This document shows, in pieces, positions 1 through 64,000 of a stretch of DNA of 64,000 nucleotides. Position numbers and translations under genes: made by a program. The stretch is from Acinetobacter suaedae. Its GTDB lineage: Bacteria; Pseudomonadota; Gammaproteobacteria; Pseudomonadales; Moraxellaceae. The notes below the pieces were generated by a model. It worked only from the letters and a program-made list of their open reading frames with translations. It did not search any database and had not been told where the DNA came from. Numbering within the stretch: position 1 is the first letter of the stretch; every line of letters starts with the position of its first letter. Location: assembly GCF_008630915.1 (NCBI RefSeq), contig NZ_CP043909.1:744001-808000 (forward strand), given 5' to 3'.

Positions 1-338
1 CGGGTAAAATTTTAGGTAAGCCTGAATCCAAACAACATGCTTTTGAAATGTGGTCACAGCTTTCAGGGCAGTGGCATGATGTGTTTTCTGGAGTATGCGT
101 TGCAAGTCTTACCCGGACTTGTAGTACCGTTGTAAGAACTCAGGTTGAGTTGCAAACGCTTAGCTATGCAGAAATGGAAAAATATTGGGCAACAGGTGAA
201 CCAATGGGCAAGGCAGGTGGATATGCCATTCAGGGAATTGCCGCACGATATATTCCTCAGATCAGAGGAAGTTATAGCAATGTGGTGGGGCTGCCTTTGC
301 ATGAAACAGTACAGTTACTAGAACGTGTTAAAGCATAA
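1..338 (+). CDS. maf: Maf-family nucleotide pyrophosphatase, C-terminal part
   Basis: This is the last ~111 codons of a Maf-type nucleoside triphosphate pyrophosphatase; the 5' end lies before the window and the frame is open from base 3. Family members are cytosolic enzymes that hydrolyse dTTP/UTP or modified nucleotides to the monophosphate and pyrophosphate. The visible part holds the family signatures KAGGYAIQG and GSYSNVVGLPL near the C-terminus. The next gene is rng, the classical maf-rng order, which favours the YhdE-like (dTTP/UTP) branch over the YceF branch; that subfamily choice is inference from position only. The stop codon is at 336-338. Confidence 0.9.
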   Translation, partial: GKILGKPESKQHAFEMWSQLSGQWHDVFSGVCVASLTRTCSTVVRTQVELQTLSYAEMEKYWATGEPMGKAGGYAIQGIAARYIPQIRGSYSNVVGLPLHETVQLLERVKA

Positions 339-392
339 ATTGCATTAACGCTTTCGGATATAAGAATTTTTATAAAAAGTTTTGAGTTGGTT

Positions 393-1847
393 ATGGCAGA
401 AGAGTTGCTGATTAACGTTACACCGATGGAGTGTCGTGTGGCGTTGATTGAAAATGGTACGGTCAACGAATTATTTGTTGAGCGTACAGCAAAACGTGGT
501 TTAGTGGGTAATATTTATAAAGGCAAAGTTGTCCGAGTACTACCTGGTATGCAAGCTGCTTTTGTCGATATTGGTCTATCTCGTACGGCATTTCTACATA
601 TCAATGATATGGTTTGGCCTCGCTCACAACCGACCCCCAATGTTTTTGAACTCTTACATCCTGGGCAAATGCTTACCGTGCAGGTCATGAAAGACATGCT
701 CGGAACTAAAGGAGCACGCCTCAGCACAGATCTTTCTATTCCATCTCGTTATTTAGTGCTCATGCCTTATGGTAATCATATCGGTGTATCACAGCGCATT
801 GAGGCAGAAGATGAGCGTGATCGCTTGCGTGGGATTATTGAGCATATTCAGGCAGAACATAATCTACCGGGCAGTGTAATTGTCCGTACAGCTGCAGAAG
901 GGGTGGATGAGGACGCAATTGCGCAAGATATGAATTACTTGAGCAAGCTTTGGGAGTTTATTCAGCGTAAACAAAAAGAAGTCTCTACACCCGAATTAAT
1001 TTTTGAAGAATTACCCTTACCGCAGCGTATTGTTCGGGATTTGGCTAGTGATGAAACGGCTAAAATTTATGTCGATTCAAGAGAAATCCACGGCAAACTC
1101 AGTGAGTTTGTAAATGAGTTCGTACCGACGATTCAAAATCGTCTACTTCATTATCCGGGTGAAAAGCCACTTTTCGATTTATATAATGTTGAAGAAGATA
1201 TCCAGAAGGCTTTACAGACACGTGTTGCACTTAAGTCTGGTGGCTACTTGATGATTGATCAAACTGAAGCGATGACGACCATTGATGTCAATACTGGTTC
1301 TTACGTTGGTGGGAGAAGCTTAGAAGATACGGTTTTTAAAACCAATATGGAAGCCACTCAAGTCATTAGCAGACAGTTACGTTTGCGTAACTTGGGCGGT
1401 ATTATCATCATTGATTTTATTGATATGCAGGAAGTGGGGCATCGTGAAGAAGTGATGCGTCAGTTTGAGAAAATGCTCGAACGCGATCATGCCAAAACCA
1501 AAATCACTCAAGTTTCCGAATTAGGTTTGGTCGAAATGACCCGTAAGCGGACCCGTGAATCTTTAGAACATCTGCTTTGTGAATCATGCCCAACTTGTCA
1601 AGGACGTGGTTATGTGAAGACTGCAGAGACAGTATGTTACGAGATATTTCGTGAGATCATGCGATATGCACGTGCATTTGATTCCAAGGGTGGCTTTACT
1701 GTCGTTGCCCATCCAGCAGTGATTGATCGGCTCTTAACAGCAGAAGCCCCAGCCGTCGCGGATTTGGAGCATTTTGTGAACCGTGTCATAAAATTCCAAG
1801 TGGAAAATTTATATACGCAAGAGCAATACGATATCATTTTAAGCTAA
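393..1847 (+). CDS. rng: Ribonuclease G
   Basis: A 484-residue endoribonuclease of the RNase E/G family, which in the cytosol matures the 5' end of 16S rRNA and takes part in mRNA turnover. An S1-like RNA-binding segment lies at about residues 35-125 (GNIYKGKVVRVLPGMQAAFV). The catalytic Mg-binding aspartates appear as D298 in TTIDVNTG and D341 in IIIIDFIDM. The zinc-link cysteines are in CESCPTCQGRG (from about C396). The length fits RNase G and lacks the long C-terminal scaffold of RNase E. An ATG at 393 gives the family N-terminus (MAEELLINVTP); an upstream TTG at 387 is in frame but less likely. It follows maf by about 54 bases and is probably co-transcribed with it. Confidence 0.96.
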   Translation: MAEELLINVTPMECRVALIENGTVNELFVERTAKRGLVGNIYKGKVVRVLPGMQAAFVDIGLSRTAFLHINDMVWPRSQPTPNVFELLHPGQMLTVQVMKDMLGTKGARLSTDLSIPSRYLVLMPYGNHIGVSQRIEAEDERDRLRGIIEHIQAEHNLPGSVIVRTAAEGVDEDAIAQDMNYLSKLWEFIQRKQKEVSTPELIFEELPLPQRIVRDLASDETAKIYVDSREIHGKLSEFVNEFVPTIQNRLLHYPGEKPLFDLYNVEEDIQKALQTRVALKSGGYLMIDQTEAMTTIDVNTGSYVGGRSLEDTVFKTNMEATQVISRQLRLRNLGGIIIIDFIDMQEVGHREEVMRQFEKMLERDHAKTKITQVSELGLVEMTRKRTRESLEHLLCESCPTCQGRGYVKTAETVCYEIFREIMRYARAFDSKGGFTVVAHPAVIDRLLTAEAPAVADLEHFVNRVIKFQVENLYTQEQYDIILS

Positions 1848-1884
1848 AGTTGTAACAAGATTTCGCTTAATCCTTGTTACAACT
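1848..1884 (+). terminator. Long hairpin after rng
   Basis: Perfect 12-bp arms (AGTTGTAACAAG and its complement) enclose a 13-base loop, starting just after the rng stop. It is followed by GAAATTTTACTTT rather than a clean T run, so it could be a weak terminator or an mRNA-stabilising hairpin. Confidence 0.5.
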
Positions 1885-1979
1885 GAAATTTTACTTTCGA
1901 TCATGAATTTTAAATACTAGAACCATAAGATTAGCCATAGGCATTTTTCAATGTCTTAGCAAATATAATGAGGTATATA

Positions 1980-2156
1980 ATGATGAACGTAAGTAAAAGA
2001 TTAGTGAGTCACGGTTTTAAACATGTGTTAGACAGTAACCCTGTGAACACCTGTTATATGGTAGATAGCCAAGGTAAAGAAGTTCCAATTACTACGGCAA
2101 TGATTCGTTCAGCCTGCCATCAACTGCTACAACGTTGTCGTGCAATTAAAAAATAA
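1980..2156 (+). CDS. Small PA1571-family-like protein
   Basis: A small soluble protein of 58 residues. The C-terminal half contains DSQGKEVPITTAMIRSAC, resembling the conserved core of the uncharacterised PA1571 family of gammaproteobacterial mini-proteins (G-x-EVPIT-x-x-MI-x-x-AC). No enzymatic motif, signal peptide or membrane segment is visible. TGAGG at 1969-1973 lies 6 bases before the ATG at 1980 (9 before a second ATG at 1983), so these starts are preferred over the in-frame ATG at 1968, which overlaps the Shine-Dalgarno sequence. The gene stands alone between rng and the convergent atfA and is followed at once by a terminator. The function is unknown. Confidence 0.7.
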   Translation: MMNVSKRLVSHGFKHVLDSNPVNTCYMVDSQGKEVPITTAMIRSACHQLLQRCRAIKK

Positions 2157-2183
2157 GGGGCCATTGAAAGCCCCTTAATTTTT
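2153..2183 (+). terminator. Terminator between the mini-protein and atfA
   Basis: The stem TAAGGGGC / GCCCCTTA with an 8-base loop is followed by ATTTTT. It overlaps the stop of the small gene and lies just beyond the atfA stop on the other strand. Confidence 0.75.
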
Positions 2184-2185
2184 CT

Positions 2186-3574
2186 CTACGAATTTACAAT
2201 CTTCTCTTTCGGTAATTCTTGAATTTTTTGTTCAAATCGTTGAATTTCTTCTTCCAAATGAGTCAGTAAGTTTTGCATTTTAGGTAGTGCATTGCGACAC
2301 GCGATCAAACCAACTTCTAATTTATCCAAATAACTGGTTAAAGTAATATTGAGTGCCTGACCATCCATCACGATTGATGCTGGGTAGAGCGCATCGAGTT
2401 TTGCACCATTCCAATATAAAGGTTCACGTGGGCCTGGTACATTAGAAATAACAAGGTTAAAGGCTTGGCGTTTAGGTAACATTCCTGAAGCAATATTTAA
2501 ACCCGCCGGTCCATAAACAACTGCGCTATAGTTCAAAATTTCATTGGCGGTCATACGACTAAAGCGTTGTTTCGAGTTCTGTACGCTGCGACGAATAATA
2601 TCCAGACGTTCAATCGGATCTTCGATATGAGTCGCAAGATTGGCCAAAATCATGGTGATACGGTTACTTACATCTGAGTCATCTGTACGGAGGGATGCTG
2701 GTACCATTGCGATTAAAGGCTTTTTCGGTAAGCTGTTATGACTGATGAGATATTCACGTAATGCACCAGCACATACAGCCAAAACGACATCGTTTAAGGT
2801 CACGCCTAGGGTTTTAGCAATCATACGGAAACGATCTAATTCGAATGATTGCGCTGCAAAACGACGGGCAGAACTAACACGTTGGTTTAAGATTGAAGGG
2901 GGGGCTTGGAAGGTCGAAACGTAATCTGGGTTTTTTCCCATCTCTTTAAAGATGGTTTGTGATAGTTCTTGCATCACTTTAGGTGCAACTTCACACTGAG
3001 ATTTAATTGTATCCCATACACCTTTGATTTTGCTGACACTTGGTGGTTTTGGAGCTTTCAAACGTTTAGCGCGTTTACCTTCTACACACCAGAGTGGAAC
3101 AACATGTTTTTCATTAGGATCTTTAGAAAGCGATTTTTCAATTAAGCGCATGCCAGCTACGCCATCTACCATTGCATGATGGATTTTGAAATACATGGCA
3201 AAACGGTTGCCTTCGATTCCTTCAATAATGTCACAAGTCCATAAAGGTTTAGCACGGTCAATAAGAGAACTATGTTGCTGTGAGATATAAACCAACAATT
3301 CACGAATACGTCCAGGGTTCGGTAACGCAATATGACGGAAATGATGGTCTAAATCGAATTCATTGTCTTCACCCCAAAACAAACCATTGAGTTGGTTGTT
3401 GAAAGGAGGTACTGGAATGCTTTTTGATTGACGAATTTCTTCAACTAAATCATGGACAAAGGTTGGAGAAGCGTTCTCAGGTAGTTCAAATAAAAACAGC
3501 CCACCTACATGCATAGGTTGCTGTCTTTTTTCTAATGAAAGAAAAATGAAGTCGATCGGGTGTAATGGGCGCAT
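2186..3574 (-). CDS. atfA: Wax ester synthase / diacylglycerol acyltransferase
   Basis: A bifunctional wax ester synthase/acyl-CoA:diacylglycerol acyltransferase (WS/DGAT) of 462 residues. It transfers acyl groups from acyl-CoA to long-chain alcohols or diacylglycerol, making storage wax esters and triacylglycerol at the inner membrane and lipid-body surface. The catalytic HHxxxDG motif is visible as HHAMVDG with H132, H133 and D137. The late motif NVPGPREPLYWNGAKL is also typical. The protein looks extremely close to AtfA (WS/DGAT) of Acinetobacter baylyi as I remember it, from MRPLHPIDFIFLSLEKRQQP onward. It is convergent with the preceding small gene and appears monocistronic. Confidence 0.96.
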   Translation of the reverse strand: MRPLHPIDFIFLSLEKRQQPMHVGGLFLFELPENASPTFVHDLVEEIRQSKSIPVPPFNNQLNGLFWGEDNEFDLDHHFRHIALPNPGRIRELLVYISQQHSSLIDRAKPLWTCDIIEGIEGNRFAMYFKIHHAMVDGVAGMRLIEKSLSKDPNEKHVVPLWCVEGKRAKRLKAPKPPSVSKIKGVWDTIKSQCEVAPKVMQELSQTIFKEMGKNPDYVSTFQAPPSILNQRVSSARRFAAQSFELDRFRMIAKTLGVTLNDVVLAVCAGALREYLISHNSLPKKPLIAMVPASLRTDDSDVSNRITMILANLATHIEDPIERLDIIRRSVQNSKQRFSRMTANEILNYSAVVYGPAGLNIASGMLPKRQAFNLVISNVPGPREPLYWNGAKLDALYPASIVMDGQALNITLTSYLDKLEVGLIACRNALPKMQNLLTHLEEEIQRFEQKIQELPKEKIVNS

Positions 3575-3708
3575 AGCAGATATAGCCTCTCATCGCATTT
3601 TTTATAAGATACTCTTGGAGCTCTTATTAGTATTATTGAACCGTAGAGATCAGTATATACGCTTTCGTCTGGTTAAAATATGACTTTGTACACAGCAGTC
3701 AGAAAAAA

Positions 3709-3737
3709 TAAAACCACTGACAAATCAGTGGTTTTTA
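3709..3737 (-). terminator. cysH terminator
   Basis: The stem AAAACCACTGA / TCAGTGGTTTT with a CAAA loop sits just past the cysH stop. Read on the minus strand it is followed by a T-rich run. Confidence 0.85.
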
Positions 3738-3757
3738 TATACCAAAATTGTTACAGC

Positions 3758-4489
3758 TTATTTTTTGAGATTTCCAGCATGCAAACCACACTCTTTGTGA
3801 GTCGCTTCTTCCCACCACCAGCGACCTTCACGCTCATGTTGGTTAGGTAAAACTGGACGTGTGCAAGGTTCACAACCAATTGAGATAAAACCGCGTTCAT
3901 GCAATGGATTATATGGAATTTCCATCATACGGATATAACTCCATACATCGGCACTACTCCAATTGGCAAGCGGGTTGTATTTGATCAATTGCTTACCTTC
4001 TCCTGAAAAACCAACATCGGCTTGAACCACTGGAACATCACTACGTGTTGGGCTTTGATCTTTTCGTTGACCCGTAATCCAACCATCTAGGGTTGCTAAT
4101 TTTTTACGTAACGGTTGAACTTTACGAATACCACAGCATTCTTGGTGGCCATCTTCAAAAAAGCTAAACAAGCCTTTCGCATTCACAAATTGTTGAATAG
4201 CAGTAGACTCAGGAAAGCAGATTTCGATATTGATATTGTAATGCTTACGTACCGTTTCAATAAATTGATAAGTTTCAGGGTGCAGCCGTCCTGTATCTAG
4301 ACTAAAGACACGAAATGGTTTGCCAATACGTGAAGCGATATCGATTAATACCACATCTTCCGCACCTGAAAATGAAATGGCGATTTCACCTTGTTGACTT
4401 AAAGCAAGTTCTAAAATTTCTCGTGGTGATTTCTCTGCATATTCAGCAGCGAGCGCATCCACAAGGTCAATAGTCGGGATAACAGTCAT
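3758..4489 (-). CDS. cysH: Adenylylsulfate (APS-type) reductase
   Basis: Assimilatory sulfate reductase of 243 residues that reduces APS (or PAPS) to sulfite with thioredoxin in cysteine biosynthesis. The N-terminal PP-loop-type region contains [15 protein letters not shown], followed by [12 protein letters not shown]. The cysteines of an APS-type [4Fe-4S] cluster are visible in [10 protein letters not shown] and in IGCEPCTRP, and a C-terminal ECGLH carries the catalytic cysteine. This pattern marks the iron-sulfur APS-preferring branch rather than the cluster-free E. coli PAPS enzyme. The start at 4489 has AGGAAC six bases upstream; the frame stays open to 4519 but that extension has no support. 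It is a single gene, divergent from thrH. Confidence 0.93.
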
Positions 4490-4661
4490 GGGTGTTCCTG
4501 GCGATAGGCTTGGGCACAATTGTAAATCATTCTAAGCAAAGCAGTTTACTTGCTCTCAACTTTAATCTTGCAGAATAAAGCTGATTTATTCAACAACAGC
4601 GCAAAAATTGAAAATGTTAATGGTATGATACAGCAATTTTTAACCAACATTGGAAGCATTC

Positions 4662-5279
4662 ATGGAAATCGTATGCCTAGATCTTGAAGGGGTTTTAGTT
4701 CCAGAAATCTGGATTAATTTTGCAAAAAAAACAGGGATTAAAGAACTTGAAGCAACGACTCGTGATATTCCAGACTATGATGTACTGATGACACAACGTC
4801 TGAATATCTTAAAGCAACATGGTTTGGGTTTAAATGATATTCAAGCAGTGATTGCGGATATGGGACCTTTTGAAGGGGCGAAGGAGTTTGTCGATTGGGT
4901 ACGTACTCATTTCCAATTAGTTATTCTTTCTGATACGTTTTATGAGTTTGCACACCCTTTAATGCAACAATTGGGACAGCCGACAATTTTCTGCCATAAA
5001 TTAGAAACAGATGAAAAGGGCATGATTACCGCGTATAAACTGCGTCAACCTGATCAAAAGCGTCAAGCAGTTAAAGCATTACATGGTTTGAATTTCCGTG
5101 TAATAGCGGCAGGTGATTCTTATAATGATACGACGATGTTGGGCGAAGCGGATCACGGCTTTCTATTTGATGCGCCAGACAATGTTATCGCTGAGTTTCC
5201 TCAATTCCCTCCATTGCATGGCTATGAAGCATTAAAGCAAGCAATTCGTTCAGTGTCTCAACGCCATATTCCAGAATAA
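4662..5279 (+). CDS. thrH: ThrH phosphoserine phosphatase / homoserine phosphotransferase
   Basis: HAD-superfamily protein of 205 residues matching ThrH, a bifunctional phosphoserine phosphatase that can pass the phosphate to homoserine and so feed threonine synthesis. The nucleophile motif is the ThrH-type CLDLEGVLVPE (D-x-E instead of the usual D-x-D), followed by the motif II region LVILSDTFYEF and motif IV AAGDSYNDTTM. The start ATG at 4662 has GGAAG about 8 bases upstream and gives the family N-terminus MEIVCLDLEG. The gene is monocistronic, with cysH divergent and a shared bidirectional terminator towards the porin gene. Confidence 0.94.
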   Translation: MEIVCLDLEGVLVPEIWINFAKKTGIKELEATTRDIPDYDVLMTQRLNILKQHGLGLNDIQAVIADMGPFEGAKEFVDWVRTHFQLVILSDTFYEFAHPLMQQLGQPTIFCHKLETDEKGMITAYKLRQPDQKRQAVKALHGLNFRVIAAGDSYNDTTMLGEADHGFLFDAPDNVIAEFPQFPPLHGYEALKQAIRSVSQRHIPE

Positions 5280-5338
5280 TGAATCTACGCTGAGAACTTA
5301 CTTTTTGAGATTGCTCAAAAAGTGGTGCTAAAAGTAAC

Positions 5339-5361
5339 AAAAGGCGCATAATGCGCCTTTT
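5339..5361. terminator. Bidirectional terminator thrH / porin
   Basis: The arms AAAAGGCGCAT and ATGCGCCTTTT are separated by a single A. Both strands show A-tract, stem and T-tract, so it can end both convergent transcripts. A second hairpin (5300-5323, ACTTTTTGAG arms) precedes it. Confidence 0.85.
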
Positions 5362-5377
5362 GACTGATTAAACAAGA

Positions 5378-6607
5378 TTAAAATTTATAACCAATTTTTA
5401 AACCGTATGCGATAGCATCATTGTTTTTGAACTCTGCAATATAAGCAGGTGTATCAAATTGAGAACCGGATTGTGCTTTGGCATCACCTAACCAGAAATA
5501 TTTCACGCCACCTGCGATGAAGTAGTTTGGAGCAGGGCTGTATTGAACACCTAGGCCGATGTTCCAATAACCCTCCGTTGGTCCAAGTGTGGTCACAGGG
5601 TTACCCGCACCTGAGTCCCACCCTACAGAAAAGTTACCCGCCCATAAATCATTAAATTTACGTCCTATGCCAGCAGTTATCGAATATTGATCATCGGTAT
5701 AAGCAACAAGATCAAAGCCATCTTTTTTGCCAGTACCATTTACAACAGGAGCGAGTACTGATGCAGCACCAAACTTATATGGACGAATGGCAAAGTCTTT
5801 CCAGTTGACCCAACGAATGTTAGCAAAGGCAACAGTATTTTCCATGATCCCTGTTTGTAGATCGAGATTGATCGATTGTGGGGTAGTAATTTCTGTGATG
5901 CCTTGAGCATTATTAACTTCGGTTAACATCGCATCAAATATTGGGCTGCCAGTCATACCCGCAGCATTATGTTTTTCATAAGCATTCATTTCATGCTTAA
6001 TCTTGGCACGATAGGTGAGAGATGCTTTCATTGCGATTTCTGGAATTTGATAAGCGACACCCGCTAACCAACCTACAGCCTCATCTCGACCCGTTTTAAA
6101 GTCATAGCCATTATAGGCACTGTAACTTGTGCCACGTAATAATACGTTAGCATCCAAAGTTTGATAAACGGCCCCTGCATAAATATTCCAGTTTTGAGTG
6201 GGTTGGTAGCCGAAAATTAAATTTAAATTTTCAGTACGGACCTTAACGGAGGTATTCCCTTGGAATGGGACAGGGCGATTTTCTACAAAGTTATTTTGAC
6301 CATGATATTCAGCATCAGCACCATATGGATGGTCATAGAGTAAACCAATGGAAAATTGCTCATTAGCTTGGATTTTTAAGGCTGCGCTTGGTGAATAATA
6401 ATGATTCGCCATGTCTCCGGTATTATTTTGAGATGTATCTTTTCCTGATACATCAGCACTTAGAAAAGTAATACCTGCTTCAAAATAATTGTTTGGCTGT
6501 AAGAAGGCTGAAATTGACTGACCAGAGCGATCTAAGGCTGCTGCAAAAGCAGAAGTTGTTGGTAATAAACTGAGTAAAAGCGCTGTTTGAATCGCATGCA
6601 GCTTCAT
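5378..6607 (-). CDS. FadL/OmpP1-family outer-membrane transporter (short paralogue)
   Basis: A 409-residue outer-membrane beta-barrel of the FadL/OmpP1/TodX family, which takes up long-chain fatty acids and other hydrophobic molecules. A Sec signal peptide ends at about residue 23 (SAFAAA). The mature start LDRSGQSISAFLQPNNYFEAG and the C-terminal aromatic residue (IGYKF) are typical. Repeated barrel motifs such as WVNWKDF and GWDSGAGNPVTTLGPTEGYW are shared almost word for word with the neighbouring gene, so the two are tandem duplicates. Its own terminator and the gap upstream suggest separate transcription. The substrate cannot be read from the sequence. Confidence 0.88.
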   Translation of the reverse strand: MKLHAIQTALLLSLLPTTSAFAAALDRSGQSISAFLQPNNYFEAGITFLSADVSGKDTSQNNTGDMANHYYSPSAALKIQANEQFSIGLLYDHPYGADAEYHGQNNFVENRPVPFQGNTSVKVRTENLNLIFGYQPTQNWNIYAGAVYQTLDANVLLRGTSYSAYNGYDFKTGRDEAVGWLAGVAYQIPEIAMKASLTYRAKIKHEMNAYEKHNAAGMTGSPIFDAMLTEVNNAQGITEITTPQSINLDLQTGIMENTVAFANIRWVNWKDFAIRPYKFGAASVLAPVVNGTGKKDGFDLVAYTDDQYSITAGIGRKFNDLWAGNFSVGWDSGAGNPVTTLGPTEGYWNIGLGVQYSPAPNYFIAGGVKYFWLGDAKAQSGSQFDTPAYIAEFKNNDAIAYGLKIGYKF

Positions 6608-6786
6608 TGATATTTTCTCTCATATCAGGTGTAACTAGAATGCTGCGAAAAGTAACATAGTTTTTGGATGCTAAAATATTTTTACAAATGTCCATAAATG
6701 AACTGATAAAGTCATGGAAAGTTGTTGAGTCATAGGATGTTATAGATTAATCACTCTAAAAAATTGATTGGTTGGTAAATTAAGTC

Positions 6787-6819
6787 AAAAAAAAGACCGT
6801 CTCGAGACGGTCTTTTTTT
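6787..6819 (-). terminator. Terminator of the long FadL paralogue
   Basis: A perfect 20-base palindrome at 6794-6813 (arms AGACCGTCTC) is flanked by A and T tracts immediately past the stop of the longer porin gene. It is usable on either strand. Confidence 0.88.
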
Positions 6820-6827
6820 GAGATGGA

Positions 6828-8348
6828 TTAGAAGCGGTAACCGATTTTTAAACCATAAGCGAGTGCTTTGTTGTCTTCGAACTTCGCAACATAGTCATCG
6901 CTACCTGCTTGTGCACCAGTTTGAGCTTTAGCATCGCCTAGCCAGAAGTACTTCACACCACCAGCGATAAATGTGGCTGGGGTAGGGCTGTATTGAACGC
7001 CAACACCAACATTCCAATAACCTTCTGTTGGGCCAAGTGTCGTTACAGGATTACCTGCACCAGAATCCCAGCCTACAGAAACATTACCAGCCCATTGTTC
7101 GCTGAGTTTACGACCAACACCAGCGTTAACTGACCATTGGTCATCAGCATATTCAACAAGATTAAAACCATCAGGGCGACCAATGATAGGTCCAACTAAT
7201 TTTGATAATTCACCAAATTTGTAAGGTTGGATTGAAAAATCTTTCCAATTCACCCAGCGTACATTCGCAAATGCAACGGTATTTGCCATGATACCTGTTT
7301 GGAAATCAAGGTTAACTGACTGTGGTGTGGTAATTTTAGTTTTCTTATCTTCACTTAGGGCATTAAGCTTTGATGCATCAAGACCTAAACCTGCTAAAAC
7401 ATCTCCGATCACTGGAAAGCCCAACAGTGCTATGTCTTCGTTGATATTGACCTTATGATCAATTTCAGAGCGATAGGTGATCGATGCTTTAAGTGCAATT
7501 TCTGGAATTTGATAAGCAGCACCCGCTAACCAACCTACACCAGTAGTTTCTTTAATATCAGCATCATAACCATTATAAACGCTATATGCTTCGCCACGAA
7601 GTTTGACATTACCCTTTACTGTTTGAAGGACTGGGCCTGCATAGAAGTTAAAGTTTTGATTGGGTTGGAAACCAAAAACCATTGATAAGTTCTGTGTATC
7701 TACTTTAACTTGAGTGTTATTCGTATCAGTACTAGAACCAAGGTAACCTTTTGCTGCTTCTAAAGCTGTTTGAGTTTGTTGAAGCTGTTGAAGTCCACCC
7801 GCTACAGTTGTATTACCCCCCTGAGCAACTTGTTGTAAAGCACCCAAAATTTCTTGTTGAGTTGGATTCGTTGGATCCCCACCAGTCACACCTGTTACAG
7901 CTTGAAGCGCAGGTGCAAAACTAGCTCCAGCAGCATCTACCAATTTGTTAATAGATTGGGTAGCTAGTTTTTGTATAGAGTTTTGACTTAGAACGCCATC
8001 ATTTGGATTTGATACGAATGCATTTTCCCCAGTATATTTCGCATCGGCACCAAATGGTTGATCGTAAAGTAAACCGAATGAGAACTTGTCAGTGAGTTGA
8101 AGTTTCAAGGCTGCACTTGGGAAAAAATAATCTCCTCCCATGTCATCAATTTTTCGATTTGTTGAAGTTGTACCAGCTTCTTGTCCTTCAACCGTTGGAT
8201 CAAGAACAGAAATCCCCGCTTCAAAATAGTTACCTGGTTGTAAGAATGCAGACATAGACTGACCTGAACGGTCTAACGCTGCTGCAAAGGCTCCAGTTGC
8301 AGGTAACGTAGCTAAGATCATTGCAGTGCTAAGGTGTTTTAATTTCAT
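6828..8348 (-). CDS. FadL/OmpP1-family outer-membrane transporter (long paralogue with insertion)
   Basis: A 506-residue paralogue of the downstream gene with the same signal-peptide end (GAFAAALDRSGQS) and the same barrel motifs (WVNWKDF, GWDSGAGNPVTTLGPTEGYW, KIGYRF end). It differs by about 90 extra residues at roughly positions 119-212, between the strands ending GADAKYTGENAF and starting TQVKVDTQNLSMVFG. The insertion is rich in Q, A, L, G and T (QQEILGALQQVAQ, LQQLQQTQTALEAAK) and looks helical. It lies where the short paralogue has only a short loop, probably extracellular or in the lateral-opening region. Function is presumed uptake of hydrophobic compounds; the substrate is unknown. 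Confidence 0.87.
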   Translation of the reverse strand: MKLKHLSTAMILATLPATGAFAAALDRSGQSMSAFLQPGNYFEAGISVLDPTVEGQEAGTTSTNRKIDDMGGDYFFPSAALKLQLTDKFSFGLLYDQPFGADAKYTGENAFVSNPNDGVLSQNSIQKLATQSINKLVDAAGASFAPALQAVTGVTGGDPTNPTQQEILGALQQVAQGGNTTVAGGLQQLQQTQTALEAAKGYLGSSTDTNNTQVKVDTQNLSMVFGFQPNQNFNFYAGPVLQTVKGNVKLRGEAYSVYNGYDADIKETTGVGWLAGAAYQIPEIALKASITYRSEIDHKVNINEDIALLGFPVIGDVLAGLGLDASKLNALSEDKKTKITTPQSVNLDFQTGIMANTVAFANVRWVNWKDFSIQPYKFGELSKLVGPIIGRPDGFNLVEYADDQWSVNAGVGRKLSEQWAGNVSVGWDSGAGNPVTTLGPTEGYWNVGVGVQYSPTPATFIAGGVKYFWLGDAKAQTGAQAGSDDYVAKFEDNKALAYGLKIGYRF

Positions 8349-8795
8349 TTTAAATCTTTCCTTGAACTTTTAAGATTCTTAAGTTTAGAAGCTATGAAAT
8401 GACGACAAAAAGTCATTGAGATTCGATTGGCTATAACTTCATGTAACAAAAATACCATAATTAAAATAAGAGTAAATGTTCTAAATGAACTAGTTAGTAC
8501 GATTGGTTGAGTGAAATTGAACAAAAAAAATGCTATTAATATTTATATACATATGTGTTTTTATTGGTAGAATTATGAAAAATATAAAATATTTTAAAAT
8601 AAATTGTTTTGCATTTTTTAGAAAAAAATTTTTTTTTAGGTCAAAGATTTTTTGTAAAAAATTAGATCTTATCTACAGTATTAGCTAAAAATGTATATTT
8701 TTACGATCAAATAAATATTCATATAAATTTTACAGAAAATTTACGCGTTTCATTTTTTCTTACATAGAGAATTTACGCCATCAATTTCCATACTA
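8349..8795. other. Divergent intergenic region, porin / kdp
   Basis: About 450 bases without a gene, very AT-rich with A and T runs around 8570-8660. It must hold the promoters of the long FadL gene and the kdp operon. No kdpF-like small ORF (about 25-30 hydrophobic residues) was found before kdpA. The only clear structure is the direct repeat at 8735-8778. Confidence 0.6.
8735..8778 (+). promoter_or_regulatory. Direct repeat upstream of kdpA (possible KdpE site)
   Basis: GAAAATTTACGC at 8735-8746 is repeated as GAGAATTTACGC at 8767-8778, 32 bases apart (about three helix turns), directly in front of kdpA. Direct repeats at this spacing suit an OmpR-type regulator, so KdpE is the obvious candidate. 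This is inference from position and geometry only. Confidence 0.45.
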
Positions 8796-10529
8796 ATGCT
8801 GACTTATTTCTTAATGGCATGTGTTATGTGGGAATTCATTTCCGTATTTATTCTTGCAATGGTTTTCGCTTATCCACTTGGACGCTATCTTGCAGATGTA
8901 ATGCAAGCTCAACCCATGAAAAGCGATCTTATTTTTAAATGGATAGAACGACCAATTTATGCAGTTTTAGGTGTGAAGCAAGTCGGTATGAATTGGCGGC
9001 AATATCTTGGCGCTTTTATCATCAGTAATGTTTTGCTCTTAGCCACAAGTGTTGCAATCTTGATGACACAGGCTCGGTTGCCATTAAATCTAGATCATAT
9101 CCCTAACATGAATTGGGATTTGGCGTTACACACCAGCATTTCATTTTTGACCAATACCAATCAGCAGCATTATTCAGGTCAAGCTCAATTGTCTTATTTG
9201 TCGCAAATGACAGTGATCGTTGGTTTGCAATATTTATCTCCAATTATGGGGTTGGCTTTGTTAACAGCCATGTTAAGAGCTTTATTTTTGCAATCCAAAG
9301 ATCAAACTTTGGAAAATGTTGAACCTAAAAATGCGTCACAAATTAATCTTGGAAATTATTGGATGGACATCATCCGTCCATTGTTCCGATTCTTTATTCC
9401 TTTGGGTTTGTTTTTTTCTCTATTGCTGACATTTCAAGGTGTGCCATCAACACTTTCTGCTGGTCCAACCGTCCAAGTTTTGGATCAAGCAGTAGAAGTA
9501 CAAACACAACATATTCCACTTGGACCTGTTGCACCAATGGTCGCGATCAAGCAATTAGGGAGTAATGGTGGTGGTTGGTATGGTCCTAACAGTAGTGTGC
9601 CTTTAGAAAATCCAACGCCATTATCCAATGTGTTAGAGATGCTTGCGATCTTACTGATCCCAATGTCTGTGGTGTTTATGCTTGGTCGCTTTATCCAACG
9701 CAAAAAATTGATGTGGATGATTTTGGGGACCATGTTGTTGATGTCATTGGCTTCTACTTTATTCACTTTGTGGACTGAAAAATCCTCTTTGATTCCTAAT
9801 ATTGCATTAATGGAAGGTAAAGAAGTCCGTTTCGGAGCTGAAGCCTCTGCATTGTGGGGGAGTTTAACCACACAGGTGAATAATGGTTCGGTCAATATGA
9901 TGCATGACTCAGCTTCACCATTAACGGGTTTGGTTGAGCTATCCAATATGCTGATCAATGCCATTTGGGGTGGGATTGGTTGTGGTTTATTACAGTTCTT
10001 TATTTATCTATTTTTAGCCGTATTTATCGCAGGTTTAATGACAGGCCGTACGCCTGAGTTATTTGGGCGAAAAATTGAAGTTACTGAAATTAAGTTATTG
10101 GCACTGGTCATTCTTTTACAACCTGTGGTGATTCTTGGTTTGACTGCGATCGCTATCGCTTTTCCATCTTTAACAGGTAATTCGAATCCTGCATCGCATG
10201 CTATTAGCCAAGTCTTTTATGAATATGTGTCTGCGTTTGCCAATAATGGTTCTGGTTTTGAAGGCTTAGCCGACAACACTTTATGGTGGAATCTCAGCGC
10301 CAGTGTTGCGTTATTAGCAGGTCGTTATAGCGTGTTGATCATTCCCGTTTTAATTGCAGTCAGTTTGGCAACTAAACCTAAAGCAGATGAGACTAAGGGT
10401 TCATTACAGATTGAATCGCCTACATTTGCACTGACTTTAATCGGAATTGTACTGATTTTAACGCTTTTGCAATTTATGCCAGTGTTGGTGATTGGACCAA
10501 TTGCTGATTATTTATCTGTAAAGATCTAG
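8796..10529 (+). CDS. kdpA: Potassium-transporting ATPase, subunit KdpA
   Basis: The potassium-selective channel-like subunit of the Kdp P-type ATPase, 577 residues if the first ATG is used, inner membrane, with about ten hydrophobic segments. Typical family stretches are visible: PLGRYLADV near the N-terminus, [13 protein letters not shown] (first filter loop), [21 protein letters not shown] (second) and [11 protein letters not shown] (late filter loop). The start is uncertain: ATGs at 8796, 8814 and 8826 all give a plausible N-terminus and none has a clear Shine-Dalgarno sequence. It begins an operon kdpABCDE with gaps of about 8-15 bases. Confidence 0.95.
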
Positions 10530-10542
10530 TGGAGCAAGTACC

Positions 10543-12552
10543 ATGAATCACTCTAATGCGACACAAATGGATATCTTGAATAAAGAAATTATTCAGCAAA
10601 CCTTTTATAAGTTATTACCACAGCATGCCTTTAAAAATCCTGTGATGGCATGTGTATGGATTGGAACGGTGTTAACCATCGTGGCAACGTTGATGGGTAG
10701 CACCAGTTTTGGATTTGGTATTTTACTAAGCTTGATCTTACTAGTAACCGTTTTGTTTGCCAATTATGCAGAAGCAGTGGCAGAAGCTAAAGGGCGTGGA
10801 CAGGCATCTTCTTTACGCCAAGCCCGTGAAAACTTAATGGCAAATAAAATTGCTGATCTAAATGCTACGCCAACTGTGATTTCTGCCAACTTATTAAAAA
10901 AAGATGATTTAGTGATCATCAAAGCAGGTGAAATCGTGCCTGCAGATGGTGAAATCATTCAAGGTTTTGCCACCATTAATGAGTCGGCGGTGACAGGTGA
11001 ATCTGCGCCTGTATTACGTGAGGCCAATACGGATCGGTCAGGTGTGATTGGCGGTACCAAGGTTTTATCCGATCAAATTATTGTTCGTGTCAGTAATGAG
11101 GCAGGCAATAGTTTCTTAGATCGAATGATTGCCTTGGTTGAAGGTGCAAATCGTCAAAAAACACCGAATGAAATTGCACTCAGTATTTTGCTGAACATCA
11201 TGACCATTACTTTTATTGTTGTGGTTGCCACATTACCGTTTATTGGTTCTATGGTGGGAATCAAAATCAGTCTTGTAATGTTGATTGCATTATTGGTCTG
11301 TCTCATTCCAACAACGATTGGCGGCTTGTTACCTGCGATTGGGATTGCAGGGATGAACAGAGCCTTAAAAGCCAATGTGTTGGCGAAATCAGGTAAGGCA
11401 GTTGAGGTTGCAGGTGATATTGATGTGTTGCTGTTAGATAAAACAGGCACGATTACCTATGGTGATCGTCAAGCAACGGTCTTTTATCCTTTAACGGGTG
11501 TGAGTCCGAGTGAATTGCGTCAAGCAGCAATGCTAGCGTCTTTTGCTGATCCAACCCCTGAGGGTAAGTCAGTGGTGAGTTTAGCTAAAGAAATGGGAGA
11601 AAATATCCATGAATCTAAAGATGCTGAATTTATTCAGTTCAGTGCTTCAACACGCTTATCAGGGGTAAATTTAGCTTCTGGAGATCAGATTCGTAAAGGG
11701 GCAGTAGATGCGATTCTTAAATTCACCAATCAAACTATTAAAAATAATATTGAATTGAATGTTTGTGTTGAGCATGTTGCCTCAAAAGGTGCAACGCCAT
11801 TGGTTGTCGCACTGAGTGATAGAATTTTAGGTGTAATTGAACTCTCCGATGTGATTAAGCAAGGCATTAAAGAGCGTTTTGCATTGTTGAGAGAGATGGG
11901 GATTAAAACCATCATGGTTACGGGTGATAATCCTTTGACCGCAGCCGCAATTGCTGCCGAAGCAGGCGTGGATGATTATATTGCTGAAGCTCGACCAGAA
12001 GATAAATTGGCTTGTATTCGTAAAGAGCAAGCCGCAGGGAAATTGGTGGCGATGGTTGGAGATGGAACCAATGATGCACCCGCTTTGGCGCAAGCCGATA
12101 TTGGTTTAGCCATGAACTCTGGTACGCAAGCTGCGAAAGAAGCGGGGAATATGGTTGATCTGGACTCTGATCCAACCAAACTGCTTGATGTTGTGGAGAT
12201 TGGGAAACAGCAGTTAATTACTCGCGGTGCCTTAACCACATTCTCTTTAGCAAATGATGTCTCTAAATATTTTGTGATTTTGCCTGCATTATTCGCCGTT
12301 GCGATTCCTCAGCTTGATGCCTTGAATATTTTGCAGTTGGGTAGTCCAAGCAGTGCCGTGATTTCTGCATTGATTTTTAATGCACTGATCATTCCGATGT
12401 TGATTCCTTTAGCGCTGAAAGGAGTGCAATTTAAACCTGCCAGTGCGTTGCAATTGTTGCGTCGTAATATGCTGATTTATGGTGTAGGTGGCGTGGTTTT
12501 TCCGTTTATTGCCATTAAATTGATTGACCTTGTTGTGTCGTTGTGGATTTAG
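10543..12552 (+). CDS. kdpB: Potassium-transporting ATPase, ATP-binding subunit KdpB
   Basis: The catalytic P-type ATPase subunit (669 residues) that hydrolyses ATP and drives potassium import through KdpA. The phosphorylation motif DKTGT is present with the aspartate at residue 299. The actuator motif TGES, the hinge motif [12 protein letters not shown] and the nucleotide-domain motif KGA are also visible. Membrane helices flank the soluble loop. It follows kdpA by 13 bases with GGAGC before the ATG. Length and motifs are complete. Confidence 0.97.
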
Positions 12553-12561
12553 GAGTACATC

Positions 12562-13173
12562 ATGAATACATTAGAAAATTTTCCGCTATCTTCTGAGCCA
12601 CAACTACTCTTTCGTTCTAGTTTTGGTTTAATTGTGGTTGGATTTCTGATTGCAGGCGTATTGTATTGCAGTGTGAGTGTATCTTTGGCCCAGTTATTAT
12701 TTCCAAAGCAAGCCAATGGTAGTGTCATCGAGTTAAATGAAAAAATGGTGGGTTCTGCATTGGTTGGACAAGCTTTTGTGAGTGATTACTACTTTCACGC
12801 TCGCCCAAGTGCCATCGCGTATGATGCGGATGCGGTTGGGGGAAGTAATTTGGCACTCTCCAATCCTGAATTACAACAACAGATTCAGGAGCGAGTGATT
12901 CAATTTGCAGACAAAAATGGAATTTCAGTGCAGCAAGTTCCACATGATATGGTAACTGCATCAGGAAGTGGAATTGATCCAGACATTTCACCTCAAAGTG
13001 CCTTATTACAAGTGAAACGGGTAGCGCAACAACGCCACTTGTCAGAGCAACAGGTTCGAGCGTTGGTCCAACAGCATATTCAACCGGCTCAATTGGGAAT
13101 ATATGGAAAGGCACGGGTCAATGTGCTTCAACTGAACTTAGCTTTAGATCAAATATCATCAACTTCACGTTGA
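12562..13173 (+). CDS. kdpC: Potassium-transporting ATPase, subunit KdpC
   Basis: The single-span accessory subunit (203 residues) that stabilises the KdpB-ATP interaction. There is one N-terminal membrane helix at about residues 18-42, then the family signature GSALVGQAF-x-x-x-YYFHARPSA and, later, ASGSGIDPDISPQSALLQVKR. The C-terminal VNVLQLNLALD is also characteristic. It begins 9 bases after the kdpB stop with GGAG upstream. Nothing unusual. Confidence 0.96.
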   Translation: MNTLENFPLSSEPQLLFRSSFGLIVVGFLIAGVLYCSVSVSLAQLLFPKQANGSVIELNEKMVGSALVGQAFVSDYYFHARPSAIAYDADAVGGSNLALSNPELQQQIQERVIQFADKNGISVQQVPHDMVTASGSGIDPDISPQSALLQVKRVAQQRHLSEQQVRALVQQHIQPAQLGIYGKARVNVLQLNLALDQISSTSR

Positions 13174-13186
13174 TAGAGCTTAGCCT

Positions 13187-15823
13187 ATGCAGATCGATCG
13201 AAATAACAAAGCAGATGCATGGTTGGCGCATAGCCAACGTGAGCAATCTGGGCGTCTGACCATTTTCTTGGGTGCAGCACCAGGCGTAGGTAAAACCTAT
13301 GCCATGCTCACTCGAGCACATGAGTTAATGCAGCAAGGGCATCATGTGGTGGTGGGCGTGGTTGAAACACATGGTCGAGCTGATACGCAGGCTTTGATAC
13401 ATGGGTTAAATGTGATTCCGAGAAAAAGTGTTGAGTATCAAGGACGTTTTTTGGATGAAATGGATCTAGACCAAATTCTCAAACTGAAGCCGGAAATCGT
13501 GTTGGTGGATGAGTTGGCGCATCGCAATGTACCAACGAGTCGGCATGAGTATCGTTGGCAAGATGTGAATGAACTGCTTGATGCAGGGATTAATGTATAC
13601 AGCACTTTAAATATTCAGCATCTCGAAAGTTTGAATGATGTGGTCTATCAAATTACGGGCATTCGGGTAACAGAAACAGTGCCTGATGTTTTATTGAAAA
13701 GATTAAAAGATATTCGGCTGGTCGATCTTCCTGTACCTGAACTATTGGAGCGTATGAATCATGGCAAAATTTATTTAGCTGATGTCGCTCCACATGCCTT
13801 GCAAGGTTTTTTTAAACCAGCCAATTTAACCGCTTTACGTGATCTTGCGATTCAAACGGTTGCAGGGCAAGTCGATATTGATTATCGAGAGAAATTTGTA
13901 GCTCAAGGTCAAATTATTCCGATTCAAAATCATATTATGTTGGCGATTGACGGTACCGAGTTTTCGGAAGACTTAGTCCGTCGCGCACATCGAATTGCAG
14001 AAAGACGCAATGCGACGTGGAGTGTGATTTCAATTCAAAAAAGCAAAATTGAAAATACTCAGACTTTTGCAGTGAGCAAAGCATTCAACCTAGCGCGTAA
14101 GCTCGGTGCTGATACCCATTTACTCTATAGCAATCATATTGCAGCTACAATTTTACAGGCAGCATATGATTGTGGCGCATCCAATATTTTATTGGGTAAA
14201 AGCCCACAAAAATCATTTTGGCAACGTTTGTTTTCAGATCATATTGCGGATCAACTTTTAGAAAAACAGCATCCCTTTGAGATTACTTTTGTTCAACCGC
14301 TAAAAACCAAACAGCAGGATAGGAAAAAGTCTTTAGATGATTCGTCAGAGCGAGGACTTGATCTTCATCAACGTGAAGTGATTGAAAGTAGTTTAATCAT
14401 ACTTGCTGGATTCACCGTGGCAGCGGTCAGTGATCGTTTCATCGGTTATAGTGATCTCGCTTTAATCTTTATTATCACCGTACTTTTGGTCGCCATTCGG
14501 GCAAAGATGCTGATTACCATTACCAGCGTATTGATTTGTTTTCTTTTATATAACTATTTTTTTATCGAACCTCGGTACACATTTTTGATCAGTGCAGAGC
14601 GTGGGGTGATTACGATCATCACCTTTATCATTTCAGCACTTTTGGTGGGACGGTTAGCAAATCAGTTACGCGCTCAAGTGCTGAGCTTACGAGCTGCGAA
14701 CTCAGCATCACTTCAATTGCAAGAGTTAGAGCGGAAGTTATCGATTTGTGTTGATATTGAACAAGTTTTAAATATCACGAAGTTACATTTGGAAAGTGCA
14801 TTGAATGTACAAGTCTGGCTAAGTGTTGGTGATCAAGAGGTGGGAGAGAGATCTGTTCTCAGCGATAAAGATCAAATCGCAGCAGATTGGACACAAAAGA
14901 ATGCTAAACCCTGTGGACGTTTCACCAATACTTTAACAAATTCAGAATGGTGGTTTAACCCAATCCACCCCATTGAAGGATGTGGCGTAATTGCTATTCG
15001 CTTTAGTCCAAAACTACACACCATTAGTTTTGCGCAACAACGTTTGGTTGAGTTGATGATCGAAGATATTGCACAAACGCTTTCCCGTATTCAACTTTCC
15101 TTACAATTGGAAAATTCAAGAGTGGTGGCTGAAACAGAAAAATTGCGTTCAGCTTTACTTTCATCGGTATCACATGATTTACGTTCGCCGTTGGCTGCGA
15201 TGATTGGTTCAGCAGATACGCTCAAATATTATGGCGAGCAAATGCCTAAAACAGATCGTGATGAGTTATTAGATACCATTCATATAGAAGGTGAGCGCTT
15301 AGATCGCTATATCCAAAACCTTTTGGATATGACCCGTTTGGGACATCAAGGCTTAACGCTCAGTCGAGCTTGGATTGGTGTGGATGAATTAATTGGCTCC
15401 GCCACTGAACGTCTGAAACGTTATCAACCTCAAGTCAAAATTCAGGTTCAGTTAGCAGAAGATCTGCCCCAATTGTATGTCCATCCTGCTTTAATTGAGC
15501 AAGCCATATTTAATGTATTGGAAAATGCAGCAAAGTTTTCACCCGAAGATATTCCTATCGAGGTAAATATCCAGCAACAAGAAGCCTTGTTACAAATCGA
15601 GATCGAAGATCAAGGTATTGGGATTCCTGAAAATGAACGAGAACAGATTTTTGATATGTTCTATACCATGCAAAGAGGTGATCGGGGTAAGACAGGAACA
15701 GGCCTTGGCCTTTCGATAGTAAAAGCGATTATCGGTGCACATATGGGGTCGATAGAAGCATTGAGCGGCAAGCATGGTCAAGGCACTTTAATTAGAATAC
15801 GATTACCATTACATCAGGATTAA
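13187..15823 (+). CDS. kdpD: Kdp sensor histidine kinase KdpD
   Basis: Potassium/osmotic sensor kinase of 878 residues that phosphorylates KdpE. The N-terminal KdpD domain has the Walker A motif GAAPGVGKT (about residues 28-36) and Walker B-like VLVDELAHRN. A USP-like domain follows (about 245-375). Four membrane helices lie at about 395-495, then a GAF-like region, the H box SSVSHDLRSPL (H663) and ATPase boxes NVLENAAKFS, DQGIGIP and GTGLGLSIV. The full-length architecture matches canonical KdpD. Some kdp operons lack the sensor genes; here they are present and in operon order. Confidence 0.96.
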   Translation: MQIDRNNKADAWLAHSQREQSGRLTIFLGAAPGVGKTYAMLTRAHELMQQGHHVVVGVVETHGRADTQALIHGLNVIPRKSVEYQGRFLDEMDLDQILKLKPEIVLVDELAHRNVPTSRHEYRWQDVNELLDAGINVYSTLNIQHLESLNDVVYQITGIRVTETVPDVLLKRLKDIRLVDLPVPELLERMNHGKIYLADVAPHALQGFFKPANLTALRDLAIQTVAGQVDIDYREKFVAQGQIIPIQNHIMLAIDGTEFSEDLVRRAHRIAERRNATWSVISIQKSKIENTQTFAVSKAFNLARKLGADTHLLYSNHIAATILQAAYDCGASNILLGKSPQKSFWQRLFSDHIADQLLEKQHPFEITFVQPLKTKQQDRKKSLDDSSERGLDLHQREVIESSLIILAGFTVAAVSDRFIGYSDLALIFIITVLLVAIRAKMLITITSVLICFLLYNYFFIEPRYTFLISAERGVITIITFIISALLVGRLANQLRAQVLSLRAANSASLQLQELERKLSICVDIEQVLNITKLHLESALNVQVWLSVGDQEVGERSVLSDKDQIAADWTQKNAKPCGRFTNTLTNSEWWFNPIHPIEGCGVIAIRFSPKLHTISFAQQRLVELMIEDIAQTLSRIQLSLQLENSRVVAETEKLRSALLSSVSHDLRSPLAAMIGSADTLKYYGEQMPKTDRDELLDTIHIEGERLDRYIQNLLDMTRLGHQGLTLSRAWIGVDELIGSATERLKRYQPQVKIQVQLAEDLPQLYVHPALIEQAIFNVLENAAKFSPEDIPIEVNIQQQEALLQIEIEDQGIGIPENEREQIFDMFYTMQRGDRGKTGTGLGLSIVKAIIGAHMGSIEALSGKHGQGTLIRIRLPLHQD

Positions 15824-15832
15824 AATGATTTC

Positions 15833-16537
15833 ATGCCTCATACATTAAATACTCAAGCTTCAATTCTTATTATTGATGATGAACCACAAATTCGAAAATT
15901 CTTGGATATTGCTTTGCGTGCACAAGGTTATCGAGTCCAGGTGGCTGAAAATGGTATGAAGGGTTTAGAGATTTTAGCTACACGAGGCGCAGATCTTTTA
16001 ATTCTGGATTTGGGGTTGCCTGATATGGATGGTCATGACGTACTTAAAGAACTGCGTCAGTGGTCTGATGTTCCAGTCATTGTGCTTTCTGCTCGACCTG
16101 ATGAAAACCAAAAAATTAAATTACTGGATGCGGGGGCAAATGATTACGTTACCAAGCCTTTCAGTATTCAGGAACTCTGCGCGCGTATGCGTGTCTTGTT
16201 TCGTAATAAAGCGCCAACATTAGAGCAGAAGACAATGTTTAACGATGGGAAACTATTTGTTGATATTGCTGAACATATTGTTCGAGTTGAAAATGAAGAA
16301 ATCATTCTAACTAAAAAAGAATTACAGCTTTTGGCATTACTGATTCGCCACCAAGGAAAGATTGTTACCCAAAAACAAATCATGACTGAGCTATGGGGTG
16401 TTAGCCACGAAGAGGATACCCACTATCTCCGCATCTTAGTCAAAAAACTTCGAACCAAAATTGGAGATTCAGCACTCGCGCCATCTTATATTTTTACAAT
16501 TGCAGGTGTTGGATTACGTTTTTTAGATCCAGACTAA
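15833..16537 (+). CDS. kdpE: Kdp response regulator KdpE
   Basis: OmpR-family response regulator of 234 residues. The receiver domain occupies about residues 10-125, with acidic pair D15/D16 and phospho-acceptor D59 in LILDLGLPDMDG. A winged-helix DNA-binding domain follows (LTKKELQLLALLIRHQG to AGVGLRFLDPD). It activates kdpABC under potassium limitation or osmotic stress. It lies 9 bases after kdpD and ends the operon at a strong terminator. Confidence 0.96.
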   Translation: MPHTLNTQASILIIDDEPQIRKFLDIALRAQGYRVQVAENGMKGLEILATRGADLLILDLGLPDMDGHDVLKELRQWSDVPVIVLSARPDENQKIKLLDAGANDYVTKPFSIQELCARMRVLFRNKAPTLEQKTMFNDGKLFVDIAEHIVRVENEEIILTKKELQLLALLIRHQGKIVTQKQIMTELWGVSHEEDTHYLRILVKKLRTKIGDSALAPSYIFTIAGVGLRFLDPD

Positions 16538-16559
16538 GGAAATAGCTTGTTCAATCAAT

Positions 16560-16592
16560 TAAAAAAAGAGAGTTTTAAACTCTCTTTTTTTT
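16560..16592. terminator. Bidirectional terminator kdpE / aldehyde dehydrogenase
   Basis: A perfect stem (GAGAGTTT against AAACTCTC) is extended by seven A-T pairs on each side. It has T tracts on both strands and lies between convergent genes. Confidence 0.88.
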
Positions 16593-16598
16593 TCGATT

Positions 16599-18059
16599 TT
16601 ATTTGAGATTTGGGTCGCCTTTTTTCAAAAAGAAATGCAAAGCGAGTTTTTGTATCCATGTACCATAAGGTGGATAAAATAATTGGGTTGGGAAAAATCG
16701 ATGTCGAATAAAGACTGTTTTTGCATGTGAAAGTTCTCGGAAACCTTCTACACCATGATATGTGCCCATACCTGAGTTTCCAATACCGCCAAACGGTGCA
16801 TCATGGTTCACGACATGCCATCCCCAATCATTGATTGTGACGCCACCTGAATGCGTTTGTTTTAAGATATGATCGCGTTCATTGGCATCATGGGTAAAGC
16901 AATAAAGTGCCAATGGACGTTCACCTGCTTTGATATATGTAATCGCATCATCTATTGCATCATATGCAACTACCGGAAGAACTGGGCCAAATAACTCTTC
17001 TTTTAAAATCCGCATATCTGGTGTGCAATTTAAGACAATGTGTACAGGCATGCGACGCCCATCTTGGTCTGGAACATAGTCCCCGCATGTGATGATCTCT
17101 GCACCTTTTGCTTTAGCATCTTCAAGTATTTCGAGTAATCGTTTTAAATGCCGATCATTGACGATAGACGTGTAATTGGTATTTTTTGAAATATTATCGC
17201 CATACATCGATGAAAAATATGATTTACATTCTTCCACAAAGGCATTTATTTTTTCCTTCGGTACTAATGCATAATCAGGTGCAACACAAATTTGACCACA
17301 ATTGGTTGCTTTACCATGTAAGATTCGCATTGCTGCATCAGCCAAAGGATAGTGACGACTCACCAAAGCCGGTGATTTACCACCAAGTTCTAAGGTAACT
17401 GGAGTTAAGTTTTCTGCTGCGGCACGCATCACCACGCGGCCAATCGCTGGTGATCCAGTGAAAACAATATGGTTGAATGGAAGGGTTGTAAATAGTGAAG
17501 GGTCTGTGATTTCTTCACCAAAAATAGCAACTTCGTCTTCAGCGAAAACCTCAGCAAGCATGCGTTTCATGACCGCATTTGTTGCAGGGGTAATTTCTGG
17601 CAGTTTAACCATGACTCGATTACCTGCTGCAATCGCTGCGATTAATGGCCCTAACGCCAAATAAACGGGGAAATTCCAAGGCACAACGACGCCGACTACA
17701 CCTTTGGGTTGATATTGCACACGTAAATGGTTAGATAAAAATAGTAATTCTGTACGACGTTTGCTTGGGCGCATCCATTTACGTAAATGTCGAATTGCAT
17801 GTTCCGCTTCGAGTACTGAGCCAAGTAAATCTAATAGTTTTGATTCATCGATCGAGCGAGAGCTAAAGTCAGTATTGATTGCAGCAGCAATTACATCTTG
17901 ATAGCGAATAATTTGCTTTTTGAGGTTGAATAACTTACTGCGCCGTGTGTCTAAATCTGGGTAGGGTTGAGCAGCAAAAGCAGCAGATTGTTGAGCGAAA
18001 ATAGCATACATATGCTCGTGAGCAGGTGACTCAGATTGTTGTGAATGCGCTTGATTCAT
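16599..18059 (-). CDS. calB: Coniferyl-aldehyde-dehydrogenase-type NAD(P)-aldehyde dehydrogenase
   Basis: A class-3-like aldehyde dehydrogenase of 486 residues, cytosolic, oxidising aldehydes to acids with NAD(P). The cofactor/active-site stretch VTLELGGKSPALVS and the catalytic cysteine in NCGQICVAP (about C258) are present. The C-terminal part (FGGIGNSGMGTYHGVEGFRELSHAK) and the hydrophobic end resemble CalB-type coniferyl aldehyde dehydrogenases. Oxidation of coniferyl aldehyde gives ferulate, a precursor of vanillate, and the van locus lies 5 kb away, but fatty aldehydes are an equally possible substrate. The precise substrate is unproven. Confidence 0.8.
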   Translation of the reverse strand: MNQAHSQQSESPAHEHMYAIFAQQSAAFAAQPYPDLDTRRSKLFNLKKQIIRYQDVIAAAINTDFSSRSIDESKLLDLLGSVLEAEHAIRHLRKWMRPSKRRTELLFLSNHLRVQYQPKGVVGVVVPWNFPVYLALGPLIAAIAAGNRVMVKLPEITPATNAVMKRMLAEVFAEDEVAIFGEEITDPSLFTTLPFNHIVFTGSPAIGRVVMRAAAENLTPVTLELGGKSPALVSRHYPLADAAMRILHGKATNCGQICVAPDYALVPKEKINAFVEECKSYFSSMYGDNISKNTNYTSIVNDRHLKRLLEILEDAKAKGAEIITCGDYVPDQDGRRMPVHIVLNCTPDMRILKEELFGPVLPVVAYDAIDDAITYIKAGERPLALYCFTHDANERDHILKQTHSGGVTINDWGWHVVNHDAPFGGIGNSGMGTYHGVEGFRELSHAKTVFIRHRFFPTQLFYPPYGTWIQKLALHFFLKKGDPNLK

Positions 18060-18206
18060 ATTTTACCTTCTATGTTTTTATCTTTGATTTCAAGGAGTCT
18101 TAGTAATCTATATCTATCAAAGTATGTCGGTCAGTGCTGGATTCATAATTCTTTCATCAATTTTATATACATTGCGATCAAATAAGTGATCAAAGATTGA
18201 TGAGAG

Positions 18207-18761
18207 ATGATTTTGAACGATATAAATATTCATTTATTTCATAGTATCAATGCTTTTGCTTTACAAAATCCAATCTTAGATCAAATTGTGATCTTCTTGG
18301 CAAATGATTTAAACACAGTCTTTATTAGTTTTCTCGTGTTTTTGTTATTACTGCAATGGAAAGCCTATCATTTAATATTTGCAAAAACCCTGTTTATCGT
18401 ACTTATATCATTATTATTATGTGATTTAGTTGATTATTTTTATCATTCACCGCGGCCATTTCAACTCGGTTTAGGACATAAACTGATTGGTCATGGTTCA
18501 ACTTCTTCTTTTCCTAGCCAACATACATTAACGATTGTGATTATTGGGTGCTCGTACTTATTGGCAGGTTTTAAATTGATTGGTGGTCTTGGGTTAGTGT
18601 TTAGTCTAATCGTGGGATTATCACGTATTTTTGTGGGTGTTCATTTTCCTTTCGATATTATAGGAGCCTTTCTAATCGGTTTAATGTTGGTATTATTTGT
18701 GAATTATAGCTTACCAATATTAGCGTTGAGATTACGCAAGGCGATACCTTTGCTAAATTGA
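18207..18761 (+). CDS. PAP2-family phosphatase (possible undecaprenyl diphosphatase)
   Basis: An integral membrane phosphatase of 184 residues with five or six hydrophobic segments. The type-2 phosphatidic acid phosphatase motifs are visible: YHSPRPF (from the KxxxxxxRP motif; the usual lysine is not obvious, D at DYFYHSPRP), SFPSQHT (PSGH-type motif with Q for G) and SRIFVGVHFPFDIIG (SRxxxxxHxxxD). Size and motifs resemble BcrC-like undecaprenyl-pyrophosphate phosphatases, which recycle the peptidoglycan lipid carrier. The ATG at 18207 has only a weak GAGAG upstream. It is a single gene. Confidence 0.82.
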   Translation: MILNDINIHLFHSINAFALQNPILDQIVIFLANDLNTVFISFLVFLLLLQWKAYHLIFAKTLFIVLISLLLCDLVDYFYHSPRPFQLGLGHKLIGHGSTSSFPSQHTLTIVIIGCSYLLAGFKLIGGLGLVFSLIVGLSRIFVGVHFPFDIIGAFLIGLMLVLFVNYSLPILALRLRKAIPLLN

Positions 18762-18765
18762 AGCT

Positions 18766-18794
18766 AAAAAAACGGAGCAAATGCTCCGTTTTTT
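18766..18794. terminator. Bidirectional terminator PAP2 gene / HmuY-like gene
   Basis: The stem CGGAGCA / TGCTCCG with an AA loop is flanked by six A and six T bases, between convergent genes. Confidence 0.9.
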
Positions 18795-18799
18795 ATGGT

Positions 18800-20032
18800 T
18801 TATTTTGCAGGTTGAATATCAAACTCAAAGGTCCATGTCATTGTGCTGTTATAGTCCGTTGGATCTGCATAACGGATATCGGTGAGATGCATACGTGCAT
18901 AGCTGTTGCCTTTGTTACTACGGATCATACTTGCTCCAGTAGAGTCTGCTTTAAGCGTATGCATTGCTTGTAATCCATCTGCTTGAGCAGCCGCCAATGT
19001 TGGATAGTAGTTATACCATCCATACGATAGTTTTTGTGGATAAGCCCCTTGATATGCTGGGTTCAGGATAGAGTTAATGGTATTAGAACCCCAACGCGTT
19101 ATTTTTGTTGAAATCGATGCTTTAAGGTCTGCTTCGGTGCTTGCATAGGCATTGGTATCTTTGAATTTATCTAAGATGGCATTGCCTTCAGTGGTATAAA
19201 AACCTTCTGGCTGGGAAGCAACGGCACTGCCAATGTTTTGATTGACTTGTACATAGTAGCGATTAAATGCAAGTTGCCATTTTGCTTGAGTATCTTTGGT
19301 TGTGGTGCCGCTGACAAGGTCAACATAGTTCCAGCCTTTCGTGGCATCAACGGTTAAGGTTTTGACATCATTCGGATACTGGGTGTTGATATAACGGATT
19401 GAAATATATCCTGATGTGGTTCCTTGGTAGTAGTTATAGATTTGTACCGCAAATACAGGTTGATCTATGGTACCAATTACCTTGGTGGAAGCAGTATCGG
19501 TTGTCACTAAAAAGGTTTTAAAATTGGGTGACATGCGATGATCACCAAATAAGTTATATTCTAAGAAGCTATTATAACCATTTGTCGTCGCCATAAATGC
19601 ATTGCTGTAGGCATCTATATTCCACGCTTGACTTGGTAAACTGCCACCTTGGATTGCATCCAGCTCTTTTGAGAGTTGTTCCCATGTTGCAGAGAAGGGT
19701 GAATAGAGCGCACCACCATTACCCGATCCACTTACTCCACTGTTGGTGAATAACATTGGCGTACGTGTACCCATTGCAAATTGTAGATCCCAATCGGATG
19801 TTGTACATGAGACCTCCGCTTGTGTGTCAATGTCATAGCAATACGACGAATTTGCACTTGGTGTAATCGTCCATTGCGCTGATTTGATCGTAAATTGGTC
19901 GGTATTGTTTGAGCCGTTATTTGATGTATTGTTATTGCTACCACTTCCGCCACCACCACCGCATGCGATCAGTAAAGCGCTTAAGGTACTTAATGTAAAA
20001 AGTTTGCAGAAATGTGTGTTTAGATTAGACAT
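18800..20032 (-). CDS. HmuY-like haem-binding lipoprotein (predicted)
   Basis: A 410-residue lipoprotein with signal peptide and lipobox ALLIAC (Cys24), followed by a glycine/asparagine/serine-rich linker. The remainder resembles the HmuY family, in which surface lipoproteins bind haem and pass it to a TonB-dependent receptor: WTITPSANSSYCYDID, then DWDLQFAMGT, then repeated beta segments such as SGYISIRYIN and GWNYVDL. A Y-rich C-terminal stretch (YGWYNYYPT) precedes the end. It starts 14 bases downstream of the receptor gene with AAAGGATC before its ATG, so receptor and lipoprotein form an operon. The haem ligand is inferred from the family and neighbour. Confidence 0.75.
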   Translation of the reverse strand: MSNLNTHFCKLFTLSTLSALLIACGGGGGSGSNNNTSNNGSNNTDQFTIKSAQWTITPSANSSYCYDIDTQAEVSCTTSDWDLQFAMGTRTPMLFTNSGVSGSGNGGALYSPFSATWEQLSKELDAIQGGSLPSQAWNIDAYSNAFMATTNGYNSFLEYNLFGDHRMSPNFKTFLVTTDTASTKVIGTIDQPVFAVQIYNYYQGTTSGYISIRYINTQYPNDVKTLTVDATKGWNYVDLVSGTTTKDTQAKWQLAFNRYYVQVNQNIGSAVASQPEGFYTTEGNAILDKFKDTNAYASTEADLKASISTKITRWGSNTINSILNPAYQGAYPQKLSYGWYNYYPTLAAAQADGLQAMHTLKADSTGASMIRSNKGNSYARMHLTDIRYADPTDYNSTMTWTFEFDIQPAK

Positions 20033-20046
20033 ACTGTGTTGATCCT

Positions 20047-22077
20047 TTAAAAATTATTCCAGTGAAAACGCACACCCATGTAGCTATATCGGCCAGCAAC
20101 AGGCCGATAATCGACAGGGGCAGAGAAATCACGTTGTTCATTAAAAATGTTGTCGATGCCGACAAAAGTACTGATCATGGGGTTGATTTGATAATCAACT
20201 TGAGTGTCGATGCTGAACCAATCAGGAGAACGAAGTTTGTTGTTATCGGTGTATTCTTCACTTTGATAACGGGCACGTATGGTCAAATCAAGCTGATCAT
20301 TTAATGCAAAATCGCTACCTAGACGTGCGATATGCTTTGGTCGGCGTGTTAAGGACGTACCAAGGGTTTTGTCTTTTGCTTCGGTGTAGGTATAAGCACC
20401 GTTTAGTGACCAAAATGGGGTTATTTTCCATTTTGCTGAGCTTTCAATACCTTTGGTTTGAGCTTTTGCAACATTGCTATAGCTGTATTGAGTAATTCCG
20501 TTGTTGCTCGTTGCATTGTCATAGTCTGTTTGGATGAGGTCTTTAACATCATTCCAAAACAGGTTAATGTCAGCATTCCATACATCATTTTGAACAAGGC
20601 CAAGCCCGAGCTGGTAACTATCCGATGACTCTGGTTTTAAGTTGGGATTGCCAATCACTACATAACCTAAGTGACTGTGATCAAAAGAATAAAATCGTTC
20701 TTTTAAATTAGGTACACGATAGCCCTGACCGTAGCTAAAGCGCAGATCAACCAAAAGATTATTTTGCTCATAAGCACGATATTTGGTGCTGAGTTTAAAT
20801 GCATTGTGGTTGCCAAAATCATCATCATTTTGAAAGCGCCAGCCCAGTACTGCATCTAGATTTTTAAGTAGATTGAGGTCATTTTGTAGATAAAATTCAT
20901 GGCGATCTCGATGTACTTTGCCGCCTTGCATTTCAAATTTACCATTATTGTTTTGTTCTAGTTTTTCTTGGTGCCAATCATATCCCAATTGCCAGTTTTG
21001 CTTGTGCCAAGTAGGAAATGAAAGCTGTGAACTAAAATGGTTATTTTCTTGCTTTGAGTTACGTAGTGCAGATAGAAAACCATCTACAGTTTGAACTGAT
21101 GTCGTGTCATAGGTTTCATGGACAGCCTTTAAATCAAGTTTCCCTAAATCTAAGAGTTGTAGTTGTGAACCTGCACTAATGCGCTGGCGTTCAATGTCTT
21201 CAACTTTGTATTGTTTTAAGTTGAAAGGGGAGACAAAGAGGAAATCTTTTTGATGATCTTTTTCTTTATATTGATTGAAATCGGTCCATAACATGAACTG
21301 ATCACTTGGCTGCCAAGCACCATAAAGTGTGTATTGTTGACGTTTTTGTTCATCACCTTGCAATGGATAATCACTCGGTTTCACTGCAAAGCCATCACTG
21401 CTCAGTTGGTCTGCTAGCAAACGACCTTTCAATGTTGCGCTGGCTGCTTCAATGCTGACTTTTTGATGGTGGTTGTTGATTGATGCGGATTTTCCATTGG
21501 CATTTTGTTTACCATAAGAACCGATATCGATTTGTCCTGAAATAGATACGCCTTCTTGGACTTTTTTAGTGATGATGTTGATTACACCACCCATTGCTGA
21601 TGAACCATATTGTGCTGATGCGGCTCCTTTAATCACTTCAATATGATCAACACCCCCGATTAGATATTGGCTTAAATCAATGGTTGAGCTTGTGCTTGCT
21701 GCTAAGGGGAGTCCATCAATGAGTACCAGTACCTGATCGCTACTCAGACCTTGTAATGAAATTTCATAACCTGATTTACCATGGATTTCTCGTAATAAAA
21801 TTCCAGGAATATTTTTCAAAGCATCTTTTAGAGTCGTAGCATTGGTACGTTTTAACTCGTCTTGGTTGATGATTTCTGTCCGAATCGGACTATCCAGTAA
21901 GTGTTTTTCTGAACGTGTACCCGTAACCACAATGGTATCTAACACATGTGTAGATTGTTTCGATGGGAACGCTAAGTTCTGATCTGCATATACGTGGGCA
22001 GAAAAAAGTCCCGTTACAAGCAGTGAGACAAATAATGTGTTTGGCTGAAAACGGAATGGAAGAGATTGAATAGTCAC
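20047..22077 (-). CDS. TonB-dependent outer-membrane receptor (haem/siderophore type)
   Basis: A TonB-dependent receptor of about 676 residues. It shows a signal peptide (LFVSLLVTGLFSAHVYA), a TonB box (DTIVVTGTR), a plug domain (LKDALKNIPGILLRE, GLSSDQVLVLIDGLPL, IEVIKGAASAQYGSSAMGGVINIITKK) and a C-terminal barrel ending MGVRFHWNNF. It imports an iron complex, probably haem given the adjoining HmuY-like lipoprotein. The reading frame is open to 22173, but the Fur-like site lies inside that extension, so I prefer the GTG at 22077, which directly begins the signal peptide; no strong Shine-Dalgarno sequence marks it. Confidence 0.88.
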   Translation of the reverse strand: MTIQSLPFRFQPNTLFVSLLVTGLFSAHVYADQNLAFPSKQSTHVLDTIVVTGTRSEKHLLDSPIRTEIINQDELKRTNATTLKDALKNIPGILLREIHGKSGYEISLQGLSSDQVLVLIDGLPLAASTSSTIDLSQYLIGGVDHIEVIKGAASAQYGSSAMGGVINIITKKVQEGVSISGQIDIGSYGKQNANGKSASINNHHQKVSIEAASATLKGRLLADQLSSDGFAVKPSDYPLQGDEQKRQQYTLYGAWQPSDQFMLWTDFNQYKEKDHQKDFLFVSPFNLKQYKVEDIERQRISAGSQLQLLDLGKLDLKAVHETYDTTSVQTVDGFLSALRNSKQENNHFSSQLSFPTWHKQNWQLGYDWHQEKLEQNNNGKFEMQGGKVHRDRHEFYLQNDLNLLKNLDAVLGWRFQNDDDFGNHNAFKLSTKYRAYEQNNLLVDLRFSYGQGYRVPNLKERFYSFDHSHLGYVVIGNPNLKPESSDSYQLGLGLVQNDVWNADINLFWNDVKDLIQTDYDNATSNNGITQYSYSNVAKAQTKGIESSAKWKITPFWSLNGAYTYTEAKDKTLGTSLTRRPKHIARLGSDFALNDQLDLTIRARYQSEEYTDNNKLRSPDWFSIDTQVDYQINPMISTFVGIDNIFNEQRDFSAPVDYRPVAGRYSYMGVRFHWNNF

Positions 22078-22115
22078 AATGTAATCGCTAATGAAAATTA
22101 TTTCACAATGTAAAT

Positions 22116-22134
22116 AGTAATGATTCTCATAATA
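22116..22134. promoter_or_regulatory. Fur-box-like site between receptor and DUF6607-like genes
   Basis: AGTAATGATTCTCATAATA matches the classical 19-base Fur consensus at 13 of 19 positions. It lies 39 bases upstream of the receptor GTG and about 105 bases upstream of the divergent gene, so Fur could repress both under iron sufficiency. The match was scored by eye. Confidence 0.7.
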
Positions 22135-22239
22135 ATTTACAATACTTCGCATGTTTATTTCAAAAAGAAACAAACATGCACATAGTTGTCTAATTTTTAC
22201 TTAACTAAATCAGTATCTTAAATTGTATTGGAAGTTTTT

Positions 22240-23226
22240 ATGAAACTTAAGCTATCTTATGTTCTAGTCACGCTGTTGGCTTTTGGGGGAGTAAATGCAA
22301 ATGCTCAGCAACAACCAACGAAACTAGCAGAAGTATTACAGTATTCATCTTTGCATCAAAACTTAACCCAAGAACAAGCTCGTCAAGCGATTTTAAAAAT
22401 GGCTGGTGAGTATCGTGTTAATTTTCGCTTTGAAGAGCTATATGCATTAAAACAAGGCTATGAAATCAAAGATGATGATTTATCAAGTGGCTATGAAACG
22501 GTGATTGTGCTTGAAAACACCGCAAAAAAGGTTTCTCTACAGCATATTCTGGTTGCTGGGGGACATGTTGTTAAGCATTGGCGTCAAGATTGGGAATATG
22601 AGCCTAAACAAATGTGGAGTTACATTGGTGATTACAAATGGCAAAGTATCCCATTAAAGAAACAAGAAGTTAAAGGGATGTGGTTACAAACTGTTTGGCA
22701 AGTTGACGATTCTCCACGTTATGCTGGACTGGGTAAATGGAGCCAAAACAATGGTGCTGTCGAATGGGTTTCCAATGAGACCTACCGACCATTACCTCGT
22801 CGTGAACATACAACTCGTAGTGATTATGATGTGATTATTGGTGTGAATCGTCATGCTTTAACTGCAACGGGTTGGGTGCATGAACAAGATAATATTAAAT
22901 TTGATAGCAAAACCAAGACTGCGCTTGCACGTGAGCTAGGTGTGAATCAGTACAATAAAGTCGGGAGTTTTGATTTTAAACCTGCCTATGACTATTGGAA
23001 AGAAAATGCAGCTTATTGGAGCGCAGTAAGAGATGTATGGAATCAAGCATTCAATCAAAATAAAGTGGTTGCATTAAAATTTGCTCAAAAAGATGAAAAA
23101 TCTCATTTTAGCTATTTTAATGATGAGGCAGCCTCAGTTGCAGGTAAGGCTATTCAGGTTGAGCAATTACAGTCAAAAGCAAAAATATTACTTAATCAGC
23201 AACTTACCGAGGGTAAGATTAATTAA
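22240..23226 (+). CDS. DUF6607-like exported protein
   Basis: An exported protein of 328 residues with a Sec signal peptide (VLVTLLAFGGVNANAQ). The body is rich in tryptophan and charged residues (VVKHWRQDWEYEPKQMWSYIGDYKWQ), which matches my memory of the DUF6607 family of uncharacterised proteins, often found beside TonB receptors. The start ATG at 22240 has TTGGAAG upstream; the frame extends 12 bases further but without support. It is divergent from the TonB receptor across a Fur-like site, so an iron- or haem-linked periplasmic role is likely; the biochemical function is unknown. Confidence 0.72.
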   Translation: MKLKLSYVLVTLLAFGGVNANAQQQPTKLAEVLQYSSLHQNLTQEQARQAILKMAGEYRVNFRFEELYALKQGYEIKDDDLSSGYETVIVLENTAKKVSLQHILVAGGHVVKHWRQDWEYEPKQMWSYIGDYKWQSIPLKKQEVKGMWLQTVWQVDDSPRYAGLGKWSQNNGAVEWVSNETYRPLPRREHTTRSDYDVIIGVNRHALTATGWVHEQDNIKFDSKTKTALARELGVNQYNKVGSFDFKPAYDYWKENAAYWSAVRDVWNQAFNQNKVVALKFAQKDEKSHFSYFNDEAASVAGKAIQVEQLQSKAKILLNQQLTEGKIN

Positions 23227-23248
23227 TTATCATAAAAAAAGCTTGAAT

Positions 23249-23280
23249 ACCCTATGCTCTATCAGGATAGGGTGTTTCTT
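23249..23280 (+). terminator. Terminator after the DUF6607-like gene
   Basis: The stem ACCCTAT / ATAGGGT with an 11-base loop is followed by GTTTCTT. It separates this gene from vanR. Confidence 0.6.
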
Positions 23281-23344
23281 CTCTATCATTTTATAGATGA
23301 AGTTGTTAGCATCAAAGATCGTTTTAGATAGTGTGTGATTAAGC

Positions 23345-24025
23345 ATGTCTTCAGGACAACAAGTTTTAATTAAACTCAGAAAAATGATCATTGCAGGGGA
23401 AATTGAAGGTGGTAGTCGAATTGCTGAGATTCCAACAGCAGAGTTGCTTGGTGTCTCAAGACAACCAATTCGAATGGCATTTCGTTTGCTTGAGCAAGAA
23501 GGTCTGTTAATAAAAAATCCAACCCGTGGTTATACGGTACGAGAGATTTCAGGAAAACTGATTCATGATGCGCTGGAAGTACGTGGTGTGCTTGAAGGGT
23601 TGGCAGCAAAAACGTTAGCGGAACAAGGGCTAACAGATCAGCAAAAGACCACCTTGCAGGCGTGTATTCAAGAAACAGAACAGCTTTTTAATGAGCATAC
23701 TGAGTTTAGTGATACTGAATTAGAGCGTTATCACCACTTTAATGTAATTTTTCACGATACGATTATTCAAGGGGCGCAAAATATAGCACTGTTACAAGCT
23801 TTGGCAAAAAACAATCAATTGCCTATGGCATCAGCGCAAGCAATTACCTATGACCAAACAAAAGCGTTATCGGAATATCGTCGATTACACTATGCACATC
23901 TTCAACATTGTTCAATTTATGACGCGTTATTACATCGCCAAGCCGGACGAGCTGAAACATTGATGCGTGAACATAGTAGTGTGGTGATATTAGGTGAAAC
24001 CTTGACAAATGTTCTAAGTGATTAA
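23345..24025 (+). CDS. vanR: GntR/FadR-type regulator VanR
   Basis: Transcriptional regulator of 226 residues: an N-terminal GntR winged helix-turn-helix (about residues 5-70, LLGVSRQPIRMAFRLLEQEGL) and a C-terminal FCD ligand domain with the metal/ligand histidines and acidic residues spread along RYHHFNVIFHDTI. It is convergent with vanBA, the usual partner arrangement of VanR, which represses vanillate genes and is released by vanillate. Four sequences with the core of the known VanR operator lie upstream of vanA, the sulfatase operon and vanK. No such site precedes vanR itself, so autoregulation is not evident. Confidence 0.85.
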   Translation: MSSGQQVLIKLRKMIIAGEIEGGSRIAEIPTAELLGVSRQPIRMAFRLLEQEGLLIKNPTRGYTVREISGKLIHDALEVRGVLEGLAAKTLAEQGLTDQQKTTLQACIQETEQLFNEHTEFSDTELERYHHFNVIFHDTIIQGAQNIALLQALAKNNQLPMASAQAITYDQTKALSEYRRLHYAHLQHCSIYDALLHRQAGRAETLMREHSSVVILGETLTNVLSD

Positions 24026-24073
24026 GATGAACGAGTTCCTTTTGATGATGTTATGAAAAGGAACTCGAAATAA

Positions 24074-25024
24074 TTATAATTCAATGACGAGTTTTTCTGA
24101 TTTTGCACGAGAACAACAAGGTGTAAACTGGTTATTAAGTGCATGTTCTTCATCGGTCATAAATACATCACGATGGTCTGGTGTGCCTTCGATTACACGA
24201 GTAATACAAGTGCCACAGATGCCTTGCTCACAGGAAATTGGCACATCAAAACCATGTTCAATCAAAGCTTGGGTGGCAGTCTGGTGGGCTAACACCTTGA
24301 TTTGACGATCTGTCCCTTTAACTTCAATAGTAAAATCTTTATTGTTTGATGTGTCTGTGATTTGAGCAACAAAATGCTCTTGGTGTAGCTGTTCAGTTTG
24401 CCATCCAGCTTGTATTGCAGAGTTAGTCACAAACTCCATAAAACCTGTTGGACCACAGACATATAGGTGTTTGTCGGGTGTATTCTGATGGAGTGCCTGT
24501 GACATATCGCAACCGGTACCTGGTTGGTCTTGAATATGGAAATGAATATTTGACCCAAAATGTTCAGTTAAATTGCCGTAGAAAGCAATCATGTCATGGC
24601 TACGGACGAAGTAATGTAACTCGAATGGAATTCGTGCGGATTTAAGCCGATATGCCATGGATAAAATAGGTGTAATCCCAATGCCGCCTGCAAATAAAAT
24701 AGCTTGTTTCGTTTCAGGATGAATTTTAAATAAATTACGGGGTTCCCCGATTTGTAGAAGATCACCTTCATGGTATTCGGTATGGATACAGCGCGACCCG
24801 CCTCGTGAATTGGCGTCATGTAGTACACCAATGACATAACGATGTCGTTCACTGCAGCTATTTGAAATTGAGTATTGGCGAGTTAAGCCATTCTTAAGAT
24901 GCACGTCAATATGTGCACCTGCTTCAAAAGTAGGGAGCGTTGTATCATTCGCTGACACCAGTTCAAATGCACGAATTGAGGGAGTGAGTTGATGAATTTT
25001 ATGAATCATTACGTCCATGTTCAT
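24074..25024 (-). CDS. vanB: Vanillate O-demethylase reductase component
   Basis: The reductase of the two-component vanillate demethylase, 316 residues, which passes electrons from NAD(P)H to VanA. The N-terminal flavin-binding barrel has RQYSISN (about residue 49), the nucleotide-binding part has LFAGGIGITPILSMA, and the C-terminal plant-type [2Fe-2S] domain has CEQGICGTC plus a later FTPCCSRA cysteine. AAAGGAAG lies upstream of two in-frame ATGs (25024 and 25018); the second has better spacing. It follows vanA directly and is co-transcribed. Confidence 0.95.
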   Translation of the reverse strand: MNMDVMIHKIHQLTPSIRAFELVSANDTTLPTFEAGAHIDVHLKNGLTRQYSISNSCSERHRYVIGVLHDANSRGGSRCIHTEYHEGDLLQIGEPRNLFKIHPETKQAILFAGGIGITPILSMAYRLKSARIPFELHYFVRSHDMIAFYGNLTEHFGSNIHFHIQDQPGTGCDMSQALHQNTPDKHLYVCGPTGFMEFVTNSAIQAGWQTEQLHQEHFVAQITDTSNNKDFTIEVKGTDRQIKVLAHQTATQALIEHGFDVPISCEQGICGTCITRVIEGTPDHRDVFMTDEEHALNNQFTPCCSRAKSEKLVIEL

Positions 25025-25030
25025 CTTCCT

Positions 25031-26107
25031 TTAAATCACATGAATATTTGGAAACTTATGTTTAGATATTTCAGGAGGCGTTGTGCTTTCTTCAGTAAGT
25101 AGACGCTCAATGACTCTACGTGACTGAACTCCACCAGCATCGATGTTAAGCATCAATAACTTTCGGTGAGGATTGCTTAAAATATTTTGTTGTTGCTGTT
25201 CCAACATTTCTAAATCTTCAGTGAAAATTTTGCCTTGACCTTCACGAATTTGATCGGTGAGTGCGGCATTTTCTGGTTGGAAATTACGGGCCATTCCCCA
25301 GAAATACCAATGCGAGGTTTCAGTTTCTGGTGTAATGAAATCTACGACGATAGAGGACACTTTTTTATCTTTTGGTGCGTCATAGCCACCATATCCAGCA
25401 TGTGCCACACCGACTTCAATATGTACATTGCTTGGGGCGAAGAAATGACATCGTTGCCAACGATCTACAGGTACATCATCTGCCAAATTGTTGCCACGAA
25501 GTGCCATTTGCCAAAAAGGCGGTGCAATAACATTTTCCATATAACGCTCAGTAATGACGTGATCGCCATCTACTTTCGTTACAGGTAGGGCTTCATCAAT
25601 TTCTTTTTGACCAATACTACTTGAGTGAACATAGGTTTCATGGGTTAAATCCATGAGGTTATCGATCATTAGGCGGTAATCGCACTGAATATGAAATAAT
25701 CCTCCTCCATAACTCCACTCTGGATGCTCTGCCCATTCTAAAACAGGAAGTTTCGACTCTGAAGCTAAAGCCTTTTCTCCAGGCCAAACCCAAATGAACC
25801 CATACTTTTCTATCACCGCATAGGCTTTGTTACATGGGAAACCATGTGTGCGTTGTGCAGGCATAGACACTGTTTTTCCGTCACATCCCATCACTAAACC
25901 ATGGTAACCACATACGAGGTTTCCATCTTCAACATAACCTAATGACAGGGGGGCACCACGATGTGGGCAGAAATCTTCCACGGCAGCGACCTGATTTTCT
26001 TTGCCACGATAAAAAACGATCTTTTCACCACAAATTGTGCGACCAAGAGGCTTATCTTGAATTTCTTCTGGACGGCATGCGACATACCAAGCATTTTTAA
26101 TAAACAT
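25031..26107 (-). CDS. vanA: Vanillate O-demethylase oxygenase component
   Basis: The Rieske-type oxygenase of vanillate demethylase, 358 residues, converting vanillate to protocatechuate and formaldehyde. Rieske ligands are C47/H49 (CPHRG) and C66/H69 (CGYHG). The mononuclear iron site is in NLMDLTHETYVH. The start at 26107 follows AGGAG and gives the family N-terminus MFIKNAWYVACR; the in-frame extension to 26167 would overlap the operator. A perfect VanR-type operator at 26130-26141 lies 23 bases upstream. VanA in turn produces protocatechuate for the beta-ketoadipate pathway, not encoded here. Confidence 0.96.
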   Translation of the reverse strand: MFIKNAWYVACRPEEIQDKPLGRTICGEKIVFYRGKENQVAAVEDFCPHRGAPLSLGYVEDGNLVCGYHGLVMGCDGKTVSMPAQRTHGFPCNKAYAVIEKYGFIWVWPGEKALASESKLPVLEWAEHPEWSYGGGLFHIQCDYRLMIDNLMDLTHETYVHSSSIGQKEIDEALPVTKVDGDHVITERYMENVIAPPFWQMALRGNNLADDVPVDRWQRCHFFAPSNVHIEVGVAHAGYGGYDAPKDKKVSSIVVDFITPETETSHWYFWGMARNFQPENAALTDQIREGQGKIFTEDLEMLEQQQQNILSNPHRKLLMLNIDAGGVQSRRVIERLLTEESTTPPEISKHKFPNIHVI

Positions 26108-26129
26108 GTGTGACGTCTCCTTATCACTT

Positions 26130-26141
26130 ATTGGATCCAAT
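26130..26141. promoter_or_regulatory. VanR-type operator at vanA (perfect)
   Basis: ATTGGATCCAAT, a perfect 12-base palindrome identical to the VanR operator known from Caulobacter vanAB, 23 bases upstream of the vanA start. Confidence 0.88.
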
Positions 26142-26277
26142 TTATAATAAATAATTAAGTTGGTCAACCCATGGTTTTGGGTTGACTGTAACTTTAAGGG
26201 GTGATTTATGCTTAATTAGACTTGTTTTTGTTTTTTTAAGTGATTTTTTTGTGGGGTGGTTTGAAATAAAATTATTA

Positions 26278-26289
26278 ATTGGATCCATA
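26278..26289. promoter_or_regulatory. VanR-type operator, second copy upstream of vanA
   Basis: ATTGGATCCATA keeps the TGGATCCA core. It sits 11 bases past the stop of the porin gene and about 170 bases upstream of vanA. The 12 bases TTGGATCCATAT here (26279-26290) recur exactly at 30361-30372. Confidence 0.75.
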
Positions 26290-26299
26290 TTGTGGTGTT

Positions 26300-27487
26300 T
26301 TAAAACTTTACCGTATAGTGAATCATCATTCTTTGCTCATCTAGGCTTTTGCCATGTTTTGTATCATAGTTGATGTTCAAGAATAGGAGTTTTAGGTTTT
26401 TAACCCAGTGATTTAAATCATATTGGATGAGTAAATCACTCTCTTGTTCGAAGTCATCTTTATTTTTCGTTTGAAATGAATCGCCATATATGTATTTGTA
26501 GGTAATCTTCAGTCCTTTGATATAGTCTTTAAAATCATAACTACTTACGAAGTGATAGGATTTTTCATTGGCTTTAGTAAATGCCCCTAATGTCCAGTTC
26601 ATCATGTGTGGAATGGGTAATCCATCGAGTTTAGGTACCCCATTTTTACCAAAGTTCTCTTGATAACCTATACCAGTAGTAAAGTTACCATGTTGTATAA
26701 AGTGCATTGCGCCTAAGGATGTGTTGTTATATTGACCTAATTTTGCATCTCCAATGTCGGTATGTTGAAACATGCGGAATTTTGTATTGTGTTGGTCTGA
26801 CCACTGGTAATCAAAGGCCAAGTAACTTTGATTAATGATATCGGTTAAATAGCCATTGTAGAATTTCCAACTATATTGTGGCTTTTTCCCATTCCATTCA
26901 AAAAAATACAAACCATCGGACTCTTGTTGCGAAATAGCCAGTTTCCTATAGTCCTCTTCATTTCGTGGTGAATACCGATTGATAAATCCGAGCGTGAAAT
27001 TTTGTTGTTGTTGATGATATTTAAATTCAGCACCTTTGTAATTAACTCTTAATTGGTGGGTGTCTACTTGTGGTGTTAGTGGTGTATTCGGGATGATTTC
27101 GCCAATATTGATGCGAAAGTCTTTGTACTCAACCCCCATGCCTAATCCATATTTGCTGTAGTGCTGGGCTTGTTGTTTTGTGTCTGCATCAAATGGTAAG
27201 GTAAAGTCATTTGAATGCTGATCGGAACTGAGTCGATAGGCGTATTGTAAGCTTGGCATAAGATGAAGTTGGACGTCATTCAATTTTACTGACCAGTCAC
27301 CACGATAAAGCAAGCCTTGGCTCAAGCTGTTTGAATTTGCACTTGGATCATCTTTGTAGTCGCGTTCAAAACTAAAGGTTTTAAAACTAAGCTCATTTTG
27401 AAAATTAAAAGTTTCGGTTGCGTATGCAGAACAGCAGGCAATAGTGATCCCTGGGATAAGCATCCCATAAGCTAATAAGTATTTCAT
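26300..27487 (-). CDS. OprD-family outer-membrane porin of the sulfatase operon
   Basis: A 395-residue OprD/VanP-type outer-membrane porin for small anionic (often aromatic) compounds. A signal peptide (to about AYATE) is followed by FNFQNELSFKTFSFERDYKDDPS, the same beginning as the neighbouring vanP product (AELTFRNFYFDRDYKKDP), and it ends with IHYTVKF. It starts only one base after the FGE-like gene's stop, with AAGGA before its ATG, so it is the third gene of the sulfatase operon. It probably admits the sulfated substrate to the periplasm and may stand in for the interrupted vanP gene; both statements are inference. Confidence 0.82.
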   Translation of the reverse strand: MKYLLAYGMLIPGITIACCSAYATETFNFQNELSFKTFSFERDYKDDPSANSNSLSQGLLYRGDWSVKLNDVQLHLMPSLQYAYRLSSDQHSNDFTLPFDADTKQQAQHYSKYGLGMGVEYKDFRINIGEIIPNTPLTPQVDTHQLRVNYKGAEFKYHQQQQNFTLGFINRYSPRNEEDYRKLAISQQESDGLYFFEWNGKKPQYSWKFYNGYLTDIINQSYLAFDYQWSDQHNTKFRMFQHTDIGDAKLGQYNNTSLGAMHFIQHGNFTTGIGYQENFGKNGVPKLDGLPIPHMMNWTLGAFTKANEKSYHFVSSYDFKDYIKGLKITYKYIYGDSFQTKNKDDFEQESDLLIQYDLNHWVKNLKLLFLNINYDTKHGKSLDEQRMMIHYTVKF

Positions 27488-27488
27488 G

Positions 27489-28451
27489 TTAATTCCTTTT
27501 TACGGTTCTAAATCCAACGTGACTCGTTGCTAAATCTAGCTCTTGAGGGTGTCTCGCAGCAGCGCGATAACGTGCGCAATAATTACTTGCACACAGATAA
27601 GAGCCTCCTTTGATGGTGTATTGCAAAATGCTGTTGGGGTCATGTCTATAAGTGGCTGGATCTCCCATATGATGGTCTCTTACTCCGGTATAAGGGGTTT
27701 GAGTCCATTCCCACACGTTTCCGATCATGTCATATAGACCAAAGGGGTTTGCCTTAAAACAGCCAACGGGGGCAACTTCATTGAAACCGTCTTGTTGGGT
27801 GTTTTGATAAGGAAACTCACCTTGCCAGTAGTTTGCAGTAGTATGTCCTTGATGGGTGGGGCCGATATCTGATTGTTGTTGAAATCCTTTGGCGGCATAT
27901 TCCCATTCAAGTTCTGTTGGTAGGTCGTGTCCTAACCAATGTGCATAAGCATAGGCATCATTCCATGTGATTAGGCGTACAGGCTCACTTGGAAGTGGGT
28001 GCTTGTTGCTATTTGCCCCCCATGGTTGCTTCCAATTGGCATCTGGCTTAAAAGCCCACCATTGCATTTCTGCTACAGGGGCGGTGGGCTGAATGAATAC
28101 GGCTGCACCACCTTGTTTTTCTGCATCTGTTATATATCCAGTTTGCTGTACAAATTCAGCAAACTGAGCATTTGTTACTTCAGTTGCATCAATCCAAAAT
28201 GATTTGACGGAGGTGAGTTCTTGTTTGAAAGGTTTTTCATCAGCATAACCCTCTGTTGTACCTAGTTGTATTTGACCTGCAGGTAGTTGAACCATGCCTG
28301 CAGTTTTGTCGTTTGACCAGTTAGGAGGCATGCCAGAATAATTTAAACATTTTGACGTGTCGCCTAGATTTAAAGTCATGTGTTTGTCAGGTGTATGCTT
28401 TTGACATCCAGATATGAATAGGAGTGGTAAGAGCATGATGATTGTCTTCAT
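27489..28451 (-). CDS. Formylglycine-generating enzyme, predicted lipoprotein
   Basis: SUMF1/FGE-like protein of 320 residues that would convert the sulfatase active-site cysteine to formylglycine using oxygen and copper. The FGE fold signatures include GNVWEWTQTPY, DLPTELEWEYAAKG and GGSYLCASNYCARYR; the latter carries C287 and C292, spaced like the catalytic pair of human FGE (C336/C341), so it should be active rather than a mere FGE-sulfatase-domain relative. It has a lipoprotein signal peptide with lipobox FISGC (Cys16), placing it in the periplasm. The ATG at 28451 has AGGAG 7 bases upstream. It follows the sulfatase by 10 bases. Confidence 0.88.
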   Translation of the reverse strand: MKTIIMLLPLLFISGCQKHTPDKHMTLNLGDTSKCLNYSGMPPNWSNDKTAGMVQLPAGQIQLGTTEGYADEKPFKQELTSVKSFWIDATEVTNAQFAEFVQQTGYITDAEKQGGAAVFIQPTAPVAEMQWWAFKPDANWKQPWGANSNKHPLPSEPVRLITWNDAYAYAHWLGHDLPTELEWEYAAKGFQQQSDIGPTHQGHTTANYWQGEFPYQNTQQDGFNEVAPVGCFKANPFGLYDMIGNVWEWTQTPYTGVRDHHMGDPATYRHDPNSILQYTIKGGSYLCASNYCARYRAAARHPQELDLATSHVGFRTVKRN

Positions 28452-28461
28452 CAGCAAACTC

Positions 28462-30138
28462 CTATTGTTTTATATATTGTTCGAAATCGACAACACCATT
28501 TTCATCGGCATATTTTAAGTACTTATCATTTAAAATTTTTACAATATCTGGGTGCTGGGTAAAAACATTATGCTGTTCATTAAAATCTTTTTTTAGGTTG
28601 TAGAGTTCCCAGCCTTGACTGTTAAATTTCGAAGGAGAGTTTTCTACGAGTTTCCATTCATCATTCTTTGCATAGCGACTGCCATGCAGTTCTTTGAAGT
28701 CGTAATAGTTTACTGGTCGGATACGTGCATTGTTGCTTTTCAAGGCTGGAATTAAGCTAAAGCCTGAAGGTTGGATTTTTTTGTTTGATGCTGGATAGAG
28801 GTGATCAGATTCAATATTTGCTAACTCCATTACGGTTGGAAAAATATCGCGAACAGTTGCAAAATGATTATTAATTCCTCGGTCTTTGGAGAGGTGTTGT
28901 GGATATTTGACTATGAATGGAACTCTAACACCACCCTCTGAAGCTGCTGATTTCCAATAGGTGAAAGGGGTGCTACTCACTTCTGACCAACGTGAACCCA
29001 TATATACATAGGAGGTGGCTTTGCCAATATTTTCGTAGCTATTGTCTGCTTCACCCATTGGGAAATTATGATTTCCTCCTTCGGCACCATTATCTGACAT
29101 GAAGATAATGAGTGTATTTTCATATTGATTATGCTTTTTTAAATACTGGATAACATCGCCAATACGATCGTCCAATTGGGTGATCATCCCTGCATACACT
29201 TCCATTTTTCGAGCTTCATATTTTCGCTCTTCTGGTGATAGTTCTGACCAGCTCTTGGTGTTGAGTGCTTGATTGCCTTGTTGTGTTGGGAGTTTTGTAT
29301 TAACAGGAATAAGTCCTAACTTTTTTTGCTTTTCGAAGCGTTGTTTCCGGATAGCATCGTAACCTTGGTCATATTTCCCTTTGTAGAGATTTAAATACGC
29401 ATCAGGTGCTTGAATTGGCCAGTGAGGTGCGGTGTATGCAAGGTATGCAAAGAAAGGTTTTTTTTGTTTGTTTTTATCGAGGTATTCAAAAGCTTTTTGA
29501 GTAAAGTAATCAGTAGAGAAGTAGCCGTCAGGCAATTCGGTCTTTTGACCATTCTCGGTATATTGAACTTTGCGTGGATAGTTTTTAGGTTGATCTTTGA
29601 AGTGTAAGTCGAATCCATCTAGTAGAACAAAGGAGTGATCAAAACCACGTGCATGAGGATTATGTTCTGGCGCATGACCTAAATGCCATTTACCCACCAT
29701 GAACGTATAATAATTTTTGTGCTTAAGAATCTCAGCTAGTGTGTAGGCATTTGGGGTTAAATGCCCAGAATAACCATCGACTTTAAGTAGCGCGCGCGGG
29801 CTATTTTCACCTACCCGTGCTGTTTGGCGTTTAGAGGTTTCATACATAGCGCCTAAACCCACGAGATGATTGTCAGCACCAGTCATGAGTTGTGCTCTAG
29901 TTGGTGAACACATTGATGAAGCGTGGAAATTAAAAAGCATTTTTCCTTGTTTTAGCAGGCTGTCAATGTTTGGTGTTTTGATTTCACTACCGTAAGCACC
30001 AATATCTGAAAAACCTAAATCATCTGCCAAAATGATCATGATATTCGGTGTTTGAGTCGTTTTAGCATGAGCTATTGGAAGGGTGTGTCCAAGAAGGGTG
30101 ATCCCCAGTGTTAAGTGGGCTAATTGTTTTAGCTTCAT
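28462..30138 (-). CDS. Secreted type I arylsulfatase
   Basis: A 558-residue sulfatase with a Sec signal peptide (LTLGITLLGHTLPIAHA). It contains the type I sulfatase signature CSPTR (Cys77, the residue oxidised to formylglycine), metal ligands in ILADDLGFSDIG, the motif GKWHLG and a late SDNGAEGG. The body closely resembles Pseudomonas AtsA arylsulfatase (for example AYTAPHWPIQAP and MEVYAGMI), but AtsA as I recall it has no signal peptide, whereas this one is exported. It hydrolyses sulfate esters, most likely of phenols. The start at 30138 has AAAGGA upstream. First gene of a VanR-type-operator-preceded operon. Confidence 0.92.
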   Translation of the reverse strand: MKLKQLAHLTLGITLLGHTLPIAHAKTTQTPNIMIILADDLGFSDIGAYGSEIKTPNIDSLLKQGKMLFNFHASSMCSPTRAQLMTGADNHLVGLGAMYETSKRQTARVGENSPRALLKVDGYSGHLTPNAYTLAEILKHKNYYTFMVGKWHLGHAPEHNPHARGFDHSFVLLDGFDLHFKDQPKNYPRKVQYTENGQKTELPDGYFSTDYFTQKAFEYLDKNKQKKPFFAYLAYTAPHWPIQAPDAYLNLYKGKYDQGYDAIRKQRFEKQKKLGLIPVNTKLPTQQGNQALNTKSWSELSPEERKYEARKMEVYAGMITQLDDRIGDVIQYLKKHNQYENTLIIFMSDNGAEGGNHNFPMGEADNSYENIGKATSYVYMGSRWSEVSSTPFTYWKSAASEGGVRVPFIVKYPQHLSKDRGINNHFATVRDIFPTVMELANIESDHLYPASNKKIQPSGFSLIPALKSNNARIRPVNYYDFKELHGSRYAKNDEWKLVENSPSKFNSQGWELYNLKKDFNEQHNVFTQHPDIVKILNDKYLKYADENGVVDFEQYIKQ

Positions 30139-30232
30139 ATTGCAATCCTTTGGTGTGGTTGGTGCATCTTGCACTCAAAAAGCTATCTTTGTTTAAAAAA
30201 TAGGCTTGCTAAAAGCATAATTTATTTTTTTA

Positions 30233-30244
30233 AATGGATCCATA
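30233..30244. promoter_or_regulatory. VanR-type operator before the sulfatase operon
   Basis: AATGGATCCATA with a palindromic core ATGGATCCAT, 95 bases upstream of the sulfatase start. Confidence 0.72.
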
Positions 30245-30359
30245 TTTAATTTTAATAATTTTAATGTTTTTTTTATATTGGTGATTTTTATATTTAATTT
30301 TATAAAATACATATATTTAATTTTATATCCTTAAATTGTTTGTTAAAAACCATTGATTT

Positions 30360-30371
30360 TTTGGATCCATA
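30360..30371. promoter_or_regulatory. VanR-type operator before vanK
   Basis: TTTGGATCCATA with the TGGATCCA core, about 165 bases upstream of vanK. TTGGATCCATAT is identical to the copy at 26279-26290. Confidence 0.72.
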
Positions 30372-30536
30372 TATTCACTATAAAAAAAGCAGGATGCTTA
30401 GCAAAACGTATCGACAGCATACGGTTTGTGAAATCAAACAATGTTAATAAATTTTTGGATAGGGATATGCATGATCAGCCATCGCACGCTTTTGCGTTGA
30501 TGTATGTGTATTTTATCCAGTGTTGGAGATATACAC

Positions 30537-31886
30537 ATGAACCGAGATGTTCTAAGTGAAATAAACCAAAATAAGATGAGCCGTTATCAATGGTTCGTGA
30601 TTTCAATTTGTATTTGTCTAAATATTATCGATGGTTTTGATGTCATGGTCATGGCATTTACGGCGCCCTCAGTGTCTATGGAGTGGTCTTTGTCGGGGGC
30701 ACAAATCGGAATGCTATTGAGTGCAGGCCTGTTTGGAATGGCTGCTGGTTCAATATTTTTAGCGCCTTTTGCAGACAAAGTGGGGCGTCGTTTATTGATC
30801 TTATCTTGCTTAGTTATTTCTGGTCTAAGTATGTTGGCTTGCGCATTTGTAGACAATCACAATACCTTAGCATTACTTCGTTTTATCACGGGTATTGGTG
30901 TCGGTGGAATTTTGGCAAGTAGTAATGTTTTAGCAAGTGAGTATGCGAATGGGCGATGGAGAAGTCTTGCAGTGAGTTTAATGTCTACTGGTTATGGAAT
31001 CGGTGCGACGTTAGGAGGTGTATTATCACTGGCTTTGATTGAACAGTTAGGATGGCGTTCAATTTTCTTGGCAGGTGGGATTGCTACAATCATGATGCTA
31101 TTTGTGAGCATCTGGTTGCTGCCAGAATCACTGGATTATTTGTTGGCAAAAAGACCGAAACAAGCACTCAAGCAAATTAATATGACGATGCAGAGAATAG
31201 GCGGAAGTACTCTGTCTGCTTTACCACACCAAATAAAAACCAGTACTGCGGGAAATAAAGGGGAATTAGTAAAGCTATTTGACGGTCATCTTCGCTTCCA
31301 AACACTTTGCCTTTGGTTTGCTTTTTTCCTAGTAATGTTTGGTTTTTATTTTGTGATGAGCTGGACACCTAAAATTTTACTTTCAATGGGAATGTCTGCT
31401 GATCAGGGTGTGACGACTGGGATTCTGATTAGTATCGGTGGGATTTTTGGAGCCGCAATTATTGGATTACTTGCATCACGTATCAAAATTTTCTATGCAT
31501 TAAGCCTCTTTTTGGGACTAACGGCAGTTTGTGTATTTTTATTTGTTGCGGTTTCAGCGCATGTAAGTGTGGCTCTGGTTGTCGGTTTACTACTAGGAAC
31601 GCTTATTAATGGTTGTGTAGCAGGCTTATATTCAATTTCCCCTACGATTTATGAGGCTGACATTCGTAGTCGTGGAGTCGGGTATGCGATTGGTTTTGGG
31701 CGTATTGGTGCGATTCTATCACCAACGGTTGCAGGCATATTTCTTGATAAGGGCATTGCTCCAGCCACGCTCTATGCTTATTACGGGGTGGTATTTATTT
31801 TCGCAATATTTTTGATTCTGAGTTTGGGTAGTGCTTTTTATCGGAACAAAAAAGAGCAAAATTACTCATTTGAAACAGCACCTTAA
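30537..31886 (+). CDS. vanK: Aromatic acid:H+ symporter (VanK-type MFS)
   Basis: A 12-helix MFS transporter of 449 residues of the aromatic acid/H+ symporter family. The characteristic DGFDVMVMAF in helix 1 and the loop motif GPxADKxGRR (here APFADKVGRR) are visible, as is RWRSLAVSLMSTGYGIG. It imports vanillate or protocatechuate-like acids across the inner membrane; Acinetobacter baylyi VanK is the closest family member by position. The ATG at 30537 follows GGAG; the frame also opens 33 bases earlier without support. It heads a vanK-vanP operon. Confidence 0.87.
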   Translation: MNRDVLSEINQNKMSRYQWFVISICICLNIIDGFDVMVMAFTAPSVSMEWSLSGAQIGMLLSAGLFGMAAGSIFLAPFADKVGRRLLILSCLVISGLSMLACAFVDNHNTLALLRFITGIGVGGILASSNVLASEYANGRWRSLAVSLMSTGYGIGATLGGVLSLALIEQLGWRSIFLAGGIATIMMLFVSIWLLPESLDYLLAKRPKQALKQINMTMQRIGGSTLSALPHQIKTSTAGNKGELVKLFDGHLRFQTLCLWFAFFLVMFGFYFVMSWTPKILLSMGMSADQGVTTGILISIGGIFGAAIIGLLASRIKIFYALSLFLGLTAVCVFLFVAVSAHVSVALVVGLLLGTLINGCVAGLYSISPTIYEADIRSRGVGYAIGFGRIGAILSPTVAGIFLDKGIAPATLYAYYGVVFIFAIFLILSLGSAFYRNKKEQNYSFETAP

Positions 31887-31918
31887 ATTTTTGAAAATTA
31901 AATAGTTGAGATAGGAAA

Positions 31919-33199
31919 ATGAAAAAGACACCATGGTGGGTGGGGGTATGTTTGTGCCCGTTATTTAGTCAGGTTGTGCATGCAGAGTTCATTGAAGACA
32001 GTCAAGCTGAGCTGACATTTCGAAATTTTTACTTTGATCGGGATTATAAGAAGGATCCATATCCATATACAGCCGCGAGAGATTGGGCACAAGGTTTAAT
32101 TTTTAAAGGACAGTCAGGCTATACAGAGGGAGTCGTTGGATTCGGCGTCGATGTGTTGGCAATGACAGGCTTTAATTTGATGGGCAATCGTGCAGATGAT
32201 TATGCGCGTAGCGGTTTATTGAAAGTCAATGCAGATAATTCTCGTGATGACTATTATGGAAAAATTGGGGTTACTGGAAAGGCTAAGTTTAGAAAAAATG
32301 AGCTTTTTGTGGGAGACCTTGTTCCACAATTGCCAACCATATTTTCATCGCCAGCACGTTTATTCCCATAGACTTATCGTGGTATTCGCTTTGTTTCAAA
32401 TGAAATCCCAAATCTTCAATTAGAAGGGTTTTATGTGGATGAAGTGCGACAACGCGATTCGATTCGCTATACAGATGTTGGTACAGATAATATAAACCAT
32501 CGTTTTGATAAAGCGGCAACGACTGAGCATTTCTATAGCTTTGGGGGGAGTTACCAATTCAAAGATTACCGTTTACGTGCTTATCATGCTGAACTTAAAG
32601 ACATTTACCAACAACAATTTTTGGGCTTTAACGGAAAACAGGCTTTAAACGAACAACTTAATTTTCTAAGTGATGTACGTTTTTTTAATAGTACTGAAAC
32701 TGGAAGCAAAGAAATTGGAGAGGTTGATAACCACCATATTAGCGGTTTATTTGGTTTGAACTATAAAAACCATACAGTTTCTTTGGGATATATGCAGTCG
32801 TTTGGTTCAACTGGATTACCTTTTTTGTCAGGAACTGAAAGTCCTGTTGTGCTTGATTTTATGAGTTCGGATTATTCAAACAAGGATGAAAAAGTTTATT
32901 CAGTTCGTTATGAGTATGATTTTAAAGATGCACAATTAGGTGATCTGCCGTTAAATGGGCTTCGCTTTATGACACGATATGCGAAAGGCGAGGATATTGA
33001 TTTGCTCCAATATGGAAAGCAGCGTTTTAAAGAAGAATCAATTGAAGTCGATTTAGGATATAAAATCCCTGAAGGAAAATTACAGGGGTTAGGTATGAGG
33101 GCGCGTTTTTCCCACTATCGTAATGATATGCCAACGCATATGACGTTCCACTCGACGAATGAAATGCGCTTCAATGTTGATTATAGTTTTAAATTCTGA
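31919..33199 (+). pseudogene. vanP: vanP-type porin gene interrupted by an amber codon
   Basis: A 427-codon frame encoding an OprD-family porin beginning MKKTPWWVGVCLCPLFSQVVHA (signal peptide) and ending FNVDYSFKF, split by an in-frame TAG at 32369-32371. Before the stop the protein reads ..SSPARLFP, after it ..TYRGIRFVSNEIPNL; an OprD-like PQTYRG would need CAG, so a single C-to-T change probably made the amber codon. Both halves keep the reading frame and good barrel sequence, which points to a very recent loss, a readthrough case, or a sequencing error. AGGA precedes the start. Downstream of vanK, the usual position of vanP. Confidence 0.82.
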
Positions 33200-33200
33200 T

Positions 33201-33276
33201 TGGTGCGCTCAGCGGGACTCGAACCCACGTCGGTCGCTTAGGAGGCAACTGCTCTATCCAGTTAAGCTATGAGCGC
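33201..33276 (-). tRNA. tRNA-Arg (anticodon CCT)
   Basis: A 76-base cloverleaf including an encoded CCA end. The acceptor stem is GCGCTCA / TGAGCGC. The anticodon stem GTTGC / GCGAC encloses the loop CTCCTAA, giving anticodon CCT (reads AGG). T-loop is TTCGAGT. It stands alone between the end of vanP and aroP. Confidence 0.96.
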
Positions 33277-33296
33277 ATAGTGCAATGATTATAAAC

Positions 33297-33327
33297 AAAA
33301 AAGTGATTGCCGAAGCAATCACTTTTT
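33297..33327 (-). terminator. aroP terminator
   Basis: The stem AAGTGATTGC / GCAATCACTT with a CGAA loop is flanked by A and T tracts, just past the aroP stop and upstream of the tRNA. Confidence 0.88.
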
Positions 33328-33337
33328 ATTAAATAAT

Positions 33338-34696
33338 TTAATCTTTAGGTTTTAGATTAAGTACTTTATATAGCGCAAGCATGAGTATGATCCAAATAGG
33401 GATCATCAACACTGATTCTTTAAAGCCTTGTTGCCACATGATATAAAGAACGACAGCGATGAATGCTAACACCAAATAGTTACTGAAAGGTGCCCACAAT
33501 GCAGGAAAGCTGGTTTTTAAATCTTTTTGTTTTACCATCGCCTTAAATTTTAGGTGCGTTAAGCTGATCATCGCCCAGTTTAGAACCAAAGCACCAACCA
33601 CTACGTACATCAAATGACCTAGTGCTTCTTCTGGTACAAAATAGTTTAAAAGTACACAACCAAAAATTAATAAAGCGGAGAGTAAAACAGCAGGGATTGG
33701 TACGCCTTGTTTATTGGTCTTTGTGAACACTTTCGGCGCATTGCCTTGCTGAGCTAGGCCATAAAGCATACGGCTATTCGCATACATACCACTGTTATAA
33801 ACAGATAAAGCCGCTGTCAGGATGATGAAGTTCAGTAAGTGTGCTGCCCAACCGATTCCCATTTGACTGAAAATCATCACAAATGGGCTTTTATCTAGAC
33901 CACCTAAATCAAGTTGATTCCAAGGGACCAATGATAGAAGGATCGTTAATGAACCAATATAGAAAATCAGAATACGAAATACCACTTGGTTAATGGCTTT
34001 CGGAATGGTTTTCTTCGGATCTTTCGCCTCTGCAGCCGCCATCCCAATGAGTTCAATACCACCAAAAGCGAACATCAAGAAAGCTAACATGAAGAACAAG
34101 CCTTCAAAACCATTTGGGAAGAACCCACCATGTGTCCAAAGGTTGCTAAAAGATGCGGTTGAGTTAGCATCAGCTGTTGCTAGTAAGAAAAGACCAAACA
34201 AAATCATAGCAATAACAGCTGTGACTTTAATGATCGCTAACCAAAACTCAGATTCACCATAGAATTTTACATTGGTGAGATTAATTGCCGTGATCACAAT
34301 AAAGAAAAACAATACTGATGACCATGCTGGAATATGAGGCCACCAATAATTGATATATTTTGCGACAGCAGTAAGTTCTGCCATAGCGACTAAGATATAG
34401 AGGACCCAATAGTTCCAGCCAGATAGGAAACCTGGAAATTTACCCCAATATTTATATGCAAAATGGCTAAATGAACCGGCAACTGGTTCTTCGACGATCA
34501 TTTCGCCGAGTTGACGCATGATTAAAAATGCGATCAAACCGCCAATTGCATAACCCAAAATAATAGATGGTCCAGCAGACTGGATCACTTGTGCAGAACC
34601 TAAAAATAAGCCCGTACCAATTGCCCCACCCATGGCGATGAGCTGAATATGACGGTTTTTTAGTCCACGCTGAAGTTGAGAAGTATCGTTGTTCAA
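33338..34696 (-). CDS. aroP: Aromatic amino acid permease (AroP/PheP type)
   Basis: A 12-helix APC-superfamily permease of 452 residues. N-terminal GLKNRHIQLIAMGGAIGTGLF, then RQLGEMIVEEPVAGSFSHFA and YNSGMYANSRMLYGLA, follow the AroP/PheP pattern closely, so import of phenylalanine, tyrosine or tryptophan by proton symport is the likely role. Some related permeases transport proline or histidine, so the exact substrate is inferred. It is a single gene with a terminator; its promoter lies in the divergent gap before prpF. Confidence 0.85.
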   Translation of the reverse strand: MNNDTSQLQRGLKNRHIQLIAMGGAIGTGLFLGSAQVIQSAGPSIILGYAIGGLIAFLIMRQLGEMIVEEPVAGSFSHFAYKYWGKFPGFLSGWNYWVLYILVAMAELTAVAKYINYWWPHIPAWSSVLFFFIVITAINLTNVKFYGESEFWLAIIKVTAVIAMILFGLFLLATADANSTASFSNLWTHGGFFPNGFEGLFFMLAFLMFAFGGIELIGMAAAEAKDPKKTIPKAINQVVFRILIFYIGSLTILLSLVPWNQLDLGGLDKSPFVMIFSQMGIGWAAHLLNFIILTAALSVYNSGMYANSRMLYGLAQQGNAPKVFTKTNKQGVPIPAVLLSALLIFGCVLLNYFVPEEALGHLMYVVVGALVLNWAMISLTHLKFKAMVKQKDLKTSFPALWAPFSNYLVLAFIAVVLYIMWQQGFKESVLMIPIWIILMLALYKVLNLKPKD

Positions 34697-35064
34697 AGGA
34701 CTGAGCTCGACGAGGAATAAGTGGATTATTCTAATAGATTGAAAGATTTTCGCCTAGTAAAACAACAGTTAGGCTATGACTGGAAAGTAGTGTTAAAAAA
34801 TCTTTTAAAATCTTATATTTGAATCGCTGGTAAAATAATCAAAGATTAATGTTTAAACAACTAGAAATAGCTTTTGCTGTTTAATTCACAATTTTTTATT
34901 TTGTTGCCATTGTCAAACACAATCAATCCACTGAATATACAGAGCATAATTTAAGCATGATATTTGGCTTAGAAAAATAGGTTATAAAGTATTTTGGCTT
35001 GTTGTACAGTAATTTAAAATGAAATCGCTATTGTACGAAAAACACGATAAAAGGATGAAATGAA
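34697..35064. other. Divergent intergenic region aroP / prpF
   Basis: About 370 AT-rich bases without a gene. It must hold both promoters. The only pattern noted is TTGTAC at 35002-35007 repeated at 35031-35036 close to prpF; no regulator can be named. Confidence 0.5.
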
Positions 35065-36252
35065 ATGAGTTCAGTCCCACAAATTAAAGTTCCTGCTACC
35101 TATATGCGTGGGGGGACAAGTAAGGGCGTTTTTTTCAAATTAGATGATTTACCAGCATCAGCACAAGTGGCTGGTCAAGCGCGTGATCAACTCCTTCTCC
35201 GTGTGATCGGCAGTCCTGACCCATATGCTAAGCAAATTGATGGGATGGGTGGGGCAACTTCAAGTACCAGTAAAACTGTAATTTTGGCAAAAAGTTCTGA
35301 ACCAGAACATGATGTGGATTATTTATTTGGGCAAGTTTCGATAGATCAACCTTTTGTAGATTGGAGTGGTAACTGCGGTAATTTAACTGCAGCAGTTGGA
35401 TCCTTTGCGATTTCAAATGGTCTGGTCGATGCGGAGCGTATTCCTGAAAATGGTATTTGTACAGTACGTATTTGGCAGAAAAATATTCAGAAGACCATCA
35501 TTGCTCATGTGCCGATCATTAACGGAGAAGTACAAGAAACTGGTGAGTTTGAGTTAGATGGTGTGACTTTCCCCGCAGCAGAAGTTCAGATTGAGTTTTT
35601 AGATCCTGCTGATGATGGTGAAGATGGGGGCGATATGTTCCCTACAGGAAATGTGGTGGATCAACTCAATGTACCTGATATTGGGTCATTCCAAGCAACC
35701 TTTATTAATGCGGGTATTCCAACCATTTTCTTAAATGCTGAAGATATCGGCTATCAAGGGACTGAGTTACAAGATCATATCAATGGTGATGCGACAGCGC
35801 TGGCTCGTTTTGAAAAGATTCGTGCTTATGGTGCTGTGCAAATGGGGTTGTTTAAAGATGTTTCTGAAGCCGCATCCCGTCAGCACACGCCGAAGATCGC
35901 TTTTGTATCTAAACCAAAAACATATACCTCTTCAAGTGGGAAATCTGTTGAGGCAACTGAGGTGGATCTGCTGGTACGTGCACTTTCTATGGGCAAATTA
36001 CACCATGCAATGATGGGTACAGCCGCTGTTGCGATTGGTACAGCGGCTGCGGTTCCAGGCACCTTGGTTAATTTGGCTGCTGGTGGAGGTGAACGAGAGG
36101 CTGTACGTTTTGGTCATCCTTCGGGAACATTGCGTGTCGGTGCGCAGGCAGAATTGATTGATGGTAAATGGTCAGTAAAAAAAGCCATTATGAGTCGGAG
36201 TGCACGTGTATTGATGGAAGGTTGGGTGCGTGTTCCTGGAGATAGTTTCTAA
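35065..36252 (+). CDS. prpF: PrpF, 2-methylaconitate isomerase
   Basis: A 395-residue member of the PrpF family, whose product isomerises 2-methylaconitate made by AcnD in the 2-methylcitrate cycle of propionate breakdown. The signature runs YMRGGTSKGVFF, GGATSSTSKTVIL and SGNCGNLTAAVG are visible and the protein matches full-length PrpF throughout (for example ALSMGKLHHAMMGTAAVAIG). AAGGA precedes the ATG. Unusually it stands alone: no prpB, prpC or acnD flank it. A GalD-type oxalomesaconate tautomerase is the main alternative but the fit to PrpF looks better. Confidence 0.87.
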   Translation: MSSVPQIKVPATYMRGGTSKGVFFKLDDLPASAQVAGQARDQLLLRVIGSPDPYAKQIDGMGGATSSTSKTVILAKSSEPEHDVDYLFGQVSIDQPFVDWSGNCGNLTAAVGSFAISNGLVDAERIPENGICTVRIWQKNIQKTIIAHVPIINGEVQETGEFELDGVTFPAAEVQIEFLDPADDGEDGGDMFPTGNVVDQLNVPDIGSFQATFINAGIPTIFLNAEDIGYQGTELQDHINGDATALARFEKIRAYGAVQMGLFKDVSEAASRQHTPKIAFVSKPKTYTSSSGKSVEATEVDLLVRALSMGKLHHAMMGTAAVAIGTAAAVPGTLVNLAAGGGEREAVRFGHPSGTLRVGAQAELIDGKWSVKKAIMSRSARVLMEGWVRVPGDSF

Positions 36253-36364
36253 GGTCTGCATAAATCCCTTTGTTATAGGGGGACTTCCTTGAAATTGATG
36301 ATATGATGTCGGCATTCCGACAAATCTTGTCATATCATCTCTTATTCAATATTTCGAGGCAATT

Positions 36365-37276
36365 GTGTCATCTATTTCTCCAGTTAATGCGGATGTTTTA
36401 AAACAAGCTCAACAACGTATTCAACAAGATTTATTGACTGCATTAGCTGCATTTTCTATTCCAGAACCGTTAAAAGCAGCAGTTCATCATGCAGTCATGC
36501 TTGGGGGGAAACGTGTTCGTCCAGCATTGTGCTACGCCACTGCTTCGTTAAAGCCAAATCATAATTTTGCCGCAGTTCGCCGTGCTGCCGTTGCCGTTGA
36601 ATTAATTCATTGTTATTCCTTGGCACATGATGATTTGCCATGTATGGATAATGATTTATTACGTCGTGGTCAACCAACGTGTCACGTGGTATTTGGTGAA
36701 GACACAGCATTGTTGGCAGGTGATATTCTGCAATCAATGGCATTTGAGATTTTAGGCAGTCGTTTATTTGACGACCAGGCACAAGGTACAGATGCAGCTA
36801 TTGTTCTTAAGCAAATGCAAATCTTAGCTACAGCAAGTTCAAAGATGGTTTGCGGTCAGGTTTTGGATCTGCAAGCTGAAGGTAAACAAGTTGATCAAAC
36901 TGAATTAGAAAATATTCATCGCAATAAAACAGGTGCATTGATTCAAGCTGCGATCATGATGGGGGCGGTTACTGTTTTCACAGGTACGGATCCAGCGATT
37001 CCGAAATTACGTCAATTCGGGCAAACCATTGGTTTAGCTTTCCAAGTACAAGATGATATTTTGGATATTACAGCCAGTACTGAAACATTAGGCAAGACTG
37101 CGGGTAAAGATGAGCAAGTGCAAAAATCAACTTACCCAGCATTGATGGGGTTAGAAAAAGCCCAAGCTTATGCTCAAAATTTACATGATCAGGCATTTGA
37201 AGCATTGGCATATTTTGGTGATCAAGCGCAGGAGTTAACTGCTATTTCACATTTTTTGCTTGCTCGAAAAAGCTAA
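36365..37276 (+). CDS. ispA: Farnesyl diphosphate synthase
   Basis: A cytosolic prenyl transferase of 303 residues that joins IPP with DMAPP/GPP to make farnesyl diphosphate for quinones and cell-wall lipid carrier. Both aspartate-rich Mg sites are visible: DDLPCMDND (about residue 90) and DDILDIT (about residue 228), with GGKRVRPAL near the N-terminus. Translation starts at GTG (36365) after GAGG with six-base spacing. No dxs follows; instead a strong terminator, so the gene is monocistronic. Confidence 0.95.
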   Translation: MSSISPVNADVLKQAQQRIQQDLLTALAAFSIPEPLKAAVHHAVMLGGKRVRPALCYATASLKPNHNFAAVRRAAVAVELIHCYSLAHDDLPCMDNDLLRRGQPTCHVVFGEDTALLAGDILQSMAFEILGSRLFDDQAQGTDAAIVLKQMQILATASSKMVCGQVLDLQAEGKQVDQTELENIHRNKTGALIQAAIMMGAVTVFTGTDPAIPKLRQFGQTIGLAFQVQDDILDITASTETLGKTAGKDEQVQKSTYPALMGLEKAQAYAQNLHDQAFEALAYFGDQAQELTAISHFLLARKS

Positions 37277-37288
37277 AAAATAAGATAA

Positions 37289-37324
37289 AAAAAACAAAGC
37301 GGCAGATCTGCCGCTTTGTTTTTT
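37289..37324. terminator. Bidirectional terminator ispA / stomatin gene
   Basis: A perfect 36-base palindrome centred on GATC (arms end in CAAAGCGGCAGA) with A and T tracts at either end, between convergent genes. Confidence 0.92.
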
Positions 37325-37334
37325 GAATGATGGT

Positions 37335-38186
37335 TTAGTGTTTGCCCATCAATCCACGAATTGTATTGAGTACATCGGCTGGTAACACCACTGTTTTCGC
37401 ATTACCTGATTTTGATAATTCTTGCATGGCTTTAACATATTGTTCACCAAGTAAATAAGCAACAGGTGTTTCTTTATCACCCACTGCACTTGTCACCATT
37501 TCAATCGCACGTTTAGATGCTTCAGCAAGAACAACTTGTGCCTCTGCATCACGGCGCGAAGCTTCTAAACGACCATCTGCTTCAAGGATTGCAGCTTGCT
37601 TTTCACCATCAGCTTTGGTGACAGTTGCGCGACGCTGACGTTCAGCTGCTGCTTGTGCTTCCATTGCAGATTGCATGGTGTGAGAAGGTTGAATATCTTG
37701 GATTTCAACAGTTTTAAGGGTAATACCCCAGTCGGCAATATCATCAGAAATCGCAGCTTTAAGCTTCGCTTTGATCTGATCTCGAGAAGATAAAGCATCA
37801 TCTAAAGCCATTTCACCAGCAATTGAACGCAGTGAAGTTTGGACCATATTTTGAATTGCCCAGTTATAGTTCTCAATACCATAGACTGCTTTTTCAGGTG
37901 TTGTAATATTGATATATGCCACAGCATTCATCACTAATACAGCATTATCACTGGTAATCACTTCTTGCGAAGGAATATCCAAAACAATATCTTTGGTGGT
38001 GATTTTATAAGCGACTTCGTCGATATAAGGAATAACGAAATTCAAACCTGGTTGTAGAGTGGTATGGTATTTACCTAATCGTTGAACAATCCATTTATAG
38101 CCTTGGGGAACGAGACGAACCCCTTTAAAAATAGTCGTAGCGATAAATGCGATAAACGCTAAGACAACAATAGTTCCGACTGACAT
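37335..38186 (-). CDS. SPFH/stomatin-family membrane protein (QmcA-like)
   Basis: A 283-residue SPFH (band 7) protein with one N-terminal membrane helix (residues 3-20), a band-7 domain (about 25-190) and a helical C-terminal part rich in A, E and R (EAQAAAERQRRATVTKADGEKQ). Such proteins form large oligomeric rings in the inner membrane and help organise or protect membrane proteins. AGAGGG precedes the start. It follows the NfeD-family gene by 19 bases, the well-known stomatin/NfeD pair (qmcA-ybbJ in E. coli). Confidence 0.9.
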   Translation of the reverse strand: MSVGTIVVLAFIAFIATTIFKGVRLVPQGYKWIVQRLGKYHTTLQPGLNFVIPYIDEVAYKITTKDIVLDIPSQEVITSDNAVLVMNAVAYINITTPEKAVYGIENYNWAIQNMVQTSLRSIAGEMALDDALSSRDQIKAKLKAAISDDIADWGITLKTVEIQDIQPSHTMQSAMEAQAAAERQRRATVTKADGEKQAAILEADGRLEASRRDAEAQVVLAEASKRAIEMVTSAVGDKETPVAYLLGEQYVKAMQELSKSGNAKTVVLPADVLNTIRGLMGKH

Positions 38187-38205
38187 TTGAAACCCTCTTT
38201 TCTGT

Positions 38206-38667
38206 TTATGAAGTACAATGTGGTTGAACGACTAAATCATTACCCAAAATATCAATTACGCGTACGCGATCACCGACTTGAACAGGTGTCACACAGCGAC
38301 AATGCCATTCATCTGAACCCAATACGGGTAATGAAAAACGAACTAAAATTTGTTCATGCTCAAGCCCAGTTTGAATCACCATACCAACTTGACCAATTGT
38401 GGCTTCGCGAGAGAGGCCTGCTTTGGTTTTGTCCGTAGATAACGGTTTGATAAATTTGAACCAAAGAAGCGTACATAGAATAGATAAAATTCCCCAAGTA
38501 ATGACTTGAGTTGGAAATCCCATCATTGGGAAGAGCCATAATAAAATGCAGACCATGATGGCAGCTATGCCGAACCACAGCGCGGCAAACGCAGGTATAA
38601 TTAGCTCTGAAAGAATGAGTACAATCCCTAATACAAACCAGTGCCAAGGCTCAACTACAAATTCCAT
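38206..38667 (-). CDS. NfeD-family protein
   Basis: A 153-residue membrane protein with two to three N-terminal helices (WFVLGIVLILSELIIPAF, LWFGIAAIMVCILLWLF) and a C-terminal OB-fold-like soluble domain (GQVGMVIQTGL, VGDRVRVIDILGNDLVVQP). The NfeD family works with SPFH proteins such as the one encoded just downstream, and the two are co-transcribed. The short form without the ClpP-like protease domain is present here. Confidence 0.9.
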   Translation of the reverse strand: MEFVVEPWHWFVLGIVLILSELIIPAFAALWFGIAAIMVCILLWLFPMMGFPTQVITWGILSILCTLLWFKFIKPLSTDKTKAGLSREATIGQVGMVIQTGLEHEQILVRFSLPVLGSDEWHCRCVTPVQVGDRVRVIDILGNDLVVQPHCTS

Positions 38668-38691
38668 AGATTTGCTCGCATTATAAAAATT

Positions 38692-38719
38692 CAGGAGATG
38701 AAAATTTATTCATCTCCTG
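38692..38719. repeat. Hairpin between nfeD-like and patatin genes
   Basis: Perfect 11-bp arms CAGGAGATGAA / TTCATCTCCTG with a 6-base loop. There is no T tract; the role is unknown. A second imperfect hairpin lies at 38751-38789. Confidence 0.55.
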
Positions 38720-38750
38720 TACTCTAGCAGATCATTAACTCTATGAATAT

Positions 38751-38789
38751 ACAGGAGCTGTCGATATTTGAAATATCGATAGCTGCTGT
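38751..38789. terminator. Long imperfect hairpin after the patatin gene
   Basis: Nineteen-base arms around position 38770 with two mismatches (core TCGATATTT / AAATATCGA), lying directly beyond the patatin gene stop. A T run (38792-38799) follows only on the plus strand, so a role as minus-strand terminator is plausible but not clean. Confidence 0.45.
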
Positions 38790-38798
38790 GGTCTTTTT

Positions 38799-39716
38799 TT
38801 AGAATTTAGGTGTGGGTGCAGGTTTTAATGCAGCAGGTGATTTCTTAAATGCAGTAATTGCATTTTGTATCGCAACGATCTTCGCTTGAGCTGCTTTTTC
38901 ACCTTCAAGAATGGCTTGATTACTGGATTTTAAATCAAGTACACCAAGGTGCCCAACTTTAGGTTGAATTACAATCGTGGCTTGATTGAGTTCCTCATTG
39001 ATACTGTGTTGCCCCATGATGTTTAGGGTTTGATCAAGTAATCCCCACATGCTGACTGGTCGATCAGCTGTTGGTCGAGCAGAGATATCTACCGCAATTA
39101 CGATATCAGCCCCCATATCTTTTGCAGTTTTCACTGGAATCGGGCTGACCAGTCCACCATCGACATATTTGGTATTTCCAATGAGGGTAGGAACAAAGAC
39201 GTTTGGAATGCTACACGATGCTCGAACTGCTTGTCCCGCATTTCCTTTAATGAATTCAGCCTTTTTACCATTATCTAAACGTGTCGCCACAGCTGCGAAA
39301 CGAATGGGAAATTTTTCAATTGGCTTGTTTCCAATTTGTGTGTTGACGTAGTTTTGCAGCTTTTGACCCACAATGAATCCTTGACTGTTTATGGTCAAAT
39401 CACGAATATCCGATTCTTGTAGTTTCAAAGCAAGATTTTGCATTTGATAAGGTGTTTGTCCGCTAGCATAAATACTACCGACAAAACTACCGGCACTTGT
39501 ACCTGTGACAATTTTAGGTTTAATCCCATGTGATTCTAACACTTTGATCACACCAATATGAGCAAAGCCTTTCGCACCTCCACCCCCTAAAGCAATTGCA
39601 ATCACAGGTTCACGCGCTTGCATCGTTGGAGTAGGAACAGTTTTCTTTGCAGTGGGATCACAGCCAAATAAAGTGAAGCTAACCAGTGCCAAACAAGACA
39701 GTCGAGCAATATTCAT
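38799..39716 (-). CDS. Patatin-like phospholipase, lipoprotein
   Basis: A 305-residue RssA/patatin-type lipid acyl hydrolase. The signal peptide ends in a lipobox (TLFGC, Cys19). The serine-aspartate dyad motifs are present: oxyanion loop GGGGAKG (about residue 48), nucleophile GTSAG (GxSxG) and the catalytic DGG in YVDGGLVSPIP. Bacterial relatives cleave phospholipids or act on membrane lipids; substrate unknown. It appears monocistronic with hairpins downstream. Confidence 0.86.
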   Translation of the reverse strand: MNIARLSCLALVSFTLFGCDPTAKKTVPTPTMQAREPVIAIALGGGGAKGFAHIGVIKVLESHGIKPKIVTGTSAGSFVGSIYASGQTPYQMQNLALKLQESDIRDLTINSQGFIVGQKLQNYVNTQIGNKPIEKFPIRFAAVATRLDNGKKAEFIKGNAGQAVRASCSIPNVFVPTLIGNTKYVDGGLVSPIPVKTAKDMGADIVIAVDISARPTADRPVSMWGLLDQTLNIMGQHSINEELNQATIVIQPKVGHLGVLDLKSSNQAILEGEKAAQAKIVAIQNAITAFKKSPAALKPAPTPKF

Positions 39717-39778
39717 ATCGAATGTAGATTAATTAACCAATTGGAAGGGCACATCAGATCAGATTTGCCCTTATTTTT

Positions 39779-40405
39779 CTAGTCTTTTTTCACTAGTTTT
39801 TGTAATGGCTCTGCAAGCCATTCGGGGTTTTTAGGTGAGAAATGGCCAACATAGTGTTGCATGATCTGCTCAAGATCTTGCTGATAATGCCCTGTTGGTG
39901 TGAAAGCACCTAAGCTATAGATCGTCTTATGATCATAATCAAATGCAAACATGACAATTGGAATACCTGCTGCATGTGCAATATGATAAAAACCGCTTTT
40001 CATTTTCTCGGCTTTTTTACGCGTTCCTTCAGGTGCCATACCGACCCAAATCCGTTCGTGTTGGTGTATGGTTGCAACAACTTGTTCTGTCAGCCCGTAT
40101 GAGCTATCGCGACGTACTGGAATCAGTCCAGCCCAGTTAAGAAAAGCTTTGAAGGGTGGTTTAAATAACGTATCTTTTCCCAGCACCGTTATTTTTAGCC
40201 CCAAGCCACCAATCGCGAGAAAACCATACCAACCATCAATATTTGAAGTGTGTGGTGAAATAATGGCCACGGCTTTAGGAAGATTGGGAATTTCGCCGAC
40301 GACCGTCCAACCTTGGCTTAAAAAGAGTTTTTTATACAACTCTCGGCTATAAAAGTTTCCACGTTGTGGCACTAATGGCGGTAAATCAGGAAAATGTTGT
40401 GGCAT
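39779..40405 (-). CDS. Lysophospholipid acyltransferase family protein
   Basis: A 208-residue PlsC/LPLAT-family acyltransferase. The catalytic NHxxxxD-type motif appears as PHTSNIDGWYG (H and D separated by four residues) and the second block as APEGTRKKAEKMKSGFYHIA. These enzymes transfer acyl groups to lysophospholipid or glycerol-phosphate acceptors at the membrane. The gene is a short stand-alone form, lacking the extra domains of PlsB. The acceptor is unknown. Confidence 0.83.
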   Translation of the reverse strand: MPQHFPDLPPLVPQRGNFYSRELYKKLFLSQGWTVVGEIPNLPKAVAIISPHTSNIDGWYGFLAIGGLGLKITVLGKDTLFKPPFKAFLNWAGLIPVRRDSSYGLTEQVVATIHQHERIWVGMAPEGTRKKAEKMKSGFYHIAHAAGIPIVMFAFDYDHKTIYSLGAFTPTGHYQQDLEQIMQHYVGHFSPKNPEWLAEPLQKLVKKD

Positions 40406-40550
40406 AAATAAAGATTTAAAATAACAACCTCTTATTATGTTAAGCGGTCATACGATACACTGCATTGGCAAAAAATAAGATTTTATGATCTTGAAAATGG
40501 AATGAATAGATACTTCGACATGTGGATTGCAGATTATAGGAATCGTTCGT

Positions 40551-41810
40551 ATGCCTAATATTCGACAGGTTTATCTCCTGCTATTTTCGTTATATTGGGC
40601 GCAAGGTCTACCTGTTGGCTTTATGACGCATGCTTTACCTGTAATTTTAAGAGCACAAGGTGTGTCTTTGGCGCATATCGGTGGTTTTGGATTATTGATG
40701 TTGCCTTGGGCGATTAAAATCTTTTGGGCCCCATTTGTGGATCGAGTTGCATTGTCACGGTTGGGGCAATACCGCAGTTGGATTATTCCAACGCAATTAT
40801 GCAGCGTGACCATTTTAGTAATTCTATCTTTTTTCCCAATTCATGCGCTTGATCAACCTAGTTATTTGTTGATTTTCTTTGGGTTATTGTTGTTTATGAA
40901 TCTGACTGGCGCGACGCAGGATATTGCCACGGATGCCTTGGCAGTAAATTTGCTAAAAAGTGATCAACAACACTGGGGGAATACGATCCAAGTGATTGGC
41001 TCACGACTTGGATTTATCGTAGGCGGTGGAGCCGTGTTGTGGTGTTTGGATTGGTTACATTGGCAAGCAACATTTTTGATTTTGGCGCTATTGGTTTTTT
41101 TGAACACCTTACCTGTACTTTTGTTTCAAGAACCGATTCATGCCAAAGTGCAAACCGCGCATGATCAGCCAACTCGCTCTATATTTAAAACGATTACTGC
41201 ATATCTGGATTATTTTAAATCTTCTTCAGAATTAAAAGCATGGCTATTGGTATTGGTCAGTTTCAAAATTGCAGATGGGTTGTCGGGGCCCTTACTCAAA
41301 CCTTTAATGGTTGATATGGGCTTGAGCTTCTCACAGATTGGAATTTACATCACTATGTTAGGTGCAGTCGCAGCTTTGGCTGGGGCAGGAATAGCAGGTG
41401 TCTTACTGAAATATATTGCTAGACCAACTGCATTGATTACATTTTCATGGTTAAAAATCCTGAGCCTGCTAGGGTATGTTTGTTTAGCTTTTATCTATGA
41501 ACATGGTTATCAGATGAGTCCGTTGTGGCTATATCTAGTCAATGCATTTGAAGATGCGTGTTCTGCTATGTTGCTGGTAGTGATGTTGACTTTGATCATG
41601 CATTACAGTCGTAAACAATTTGCAGGGACTGATTTTACCTTTCAAGTTTCAATTATGGCGACAGTCAGTGGCTCACTCTACATGGTCAGCGGTATATTGG
41701 GAGATGTATTAGGTTACTACTTTTATTTGATGATTATTGTGATTGTTGGGATGTTTACATTAATACCAATTTATTCATGGAAACAGATGAAATTTATAAA
41801 AAAGCATTAG
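40551..41810 (+). CDS. AmpG-like MFS permease
   Basis: A 12-helix transporter of 419 residues. The N-terminal pattern LYWAQGLPVGFMTHALPVILRAQG, then IKIFWAPFVDRVALSRLGQYRSWI, resembles the AmpG/acetyl-CoA transporter (PAT) family rather than sugar MFS. AmpG imports cell-wall muropeptides, so peptidoglycan recycling is possible, but the protein is only a distant match and the substrate is open. AGGA lies 9 bases before the ATG at 40551; an in-frame start at 40527 has no support. Confidence 0.72.
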   Translation: MPNIRQVYLLLFSLYWAQGLPVGFMTHALPVILRAQGVSLAHIGGFGLLMLPWAIKIFWAPFVDRVALSRLGQYRSWIIPTQLCSVTILVILSFFPIHALDQPSYLLIFFGLLLFMNLTGATQDIATDALAVNLLKSDQQHWGNTIQVIGSRLGFIVGGGAVLWCLDWLHWQATFLILALLVFLNTLPVLLFQEPIHAKVQTAHDQPTRSIFKTITAYLDYFKSSSELKAWLLVLVSFKIADGLSGPLLKPLMVDMGLSFSQIGIYITMLGAVAALAGAGIAGVLLKYIARPTALITFSWLKILSLLGYVCLAFIYEHGYQMSPLWLYLVNAFEDACSAMLLVVMLTLIMHYSRKQFAGTDFTFQVSIMATVSGSLYMVSGILGDVLGYYFYLMIIVIVGMFTLIPIYSWKQMKFIKKH

Positions 41811-42315
41811 TAGATAATTGAAGTAAATGGGTTAAATTTTTTCACATACACTTTTCTATTATTGAAAAGTGTATTTTTTTGCCATTCTAATAGGTATTTA
41901 ATTATACTAAATTTATGTGAATATGGTATTAAATATGAGCAGGAGTGGTGTTTTACTCTTATTAAAATTACGTGAATAATGAATCAAACAACAGGAAAAA
42001 GGATGTGGGTATTAGCCTAAAGTCTAAATAAGAATAATGAAATATTTTTTTAATCGTTCTGTAAGATAAAGGTGCTGTGTAGGATTTGTTACCAAATATA
42101 GTAAAGAGAATAGCTTGGTAAATTGGAAGGATGGTTTCACCTCATTTCGATTCAAGTTTCAACTTTATTTTATATATAAATCATTTTTTTAGATGTAGTA
42201 ACCAAATTCATGCACCTCAATACATTGGAAAATGTTTGATCCTTTTAGTTCTTAGTAAAAATACGGATCAATTTCGCATGGATAGGCAACATAAAATATA
42301 GATTAGGAGTTTTCG
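41811..42315. other. Intergenic region before the DcaP-type porin
   Basis: About 505 AT-rich bases without a gene. It contains the terminator at 41848-41880. The rest must carry the dcaP-like promoter; no operator could be recognised. Confidence 0.55.
41848..41880 (+). terminator. Terminator of the AmpG-like permease gene
   Basis: The stem ACACTTTTC / GAAAAGTGT with a 7-base loop is followed by ATTTTTTTT. Confidence 0.88.
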
Positions 42316-43578
42316 ATGCAATTATCACTAAATAGTAAATCATTTGTAATTAAAGGATTAGCGCTAACGGTCACCGCTTTGATGATGAGTGGAGCACATG
42401 CGGCAGCTTCAGATAAGGAAGAAATTCAAAAGCTTCGTCAGGAAGTTGAAGCATTAAAAGCTTTAGTTCAAGAACAAAGACAGGTGCAACAACAGCAGCA
42501 AGTACAATTAGCGGAAGTTAAAACCCAGCCTCCAGTAACTGCACCTGTTTCACCATTAGCATCTTTAAAGTCTAAAGCCGGTGCTGATGTAAATCTGTAT
42601 GGTTTCGTTAGAGGAGATGCCAACTACATTATCGAAGGTGCAGATGAGGATTTTAACGCTGTAAGTAAATCTACTGGTGAAACTAAAGATAAATTACGAG
42701 CAACGGCGAAAACAACACGTCTTGGTTTAGACTTTACCACGCCAGTCGGTGATGCAAAGGTTGGAGGGAAAGTTGAAGTTGATTTTGCTGGTACGAATGA
42801 TGGATTACGCATCCGCCACGCATATTTAACTTATAATAACTGGCTATTTGGTCAAACCACGTCCAACTTCTTGTCAAACCATGCACCTGAAATGATCGAT
42901 TTCTCCACCAATATCGGTGGTGGCACAAAGCGTATTCCTCAAGTCCGTTATAATTACAAATTGAGTCCGACCACACAATTATTTGTTTCAGCAGAGGAAG
43001 GTGATAGCTCAGCAACTGATGATAAACTTAAATATAGATTACCTGTGTTGACCGCTAAAGTGACACAAGCTTATGCAGAAGGTAAAGGTTCTGCTTCAGC
43101 ACGTGCTTTAGTTGAAAACTATAAGTCAGAAAAAACAGGTGATGATAAGACCGGTTGGGGTATCGCTGTAGGTACAGATTTTAAAGTTGCTGATCCTTTA
43201 AAACTGTTTGCTGATGCATCTTATGTGGTCGGAGATAATAGCTATCTATATGGCAGCAATACAGCCTATACCGTCGTAAATAATGATATTGAGCAGAATG
43301 AAGTCATTGCTGTGCAGGTCGGTGGAACCTATAAGATTTTACCTAATTTACGTTCAACATTGGCTTATGGAGCTCATTTTGCTGATGATGGTACTGACTA
43401 TGCCAAAGCCAATGTCACAGCTAATGAGAAAGTTCAACAAGCTTGGATCAACTTTATTTATACACCAGTAAAACCAATTGATTTAGGTGTTGAATATCTC
43501 AATGGTAAACGTGAAACTTTCGAAGGGAAGTCTTATAAAGATAATCGTGTAGGCTTAATGGCAAAATACAGCTTCTAA
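42316..43578 (+). CDS. dcaP: DcaP-type trimeric porin
   Basis: A 420-residue outer-membrane porin of the DcaP family, abundant in Acinetobacter and implicated in uptake of dicarboxylic acids and some beta-lactamase inhibitors. After a signal peptide (GAHAAA) comes a predicted coiled coil, EIQKLRQEVEALKALVQEQRQ then QQQQ, periplasmic, followed by the barrel that starts VNLYGFVRGDANY and ends LMAKYSF. The paired motif GIAVGTDFKVADPLKLFADASYV is typical. AGGAG lies about 9 bases before the ATG. Confidence 0.87.
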   Translation: MQLSLNSKSFVIKGLALTVTALMMSGAHAAASDKEEIQKLRQEVEALKALVQEQRQVQQQQQVQLAEVKTQPPVTAPVSPLASLKSKAGADVNLYGFVRGDANYIIEGADEDFNAVSKSTGETKDKLRATAKTTRLGLDFTTPVGDAKVGGKVEVDFAGTNDGLRIRHAYLTYNNWLFGQTTSNFLSNHAPEMIDFSTNIGGGTKRIPQVRYNYKLSPTTQLFVSAEEGDSSATDDKLKYRLPVLTAKVTQAYAEGKGSASARALVENYKSEKTGDDKTGWGIAVGTDFKVADPLKLFADASYVVGDNSYLYGSNTAYTVVNNDIEQNEVIAVQVGGTYKILPNLRSTLAYGAHFADDGTDYAKANVTANEKVQQAWINFIYTPVKPIDLGVEYLNGKRETFEGKSYKDNRVGLMAKYSF

Positions 43579-43598
43579 AGCAAATTACACACCAGCTT

Positions 43599-43628
43599 AA
43601 AATCGAGGGTCACGCCTCGATTTTTTTT
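43599..43628 (+). terminator. dcaP-like terminator
   Basis: The stem AAAATCGAGG / CCTCGATTTT with a 6-base loop is followed by TTTTATT. Confidence 0.88.
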
Positions 43629-43676
43629 ATTTATAAAACTTTTGAAGTGCGATTGAGGAGGTGAGGGGATTTTATC

Positions 43677-43693
43677 TTTAAGTCATTTTTAAG
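43677..43693 (+). promoter_or_regulatory. PmrA box upstream of pmrC
   Basis: TTTAAG-TCATT-TTTAAG, a direct repeat with the five-base spacer characteristic of PmrA/BasR boxes, about 55 bases upstream of the pmrC start. PmrA is encoded two genes downstream, so autoregulation of pmrCAB is expected. Confidence 0.78.
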
Positions 43694-43747
43694 TTTATTT
43701 TAGTAAGGTTTCAACACTCCAAAATCGATTGGTAGAGTGTGATTTTC

Positions 43748-45388
43748 ATGCTGCTGCAAAAATTCAAGATCAAAGTCATTTCACTTCTAACCTTTAATCT
43801 TTTGTTGGCAATTTGGTTAGGTTTTTTTCTCAATATTAGCTTTTATGAACGGCTTCGATCACTCACACCCTATACAGGAGTGAAGGCAAATTTATTTATT
43901 TTTGCTTCTGTTGTGGTTGTGATTTCACTATACAGTTTTATCTTGCAGTGGGTGAGTTGGAAGTGGAGTGCAAAACTGGTTGCGATTGTCTTAATTGTGA
44001 TTGGCGGGCTGGCTTCTTATATGGTGACAAGTTTGGGGGTGTTGATCACTGCCGACCAAATCCAAAATATCATGCAAACAAATTTTGCAGAAGCCCGAGA
44101 TACATGGTCATGGAATTTATTGCTGTGGGTTCTGGGAATGATTGTCCTTCCTATTGCTACAATACTCTTTGTGCAAATCAAGCCTGAACCGATCGCAGGT
44201 CAAATTTTAAGTAAATTTGTGGTTTCTGGATTATCTTTGTTGATTGTAGCTGGGGCATTATTTATTTTTTATGTTGATTTTGCTGCGATTTTTCGTGAGC
44301 ATCGTGATTTAAAACGTATGATATCACCACAAAATATGCTTGCGGCTTCGGTTTCATATTATAAAAAGAAAGTACCTCATCAAAATTTACCTTTGCTTGG
44401 TTATGGTTTGGATGCAACGATTGACGATCAAAATACAGAAAATTTACCTAAATTAATGGTGTTAGTGGTCGGTGAAACTGCACGTGCTGAAAGTTTTGCT
44501 TTAGATGGTTATGCTAGAAACACTAATCCAAAACTTGCTCAGCAAGAGATCATCAATTTTTCCCAAGTGAGCTCTTGTGGTACAGCAACGGCAGTTTCTG
44601 TGCCGTGTATGTTTTCAGGTATGCCAAGAGCGGATTATGATGAGCAGTTGGCAAGTCACCGCGAGGGGTTATTGGATATCGCTAAGCGAGCGGGTTATCA
44701 AGTGACATGGATTGATAATAACTCAGGTTGTAAGGGGACCTGTGATCGTGTTGAACAGTTTCAAATACCGGATTCTATCCAGCAGAAATGGTGCAAAAAT
44801 GATGAATGTCTTGACGGAATTTTAGTCGATAGTTTAAAAGCTTATCTAGCAAGAGTTCCAAAACAAGATACTCGTCCACGTTTGATCATATTACATCAAC
44901 TTGGAAGCCACGGTCCTGCTTATTACGAGCGTGTACCGGCTACCTTCAATCAGTTTAAGCCAGCTTGTGATACCAATGCAATTCAAGGCTGTCGTCATGA
45001 TCAATTGATCAATAGTTATGACAACACGGTGTTGTATACAGATCATATATTGGATGCATTAATAGAAACATTAAAAAATACAACGCAATATCGAAGTGCA
45101 ATGTGGTATTTATCAGATCATGGTGAGTCTACTGGTGAACATGGTATGTATTTACATGGCGCGCCTTATGCAATCGCACCAACACAACAAACTCATATTC
45201 CGATGCTGATGTGGTTTTCTAAATCATGGCAACAACAGGCAGAAGAACAGGTGCACTGTTTGTTTAAACAACAGGATAAGAAACTGAGTCAGGATAACTT
45301 ATTTCCAACTATGCTGAGTTTATTGGATGTGAAAACTAAAGCAATCGACTCAAATAACAACATGCTAACCGCATGTACCCGTCTATAA
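43748..45388 (+). CDS. pmrC: Lipid A phosphoethanolamine transferase PmrC/EptA
   Basis: A 546-residue inner-membrane enzyme with five N-terminal membrane helices and a large periplasmic alkaline-phosphatase-like domain. It adds phosphoethanolamine to lipid A, lowering its negative charge; this modification reduces susceptibility to polymyxins. Conserved parts are VVGETARAESFALDGYARNTNP (metal-ligand E), the catalytic threonine in SSCGTATAVSVPC, and LSDHGESTGEHGMYLHG. The start ATG at 43748 follows an in-frame GTG (43739) that is less likely. First gene of the pmrCAB operon. Confidence 0.96.
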   Translation: MLLQKFKIKVISLLTFNLLLAIWLGFFLNISFYERLRSLTPYTGVKANLFIFASVVVVISLYSFILQWVSWKWSAKLVAIVLIVIGGLASYMVTSLGVLITADQIQNIMQTNFAEARDTWSWNLLLWVLGMIVLPIATILFVQIKPEPIAGQILSKFVVSGLSLLIVAGALFIFYVDFAAIFREHRDLKRMISPQNMLAASVSYYKKKVPHQNLPLLGYGLDATIDDQNTENLPKLMVLVVGETARAESFALDGYARNTNPKLAQQEIINFSQVSSCGTATAVSVPCMFSGMPRADYDEQLASHREGLLDIAKRAGYQVTWIDNNSGCKGTCDRVEQFQIPDSIQQKWCKNDECLDGILVDSLKAYLARVPKQDTRPRLIILHQLGSHGPAYYERVPATFNQFKPACDTNAIQGCRHDQLINSYDNTVLYTDHILDALIETLKNTTQYRSAMWYLSDHGESTGEHGMYLHGAPYAIAPTQQTHIPMLMWFSKSWQQQAEEQVHCLFKQQDKKLSQDNLFPTMLSLLDVKTKAIDSNNNMLTACTRL

Positions 45389-45402
45389 GGTGAGATGAAC
45401 TT

Positions 45403-46080
45403 ATGACCAAGATCTTGATGATCGAAGATGATTTTATGATTGCAGAGTCAACCTTAACCTTATTGCAGTTCCATCAGTTTGATGTTGAATGGGTCAATAA
45501 TGGTGTAGATGGCTTGGCTCTACTAGGAAAGCAAGCTTTTGATTTGGTGTTACTGGATTTGGGTTTACCTTTGATGGACGGTATGCAAATCCTTAAACAA
45601 ATTCGTCAGCGTACGACAATTCCTGTATTAATTATCTCAGCACGTGATCAACTACAGAATCGTGTCGATGGCTTAAATCAAGGTGCGGATGATTATTTGA
45701 TTAAGCCCTATGAGTTTGATGAACTGCTGGCACGTATTCATGCTTTGTTGCGCCGTGGCAATACTGTCATGAATCAGAATAAAGGTACTACCCAACTTCT
45801 TAAAAGTGGTGATCTTATTCTCGATGTGGAACAGCATTTAGCGACGTTTAAAGGGGAGCAAATCGAACTCTCGAACCGAGAATGGGCGATTCTGATTCCA
45901 ATGGTGACACATCCTAATAAGATTTTTTCAAAGGCAAATCTAGAAGATAAGCTGTATGATTTTGATAGTGAAGTCACCAGTAATACAATCGAAGTGTATG
46001 TTCATCATTTACGCGCAAAACTGGGTAAAGACTTTATCCGAACAATTCGTGGATTAGGCTATCGACTAGGGCAACCTTAA
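45403..46080 (+). CDS. pmrA: Response regulator PmrA
   Basis: OmpR-family response regulator of 225 residues: receiver domain with phospho-acceptor D52 (LVLLDLGLPLMDG) and a winged-helix domain (LSNREWAILIPMVTHPNK, IRGLGYRLG). It activates pmrC and its own operon after phosphorylation by PmrB. It lies 14 bases after pmrC and only 2 bases before pmrB, so the three genes are one operon. Confidence 0.96.
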   Translation: MTKILMIEDDFMIAESTLTLLQFHQFDVEWVNNGVDGLALLGKQAFDLVLLDLGLPLMDGMQILKQIRQRTTIPVLIISARDQLQNRVDGLNQGADDYLIKPYEFDELLARIHALLRRGNTVMNQNKGTTQLLKSGDLILDVEQHLATFKGEQIELSNREWAILIPMVTHPNKIFSKANLEDKLYDFDSEVTSNTIEVYVHHLRAKLGKDFIRTIRGLGYRLGQP

Positions 46081-46082
46081 TA

Positions 46083-47423
46083 ATGCTAAAGATATCTAAG
46101 CAGTTTTCACTGAAAAAACGACTGATTTGGGGGACTTCACTTTTCAGTCTTTTGCTTGGATGTCTGTTGGTATTTACTGCTTATAAAATTGCATTGTATG
46201 AAGTTGATGAGATTCTAGACACGCAAATGCAGTATATGGCTGAAAGATCTGTCACGCAGCCGATGACTACGATCGCCAGTAAAGTTGAGTTGCATCGTAG
46301 TTATCATGAGGAAGATTTGCTGGTTGATATTTGGGCATATAAAGATCGTAGCCATTTATCACATCATACCCATTTGCTTATTCCGCCAGTCCAACAAGCC
46401 GGTTTTTATAGCCAAGAAACCCCTCAAGGTAAATGGCGAGTATATGCGATCCCTTTGCAAGACTATCAAATTCAAGTCAGTCAGCAAGAAAGTGTGCGTA
46501 AGAATTTTGCATGGGAATTGGCTGGGAGTATGTTTATTCCCTATGTGTTGCTTTTGCCATTTGCCATCATTATTCTCGCATTCATTATTAGTTTAAGTTT
46601 AAAACCTTTGGATGATTTCAAAGAAGAACTAACACAGCGTGATTCAGATGGTTTAGATCCGATTGATAGTGGAGAGTATCCTCAAGAGTTGATACCGACC
46701 ATTGAAGAAATGAATCATTTATTTGCACGCATTCAGCATGCTCAAACTGAACAAAAACAATTTATTGCAGATGCAGCACATGAACTCAGGACTCCTGTGA
46801 CTGCGCTAAATTTGCAGACGAAAATTCTGATGAGCCAATTACCAGAACAACAGTCATTACAAAATTTAAGTAAAGGTCTGGCGCGTATTCAGCATCTGGT
46901 CACCCAATTACTGGCGTTGGCAAAGCAGGATGTTGGCTTAATGTTGGTGGAGCCGCATAGCCAATTTCGTTTAAATGATGTTGTCTTGGATTGCATTGAA
47001 CAACTGGTTAGTTTGTCGATGCAAAAAGAAATTGATCTAGGATTTGAACGCAATGATATCGTGGAGATGCAAAGCCTTGAATCCACAGTACATTCGATTA
47101 TATTTAATCTGATTGATAACGCGATTAAATATACCCCAAATCAAGGCATTATCAATATTTCTGTATATAGTGACGATAGAGATTTTGCCTGTATTCAAAT
47201 CGAAGACAGTGGTGCAGGGATCGATCCTGAAAAGTATGATGAAGTTCTTAAACGTTTTTATCGTGTCCATCACCATTTGGAAGTGGGTAGTGGATTGGGA
47301 TTGTCCATTGTTGATAAAGCCACGCAACGTTTGGGAGGAAGTTTAACTTTGGCTCAAAGTAAAGATTTGGGTGGATTATCCGTGACTGTTCGACTTCCCA
47401 AAACCCTTGAACGACATGTTTAG
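46083..47423 (+). CDS. pmrB: Sensor histidine kinase PmrB
   Basis: Membrane sensor kinase of 446 residues: two helices (about 14-36 and 145-168) around a periplasmic sensor loop, a HAMP-like linker, the H box IADAAHELRTPVTAL (phospho-acceptor H233) and ATPase boxes NLIDNAIKYTPN, DSGAGID and GSGLGLSIV. It senses metal and cationic stress in related bacteria and sets PmrA phosphorylation. No obvious disruption is seen; whether any residue is a known resistance variant cannot be judged here. Confidence 0.95.
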   Translation: MLKISKQFSLKKRLIWGTSLFSLLLGCLLVFTAYKIALYEVDEILDTQMQYMAERSVTQPMTTIASKVELHRSYHEEDLLVDIWAYKDRSHLSHHTHLLIPPVQQAGFYSQETPQGKWRVYAIPLQDYQIQVSQQESVRKNFAWELAGSMFIPYVLLLPFAIIILAFIISLSLKPLDDFKEELTQRDSDGLDPIDSGEYPQELIPTIEEMNHLFARIQHAQTEQKQFIADAAHELRTPVTALNLQTKILMSQLPEQQSLQNLSKGLARIQHLVTQLLALAKQDVGLMLVEPHSQFRLNDVVLDCIEQLVSLSMQKEIDLGFERNDIVEMQSLESTVHSIIFNLIDNAIKYTPNQGIINISVYSDDRDFACIQIEDSGAGIDPEKYDEVLKRFYRVHHHLEVGSGLGLSIVDKATQRLGGSLTLAQSKDLGGLSVTVRLPKTLERHV

Positions 47424-47445
47424 CATTAGTTCTATAAAATATAAA

Positions 47446-48258
47446 TCAAGTGCTGCTATTTACTTCTGATTGTTCGTTTAAATAGCGTAGAAATAAAACA
47501 CATTTTTGGATACGTTTACCGTCATTTCCTACTTTTCTAACATTTAGGCGTGATACCCAATTGAGGCGTTTGCCTACTTTGCAAATGTCCTTATAAACTT
47601 GTGGTTCAGCCAACAATGCTTGATAAAGTACTTGGCTTGCATCAGTTAATTGTTCAAACTCAAAGTGATAAGCAGTCGAGAAAATAAAGAGTAACCAATC
47701 TCTGACAAAGCAATCATGTAGGCTAAGTACATCTCTTGGATCTGTTTCAAAATCAATAAAACTAAAGTGATTTTGCTCATCAATTAAAATATTACGCGCA
47801 AAAGCTTCGCTTAAATAGCCTTCTTTTAGATGAATGTTTTGGATTTCCTGTATCGCTTGTTTGAATAAAGAAAACTGCATCTCAGGTTTTTTTCTACGAC
47901 CGGCGAGAGCCTGATCAAGCTGTTTTACTTTACCTTGATGTTGTACGCCGAGATCTTCTAATAAAAGCCCATTTGCAGAAACAGCTAAAATATTGGGGGT
48001 AGAAATACCAAGTTGTTTGAGTTGATTAATACGGTTAAATTCACACTGGATTGCTTTGCTGCCGCCTTGGTTTGGAACGGGCATAATGGCGCCCAAATTA
48101 AAAATTTTTGCGAGCCATTTCAGAGGGGTATATAACCATAAGCCATGACGTTCAGAAGCTTTCTTTAACCATACTTTACCGGTGCTTAATTCATATGCTT
48201 GGATTGAATTTTGTTGAGTTGTAACCGTGGTTTCTAAGAATTTTTGAAAGTCATCCAT
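47446..48258 (-). CDS. Protein-kinase-fold protein (LPS-kinase/Bud32-like), unknown substrate
   Basis: A 270-residue cytosolic-looking protein with the outline of a small-molecule or LPS kinase: an ATP-site beta region (GKVWLKKASERHG), an E-helix region EFNRINQLKQLGISTPNIL, a hinge-like LLLEDLG, and a catalytic-loop/metal-loop region EAFARNILID...FSFIDFETD. The usual catalytic HxD is replaced here (the segment reads YLSEAFARN), so activity is uncertain. It is convergent with pmrB, which suggests an envelope-related role, but position alone is weak evidence. Confidence 0.6.
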   Translation of the reverse strand: MDDFQKFLETTVTTQQNSIQAYELSTGKVWLKKASERHGLWLYTPLKWLAKIFNLGAIMPVPNQGGSKAIQCEFNRINQLKQLGISTPNILAVSANGLLLEDLGVQHQGKVKQLDQALAGRRKKPEMQFSLFKQAIQEIQNIHLKEGYLSEAFARNILIDEQNHFSFIDFETDPRDVLSLHDCFVRDWLLFIFSTAYHFEFEQLTDASQVLYQALLAEPQVYKDICKVGKRLNWVSRLNVRKVGNDGKRIQKCVLFLRYLNEQSEVNSST

Positions 48259-48389
48259 GTGCAGTTATCTATTCCTAAGCCATCATACTCATTTCAATGA
48301 GGGCCCACTTTACCATATTGTTGCTCAATTGAGGAATTGAATATAGCGGCCTGGGATAGCGAAAAAGAAAATTAATGACTTATATTTCA

Positions 48390-48420
48390 GCATAAAGCAA
48401 CCAAGTCGGCTGCTTTATGC
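48390..48420. terminator. Hairpin at the end of the glt operon
   Basis: Arms GCATAAAGCA / TGCTTTATGC with an 11-base loop just past the gltL stop. T tract is weak, so activity as a terminator is likely but not certain. Confidence 0.55.
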
Positions 48421-48431
48421 TTGCGATGAAC

Positions 48432-49175
48432 TTAATGCAAAATTTTATCTAGAAACTGCTGAGCACGTTCCCCGCGTGGTGTATCAAAGAACTCATCCTT
48501 GGAACAATCCTCAACAATTTTTCCTTGATCCATGAAAATAATGCGATTCGCAACCTGACGGGCAAAGCCCATTTCATGGGTAACACACATCATGGTCATC
48601 CCTTCCTTGGCAAGTCCAACCATCACATCAAGCACTTCATTGATCATTTCAGGGTCAAGTGCAGATGTAGGTTCATCAAACAACATCGCAATCGGATCCA
48701 TACTCAACGCACGGGCAATTGCAACACGTTGTTGTTGTCCACCTGAAAGCTGTGCAGGGTATTTATTGGCTTGTGCACTTAGTCCAACGCGGTCGAGATA
48801 AGCTAAACCTTTCTTGTTTGCTTCAGCCTCTGAACGACCTAACACTTTAATCTGAGCAATGGTTAGATTTTCGGTAATACTGAGGTGAGGAAATAATTCA
48901 AAGTGTTGAAACACCATTCCGACTCGACTGCGTAATTTGGTCATATCGGTTTTGGAATCATGAATCGGTACACCATCTACAAAAATTTTACCCTGTTGAA
49001 ATGGCTCAAGACCATTTACAGTTTTAATCAATGTCGATTTTCCTGAACCTGATGGACCGCAAACGACAACCACTTCACCTTGGCGGATTTGAGTAGAACA
49101 GTCGGTCAGTACCTGAAATTTTTCATACCACTTACTGACATTTTGGAGGTCTATCATTACTTTATTGTCACTCAT
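48432..49175 (-). CDS. gltL: Glutamate/aspartate ABC transporter ATPase
   Basis: A 247-residue polar amino acid ABC ATPase. Walker A is GPSGSGKST, the signature LSGGQQQRVAIARAL, Walker B MLFDEPTSALDPE and the H-loop CVTHEMGFAR are all present. Fourth gene of the minus-strand operon gltI-gltJ-gltK-gltL; its start overlaps the gltK stop by 4 bases, showing tight coupling. Energises import of acidic amino acids or related compounds. Confidence 0.92.
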   Translation of the reverse strand: MSDNKVMIDLQNVSKWYEKFQVLTDCSTQIRQGEVVVVCGPSGSGKSTLIKTVNGLEPFQQGKIFVDGVPIHDSKTDMTKLRSRVGMVFQHFELFPHLSITENLTIAQIKVLGRSEAEANKKGLAYLDRVGLSAQANKYPAQLSGGQQQRVAIARALSMDPIAMLFDEPTSALDPEMINEVLDVMVGLAKEGMTMMCVTHEMGFARQVANRIIFMDQGKIVEDCSKDEFFDTPRGERAQQFLDKILH

Positions 49176-49855
49176 ACACGTAACCTCCTTTGTAAACGTT
49201 TCACTGCAAATGTTGCGATGGCACTAACGGTAAAGTACACCAACCCTGCAAATAAAATATATTGGGTGAGTAAGCCCATTAGATCCCCACGGACATAGTT
49301 TGTTCTGAAAAAATCCAGTAGACCAATGGCATATACCATGGTGGAATCCTGAAATAGAATAATAGTCTGTTGAAGTAATAGCGGGGTCATTTTTCGAAAT
49401 GCCTGAGGCAAAATTATCAGACGCATAGACTGCCCATAACTCATGCCGAGTGCGGCTGCAGCAGCAACCTGACCTTTTGGAATCGATTGGATACCAGCAC
49501 GCACAATTTCAGAGAAATAAGCCGCTTCAAATAACATGAACGCTACGATACTAGAAACCAATGCAGTATCAATGGTCAGATATTTACCTGTGATCGAGGT
49601 ATAAATAAACGGTACCGCAAAGTAAAACCACATCAGCACTAGCAGTAGTGGAATGGAGCGAAAGAGGTTCACATAAGCTTGTGCGATGAGGTTCAAGACT
49701 TTAATTGAAGATAAACGCATTAGCGCAAGCAGCGTACCAATCAAAATACCGCCAATTGTGGCAATCACGACCACTTTTATGGTGATGCTGAAACCGTGCC
49801 AAAGGGCAGGACCAGATTGTTGTAAATCATTCAGAAAAGAAGTTAGCCATTCCAT
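49172..49855 (-). CDS. gltK: Glutamate/aspartate ABC transporter permease
   Basis: A 227-residue permease with about five helices and the EAA-loop segment AAAAALGMSYGQSMRLIILPQAFR. The family segment YVNLFRSIPLLLVLMWFYFAVP is visible. It forms the inner-membrane channel with GltJ. One base separates it from gltJ. Confidence 0.9.
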   Translation of the reverse strand: MEWLTSFLNDLQQSGPALWHGFSITIKVVVIATIGGILIGTLLALMRLSSIKVLNLIAQAYVNLFRSIPLLLVLMWFYFAVPFIYTSITGKYLTIDTALVSSIVAFMLFEAAYFSEIVRAGIQSIPKGQVAAAAALGMSYGQSMRLIILPQAFRKMTPLLLQQTIILFQDSTMVYAIGLLDFFRTNYVRGDLMGLLTQYILFAGLVYFTVSAIATFAVKRLQRRLRV

Positions 49856-49856
49856 A

Positions 49857-50600
49857 CTACTTACCTCCTGAAATTAGACCAGGAATACGCAGACGTTTTT
49901 CCAGTAGGTTCATTGCAGAAATCAAGCAGATGTTGATGACGATAAAAATGATGGTGACAATGGTGTAAATTTCGATGGTATTTTGCGTGTATTCACTGAT
50001 AGTTTTCATCTGTGAAATAATTTCCGCAACACCGACAAGGGAGGCCACAGAGGTATTTTTTACACAGTTCGTTAACTCTGAACTCAGTGGGGGTAAAATT
50101 GTACGAAACGACTGCGGTAGAATCACATAACGATACAGTTGTGCCGTAGAAAAACCCATTGCATAGCCTGCATTGATTTGACCTTGGGGTAAGGCTTCAA
50201 TGCCCGTTCTTACTTGTTCACAAACCCGTGCAGCAGTGAATAGCCCGAGTCCGATACTGGCAGAAATCAATGCGGTGGTATTGGCACCAAGATCACTCAT
50301 CCACCAGTTTTTAATTGGCGCAGGGAGAAAGTTTGGAACCACATAAAACCAGATAAATAACTGAATGAGTAAAGGTACATTCCTAAACAGCGTGACGTAG
50401 GCGGTGCCTATGGCTCTGGCTGTTTTATTTGGAAGTGTACGCATAATGCCAAGGATACTGCCGAGAAGCATGGCAATCGTCCACGCTACCACAGCAATAA
50501 CCACCAGCCATCCTAGACCCGTTACAATCCAGTTTATGTAAGTGGTATCACCCACACCCGTTGATTGCCACAAAACTCCCCAGTTCCAGCTATAAGTCAT
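49857..50600 (-). CDS. gltJ: Glutamate/aspartate ABC transporter permease
   Basis: A 247-residue permease with the EAA loop AGYAMGFSTAQLYRYVILPQSFR and the segment TLFRNVPLLIQLFIWFYVVP. The start at 50600 has AGGAG upstream; the frame is open to 50630 without support. It follows gltI by about 80 bases and pairs with GltK. Confidence 0.91.
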   Translation of the reverse strand: MTYSWNWGVLWQSTGVGDTTYINWIVTGLGWLVVIAVVAWTIAMLLGSILGIMRTLPNKTARAIGTAYVTLFRNVPLLIQLFIWFYVVPNFLPAPIKNWWMSDLGANTTALISASIGLGLFTAARVCEQVRTGIEALPQGQINAGYAMGFSTAQLYRYVILPQSFRTILPPLSSELTNCVKNTSVASLVGVAEIISQMKTISEYTQNTIEIYTIVTIIFIVINICLISAMNLLEKRLRIPGLISGGK

Positions 50601-50678
50601 AATAACTCCTGAGAAGAAGCGGGAGAACATCCATTGTTCCCCGGTTCCGCAATAATATTTTCGTTATAGGGGATTAGA

Positions 50679-51623
50679 TTATTGATCCCGATCATGCGGA
50701 TTGCTGATTAACGCTTTAAGTTGATCAGACATAGCAAAGTTCAGGTTAATATTTTTAGGTGGAATTGGTTGTTGGAACCATTTTTCGTACATTTGGTTAA
50801 TTTCACCTGAAGCGTAGGTGGCTTTAATGGCATCATCGACCACTTGTTTAAATCCGGTATCGCCTTTGCGCAACATACAGCCATAAATTTCTTGGATAGG
50901 TGCAGTGCCCACGATCTCCCATTTATTCGGATCTTTGGCTTTTGATTTTTCACCCGCAAGTAAAATGTCATCCATCATAAACGCAACCGCACGGCCATTT
51001 TGTAACATCAGGAATGATTCAGCGTGGTCTTTGGCAGAAATGATTTCACCAATGCCTAATTCTTGTTGATGCTGACGGATGTAACGTTCTGAAGTCGTAC
51101 CTGCGGTAGTCACCAATTTTTTGCCCTTGAGGTCGGCAAAATCTTTAATTCCAGAATCTTTGGCTGTTAACAGTCGTGAACCAACTTCAAAGAAACCCAC
51201 TGAGAAATCAACTTGTTGTTGGCGTTCTTTATTATTGGTGGTGGAACCACATTCCAGATCTACCGTACCATTTGATACGAGGGGAATACGGTTTTGGCTG
51301 GTGACGAGGTTATAACGGATTTTCAGGTCAGGCATATTCAGTTTTTGCTTAACAGCCTCAACCACTTTCAGCTGTAGATCATGGGCATATCCTTCAGGTT
51401 GATTTGGATTGCCAGCAATGTAAGAAAATGGAATAGAAGAATCGCGATAACCCAGCACGATCGTGCCAGAGCTTTTGATTTTATTTAAGGTACCTGAGGT
51501 AGAGACATCACCTTCAGTTGCTTTATCACCTGCGGCTGGGGCTTTATTATCACTACAGGCACTTAGGCCGAACATTAAAGCGCTTGCGCAAAGCAAAGAG
51601 GTCATGGTGCGTTTAGGTGTCAT
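50679..51623 (-). CDS. gltI: Glutamate/aspartate-binding lipoprotein
   Basis: A 314-residue periplasmic solute-binding protein (family 3), first gene of the glt operon. Lipoprotein signal with lipobox GLSAC, then an extended linker. Signature segments are IVLGYRDSSIPFSYI, DLECGSTTNNKER and DFADLKGKKLVTTAGTTSE, matching GltI/DEBP. AAAGGAG precedes the ATG at 51623. It delivers glutamate/aspartate to GltJKL; the exact specificity is inferred. Confidence 0.9.
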   Translation of the reverse strand: MTPKRTMTSLLCASALMFGLSACSDNKAPAAGDKATEGDVSTSGTLNKIKSSGTIVLGYRDSSIPFSYIAGNPNQPEGYAHDLQLKVVEAVKQKLNMPDLKIRYNLVTSQNRIPLVSNGTVDLECGSTTNNKERQQQVDFSVGFFEVGSRLLTAKDSGIKDFADLKGKKLVTTAGTTSERYIRQHQQELGIGEIISAKDHAESFLMLQNGRAVAFMMDDILLAGEKSKAKDPNKWEIVGTAPIQEIYGCMLRKGDTGFKQVVDDAIKATYASGEINQMYEKWFQQPIPPKNINLNFAMSDQLKALISNPHDRDQ

Positions 51624-52075
51624 GTACAAAACTCCTTTTGTATCGTTATGGACGCATTCGTAATTGTTACTATTGAGCGGTCAGTTTTTATGAAAAATAA
51701 TATCTTTTTTCATGTATAAAAATACATTAGTTTTCATATTAATAGACTTCAACACGGTTGCTCAAGCGATATTTTTTACGGTTTTGTTAAATGTATCTGT
51801 GAATGAATCACGCAATTTAAAAATGAATGAATTACAGTAAAAATTGCAGGAAAAAGAAAGCATAATGCATGCCATAACTTGTATTTTTAGCGGGGATAAA
51901 TTTCAGCGTAAATTTTAGGATGAAAAACCATAGATGGCTTTAAAGCTAGGTTTTGTTCTAGATGTTGTATGTCCTCAAAGACTAAAATAAGCGCCGTGAT
52001 TGATCGGTAATTCTTTAAATCCGTATCATCGTCGAAAAAAAAGCGGCTAGATTGCCGCTTTAAATAATTGAAAAA
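51624..52075. other. Intergenic region gltI / ammonium transporter gene
   Basis: About 450 AT-rich bases without a gene. The only feature recognised is the terminator at 52035-52060; the gltI promoter must lie here. Confidence 0.55.
52035..52060 (-). terminator. amtB terminator
   Basis: Arms AAGCGGC / GCCGCTT with a 6-base loop; on the minus strand a run of eight T follows. Confidence 0.85.
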
Positions 52076-53260
52076 TTAGAACATTGATTGCTCTGAGTTC
52101 GCTGAAATTTTATGAACAGATAGGTCGGCACCGCGAAACTCATCTTCTTGAGACAAGCGAATACCCATGGTGAGCTTTAAAAGACCGTAGACGATGAAAC
52201 CGCCGATTAAAGCCACACTGATGCCCAATCCTGTGCCGATTAATTGTGAAATAAAAGATACACCACCTAAACCGCCAAGTGCCTGTTGACCAAAAATACC
52301 TGCAACGATGGCGCCGAATGCGCCGCAAATACCGTGTAAAGGCCAAACACCAAGTACATCATCGACTTTGAGTTTATTTTGAGTATAAGTGAAGAAGTAC
52401 ACAAAAATCGCACCTGCACTTGCACCAATCACTAATGCACCAATTGGATGCACAATATCGGAGCCTGCACAGATTGCCACAAGTCCTGCCAATGGGCCAT
52501 TATGTAAAAAACCTGGGTCATTTTTACCCATGAAGTTGGCTGCCAACGTACCACCCGCCATAGCCATGAGTGAGTTAATGGCGACGAGTCCTGAGATGGC
52601 CTCAACACGTTGCGCGCTCATTACATTAAAGCCAAACCAACCCACGATCAAAATCCATGAACCCAAAGCAAGGAAGGGAATAGATGATGGTGGATGAGCA
52701 CTCACGCGTCCATCTTTATAGCGACCATTTCGTGCACCCAATAACAAGACTGCTGCAAGTGCGATCCAGCCACCCATCGCATGGACGACGACTGAGCCAG
52801 CAAAATCATGGAACGGGGCACCAAACTGATTTTCCAACCATGTTTGTACACCATAATTGCCATTCCAAATCATACCTTCAAAAAATGGGTAGATCAGTGC
52901 GACCAATAATAAAGTGGCCAATGCTTGTGAGCGCATCTTCGCGCGTTCTGCGATACCACCTGAAACAATCGCTGGAATTGCCGCTGCAAAGGTAAGTAAG
53001 AAGAAGCAACGCATGAGGTCATAGCCATGATTGGCAGATAATAATTCGCCAGTCACGAGGAAATTTTGACCATAAGCGATCCAGTAGCCGACAAAGAAGT
53101 AGGCAATTGCAGAGATACAGAAGTCGGTCAGGATTTTACTAAGTGCATTGACTTGGTTCTTATGGCGTACTGTTCCTAGTTCGAGGAAAGCAAATCCAGC
53201 GTGCATAGAGAGGACGAGTACAGCACCAAGTAATAGAAAAAAGATATCTACGTTTTGCAT
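52076..53260 (-). CDS. amtB: Ammonium transporter Amt
   Basis: An 11-helix ammonium channel of 394 residues. The twin-histidine pore is in DFAGSVVVHAMGG and WPLHGICGAFG, with the family signature near FGFNVMSAQR. It lacks an N-terminal signal peptide (starts MQNVDIFFLLLGAVLVLSMHAGFAFLE). It is monocistronic, with no glnK next to it. A sigma-54-like promoter and a large inverted repeat with TGCACCA motifs lie upstream, pointing to nitrogen control. Confidence 0.92.
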   Translation of the reverse strand: MQNVDIFFLLLGAVLVLSMHAGFAFLELGTVRHKNQVNALSKILTDFCISAIAYFFVGYWIAYGQNFLVTGELLSANHGYDLMRCFFLLTFAAAIPAIVSGGIAERAKMRSQALATLLLVALIYPFFEGMIWNGNYGVQTWLENQFGAPFHDFAGSVVVHAMGGWIALAAVLLLGARNGRYKDGRVSAHPPSSIPFLALGSWILIVGWFGFNVMSAQRVEAISGLVAINSLMAMAGGTLAANFMGKNDPGFLHNGPLAGLVAICAGSDIVHPIGALVIGASAGAIFVYFFTYTQNKLKVDDVLGVWPLHGICGAFGAIVAGIFGQQALGGLGGVSFISQLIGTGLGISVALIGGFIVYGLLKLTMGIRLSQEDEFRGADLSVHKISANSEQSMF

Positions 53261-53288
53261 AACATGCTCGATATAAGTGCTAAACCCA

Positions 53289-53328
53289 ATTTTGGTGCAA
53301 ATAAAACGATCATTTTTTGCACCAAAAT
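53289..53328. promoter_or_regulatory. Perfect inverted repeat with NtrC-like motifs in the amtB leader
   Basis: 13-bp arms ATTTTGGTGCAAA / TTTGCACCAAAAT, 14-base spacer. Each arm holds a perfect half (TGGTGCA or TGCACCA) of the NtrC consensus TGCACCA-N3-TGGTGCA, with only partial second halves. It lies 29-68 bases before the start codon. Confidence 0.6.
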
Positions 53329-53390
53329 GGATTTAATTCATCTAAAAACTAGAGCGATCTATAAAAAGCTCATTTTGATGCACTGAGATA

Positions 53391-53406
53391 TGCAAAAAAC
53401 GCACCA
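53391..53406 (-). promoter_or_regulatory. Sigma-54-like promoter of amtB
   Basis: Minus-strand TGGTGCG-TTTT-TTGCA matches TGGCACG-N4-TTGCA with the invariant GG and GC at correct spacing and only two mismatches. A start site about 120 bases before the ATG is implied. Confidence 0.6.
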
Positions 53407-53667
53407 ATTTAGAGGTAATATTTTATTTTTGGTGAAAAGTAGTGCATTTGGGCTTTTGGGTAGAAGCCTAAGCGATTATTTGATATTAAATGGAAAATGA
53501 GCATGCATGATGGTGTGACAGAGCTAGATGCTTCTAATTTATAAAGTTCATATCGTACTTAAGTGTAATAACGGGTTTAAAACAAACTGTAAATCATCTT
53601 TAATCGATACCAATAAGTTGATTTTTGAAATATCCAAGCACTGCAACATTAAAAGCTGAGTAAAGTA

Positions 53668-54573
53668 ATGAATAGTATTATTCTGGCCCTGTTTCCTTTG
53701 GTGGCATTGATTGCATCAGGATATCTATTTAAAAAATATCATTTCCTGAGTCAAGATTTTTGGGCTGGTGCAGAAAAGCTAAATTACTATATTTTATTTC
53801 CTGCTTTATTATTCAATACCTTATCGACCACAAAGGTGGACTTTCAAAGTCTGAGTACAGCGATATTCGCTATGTTCTTTGTCGTGCTGCTCGTGACGGC
53901 TTTTATGTATGTATTGCGAATGTTTTGGAATATTCAACCTGCTCGTTTTGGTGTACATGTCCAGAGTTTGGTTCGTTTCAATACGTACATTGGTTTAGCG
54001 TTGGTTGCTTCTTTATTCCAAAAAGAAGGAATGGCGATTTTGGTGATTTTACTGGCGCTGTGTATTCCATTGGTCAATGTGATTTCAGTGCTGGCTTTAA
54101 CGTCTAAAGAGCAGATGGCAGTTAAACCTGTTTTGATTGCGTTACTCAAGAATCCGTTGATTGTTTCTTGTATTGTGGGTGGTGTGGTTAATGTCTTCAA
54201 TATTCCGATTTGGGATGGTCTTTCTGGTTTGATCAGGCTATTTTCAGCATCGAGTTTGCCACTGGGTTTGTTATGTGTTGGCGCGGCTTTACAGTTTATG
54301 CAGATGAAAAAAGATATTGTGGTGTTAGTTGCAGATACATTTGCTCGACTTTTAGCGGTACCAGCTTTGGCATTTGCGGTCTGTACATGGTTAGGTTTGC
54401 CAAGCTTACAAACTCAAATTTTAGTGGTGTTTTTTGCTTTGCCAACGGCATCCGCTGCTTATATTTTAACGAAAGTCTTGGGTGGGGATAGTCAATTGAT
54501 GGCTGCGGTGATTAGCTTTCAAACTTTATGTGCGGCTGTAACGCTACCAGTAGTGATTTGGTGGGTATCTTGA
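53668..54573 (+). CDS. AEC-family transporter
   Basis: A 301-residue membrane protein with about ten helices in two repeats, of the auxin efflux carrier (AEC) family. The N-terminal LFPLVALIASGYLFKKYHFL and the segment KLNYYILFPALLFNTLS are family signatures. Bacterial members move organic acids such as malonate or malate. The substrate is unknown. It is divergent from the ammonium transporter gene. Confidence 0.82.
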   Translation: MNSIILALFPLVALIASGYLFKKYHFLSQDFWAGAEKLNYYILFPALLFNTLSTTKVDFQSLSTAIFAMFFVVLLVTAFMYVLRMFWNIQPARFGVHVQSLVRFNTYIGLALVASLFQKEGMAILVILLALCIPLVNVISVLALTSKEQMAVKPVLIALLKNPLIVSCIVGGVVNVFNIPIWDGLSGLIRLFSASSLPLGLLCVGAALQFMQMKKDIVVLVADTFARLLAVPALAFAVCTWLGLPSLQTQILVVFFALPTASAAYILTKVLGGDSQLMAAVISFQTLCAAVTLPVVIWWVS

Positions 54574-54693
54574 GCTATAAATCGAGTGACAAGTTACTCT
54601 TCATGCTTAAAGATAAGGATATTATTCTATACTGATCGAGGTTTAATTCCTTATTTGTCTTATTATTCAATTCTTCTTTTCAGGTAGATGAAC

Positions 54694-55734
54694 ATGTCCT
54701 TTGATCTCAAAGTCAGTTTTAAACAAAGGTCTGAACCATCTGCACAGCAGAAAAAGCTGAATCGTTTGATTGCTCAAATTGAACAGCAAAAAATCAGTCT
54801 TGCGACATGGAAAAATGCGCAAGACGAGATTCAACAACATACCCGAGAAAAGTTAATGCCAGTGTACCGTGAACTACACGAGGTATTGTTTTTACAATTA
54901 GAGCAACTTTGGCAAATGTTGCAATCACATACTTTTTCTAAAACTGACCTACAACAACTCGATGAAAAAATCGCTCAACTTGCCCGTATGGTGAAACGTT
55001 CACAAATGCTGAATGAAGAACAGCTTACTCTTGTGAAGCAGATCGATACCTTTTATCAGCAACACGTACAACAATCTGTTAAAAAGCCTAAAAAATCACA
55101 GTCAAAAAAGTTTGAGTATCAAGCATTATCTGAGCAGGGCATCGAACAACATGCAGAACAAGCAAGCGAACTAGAAGACGACTTTGAGCAATATGCGGCG
55201 GAGCAACAACAAGCTCGTGAACAAGCCAAACAACTGAGACAACAGCAGAAACGTGAACAAGCCGAGCAACTGGCAGCACAGTCACTTAAAACGGTGTATT
55301 TAAAAATTGCTGCGATGATTCATCCTGATCGTGAGCAAGATGAATCTAAAAAAGCAGAAAAAACCGAATTGTTTCAGCAAGCCAGTCAGGCGTATGAACA
55401 GCAGGATTTGTTTTATTTACTGAAACTTCAATTACAGCTTGAACAGAATAAGGGGTTAGGGGCGAAAGAATTATCTGCTGAACAATTGAAGTTTTATAGA
55501 CTGGCTTTGGATGCACAGAGTCAGCAGCTAGAAAGTCAAATTAGCGAGATTTTAGATTCTTTTCAGTTGGCAAAGAAAGTAAAATTGGAACATGTACATA
55601 TTGGTGATGTATATAAAGCCATAGATGCCGATTGTGCTGAGTTAAAGCAGCAGTTGAAGTGGGAAAAGGAACGTTTAAAGCATATGAAAAAGGTGAGTGG
55701 GGTGGAGATGTTGTTGGGGCATGGGGTTTTGTAA
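54694..55734 (+). CDS. J-domain-like protein with long coiled-coil N-terminus
   Basis: A 346-residue cytosolic protein. The first ~195 residues are Q-, K- and E-rich and strongly coiled-coil (QQQQAREQAKQLRQQQKRE). A J-like domain follows with the HPD tripeptide at about residue 210 (AAMIHPDREQDESKK), then FQQASQAYEQQDLFYLLKL and a further helical tail. J-domains recruit DnaK. C-terminal placement of the J-like domain distinguishes it from DnaJ; neither the Gly/Phe region nor zinc fingers are present. ATG at 54694 has AGG 9 bases upstream and is preferred over 54688. Confidence 0.78.
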   Translation: MSFDLKVSFKQRSEPSAQQKKLNRLIAQIEQQKISLATWKNAQDEIQQHTREKLMPVYRELHEVLFLQLEQLWQMLQSHTFSKTDLQQLDEKIAQLARMVKRSQMLNEEQLTLVKQIDTFYQQHVQQSVKKPKKSQSKKFEYQALSEQGIEQHAEQASELEDDFEQYAAEQQQAREQAKQLRQQQKREQAEQLAAQSLKTVYLKIAAMIHPDREQDESKKAEKTELFQQASQAYEQQDLFYLLKLQLQLEQNKGLGAKELSAEQLKFYRLALDAQSQQLESQISEILDSFQLAKKVKLEHVHIGDVYKAIDADCAELKQQLKWEKERLKHMKKVSGVEMLLGHGVL

Positions 55735-55745
55735 GCCTTAAAAAG

Positions 55746-55783
55746 CACCTCTCCCTAACCCTCTCCTAAAAGGAGAGGGAACA
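55746..55783. repeat. Palindromic repeat, left copy 1
   Basis: Contains CCCTCTCCT-AAA-AGGAGAGGG (55759-55779), preceded by ACCTCTCCCTAA. Nearly identical in sequence and orientation to the copy at the end of the DUF559 gene (56235-56268). Confidence 0.85.
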
Positions 55784-55820
55784 CCCACTAAAATATTGGT
55801 TTTCATGAAATTAGATGCTA

Positions 55821-55856
55821 CTCCCTCTCCCTCAGGGAGAGGGCTGGGGTGAGGGT
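55821..55856. repeat. Palindromic repeat, left copy 2 (inverted)
   Basis: CCCTCTCCCT-C-AGGGAGAGGG (55823-55843) followed by CTGGGGTGAGGG: the same kind of element in the opposite orientation to copy 1, about 45 bases away. Confidence 0.85.
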
Positions 55857-55877
55857 AATTAAAATGGAAAATAAAAA

Positions 55878-56246
55878 ATGAAATTAGACCCACAATTATT
55901 AGAATTCGCAAAAACCATGCGTAGTAATGCGACAGATGCCGAAAATCTTATGTGGCAATTGCTTCGTGCTAAACGATTTATGAATCTGAAATTTCGCCGT
56001 CAGCATGTGATTGCACCATATATTGTAGATTTTTACTGTCATGAATTAGGTTTGGTGATTGAGTTGGATGGCAGTCAGCACGGTACTAATGATGGAAAAG
56101 AATATGATGCTGAACGAACTAAGTTTTTAGAGGCTTTGGATTTAAAAGTAGTGCGGTATTGGAATCATGATGTGTTGGGGCGGAGGGATGTGGTATTGGA
56201 GGATTTGTGGCGGAGATGTTCTGAATTGAAACAGACCTCTCGCTAA
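55878..56246 (+). CDS. DUF559 endonuclease-domain protein
   Basis: A 122-residue protein of the DUF559 family, which shares the Vsr/PD-(D/E)xK-type nuclease fold. N-terminal RSNATDAENLMWQLLRAKR is the family hallmark; candidate active-site residues are D51 (YIVDFYC), E62 and D64 (IELDGSQH). Whether it cuts DNA is unknown. The last codons (T-S-R-stop) are encoded by the start of the right-hand palindromic repeat, so gene and repeat are physically joined. Flanked by related repeats on both sides, it looks like a small mobile or co-inherited unit. Confidence 0.87.
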   Translation: MKLDPQLLEFAKTMRSNATDAENLMWQLLRAKRFMNLKFRRQHVIAPYIVDFYCHELGLVIELDGSQHGTNDGKEYDAERTKFLEALDLKVVRYWNHDVLGRRDVVLEDLWRRCSELKQTSR

Positions 56247-56268
56247 CCTCTCCTAGAAGGAGAGGGAA
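56235..56268. repeat. Palindromic repeat, right copy
   Basis: ACCTCTCGCTAA followed by CCTCTCCT-AGA-AGGAGAGG (56247-56265). Same orientation as left copy 1. The TAA here is the DUF559 stop codon. Confidence 0.85.
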
Positions 56269-56302
56269 TATTTAACTAATTCAGCTCAGTAATTTGAGTA
56301 TT

Positions 56303-57277
56303 CTAATTAATTATTAAATCAGCAGATTGCTCACTAGAATCTAATTTTTTATTAGCTATTCCGAAAGGAATGTGAACAGAAGCGATGCTATCTGCTGTTT
56401 TTTCTAAATGGGTAACTTGATCATCAAAGAAAATATGAGGATTTAATATTTCTAAAACTCTACGTTTTTCAATGCCACCTAAGAAAAATGCTTCGTTTAT
56501 TGTATCTATTCCCCATGCTCTCAAAGAGTTTATGACTCTTTTATGGGCAGGTGCATTTCTTGCTGTAACAATTGAAAGTCTTAATCTGCTTTTATAATCA
56601 GAATTTTGAGACTGATATTTAATTTCTTCTTTTTGTAAAGTTGAAAGTTCTTTTAATAATTTATGTAAAGGACCAATATTTGCAGGTTGATGAGCTAAAT
56701 TTTCTTCATTTTGAATAAATGCTGAAAGTCCACTTTCTTTATAGACTTGTTCTGAGGAATCATCTGCTATGACACCATCAAAGTCGAAAGCGATTCGTAA
56801 TTCTTCATCATGTTCAATATCAAAGATATTGCCTTTTAGAATTAAGCCAGCGGGATAACCAGCAGTAATTGCTTGGTTTACATCAGTCTCATTAGCAGAC
56901 AAAAATAAACTGATATTCAGAGCATCAATATATTTATGGGGGGTTCGACCTTGTAAAAAAATTGCTCTTTTTATATTTAAGCCATAATGCTCGATAGAGT
57001 TCATAACCCGTAAACCAGTGTTTGGGTCATTTCTAGAAAGTAAAATAACCTCTACAAATGGCTTATCTTTAGGAAAAATACTATTTAAACTTAGAAGGCG
57101 CTGAATAAAAGGGAATGCGACGCCTAAGTCTAGAATCACATTTTCATTTTTATGCTGGTATTCTCGGTATACAAGTTCACCTTTTGTTCTAAATACTTCA
57201 TCGGATTCTTCTAAGTTAAATAAGGCGCTTGAAGCTAATCCAATTACTAGTTTTTGGTCTAAGTTGTATCCACTCAT
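56303..57277 (-). CDS. 5'-nucleotidase-family (cN-I type) HAD protein
   Basis: A 324-residue protein of the cytosolic 5'-nucleotidase family related to eukaryotic cN-I (PF06189). Family segments are VEVILLSRNDPNTGLRVMNSIEHYG, LFLSANETDV, RIAFDFDGVIADD (D165/D167 at the position where the family usually has DGDAV), LSIVTARNAPAHKRVI and HIFFDDQ. It would dephosphorylate nucleoside monophosphates. The start overlaps the end of the upstream membrane-protein gene by 4 bases (ATGA), so translation is coupled. AT-rich relative to its neighbours. Confidence 0.82.
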   Translation of the reverse strand: MSGYNLDQKLVIGLASSALFNLEESDEVFRTKGELVYREYQHKNENVILDLGVAFPFIQRLLSLNSIFPKDKPFVEVILLSRNDPNTGLRVMNSIEHYGLNIKRAIFLQGRTPHKYIDALNISLFLSANETDVNQAITAGYPAGLILKGNIFDIEHDEELRIAFDFDGVIADDSSEQVYKESGLSAFIQNEENLAHQPANIGPLHKLLKELSTLQKEEIKYQSQNSDYKSRLRLSIVTARNAPAHKRVINSLRAWGIDTINEAFFLGGIEKRRVLEILNPHIFFDDQVTHLEKTADSIASVHIPFGIANKKLDSSEQSADLIIN

Positions 57278-58296
57278 TTTTTTGTCTCTAAATCGGAATC
57301 TGATATCTTATAAGAGGTTGTTGCATTTCCATTTTTATCAATGTGTATATTTAAAAAAATCTCATTATTTTGCGATAAATTATGTAAACGACCTAAGTCA
57401 ACTTGTAATGGAATAGTTGAACCAGAAATCGCATTGTCAGTATTTCTTTCGTGGTCATTTGCAAGGTATAAGGGAGATGTCTTATCTTTATCATTTGAAA
57501 GATAAATTTCTTGCTTAATTGCTTCTTTATGTGTTGGAAATTCTCTTAGAGCTATGTCATTTATAGGCTTCCACTCTAGAATTTGATTATATACACCTAA
57601 ACAAGAAAGCATTAAAAGTGCCCAGGTAATAATTAAGCATTGTCCAACATGGATAGGAATTTTACTTACAGAAGGTTTTTCTAAAATTAATTTGTTTGTT
57701 GAAAAAATACTTGGTTTTAGTGTTTCTCCTGAAAATAATAATTTTATATAACGGTTAATTTTTATAGGTGGGGCTGTAATATATAAAGGTGAAGTAGTTT
57801 CGGTAGTTGGAGAGGTTTTTAGTAATCTTTCTGATACTTGAGAATATACTTGTTCTTTAGATTTTATAAATAATGGTATAAAACTTTGTAATTGAAAGTT
57901 AGTATTTATCTTTTTTCCTTCAAGAAGAGAATTGTTTTTATAAAGAGCTTCTAATTGTTTTTCTGCTTTATACACCTCTGATTCCCAATATTCCTGCCAA
58001 AATTTAGCACCAGCAGCTACTTTTGTTTGGCAATAAGCAATATAGAAACCTGCGCATGAAATGATAAACTGTACAAATGGAACGGTATCTTTTGAAGAAA
58101 TGACACAAGCGAGTAGAACTCCTTGGAAAATCATAAAGAAATTATTTCTTTGAATTAATTGGGCGATTTCGAAGTTACGAGTTTTAACTGTAATCTCGTA
58201 AATTTTTTTTAATCTTTTCTCTTTTTCTAAAAAGTTACTTGATTCTTGTTTTTCAGAAACATTGAGAGTAAAAAAATCTAATTGCGGATAAGTCAT
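57274..58296 (-). CDS. Membrane protein of unknown function (RipA-like N-terminus)
   Basis: A 340-residue protein with two N-terminal membrane helices (about residues 51-68 and 71-92: FFMIFQGVLLACVIS, FVQFIISCAGFYIAY) and a third around residues 215-235 (CLIITWALLMLSCLG). Before them is a helix KIYEITVKTRNFEIAQL and after them FWQEYWESEVYKAE, a pattern that reminds me of RipA-family octameric membrane proteins (Francisella); this is from memory and tentative. Its stop overlaps the nucleotidase start. The coding sequence is markedly AT-rich. The function is unknown. Confidence 0.6.
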   Translation of the reverse strand: MTYPQLDFFTLNVSEKQESSNFLEKEKRLKKIYEITVKTRNFEIAQLIQRNNFFMIFQGVLLACVISSKDTVPFVQFIISCAGFYIAYCQTKVAAGAKFWQEYWESEVYKAEKQLEALYKNNSLLEGKKINTNFQLQSFIPLFIKSKEQVYSQVSERLLKTSPTTETTSPLYITAPPIKINRYIKLLFSGETLKPSIFSTNKLILEKPSVSKIPIHVGQCLIITWALLMLSCLGVYNQILEWKPINDIALREFPTHKEAIKQEIYLSNDKDKTSPLYLANDHERNTDNAISGSTIPLQVDLGRLHNLSQNNEIFLNIHIDKNGNATTSYKISDSDLETKK

Positions 58297-58300
58297 ATAA

Positions 58301-58330
58301 AAAAGGCTGAATAATCAGCCTTTTATATTA
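58301..58330 (-). terminator. valS terminator
   Basis: Arms AAAAGGCTGA / TCAGCCTTTT, ATAA loop, T tract on the minus strand, between valS and the membrane-protein gene; so the latter has its own promoter or depends on readthrough. Confidence 0.85.
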
Positions 58331-58356
58331 CATATTAATTTTAAGATTACAATACT

Positions 58357-61254
58357 TTACAGAGCAGCAATTTGCTCCATACTTGCTTTAATTTTACTTA
58401 ACTGATCAGCAAATTCAGCCAATTTCACCTTTTCACCTTCAACTACGGCTGCTGGTGCTTTAGCGACAAAACCTTCATTTGCAAGTTTATTGGCAATTTG
58501 ATCATGCTGCTTTTGAACCTTATCCAAGTCCTTCTGCAAACGACCCAATTCAGCTTTAGGGTCAATTAAGCCTTTCATCGGTACAAATACAGAGGCATGG
58601 CTTACAACACTTGAGCATGAAAGAGGTGGCTCTTGATCATTGGTCAAGAACTCAATGCTTTCAACTTTTGCGAGTGCTTTGAACAACGCTTCGATACGGA
58701 TGATTTGCTCACGCTCTGCATCAGAAATGTTCTTGAGTAATACAGGCAATAAACGTGCATTACCTAAGCCCATTTCACCACGAATATTACGTACCGCACC
58801 GATCAAACCTTGTAACCACTGCATATCTGCTTCAGCTTGATCATTGATCTTCGCTTGATCAGGAACAGGGTATTGCGCAGTCATAATCGTCGCACCACCT
58901 TTGCCTAACATCGGCGCAAGGGTCTGCCAGATTTCTTCAGTCAAATACGGCATGAGTGGATGTGCTAAACGTAGTGAAGATTCCATCACCGCAAGCAATA
59001 CACGGCGAACTTCAGCTTTGCGCTCTTCAGATACATTGGCATCATTCAGAACAGGCTTAGTTAACTCAACGTACCAGTCGCAGTATTCGTTCCAAATAAA
59101 GTCATAGATCGCTTGTGCAGCAAGGTCTAACCGATATGTTGCAAATGCTTGATGTACCGCAGCTTCTGCTTTTTGCAAACGGCTGATGATCCACTGTTCT
59201 GGAAGTTCCCAAAGATCAGGGCGCGCTTCTTGACCAACCGTTTGACCTTCAACATTCATCAGAACGAAACGAGTTGCGTTCCAAATCTTGTTACAGAAGT
59301 TACGGTAGCCCTCAACACGCTTTAAGTCGAACTTGATATCACGACCCGTGTTTGCAAGCGCGCAGAAGGTGAAACGTACTGCATCTGTGCCATAAGCATT
59401 GATGCCGTCTGGGAATTCTTTACGTGTTGATTTCTCAATTTTTGCAGCATCTTTTGGATTCATTAAGCCCGTTGTACGTTTCGCAACAAGGCTTTCTAAA
59501 TCAATACCGTCGATCAAATCTAATGGATCAAGGACGTTCCCCTTAGATTTCGACATTTTCTGACCTTCACCATCACGTACTAAGCCGTGAACGTAAACCG
59601 TCTTGAACGGAACTTGTGGTGAACCATCTTCATTCTTCATAAAGTGCATGGTCATCATGATCATGCGTGCAACCCAGAAGAAGATAATGTCAAAACCAGT
59701 CACCAACACATCTGTTGGGTGGAAGGTTTTAAGGAAATCATTCGCTGCATCTTTTTGTGTGTCACCAGTCCAACCTAAAGTTGAGAATGTCCAAAGTGCA
59801 GATGAGAACCATGTGTCCAAAACGTCTTCGTCTTGTTTAAGTTCTACATCAGCAGCGATGTTGTTTTTGCTACGAACTTCTTCTTCGTTGCGACCCACGT
59901 AAATGTTGCCTTCTACATCATACCAAGCAGGGATACGGTGACCCCACCAGAGTTGACGAGAAATACACCAATCTTGAATATCACGCATCCAAGACATATA
60001 CATGTTGGTGTATTGCTCAGGAACAAACTTGATACGACCATCTTGAACTGCTTCAATTGCAGGCTCAGCAAGTGGTGCAATTTTCACATACCATTGGTCT
60101 GTCAATAATGGTTCAACGATCACACCTGAACGGTCACCGCGCGGTGCTTTTAAGTCATACGGTTGGATTTGATCTAACCAACCTTCAGCTTCCGCTTGTT
60201 CAACCAATTTCTTACGTGCTGCAAAACGCTCTAAACCGATATAGTCAGCAGGTGCAGGAAGCAGTTGTGAAATTTGCTCACCCGCTTTAGCGATGTATTC
60301 AAACTCGGCCAAAACTTCTGCATTTTTGTTGAAGATATTGATAATCGCTAGACCACAACGTTTACCTACTTCATAGTCATTGAAGTCATGCGCAGGCGTG
60401 ATTTTTACACAGCCTGTACCGAAGTCTTTTTCAACGTATTCATCAGCAACAACAGGAACTAAACGACCTGTGATCGGTAGAACAATGTTTTTACCAATGA
60501 GGTGTGCATAGCGTTCATCTTCAGGATGTACTGCAACGGCAGTATCGCCCAATAATGTTTCAGGACGTGTCGTTGCAACCACAAGGTAGTCATTGCCATC
60601 TTTGGTTTTTAGCGATTTATCTTCAAAGAAATATTTGAAGTGCCACAACGAGCCTTTTTCTTCTTTGCTTTCAACTTCAAGATCAGACAGGGCTGTTTGT
60701 AGTTTTGGATCCCAGTTCACCAAACGCTTACCACGATAGATCAAACCATCTTCGTGAAGTTTAACAAACACTTCTTTCACCGCATTGGATAAACCTTCAT
60801 CCATCGTGAAGCGTTCACGTGACCAGTCTACTGATGAGCCTAAACGACGGATTTGACGCGTAATCGTTCCGCCTGATTGTTCTTTCCATTCCCAAACTTT
60901 GTCGATAAACTTTTCACGACCCAAGTCATGGCGGTTAATCCCTTGTAGGCCCAGTTGACGCTCGACGACCATCTGCGTTGCAATCCCCGCATGGTCAGTT
61001 CCTGGTTGCCATAAGGTATTTTTACCCATCATACGGTTGTAACGGGTGAGGGCATCCATAATGGCATTGTTAAAGCCATGACCCATGTGCAAGCTACCCG
61101 TGACGTTTGGTGGTGGAATCATGATACAGAATGATTCACCTTGACCTGATGGTTTGAAATAACCGTTTTGTTCCCAGATTTGATACCATTTTTTCTCGAT
61201 CTCGGTTGGATCGTAAGTCGTTGCGATATTTTGAGCAGATTGAGCGTCAGTCAT
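58357..61254 (-). CDS. valS: Valyl-tRNA synthetase
   Basis: A 965-residue class I synthetase that charges tRNA-Val and edits threonine. The HIGH-type motif is in [16 protein letters not shown], the KMSKS motif in [16 protein letters not shown], and the C-terminal coiled-coil arm ([24 protein letters not shown]) is complete. The start at 61254 gives MTDAQSAQ; the frame is open to 61269 without support. Monocistronic with a strong terminator. Confidence 0.97.
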
Positions 61255-61505
61255 AGTACAGAAGATCAAAAATGAATAAAAAATTGCATCTATTGTAGCA
61301 AAAATCTATCGAATCTGTTGGCATTTCACCGCTGGCAAAGCGTATCTGCTTAAATAACTTTACAAAGTTTTAATAAGCCGACGAAATGCGTTGGTTTTTT
61401 GATAATAAAAAGTTAAATTTATGTGTATTGGATCACATAATTAAATAATGCTGATGCATAAAACAACAAAATAACAATGCTAAAACTAAGAAAAGGATGA
61501 TTTCA

Positions 61506-62186
61506 ATGAGCTATTCAATCCTATTAAAAATTAATACAACGACCTATAGCCAGTTTGAGGTGATACGCCAACGATTAAATACAGGGAGTGATGAAAATCA
61601 ATCGCGTGTATTGGGTGAGGTGTTATCCGAAATCGCTTGCGATATTGTGGAACAAGTTTTTTCAGTACTGTTGATCCAAAATCGAAAACCAACCCATTTA
61701 ACTCAGAAATACACCGTAGAATCAGAAAAAATCATTCAACAAATTATTGCTGCAGTTCGAAAATACATGCCGTGGTCGATTGCATTATTTGGCAATGAAC
61801 GTTTATGTCCATTCGTTAATTATTTTTCCAATATGATTAAATATCATGATGAACAAGTATATGTATCGTATCCCATTGATCATCATTTGGTCCAACAAGC
61901 ACATGCTTTGGTTGAGCAATTAAAAAACAATGAAACTCAAGACATGATGGATGTATTTCAAACACTGATTCAAATCGTGGATTTGGGGGTCACCAATCTG
62001 ATTCGTGAACCGAAAAAATGTCTTAATTTTAATCGTGTAGTCGATAAAACACTCAATGGTGTCATCAATCTCACTGCAAATTTAAGTTATAAGCGACTTG
62101 AAAAAATGGGCGAGCAAGTGGATACAGGGGCTGCTACAGCGTGCGTTAACCATTTTTTGGCATTTATGCATACAGAACCGAATTAG
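61506..62186 (+). CDS. Uncharacterised protein, first of a tandem pair
   Basis: A 226-residue mostly helical soluble protein without signal peptide or membrane helix. Most conserved with its neighbour is the C-terminal run LIREPKKCLNFNRVVDKTLNGVIN and YKRLEKMG. The sequence also shares RKYMPWSIALFGNERL with the next protein. I do not recognise a known family. AAGGATG precedes the ATG at 61506. The two genes are separately terminated. Confidence 0.75.
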   Translation: MSYSILLKINTTTYSQFEVIRQRLNTGSDENQSRVLGEVLSEIACDIVEQVFSVLLIQNRKPTHLTQKYTVESEKIIQQIIAAVRKYMPWSIALFGNERLCPFVNYFSNMIKYHDEQVYVSYPIDHHLVQQAHALVEQLKNNETQDMMDVFQTLIQIVDLGVTNLIREPKKCLNFNRVVDKTLNGVINLTANLSYKRLEKMGEQVDTGAATACVNHFLAFMHTEPN

Positions 62187-62248
62187 GTTGTGCTACATTC
62201 ATGAAGTAAAAGCCAAAATGATAGAATAGATTTTTACTTTGAAATTTG

Positions 62249-62277
62249 AAAAGGCTTGTTTTAACAAGTCTTTTTTA
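62249..62277 (+). terminator. Terminator between the tandem paralogues
   Basis: Arms AAGGCTTGTT / AACAAGTCTT (one G-T pair) followed by TTTTTT. Confidence 0.82.
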
Positions 62278-62308
62278 TTTACGGGACTCGAAAATTAAGG
62301 TTGTGAGG

Positions 62309-62971
62309 ATGAAGACCGCTGTTTATTTAAGTATTCATGCAGATACTTATGCAAGGTTTGCGCATATTCGAACGCAATTATTGCAAGGTAATAAAGAAAG
62401 TCAGGCCAATGCGTTGGGTAATGTATTGTCTGAAATGGCTTGTGAGGTGATTGAACAAGTTTTTATGGTGCTATTACAAGAAAACCAACAGCACTCAAAA
62501 ACAGGCGAGTCTGAAAAAGTGATTCAACAAATTTTAGAGGCGATTCGTAAATATATGCCTTGGTCAGTTTCTTTTTTTGGAAATGACCGCCTCATTCCTT
62601 TGGTTGAATACTTATCCAAAACTTTACAAATTCAAGATGATCATATTTACATGACTTATCCTGTAGAGTCGCAACTCGCTCAGCAAGTTACAGCATCAGC
62701 ACAAAAGTTAGCTGCAGGTGATCAGCAAGAAATTCAGCATGCACTCAAGCTTTTAACAGATGTGATTGATGTTGGGGTAACCCATTTGATTCGAGAACCG
62801 AAAAAATGTTTAAAATTTAACTTTGTGGTCGATAAAACCTTAAATGGCGTGATCAATATGACAACGCATCTTGGTTATAAGCGCTTAGAAAAACTGGGCA
62901 CTCAACTTGATCAACAGATGGCATCGACTTATGTTGATTATTTTCTAAAGTTTATGCGCCAGCAAGCATAG
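62309..62971 (+). CDS. Uncharacterised protein, second of a tandem pair
   Basis: A 220-residue paralogue of the preceding protein: RKYMPWSVSFFGNDRL, LIREPKKCLKFNFVVDKTLNGVIN and YKRLEKLG are shared. The ATG at 62309 follows AAGG at an 8-base distance and is preferred over the frame's earlier opening at 62246, which would lie on the terminator. It sits 13 bases before the SDR gene and is probably co-transcribed with it. Confidence 0.75.
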   Translation: MKTAVYLSIHADTYARFAHIRTQLLQGNKESQANALGNVLSEMACEVIEQVFMVLLQENQQHSKTGESEKVIQQILEAIRKYMPWSVSFFGNDRLIPLVEYLSKTLQIQDDHIYMTYPVESQLAQQVTASAQKLAAGDQQEIQHALKLLTDVIDVGVTHLIREPKKCLKFNFVVDKTLNGVINMTTHLGYKRLEKLGTQLDQQMASTYVDYFLKFMRQQA

Positions 62972-62984
62972 GTAGGGAAGAAAT

Positions 62985-63791
62985 ATGGCAAAGCTAAAGA
63001 GTCTTGAAAATAAAGTCGTTTGGATCACGGGCGCATCTTCTGGTTTGGGGAAAGCTTTAGCTCGTGAATGTGCATTACAAGGTGCGCAAGTTGTTTTGAC
63101 ATCGCGTCGTTATGAAGAATTGGAGTCGGTTCGTATTGGCTTATTGAAACCAGAACAACATATTTCAATTGCTGCCGATATCACTGATGAAGCCCAAGTC
63201 CGACACGCGTATGAGCAAGTATTGGCATGTAAGGGACGTATAGATTGGTTAATCAATAATGCAGGTTTAAGTCAGCGTGCTTTGATCCAAGATACAACGA
63301 TGCAAACAGAACGTGCAATCATGGAAGTGGATTACTTTTCACAAGTGTTTTTGACTAAAACAGTACTTCCAACCTTCCTGAAACAGAAATCGGGTCGAGT
63401 GGTATTTGTTTCGAGTGTTGCTGGACTATTAGGGACACAATATCGAGCCAGTTATTCTGCGGCAAAAGCTGCGATTCATATGTGGGCGAATAGTCTGCGT
63501 GCCGAAGTTGCAAAAGAGGGTGTTGAAGTTTCTGTCGTATTCCCTGGTTTTGTGAAGACCAATGTTTCCTTTAATGCATTAAACGGAGAAGGAAAGCCAC
63601 AAGGGCATCAAGATGAAGCGATTGAGAATGGATTAGATGCTGATATTTTTGCAGAACGCGTGGTTGCATCATTGATGGCGGGGGAGGAATATATTGTTGT
63701 TGGTGGTAAAAAAGAGCAACTCGGTGTTCTCGTCTCTCGTTTGTCACCAAGTTTGCTATACAAAATGATTCGTAAGAGTAAAGTGAAGTAA
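62985..63791 (+). CDS. Short-chain dehydrogenase/reductase
   Basis: A 268-residue classical SDR. The nucleotide-binding motif TGASSGLGKA, NNAG and the catalytic S plus YSAAK are visible. C-terminal VVGGKKEQLGVLVSRLSPSLLYKMI suggests membrane association; the overall sequence resembles DHRS7-type acyl/keto reductases. The substrate is unknown. It starts 13 bases after the second paralogue. Confidence 0.85.
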   Translation: MAKLKSLENKVVWITGASSGLGKALARECALQGAQVVLTSRRYEELESVRIGLLKPEQHISIAADITDEAQVRHAYEQVLACKGRIDWLINNAGLSQRALIQDTTMQTERAIMEVDYFSQVFLTKTVLPTFLKQKSGRVVFVSSVAGLLGTQYRASYSAAKAAIHMWANSLRAEVAKEGVEVSVVFPGFVKTNVSFNALNGEGKPQGHQDEAIENGLDADIFAERVVASLMAGEEYIVVGGKKEQLGVLVSRLSPSLLYKMIRKSKVK

Positions 63792-63815
63792 TGGAGACAT
63801 AAAAAAGGCTTTAAA

Positions 63816-64000
63816 ATGGAAGATGATTTGAACCCAGCACATTCGCCTGCAAAAAGACAAGTATCGATTTTATCTATAATCGTTTATCTCTTGTTTGCTG
63901 TCCCTGCCAGTATTCTTATTGGTGGGTTAGTCGCTTTGTTGTTGGTGATGCTAACCAATGCATCCCATCTTGAAGGGGCAAGCGGGTATGCTTGGGTTGG
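63816..64000 (+). CDS. Membrane protein, N-terminal part
   Basis: The first 61 codons of a gene that continues past the window. It begins MEDDLNPAHSPAKRQV and then a membrane helix (ILSIIVYLLFAVPASILIGG) and another (LVALLLVMLTNA). AAGG lies 8 bases before the ATG at 63816, about 25 bases after the SDR gene. The family cannot be named from this fragment. Confidence 0.6.
   Translation, partial: MEDDLNPAHSPAKRQVSILSIIVYLLFAVPASILIGGLVALLLVMLTNASHLEGASGYAWV

Follow-up and report, generated by a model that had tools for sequence, protein, structure and literature searches.

Closest described systems

The nearest known counterpart of the region described here is the van locus of Acinetobacter, which in A. 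baylyi ADP1 we take to comprise vanAB, vanK and the OprD-family porin gene vanP together with a GntR-type VanR. In that strain, VanR acts as the repressor of vanAB and vanillate as the inducer (PMC12481942). By sequence, the closest solved relative of the regulator in our locus is Atu1419 of Agrobacterium (6z74, 6.5e-34), which its authors assign to the VanR group of FCD-GntR proteins and describe as binding paired palindromes and as able to loop DNA (PMC7797058). Atu1419 differs in its palindrome, ATGTATACAT, and in its proposed effector, methylene-tetrahydrofolate. The two remaining points of reference are enzymes: the arylsulfatase PAS of P. aeruginosa (1hdh), and the SUMF1 family of formylglycine-generating enzymes (FGE; 6muj and 2q17), with which our locus shares domain families and active-site residues.

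A sulfatase operon between vanA and vanK

The window, a stretch of 64,000 nucleotides from Acinetobacter suaedae, carries a VanR-type GntR/FCD regulator gene (23345..24025, plus strand; PF00392 and PF07729, best PDB match 6z74), followed on the minus strand by vanB, the vanillate demethylase reductase gene (24074..25024; Fer2 and NAD-binding domains), and the adjoining oxygenase gene vanA (25031..26107; VanA_C at 8.9e-54 plus a Rieske domain), whose start is taken to be the ATG at 26107. On the plus strand lie vanK, encoding an aromatic acid:H+ symporter of the MFS (30504..31886; TIGR00895 at 4e-108, under its curated cut-off), and, in the vanP position, an OprD-family porin gene (31919..33199). 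The window departs from this familiar arrangement in that vanA and vanK are separated by a divergent minus-strand operon, which encodes a sulfatase, an FGE and a further OprD porin and has an operator on the promoter side. The order and strands of these genes, as given in an earlier note on this DNA, agree with the open reading frame and domain annotation. A search for terminator-like hairpins between the operon porin and vanA gave none, and read-through into vanAB is therefore possible.

The sulfatase gene (28462..30138, minus strand) encodes a Cys-type, PAS-like enzyme (PF00884 at 1.1e-57; best PDB match PAS, 1hdh, at 3.4e-117), its start being placed at the ATG that follows AAAGGA, within a mechanical reading frame that begins at 30174. 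The protein carries the motif CSPTR, of the CxPxR type, and alignment to 1hdh showed that the PAS active-site residues are kept, the metal-binding and catalytic roles being those we presume for the PAS residues. All five models listed for choline-sulfatase, PehA and curated NCBIfam arylsulfatases scored far below their cut-offs. The window enzyme differs from PAS in having a Sec-type signal peptide, as judged by eye, and an exported FGE partner. This FGE (27489..28451, minus strand; PF03781 at 3.9e-67) shares its domain family and both active-site cysteines with the SUMF1 family, and differs from it in being a predicted exported lipoprotein encoded in one operon with the sulfatase, its presumed client, and with a channel of the outer membrane. 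Its lipobox reads ISGC (a strict lipobox pattern misses 14 of 30), and its cysteine motif, GGSYLC....C.RYR, is found in the window and in all 13 van-linked relatives.

The operon porin (26300..27487, minus strand; PF03573 at 1.5e-38) is an OprD family member whose closest solved relative is not a vanillate porin: it is nearer to BenP (5dl8, 7.5e-55) than to VanP (5dl6, 1.3e-22) or OpdK (3.3e-12). The porin gene in the vanP position is broken by an in-frame TAG at 32370, a stop absent from its orthologues in genomes G034 and G035; both pieces match OprD, and the second is closest to porin 5dl7.

The operon is under purifying selection, with dN/dS values of 0.034-0.114 for the sulfatase (8 of 10 pairs), 0.058-0.118 for the FGE (9 of 10) and 0.049-0.155 for the porin (8 of 10), dS being saturated in the remaining pairs. 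The operon proteins look functional and exported.

Predicted VanR operators

Four VanR-type operator cores were found where the earlier note had reported them. The core at the vanA promoter (26130..26141, ATTGGATCCAAT) is a perfect palindrome and is kept in relatives, and that at the vanK promoter occupies 30360..30371 (TTTGGATCCATA). On the promoter side of the sulfatase, a core at 30233..30244 (AATGGATCCATA) sits roughly 95 bases ahead of the sulfatase start, and an equivalent core is present in 13 of 13 relatives that carry the operon. The second vanA-side site (26278..26289, ATTGGATCCATA), likewise present in 13 of 13, stands at the reported position, and its assignment is refined here, as it lies just past the porin stop, some 170 bases upstream of vanA.

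Since a loose 12-mer allowing up to three mismatches was not enriched in the window (63 occurrences against a shuffle mean of 54.5), the operator signal was judged on the exact core TGGATCCA. Across the entire genome of 3.37 Mb this core occurs at 27 places, compared with 18 for a reversed control, and at 8 places against 2 when two A/T positions are required on each side. Four of these eight lie in the 557 bases that make up the two flanking gaps (binomial 5e-14; 1e-11 when computed with all 27 cores). The inspection of genomic cores covered the A/T-flanked ones and a pair before a tannase gene described below; three other A/T-flanked cores lie, by eye, inside pyrG, mutL and rnhB and were treated as chance occurrences.

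Comparison with other vanA loci supports the view that TGGATCCA cores behave as predicted VanR operators. Every one of the 53 loci of the genus has both a core upstream of vanA and a VanR-type homologue in the fetched stretch. Outside the genus, 23 loci have a VanR-type GntR gene, and 22 of them carry the core ahead of vanA (L212 being the exception); none of the three loci without the gene does (Fisher p=0.0015). The reading of the cores as VanR-type sites, as proposed in the earlier note, is thus strengthened by their co-occurrence with the regulator gene. A core-pair spacing of 52-54 bases recurs outside the genus (17 pairs in 25 loci). The pairs showed no overall helical phasing (resultants of 0.06 among the distinct spacings of the genus and 0.32 among the others), and no claim of phasing is therefore made.

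A second VanR-type promoter in the same genome precedes a gene for an exported tannase/feruloyl esterase. When this promoter was compared with that of vanK including the operator, none of 2000 shuffles reached the score, which makes the shared operator context clear. Downstream of the operator the likeness was weak (86 of 2000 shuffles reached the score), and between the sites there was none (261 of 2000), so that common descent of the two whole promoters is not clear. The tannase/feruloyl esterase was probably acquired.

Distribution and related sulfatases

The operon occupies the vanA-vanK site in 14 of 53 vanA-bearing Acinetobacter genomes, and remnants of its genes persist in three others, which indicates that it is old and has repeatedly been lost. 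These same counts rule out a recent or strain-specific insertion, and the description of the operon in the earlier note as inserted gives way to that of a long-standing, recurrently lost resident. The comparison with other Acinetobacter van loci that the note had called for revealed the operon with all four cores in each of the 13 relatives. Most vanillate users nevertheless do without it, since an intact operon is missing from 39 of 53 vanA loci of the genus and a sulfatase was present in the fetched stretch of only 1 of 26 vanA loci outside it.

That single case, genome G264 from another family of the order, has a sulfatase-FGE pair inside a vanAB cluster, beside vanAB and pobA. The sulfatase is distant and branches elsewhere in the sulfatase tree, and neither a VanR gene nor a core was found in the stretch. 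Genome G076 has a sulfatase 75% identical to that of the window and nested in the van-type clade, which lies near 3-(3-hydroxyphenyl)propionate (mhp-type) genes rather than vanillate genes; its stretch holds neither an FGE nor a porin gene. Judged by its neighbours, this copy shows that a close relative of the sulfatase need not serve vanillate. An mhp/hca-type setting recurs for four further exported sulfatases, which are 49-50% identical, and another, 43% identical (L064), adjoins pcaIJF. Among 20 further Acinetobacter sulfatase loci, 15 fall outside recognisably aromatic clusters, 9 of them near TonB receptors. Nine sulfatase loci come from members of the order that lie outside Acinetobacter; in five of these, L186, L187, L188, L190 and L192, no aromatic-catabolic gene was seen by eye, and a Rieske-like protein near the L191 sulfatase matched no NCBIfam model at E<=1e-30. 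The second VanR-type promoter, the G264 pair and the exported sulfatases in mhp/hca- and pca-type clusters are new beyond the earlier note.

A proposed route for sulfated phenolic acids and its alternatives

We think it probable that VanR represses the operon and that the operon forms a module for the catabolism of sulfated phenolic acids, feeding VanAB and the protocatechuate pathway, with vanillate sulfate as the leading candidate substrate. We infer the induction, transport route and substrate of the module as follows. The OprD porin would admit the sulfated acid across the outer membrane; the FGE lipoprotein would oxidise the active-site cysteine of the sulfatase to formylglycine, and the sulfatase would then split off sulfate in the periplasm. 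The freed vanillate, or a similar methoxy-phenolic acid, would enter through VanK and be demethylated by VanAB to protocatechuate, which would be degraded by way of protocatechuate 3,4-dioxygenase and the beta-ketoadipate pathway. Relief of VanR would come from vanillate or from one of its metabolic products, so that the cell would make the sulfatase while the carbon pathway is active and not, or not only, under sulfur shortage. The genome holds vanAB together with a protocatechuate 3,4-dioxygenase (beta subunit, TIGR02422 above cut-off at C1:1293436, with a second, weaker match adjoining), and hence the genes leading from vanillate through protocatechuate to ring cleavage.

The pathway for sulfated methoxy-aromatics put forward in the earlier note gains from the predicted operators, the export signals, the purifying selection and the sulfatase-FGE pair beside vanAB in G264, although a recent insertion is not supported. 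Linkage does not single out vanillate sulfate, given the G076 relative near mhp-type genes, and because of that relative the enzyme may act on phenolic-acid sulfates in general. Such a hydrolase would be tied to whichever aromatic pathway is present, with vanillate as a regulatory cue only and the sulfates of hydroxybenzoate, ferulate and hydroxyphenylpropionate as its main substrates. The sulfatases among mhp/hca-type genes and beside pcaIJF are in keeping with this, as is the naming of PAS, the nearest solved relative, as an arylsulfatase. We nonetheless regard it as unlikely: 14 genomes share the stable linkage and the four operators, which points to vanillate-type substrates as the most important ones for this clade.

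Bacterial PAS-type arylsulfatases usually serve sulfur supply, and the operon might do the same, with VanR control being incidental. The VanR-type operators, the catabolic neighbours and the operon's own porin speak against this, as do the ten neighbouring proteins scanned for domains, none of which is sulfur-assimilatory, and we consider a scavenging role very improbable. Still less probable is a reading in which the operon rides along as a passenger between vanA and vanK, outside VanR control, with the four cores serving only those two genes. Operon-less loci often retain four cores (17 of 23 compared; G033 keeps two), which shows that the cores are independent of the operon; however, the conserved position of the 30233 core upstream of the sulfatase, and the fact that the operon has no regulator gene of its own, weigh against such a passenger.

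Possible implications for phenolic sulfate use

According to a 2013 review, Cys-type sulfatases are typically cytosolic (PMC3920027). Unlike this usual split, the catabolic module would have an aerobic formylglycine system at work in the periplasm. It would also bring a sulfatase under carbon control. Among the phenolic metabolites of urine, vanillic acid sulfate and 3,4-dihydroxyphenylpropionic acid sulfate rank with the most abundant (PMC9220091); loosely, these are acids of the kinds served by the van and mhp/hca genes that adjoin exported sulfatases. The findings suggest that the module takes sulfate off phenolic acids of the sort that are plentiful in human urine, and that the cell then consumes the freed acid. 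More tentatively, and with somewhat less than even confidence, VanR in these Acinetobacter may be the master control over the freeing of phenolics from their conjugates outside the cytoplasm, with the sulfatase acting on sulfate esters and, in this genome, the tannase on carboxylic esters, both leading to VanAB, and an exported sulfatase-FGE-porin cassette may be plugged into van, mhp/hca and pca pathways, making host phenolic sulfates a carbon source for bacteria living on people, animals or plants. The sulfatase module itself would amount to a genetic system through which bacteria draw carbon from phenolic sulfates.

Organization of the van locus and its encoded proteins

The window belongs to a 3.37-Mb single-contig Acinetobacter genome (G000:C1:744001-808000), and its van locus comprises, from left to right, a VanR-type GntR gene (+), then vanB, vanA, an OprD porin (26300-27487), a formylglycine-generating enzyme (FGE; 27489-28451) and a sulfatase (28462-30138), all on the (-) strand, followed by vanK (+) and a second OprD porin (+). 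This gene order bears out the placement of sulfatase, FGE and porin between vanA and vanK in the earlier note. The three operon genes are tightly packed (intergenic gaps of 10 and 1 bases), with ribosome-binding sites recognised by eye, and no terminator-like hairpin was found in the porin–vanA gap. The porin gene 3' of vanK (31919-33199) is interrupted by an in-frame TAG at 32370; its orthologues in G034 and G035 have an open frame, and its role may have been taken over by the operon porin. The stretch 18800-23226, adjoining vanR, encodes a DUF6607 protein together with a TonB receptor and, judged by eye, a lipoprotein; another genome, G033 (L112), has the same set.

Judged by sequence, the operon proteins look active and exported. 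Translated from the ATG at 30138, the sulfatase has an N-terminal Sec-type signal peptide (by eye) and a CSPTR motif, and its residues 41-563 align with the Pseudomonas aeruginosa arylsulfatase PAS (1hdh; 3.4e-117). All residues of what we take to be the PAS active site (aspartates, formylglycine cysteine, arginine, lysines, histidines and Asp-Asn) were matched in this alignment. The FGE aligns with solved FGE structures, keeping both cysteines, and contains a lipobox. Among 30 Acinetobacter FGEs surveyed (the window, 13 van-linked relatives, i.e. other Acinetobacter with the operon, and 16 others), all displayed a lipoprotein-like N-terminus by eye; a strict lipobox pattern missed 14, including 12 of the 13 relatives (boxes LCAC or similar), and the motif GGS[YF][LMI]C....C.RYR was present in 27, including the window and all 13 relatives. 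The operon porin is closest to BenP, not VanP or OpdK. Elsewhere, the genome encodes two weaker FGE-like proteins, and no second match to the sulfatase was found (E<=0.001).

Candidate VanR operators

Genome-wide, the exact core TGGATCCA has 27 sites, compared to 18 for the reversed control; 8 of them carry A/T flanks, compared to 2. Four of these eight fall within the two gaps flanking the operon, 557 bases in all (at 26130, 26278, 30233 and 30360; 5e-14), in agreement with the earlier proposal that VanR-type operator cores frame it. Across 53 genus loci, core density in the 400-base region upstream of vanA reached 6.46 per kb, against 0.041 elsewhere in the stretches; the corresponding values for 26 loci outside the genus were 5.19 and 0.019, with a vanA-upstream core in 22 of 23 loci having a VanR-type gene (exception L212) and in none of the three lacking one. 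Upstream of vanA in L185 and L193-L215, the non-Acinetobacter cores recur as pairs 52-54 bases apart (17 pairs), a spacing of about five helical turns that may suit a dimer of dimers. The nearest solved relative of the window VanR is Atu1419, a VanR-group GntR repressor (6z74). It is described as tetrameric and able to form a DNA loop joining two palindromes with a spacing of 190 bp (PMC7797058), which fits paired sites, although the Atu1419 palindrome differs.

A second pair of cores, 115 bases apart, lies upstream of a gene for an exported tannase/feruloyl-esterase-like lipoprotein (L181:5271-7004; PF07519, 2.5e-82, part scanned), the whole region spanning L181 5044-7004 (G000:C1:1139043 onwards). 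Core pairs with a 95-125 gap were present in 31 of 175 genus genomes (reversed control 0), in 29 of them at the van locus (exceptions G071 and G170), and only the window genome combined a van pair with a further pair elsewhere; 0.005 pairs would be expected there by chance. The stretch around the gene-side tannase core aligns with the vanK promoter (0/2000 shuffles). Since no other genome of the 175 contained the same tannase (E<=1e-60), the gene was probably acquired, the esterase apparently having been brought under VanR control.

Distribution, loss and possible exchange of the operon

Within the 175 Acinetobacter genomes (one per species), 92 contained sulfatase matches (E<=0.001), 15 close ones (75% or more), and 53 vanA (E<=1e-100). 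The operon lies between vanA and vanK in 14 of the 15 genomes with a close sulfatase, window counted; the comparison with other van loci called for earlier thus placed it at the same position in 13 relatives, all with four cores. Named sulfatase matches comprised nine loci, all Acinetobacter (A. pittii (two), A. nosocomialis, A. calcoaceticus, A. lactucae, A. halotolerans, one labelled A. haemolyticus and two others), with the highest identity in those labelled A. halotolerans (93%) and A. haemolyticus (92%); the nine correspond to nine of the 13 relatives and, being the same genomes, add no evidence. In L069 and L070, one stop codon each falls inside the matched sulfatase stretch, and may lie in the 12 residues ahead of the true start, since the frames reported stay open for 576 and 573 residues. 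The L070 operon porin is in two overlapping pieces.

The intact operon was absent from the 39 other genus vanA loci, 23 of which were compared for cores and remnants. Remnants of all three genes persist in L116 (G045; the sulfatase by its first bases only), the 3' end of the operon porin in L124 (G030), and a 58-base stretch resembling that end in L129 (G007), which indicates repeated loss of the operon. Four cores are kept in the vanK–vanA gap of 17 of the 23, and given four cores without remnants, the operators could predate the operon. Beside loss, synonymous distances hint at exchange: L068 and L069 differ by 0.29-0.51 in the operon compared to 0.82-1.74 in vanA, vanB, vanK and VanR, the second piece of the vanK-side porin (0.43) also being close and blurring the extent of the exchanged stretch, and for the window and L069 the distance is 1.02 for the sulfatase but 0.37 for vanK. 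dN/dS was low for every gene compared.

Related sulfatases in other settings

Among 293 genomes of the order, the sulfatase (E<=1e-120) was found in 10 and vanA (E<=1e-100) in 27, window counted in both, and three of the nine non-genus sulfatase genomes had vanA at E<=1e-60. In one, G264, the two genes are 2.2 kb apart (probability of finding them this close by chance in one of the three, ~0.004). Counting against a recurrent linkage, no other of the 26 non-genus vanA loci has a sulfatase in the fetched stretch, and the G264 stretch has neither VanR gene nor core. This stretch (L183 877-18956) contains pobA (TIGR02360, over cut-off), vanA (72% identical), vanB (45%), an FGE and a sulfatase, both beginning like lipoproteins, the beta subunit of a class III extradiol dioxygenase (over cut-off for NF009903; second is the model for protocatechuate 4,5-dioxygenase, under its cut-off) and likely ring-cleavage follow-up enzymes (by eye), and looks like a deconjugation-plus-catabolism island. 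It also encodes a GH3-like glycosidase lipoprotein. As its sulfatase is ~40% identical and on the opposite side of a 100/97 tree split (long branches), the linkage to vanAB probably arose separately.

Exported sulfatases were also seen amid mhp/hca-type or pca-type (beta-ketoadipate) genes of other Acinetobacter (L048-L051, L064, L081). Twenty further Acinetobacter sulfatase loci (42-50% identical) were our selection from the match list. L048-L051 have mhp/hca-type surroundings (over cut-off, HcaE in L048 and L050 and MhpB in L049; L051 assigned by eye from likeness to L050), and three of them also hold an FGE plus one or two OprD porins, while the L049 stretch has neither. In L064 (G083), sulfatase, FGE and OprD porin are followed by 3-oxoacid CoA-transferase A/B and 3-oxoadipyl-CoA thiolase, each scoring over cut-off; on the other side is an intradiol-dioxygenase-like gene, below cut-off. 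Of the remaining 15, nine lie near TonB-receptor genes and the rest had no neighbours recognised as aromatic-catabolic; none of the 20 had more than one core. The G076 (L081) sulfatase, 75% identical, nests within the van-type clade. Genes close to it encode 3-(3-hydroxyphenyl)propionate hydroxylase, acetaldehyde dehydrogenase and hydroxyoxovalerate aldolase, all three over cut-off, and 2-keto-4-pentenoate hydratase, just under; its stretch holds no FGE or operon porin.

Formaldehyde is released by O-demethylation of methoxy-aromatics, and a glutathione-dependent formaldehyde dehydrogenase (TIGR02818, over cut-off) is encoded in two sulfatase stretches (L061 4924-6036, L190 11172-12317). Five order sulfatases (L184, L186, L189, L190, L191) lie near a gene with an N-terminal CxxCH motif (multihaem cytochrome-like, by eye).

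Proposed pathway

No description combining vanillate, sulfatase and Acinetobacter was found in the open-access papers searched, and matches there to sulfatase, vanillate and demethylase look unrelated by title. An A. calcoaceticus FGE figures in an alignment of a 2013 review, there without locus context (PMC3920027). A sulfatase–FGE–porin operon with VanR-type cores in the van locus is a combination without earlier description in the literature searched.

By sequence, the locus provides operators, exported complete enzymes, a porin, an importer and VanAB, and the genome also encodes a protocatechuate 3,4-dioxygenase. In A. baylyi ADP1, VanR is reported to repress vanAB and to respond to vanillate and apparently syringate (PMC12481942). 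A sulfated acid would pass in via the OprD porin, the periplasmic sulfatase would free vanillate, and this would be taken up by VanK and consumed through VanAB and the protocatechuate route. Human urine is described as rich in vanillic acid sulfate (PMC9220091), which we infer to be a candidate natural substrate.
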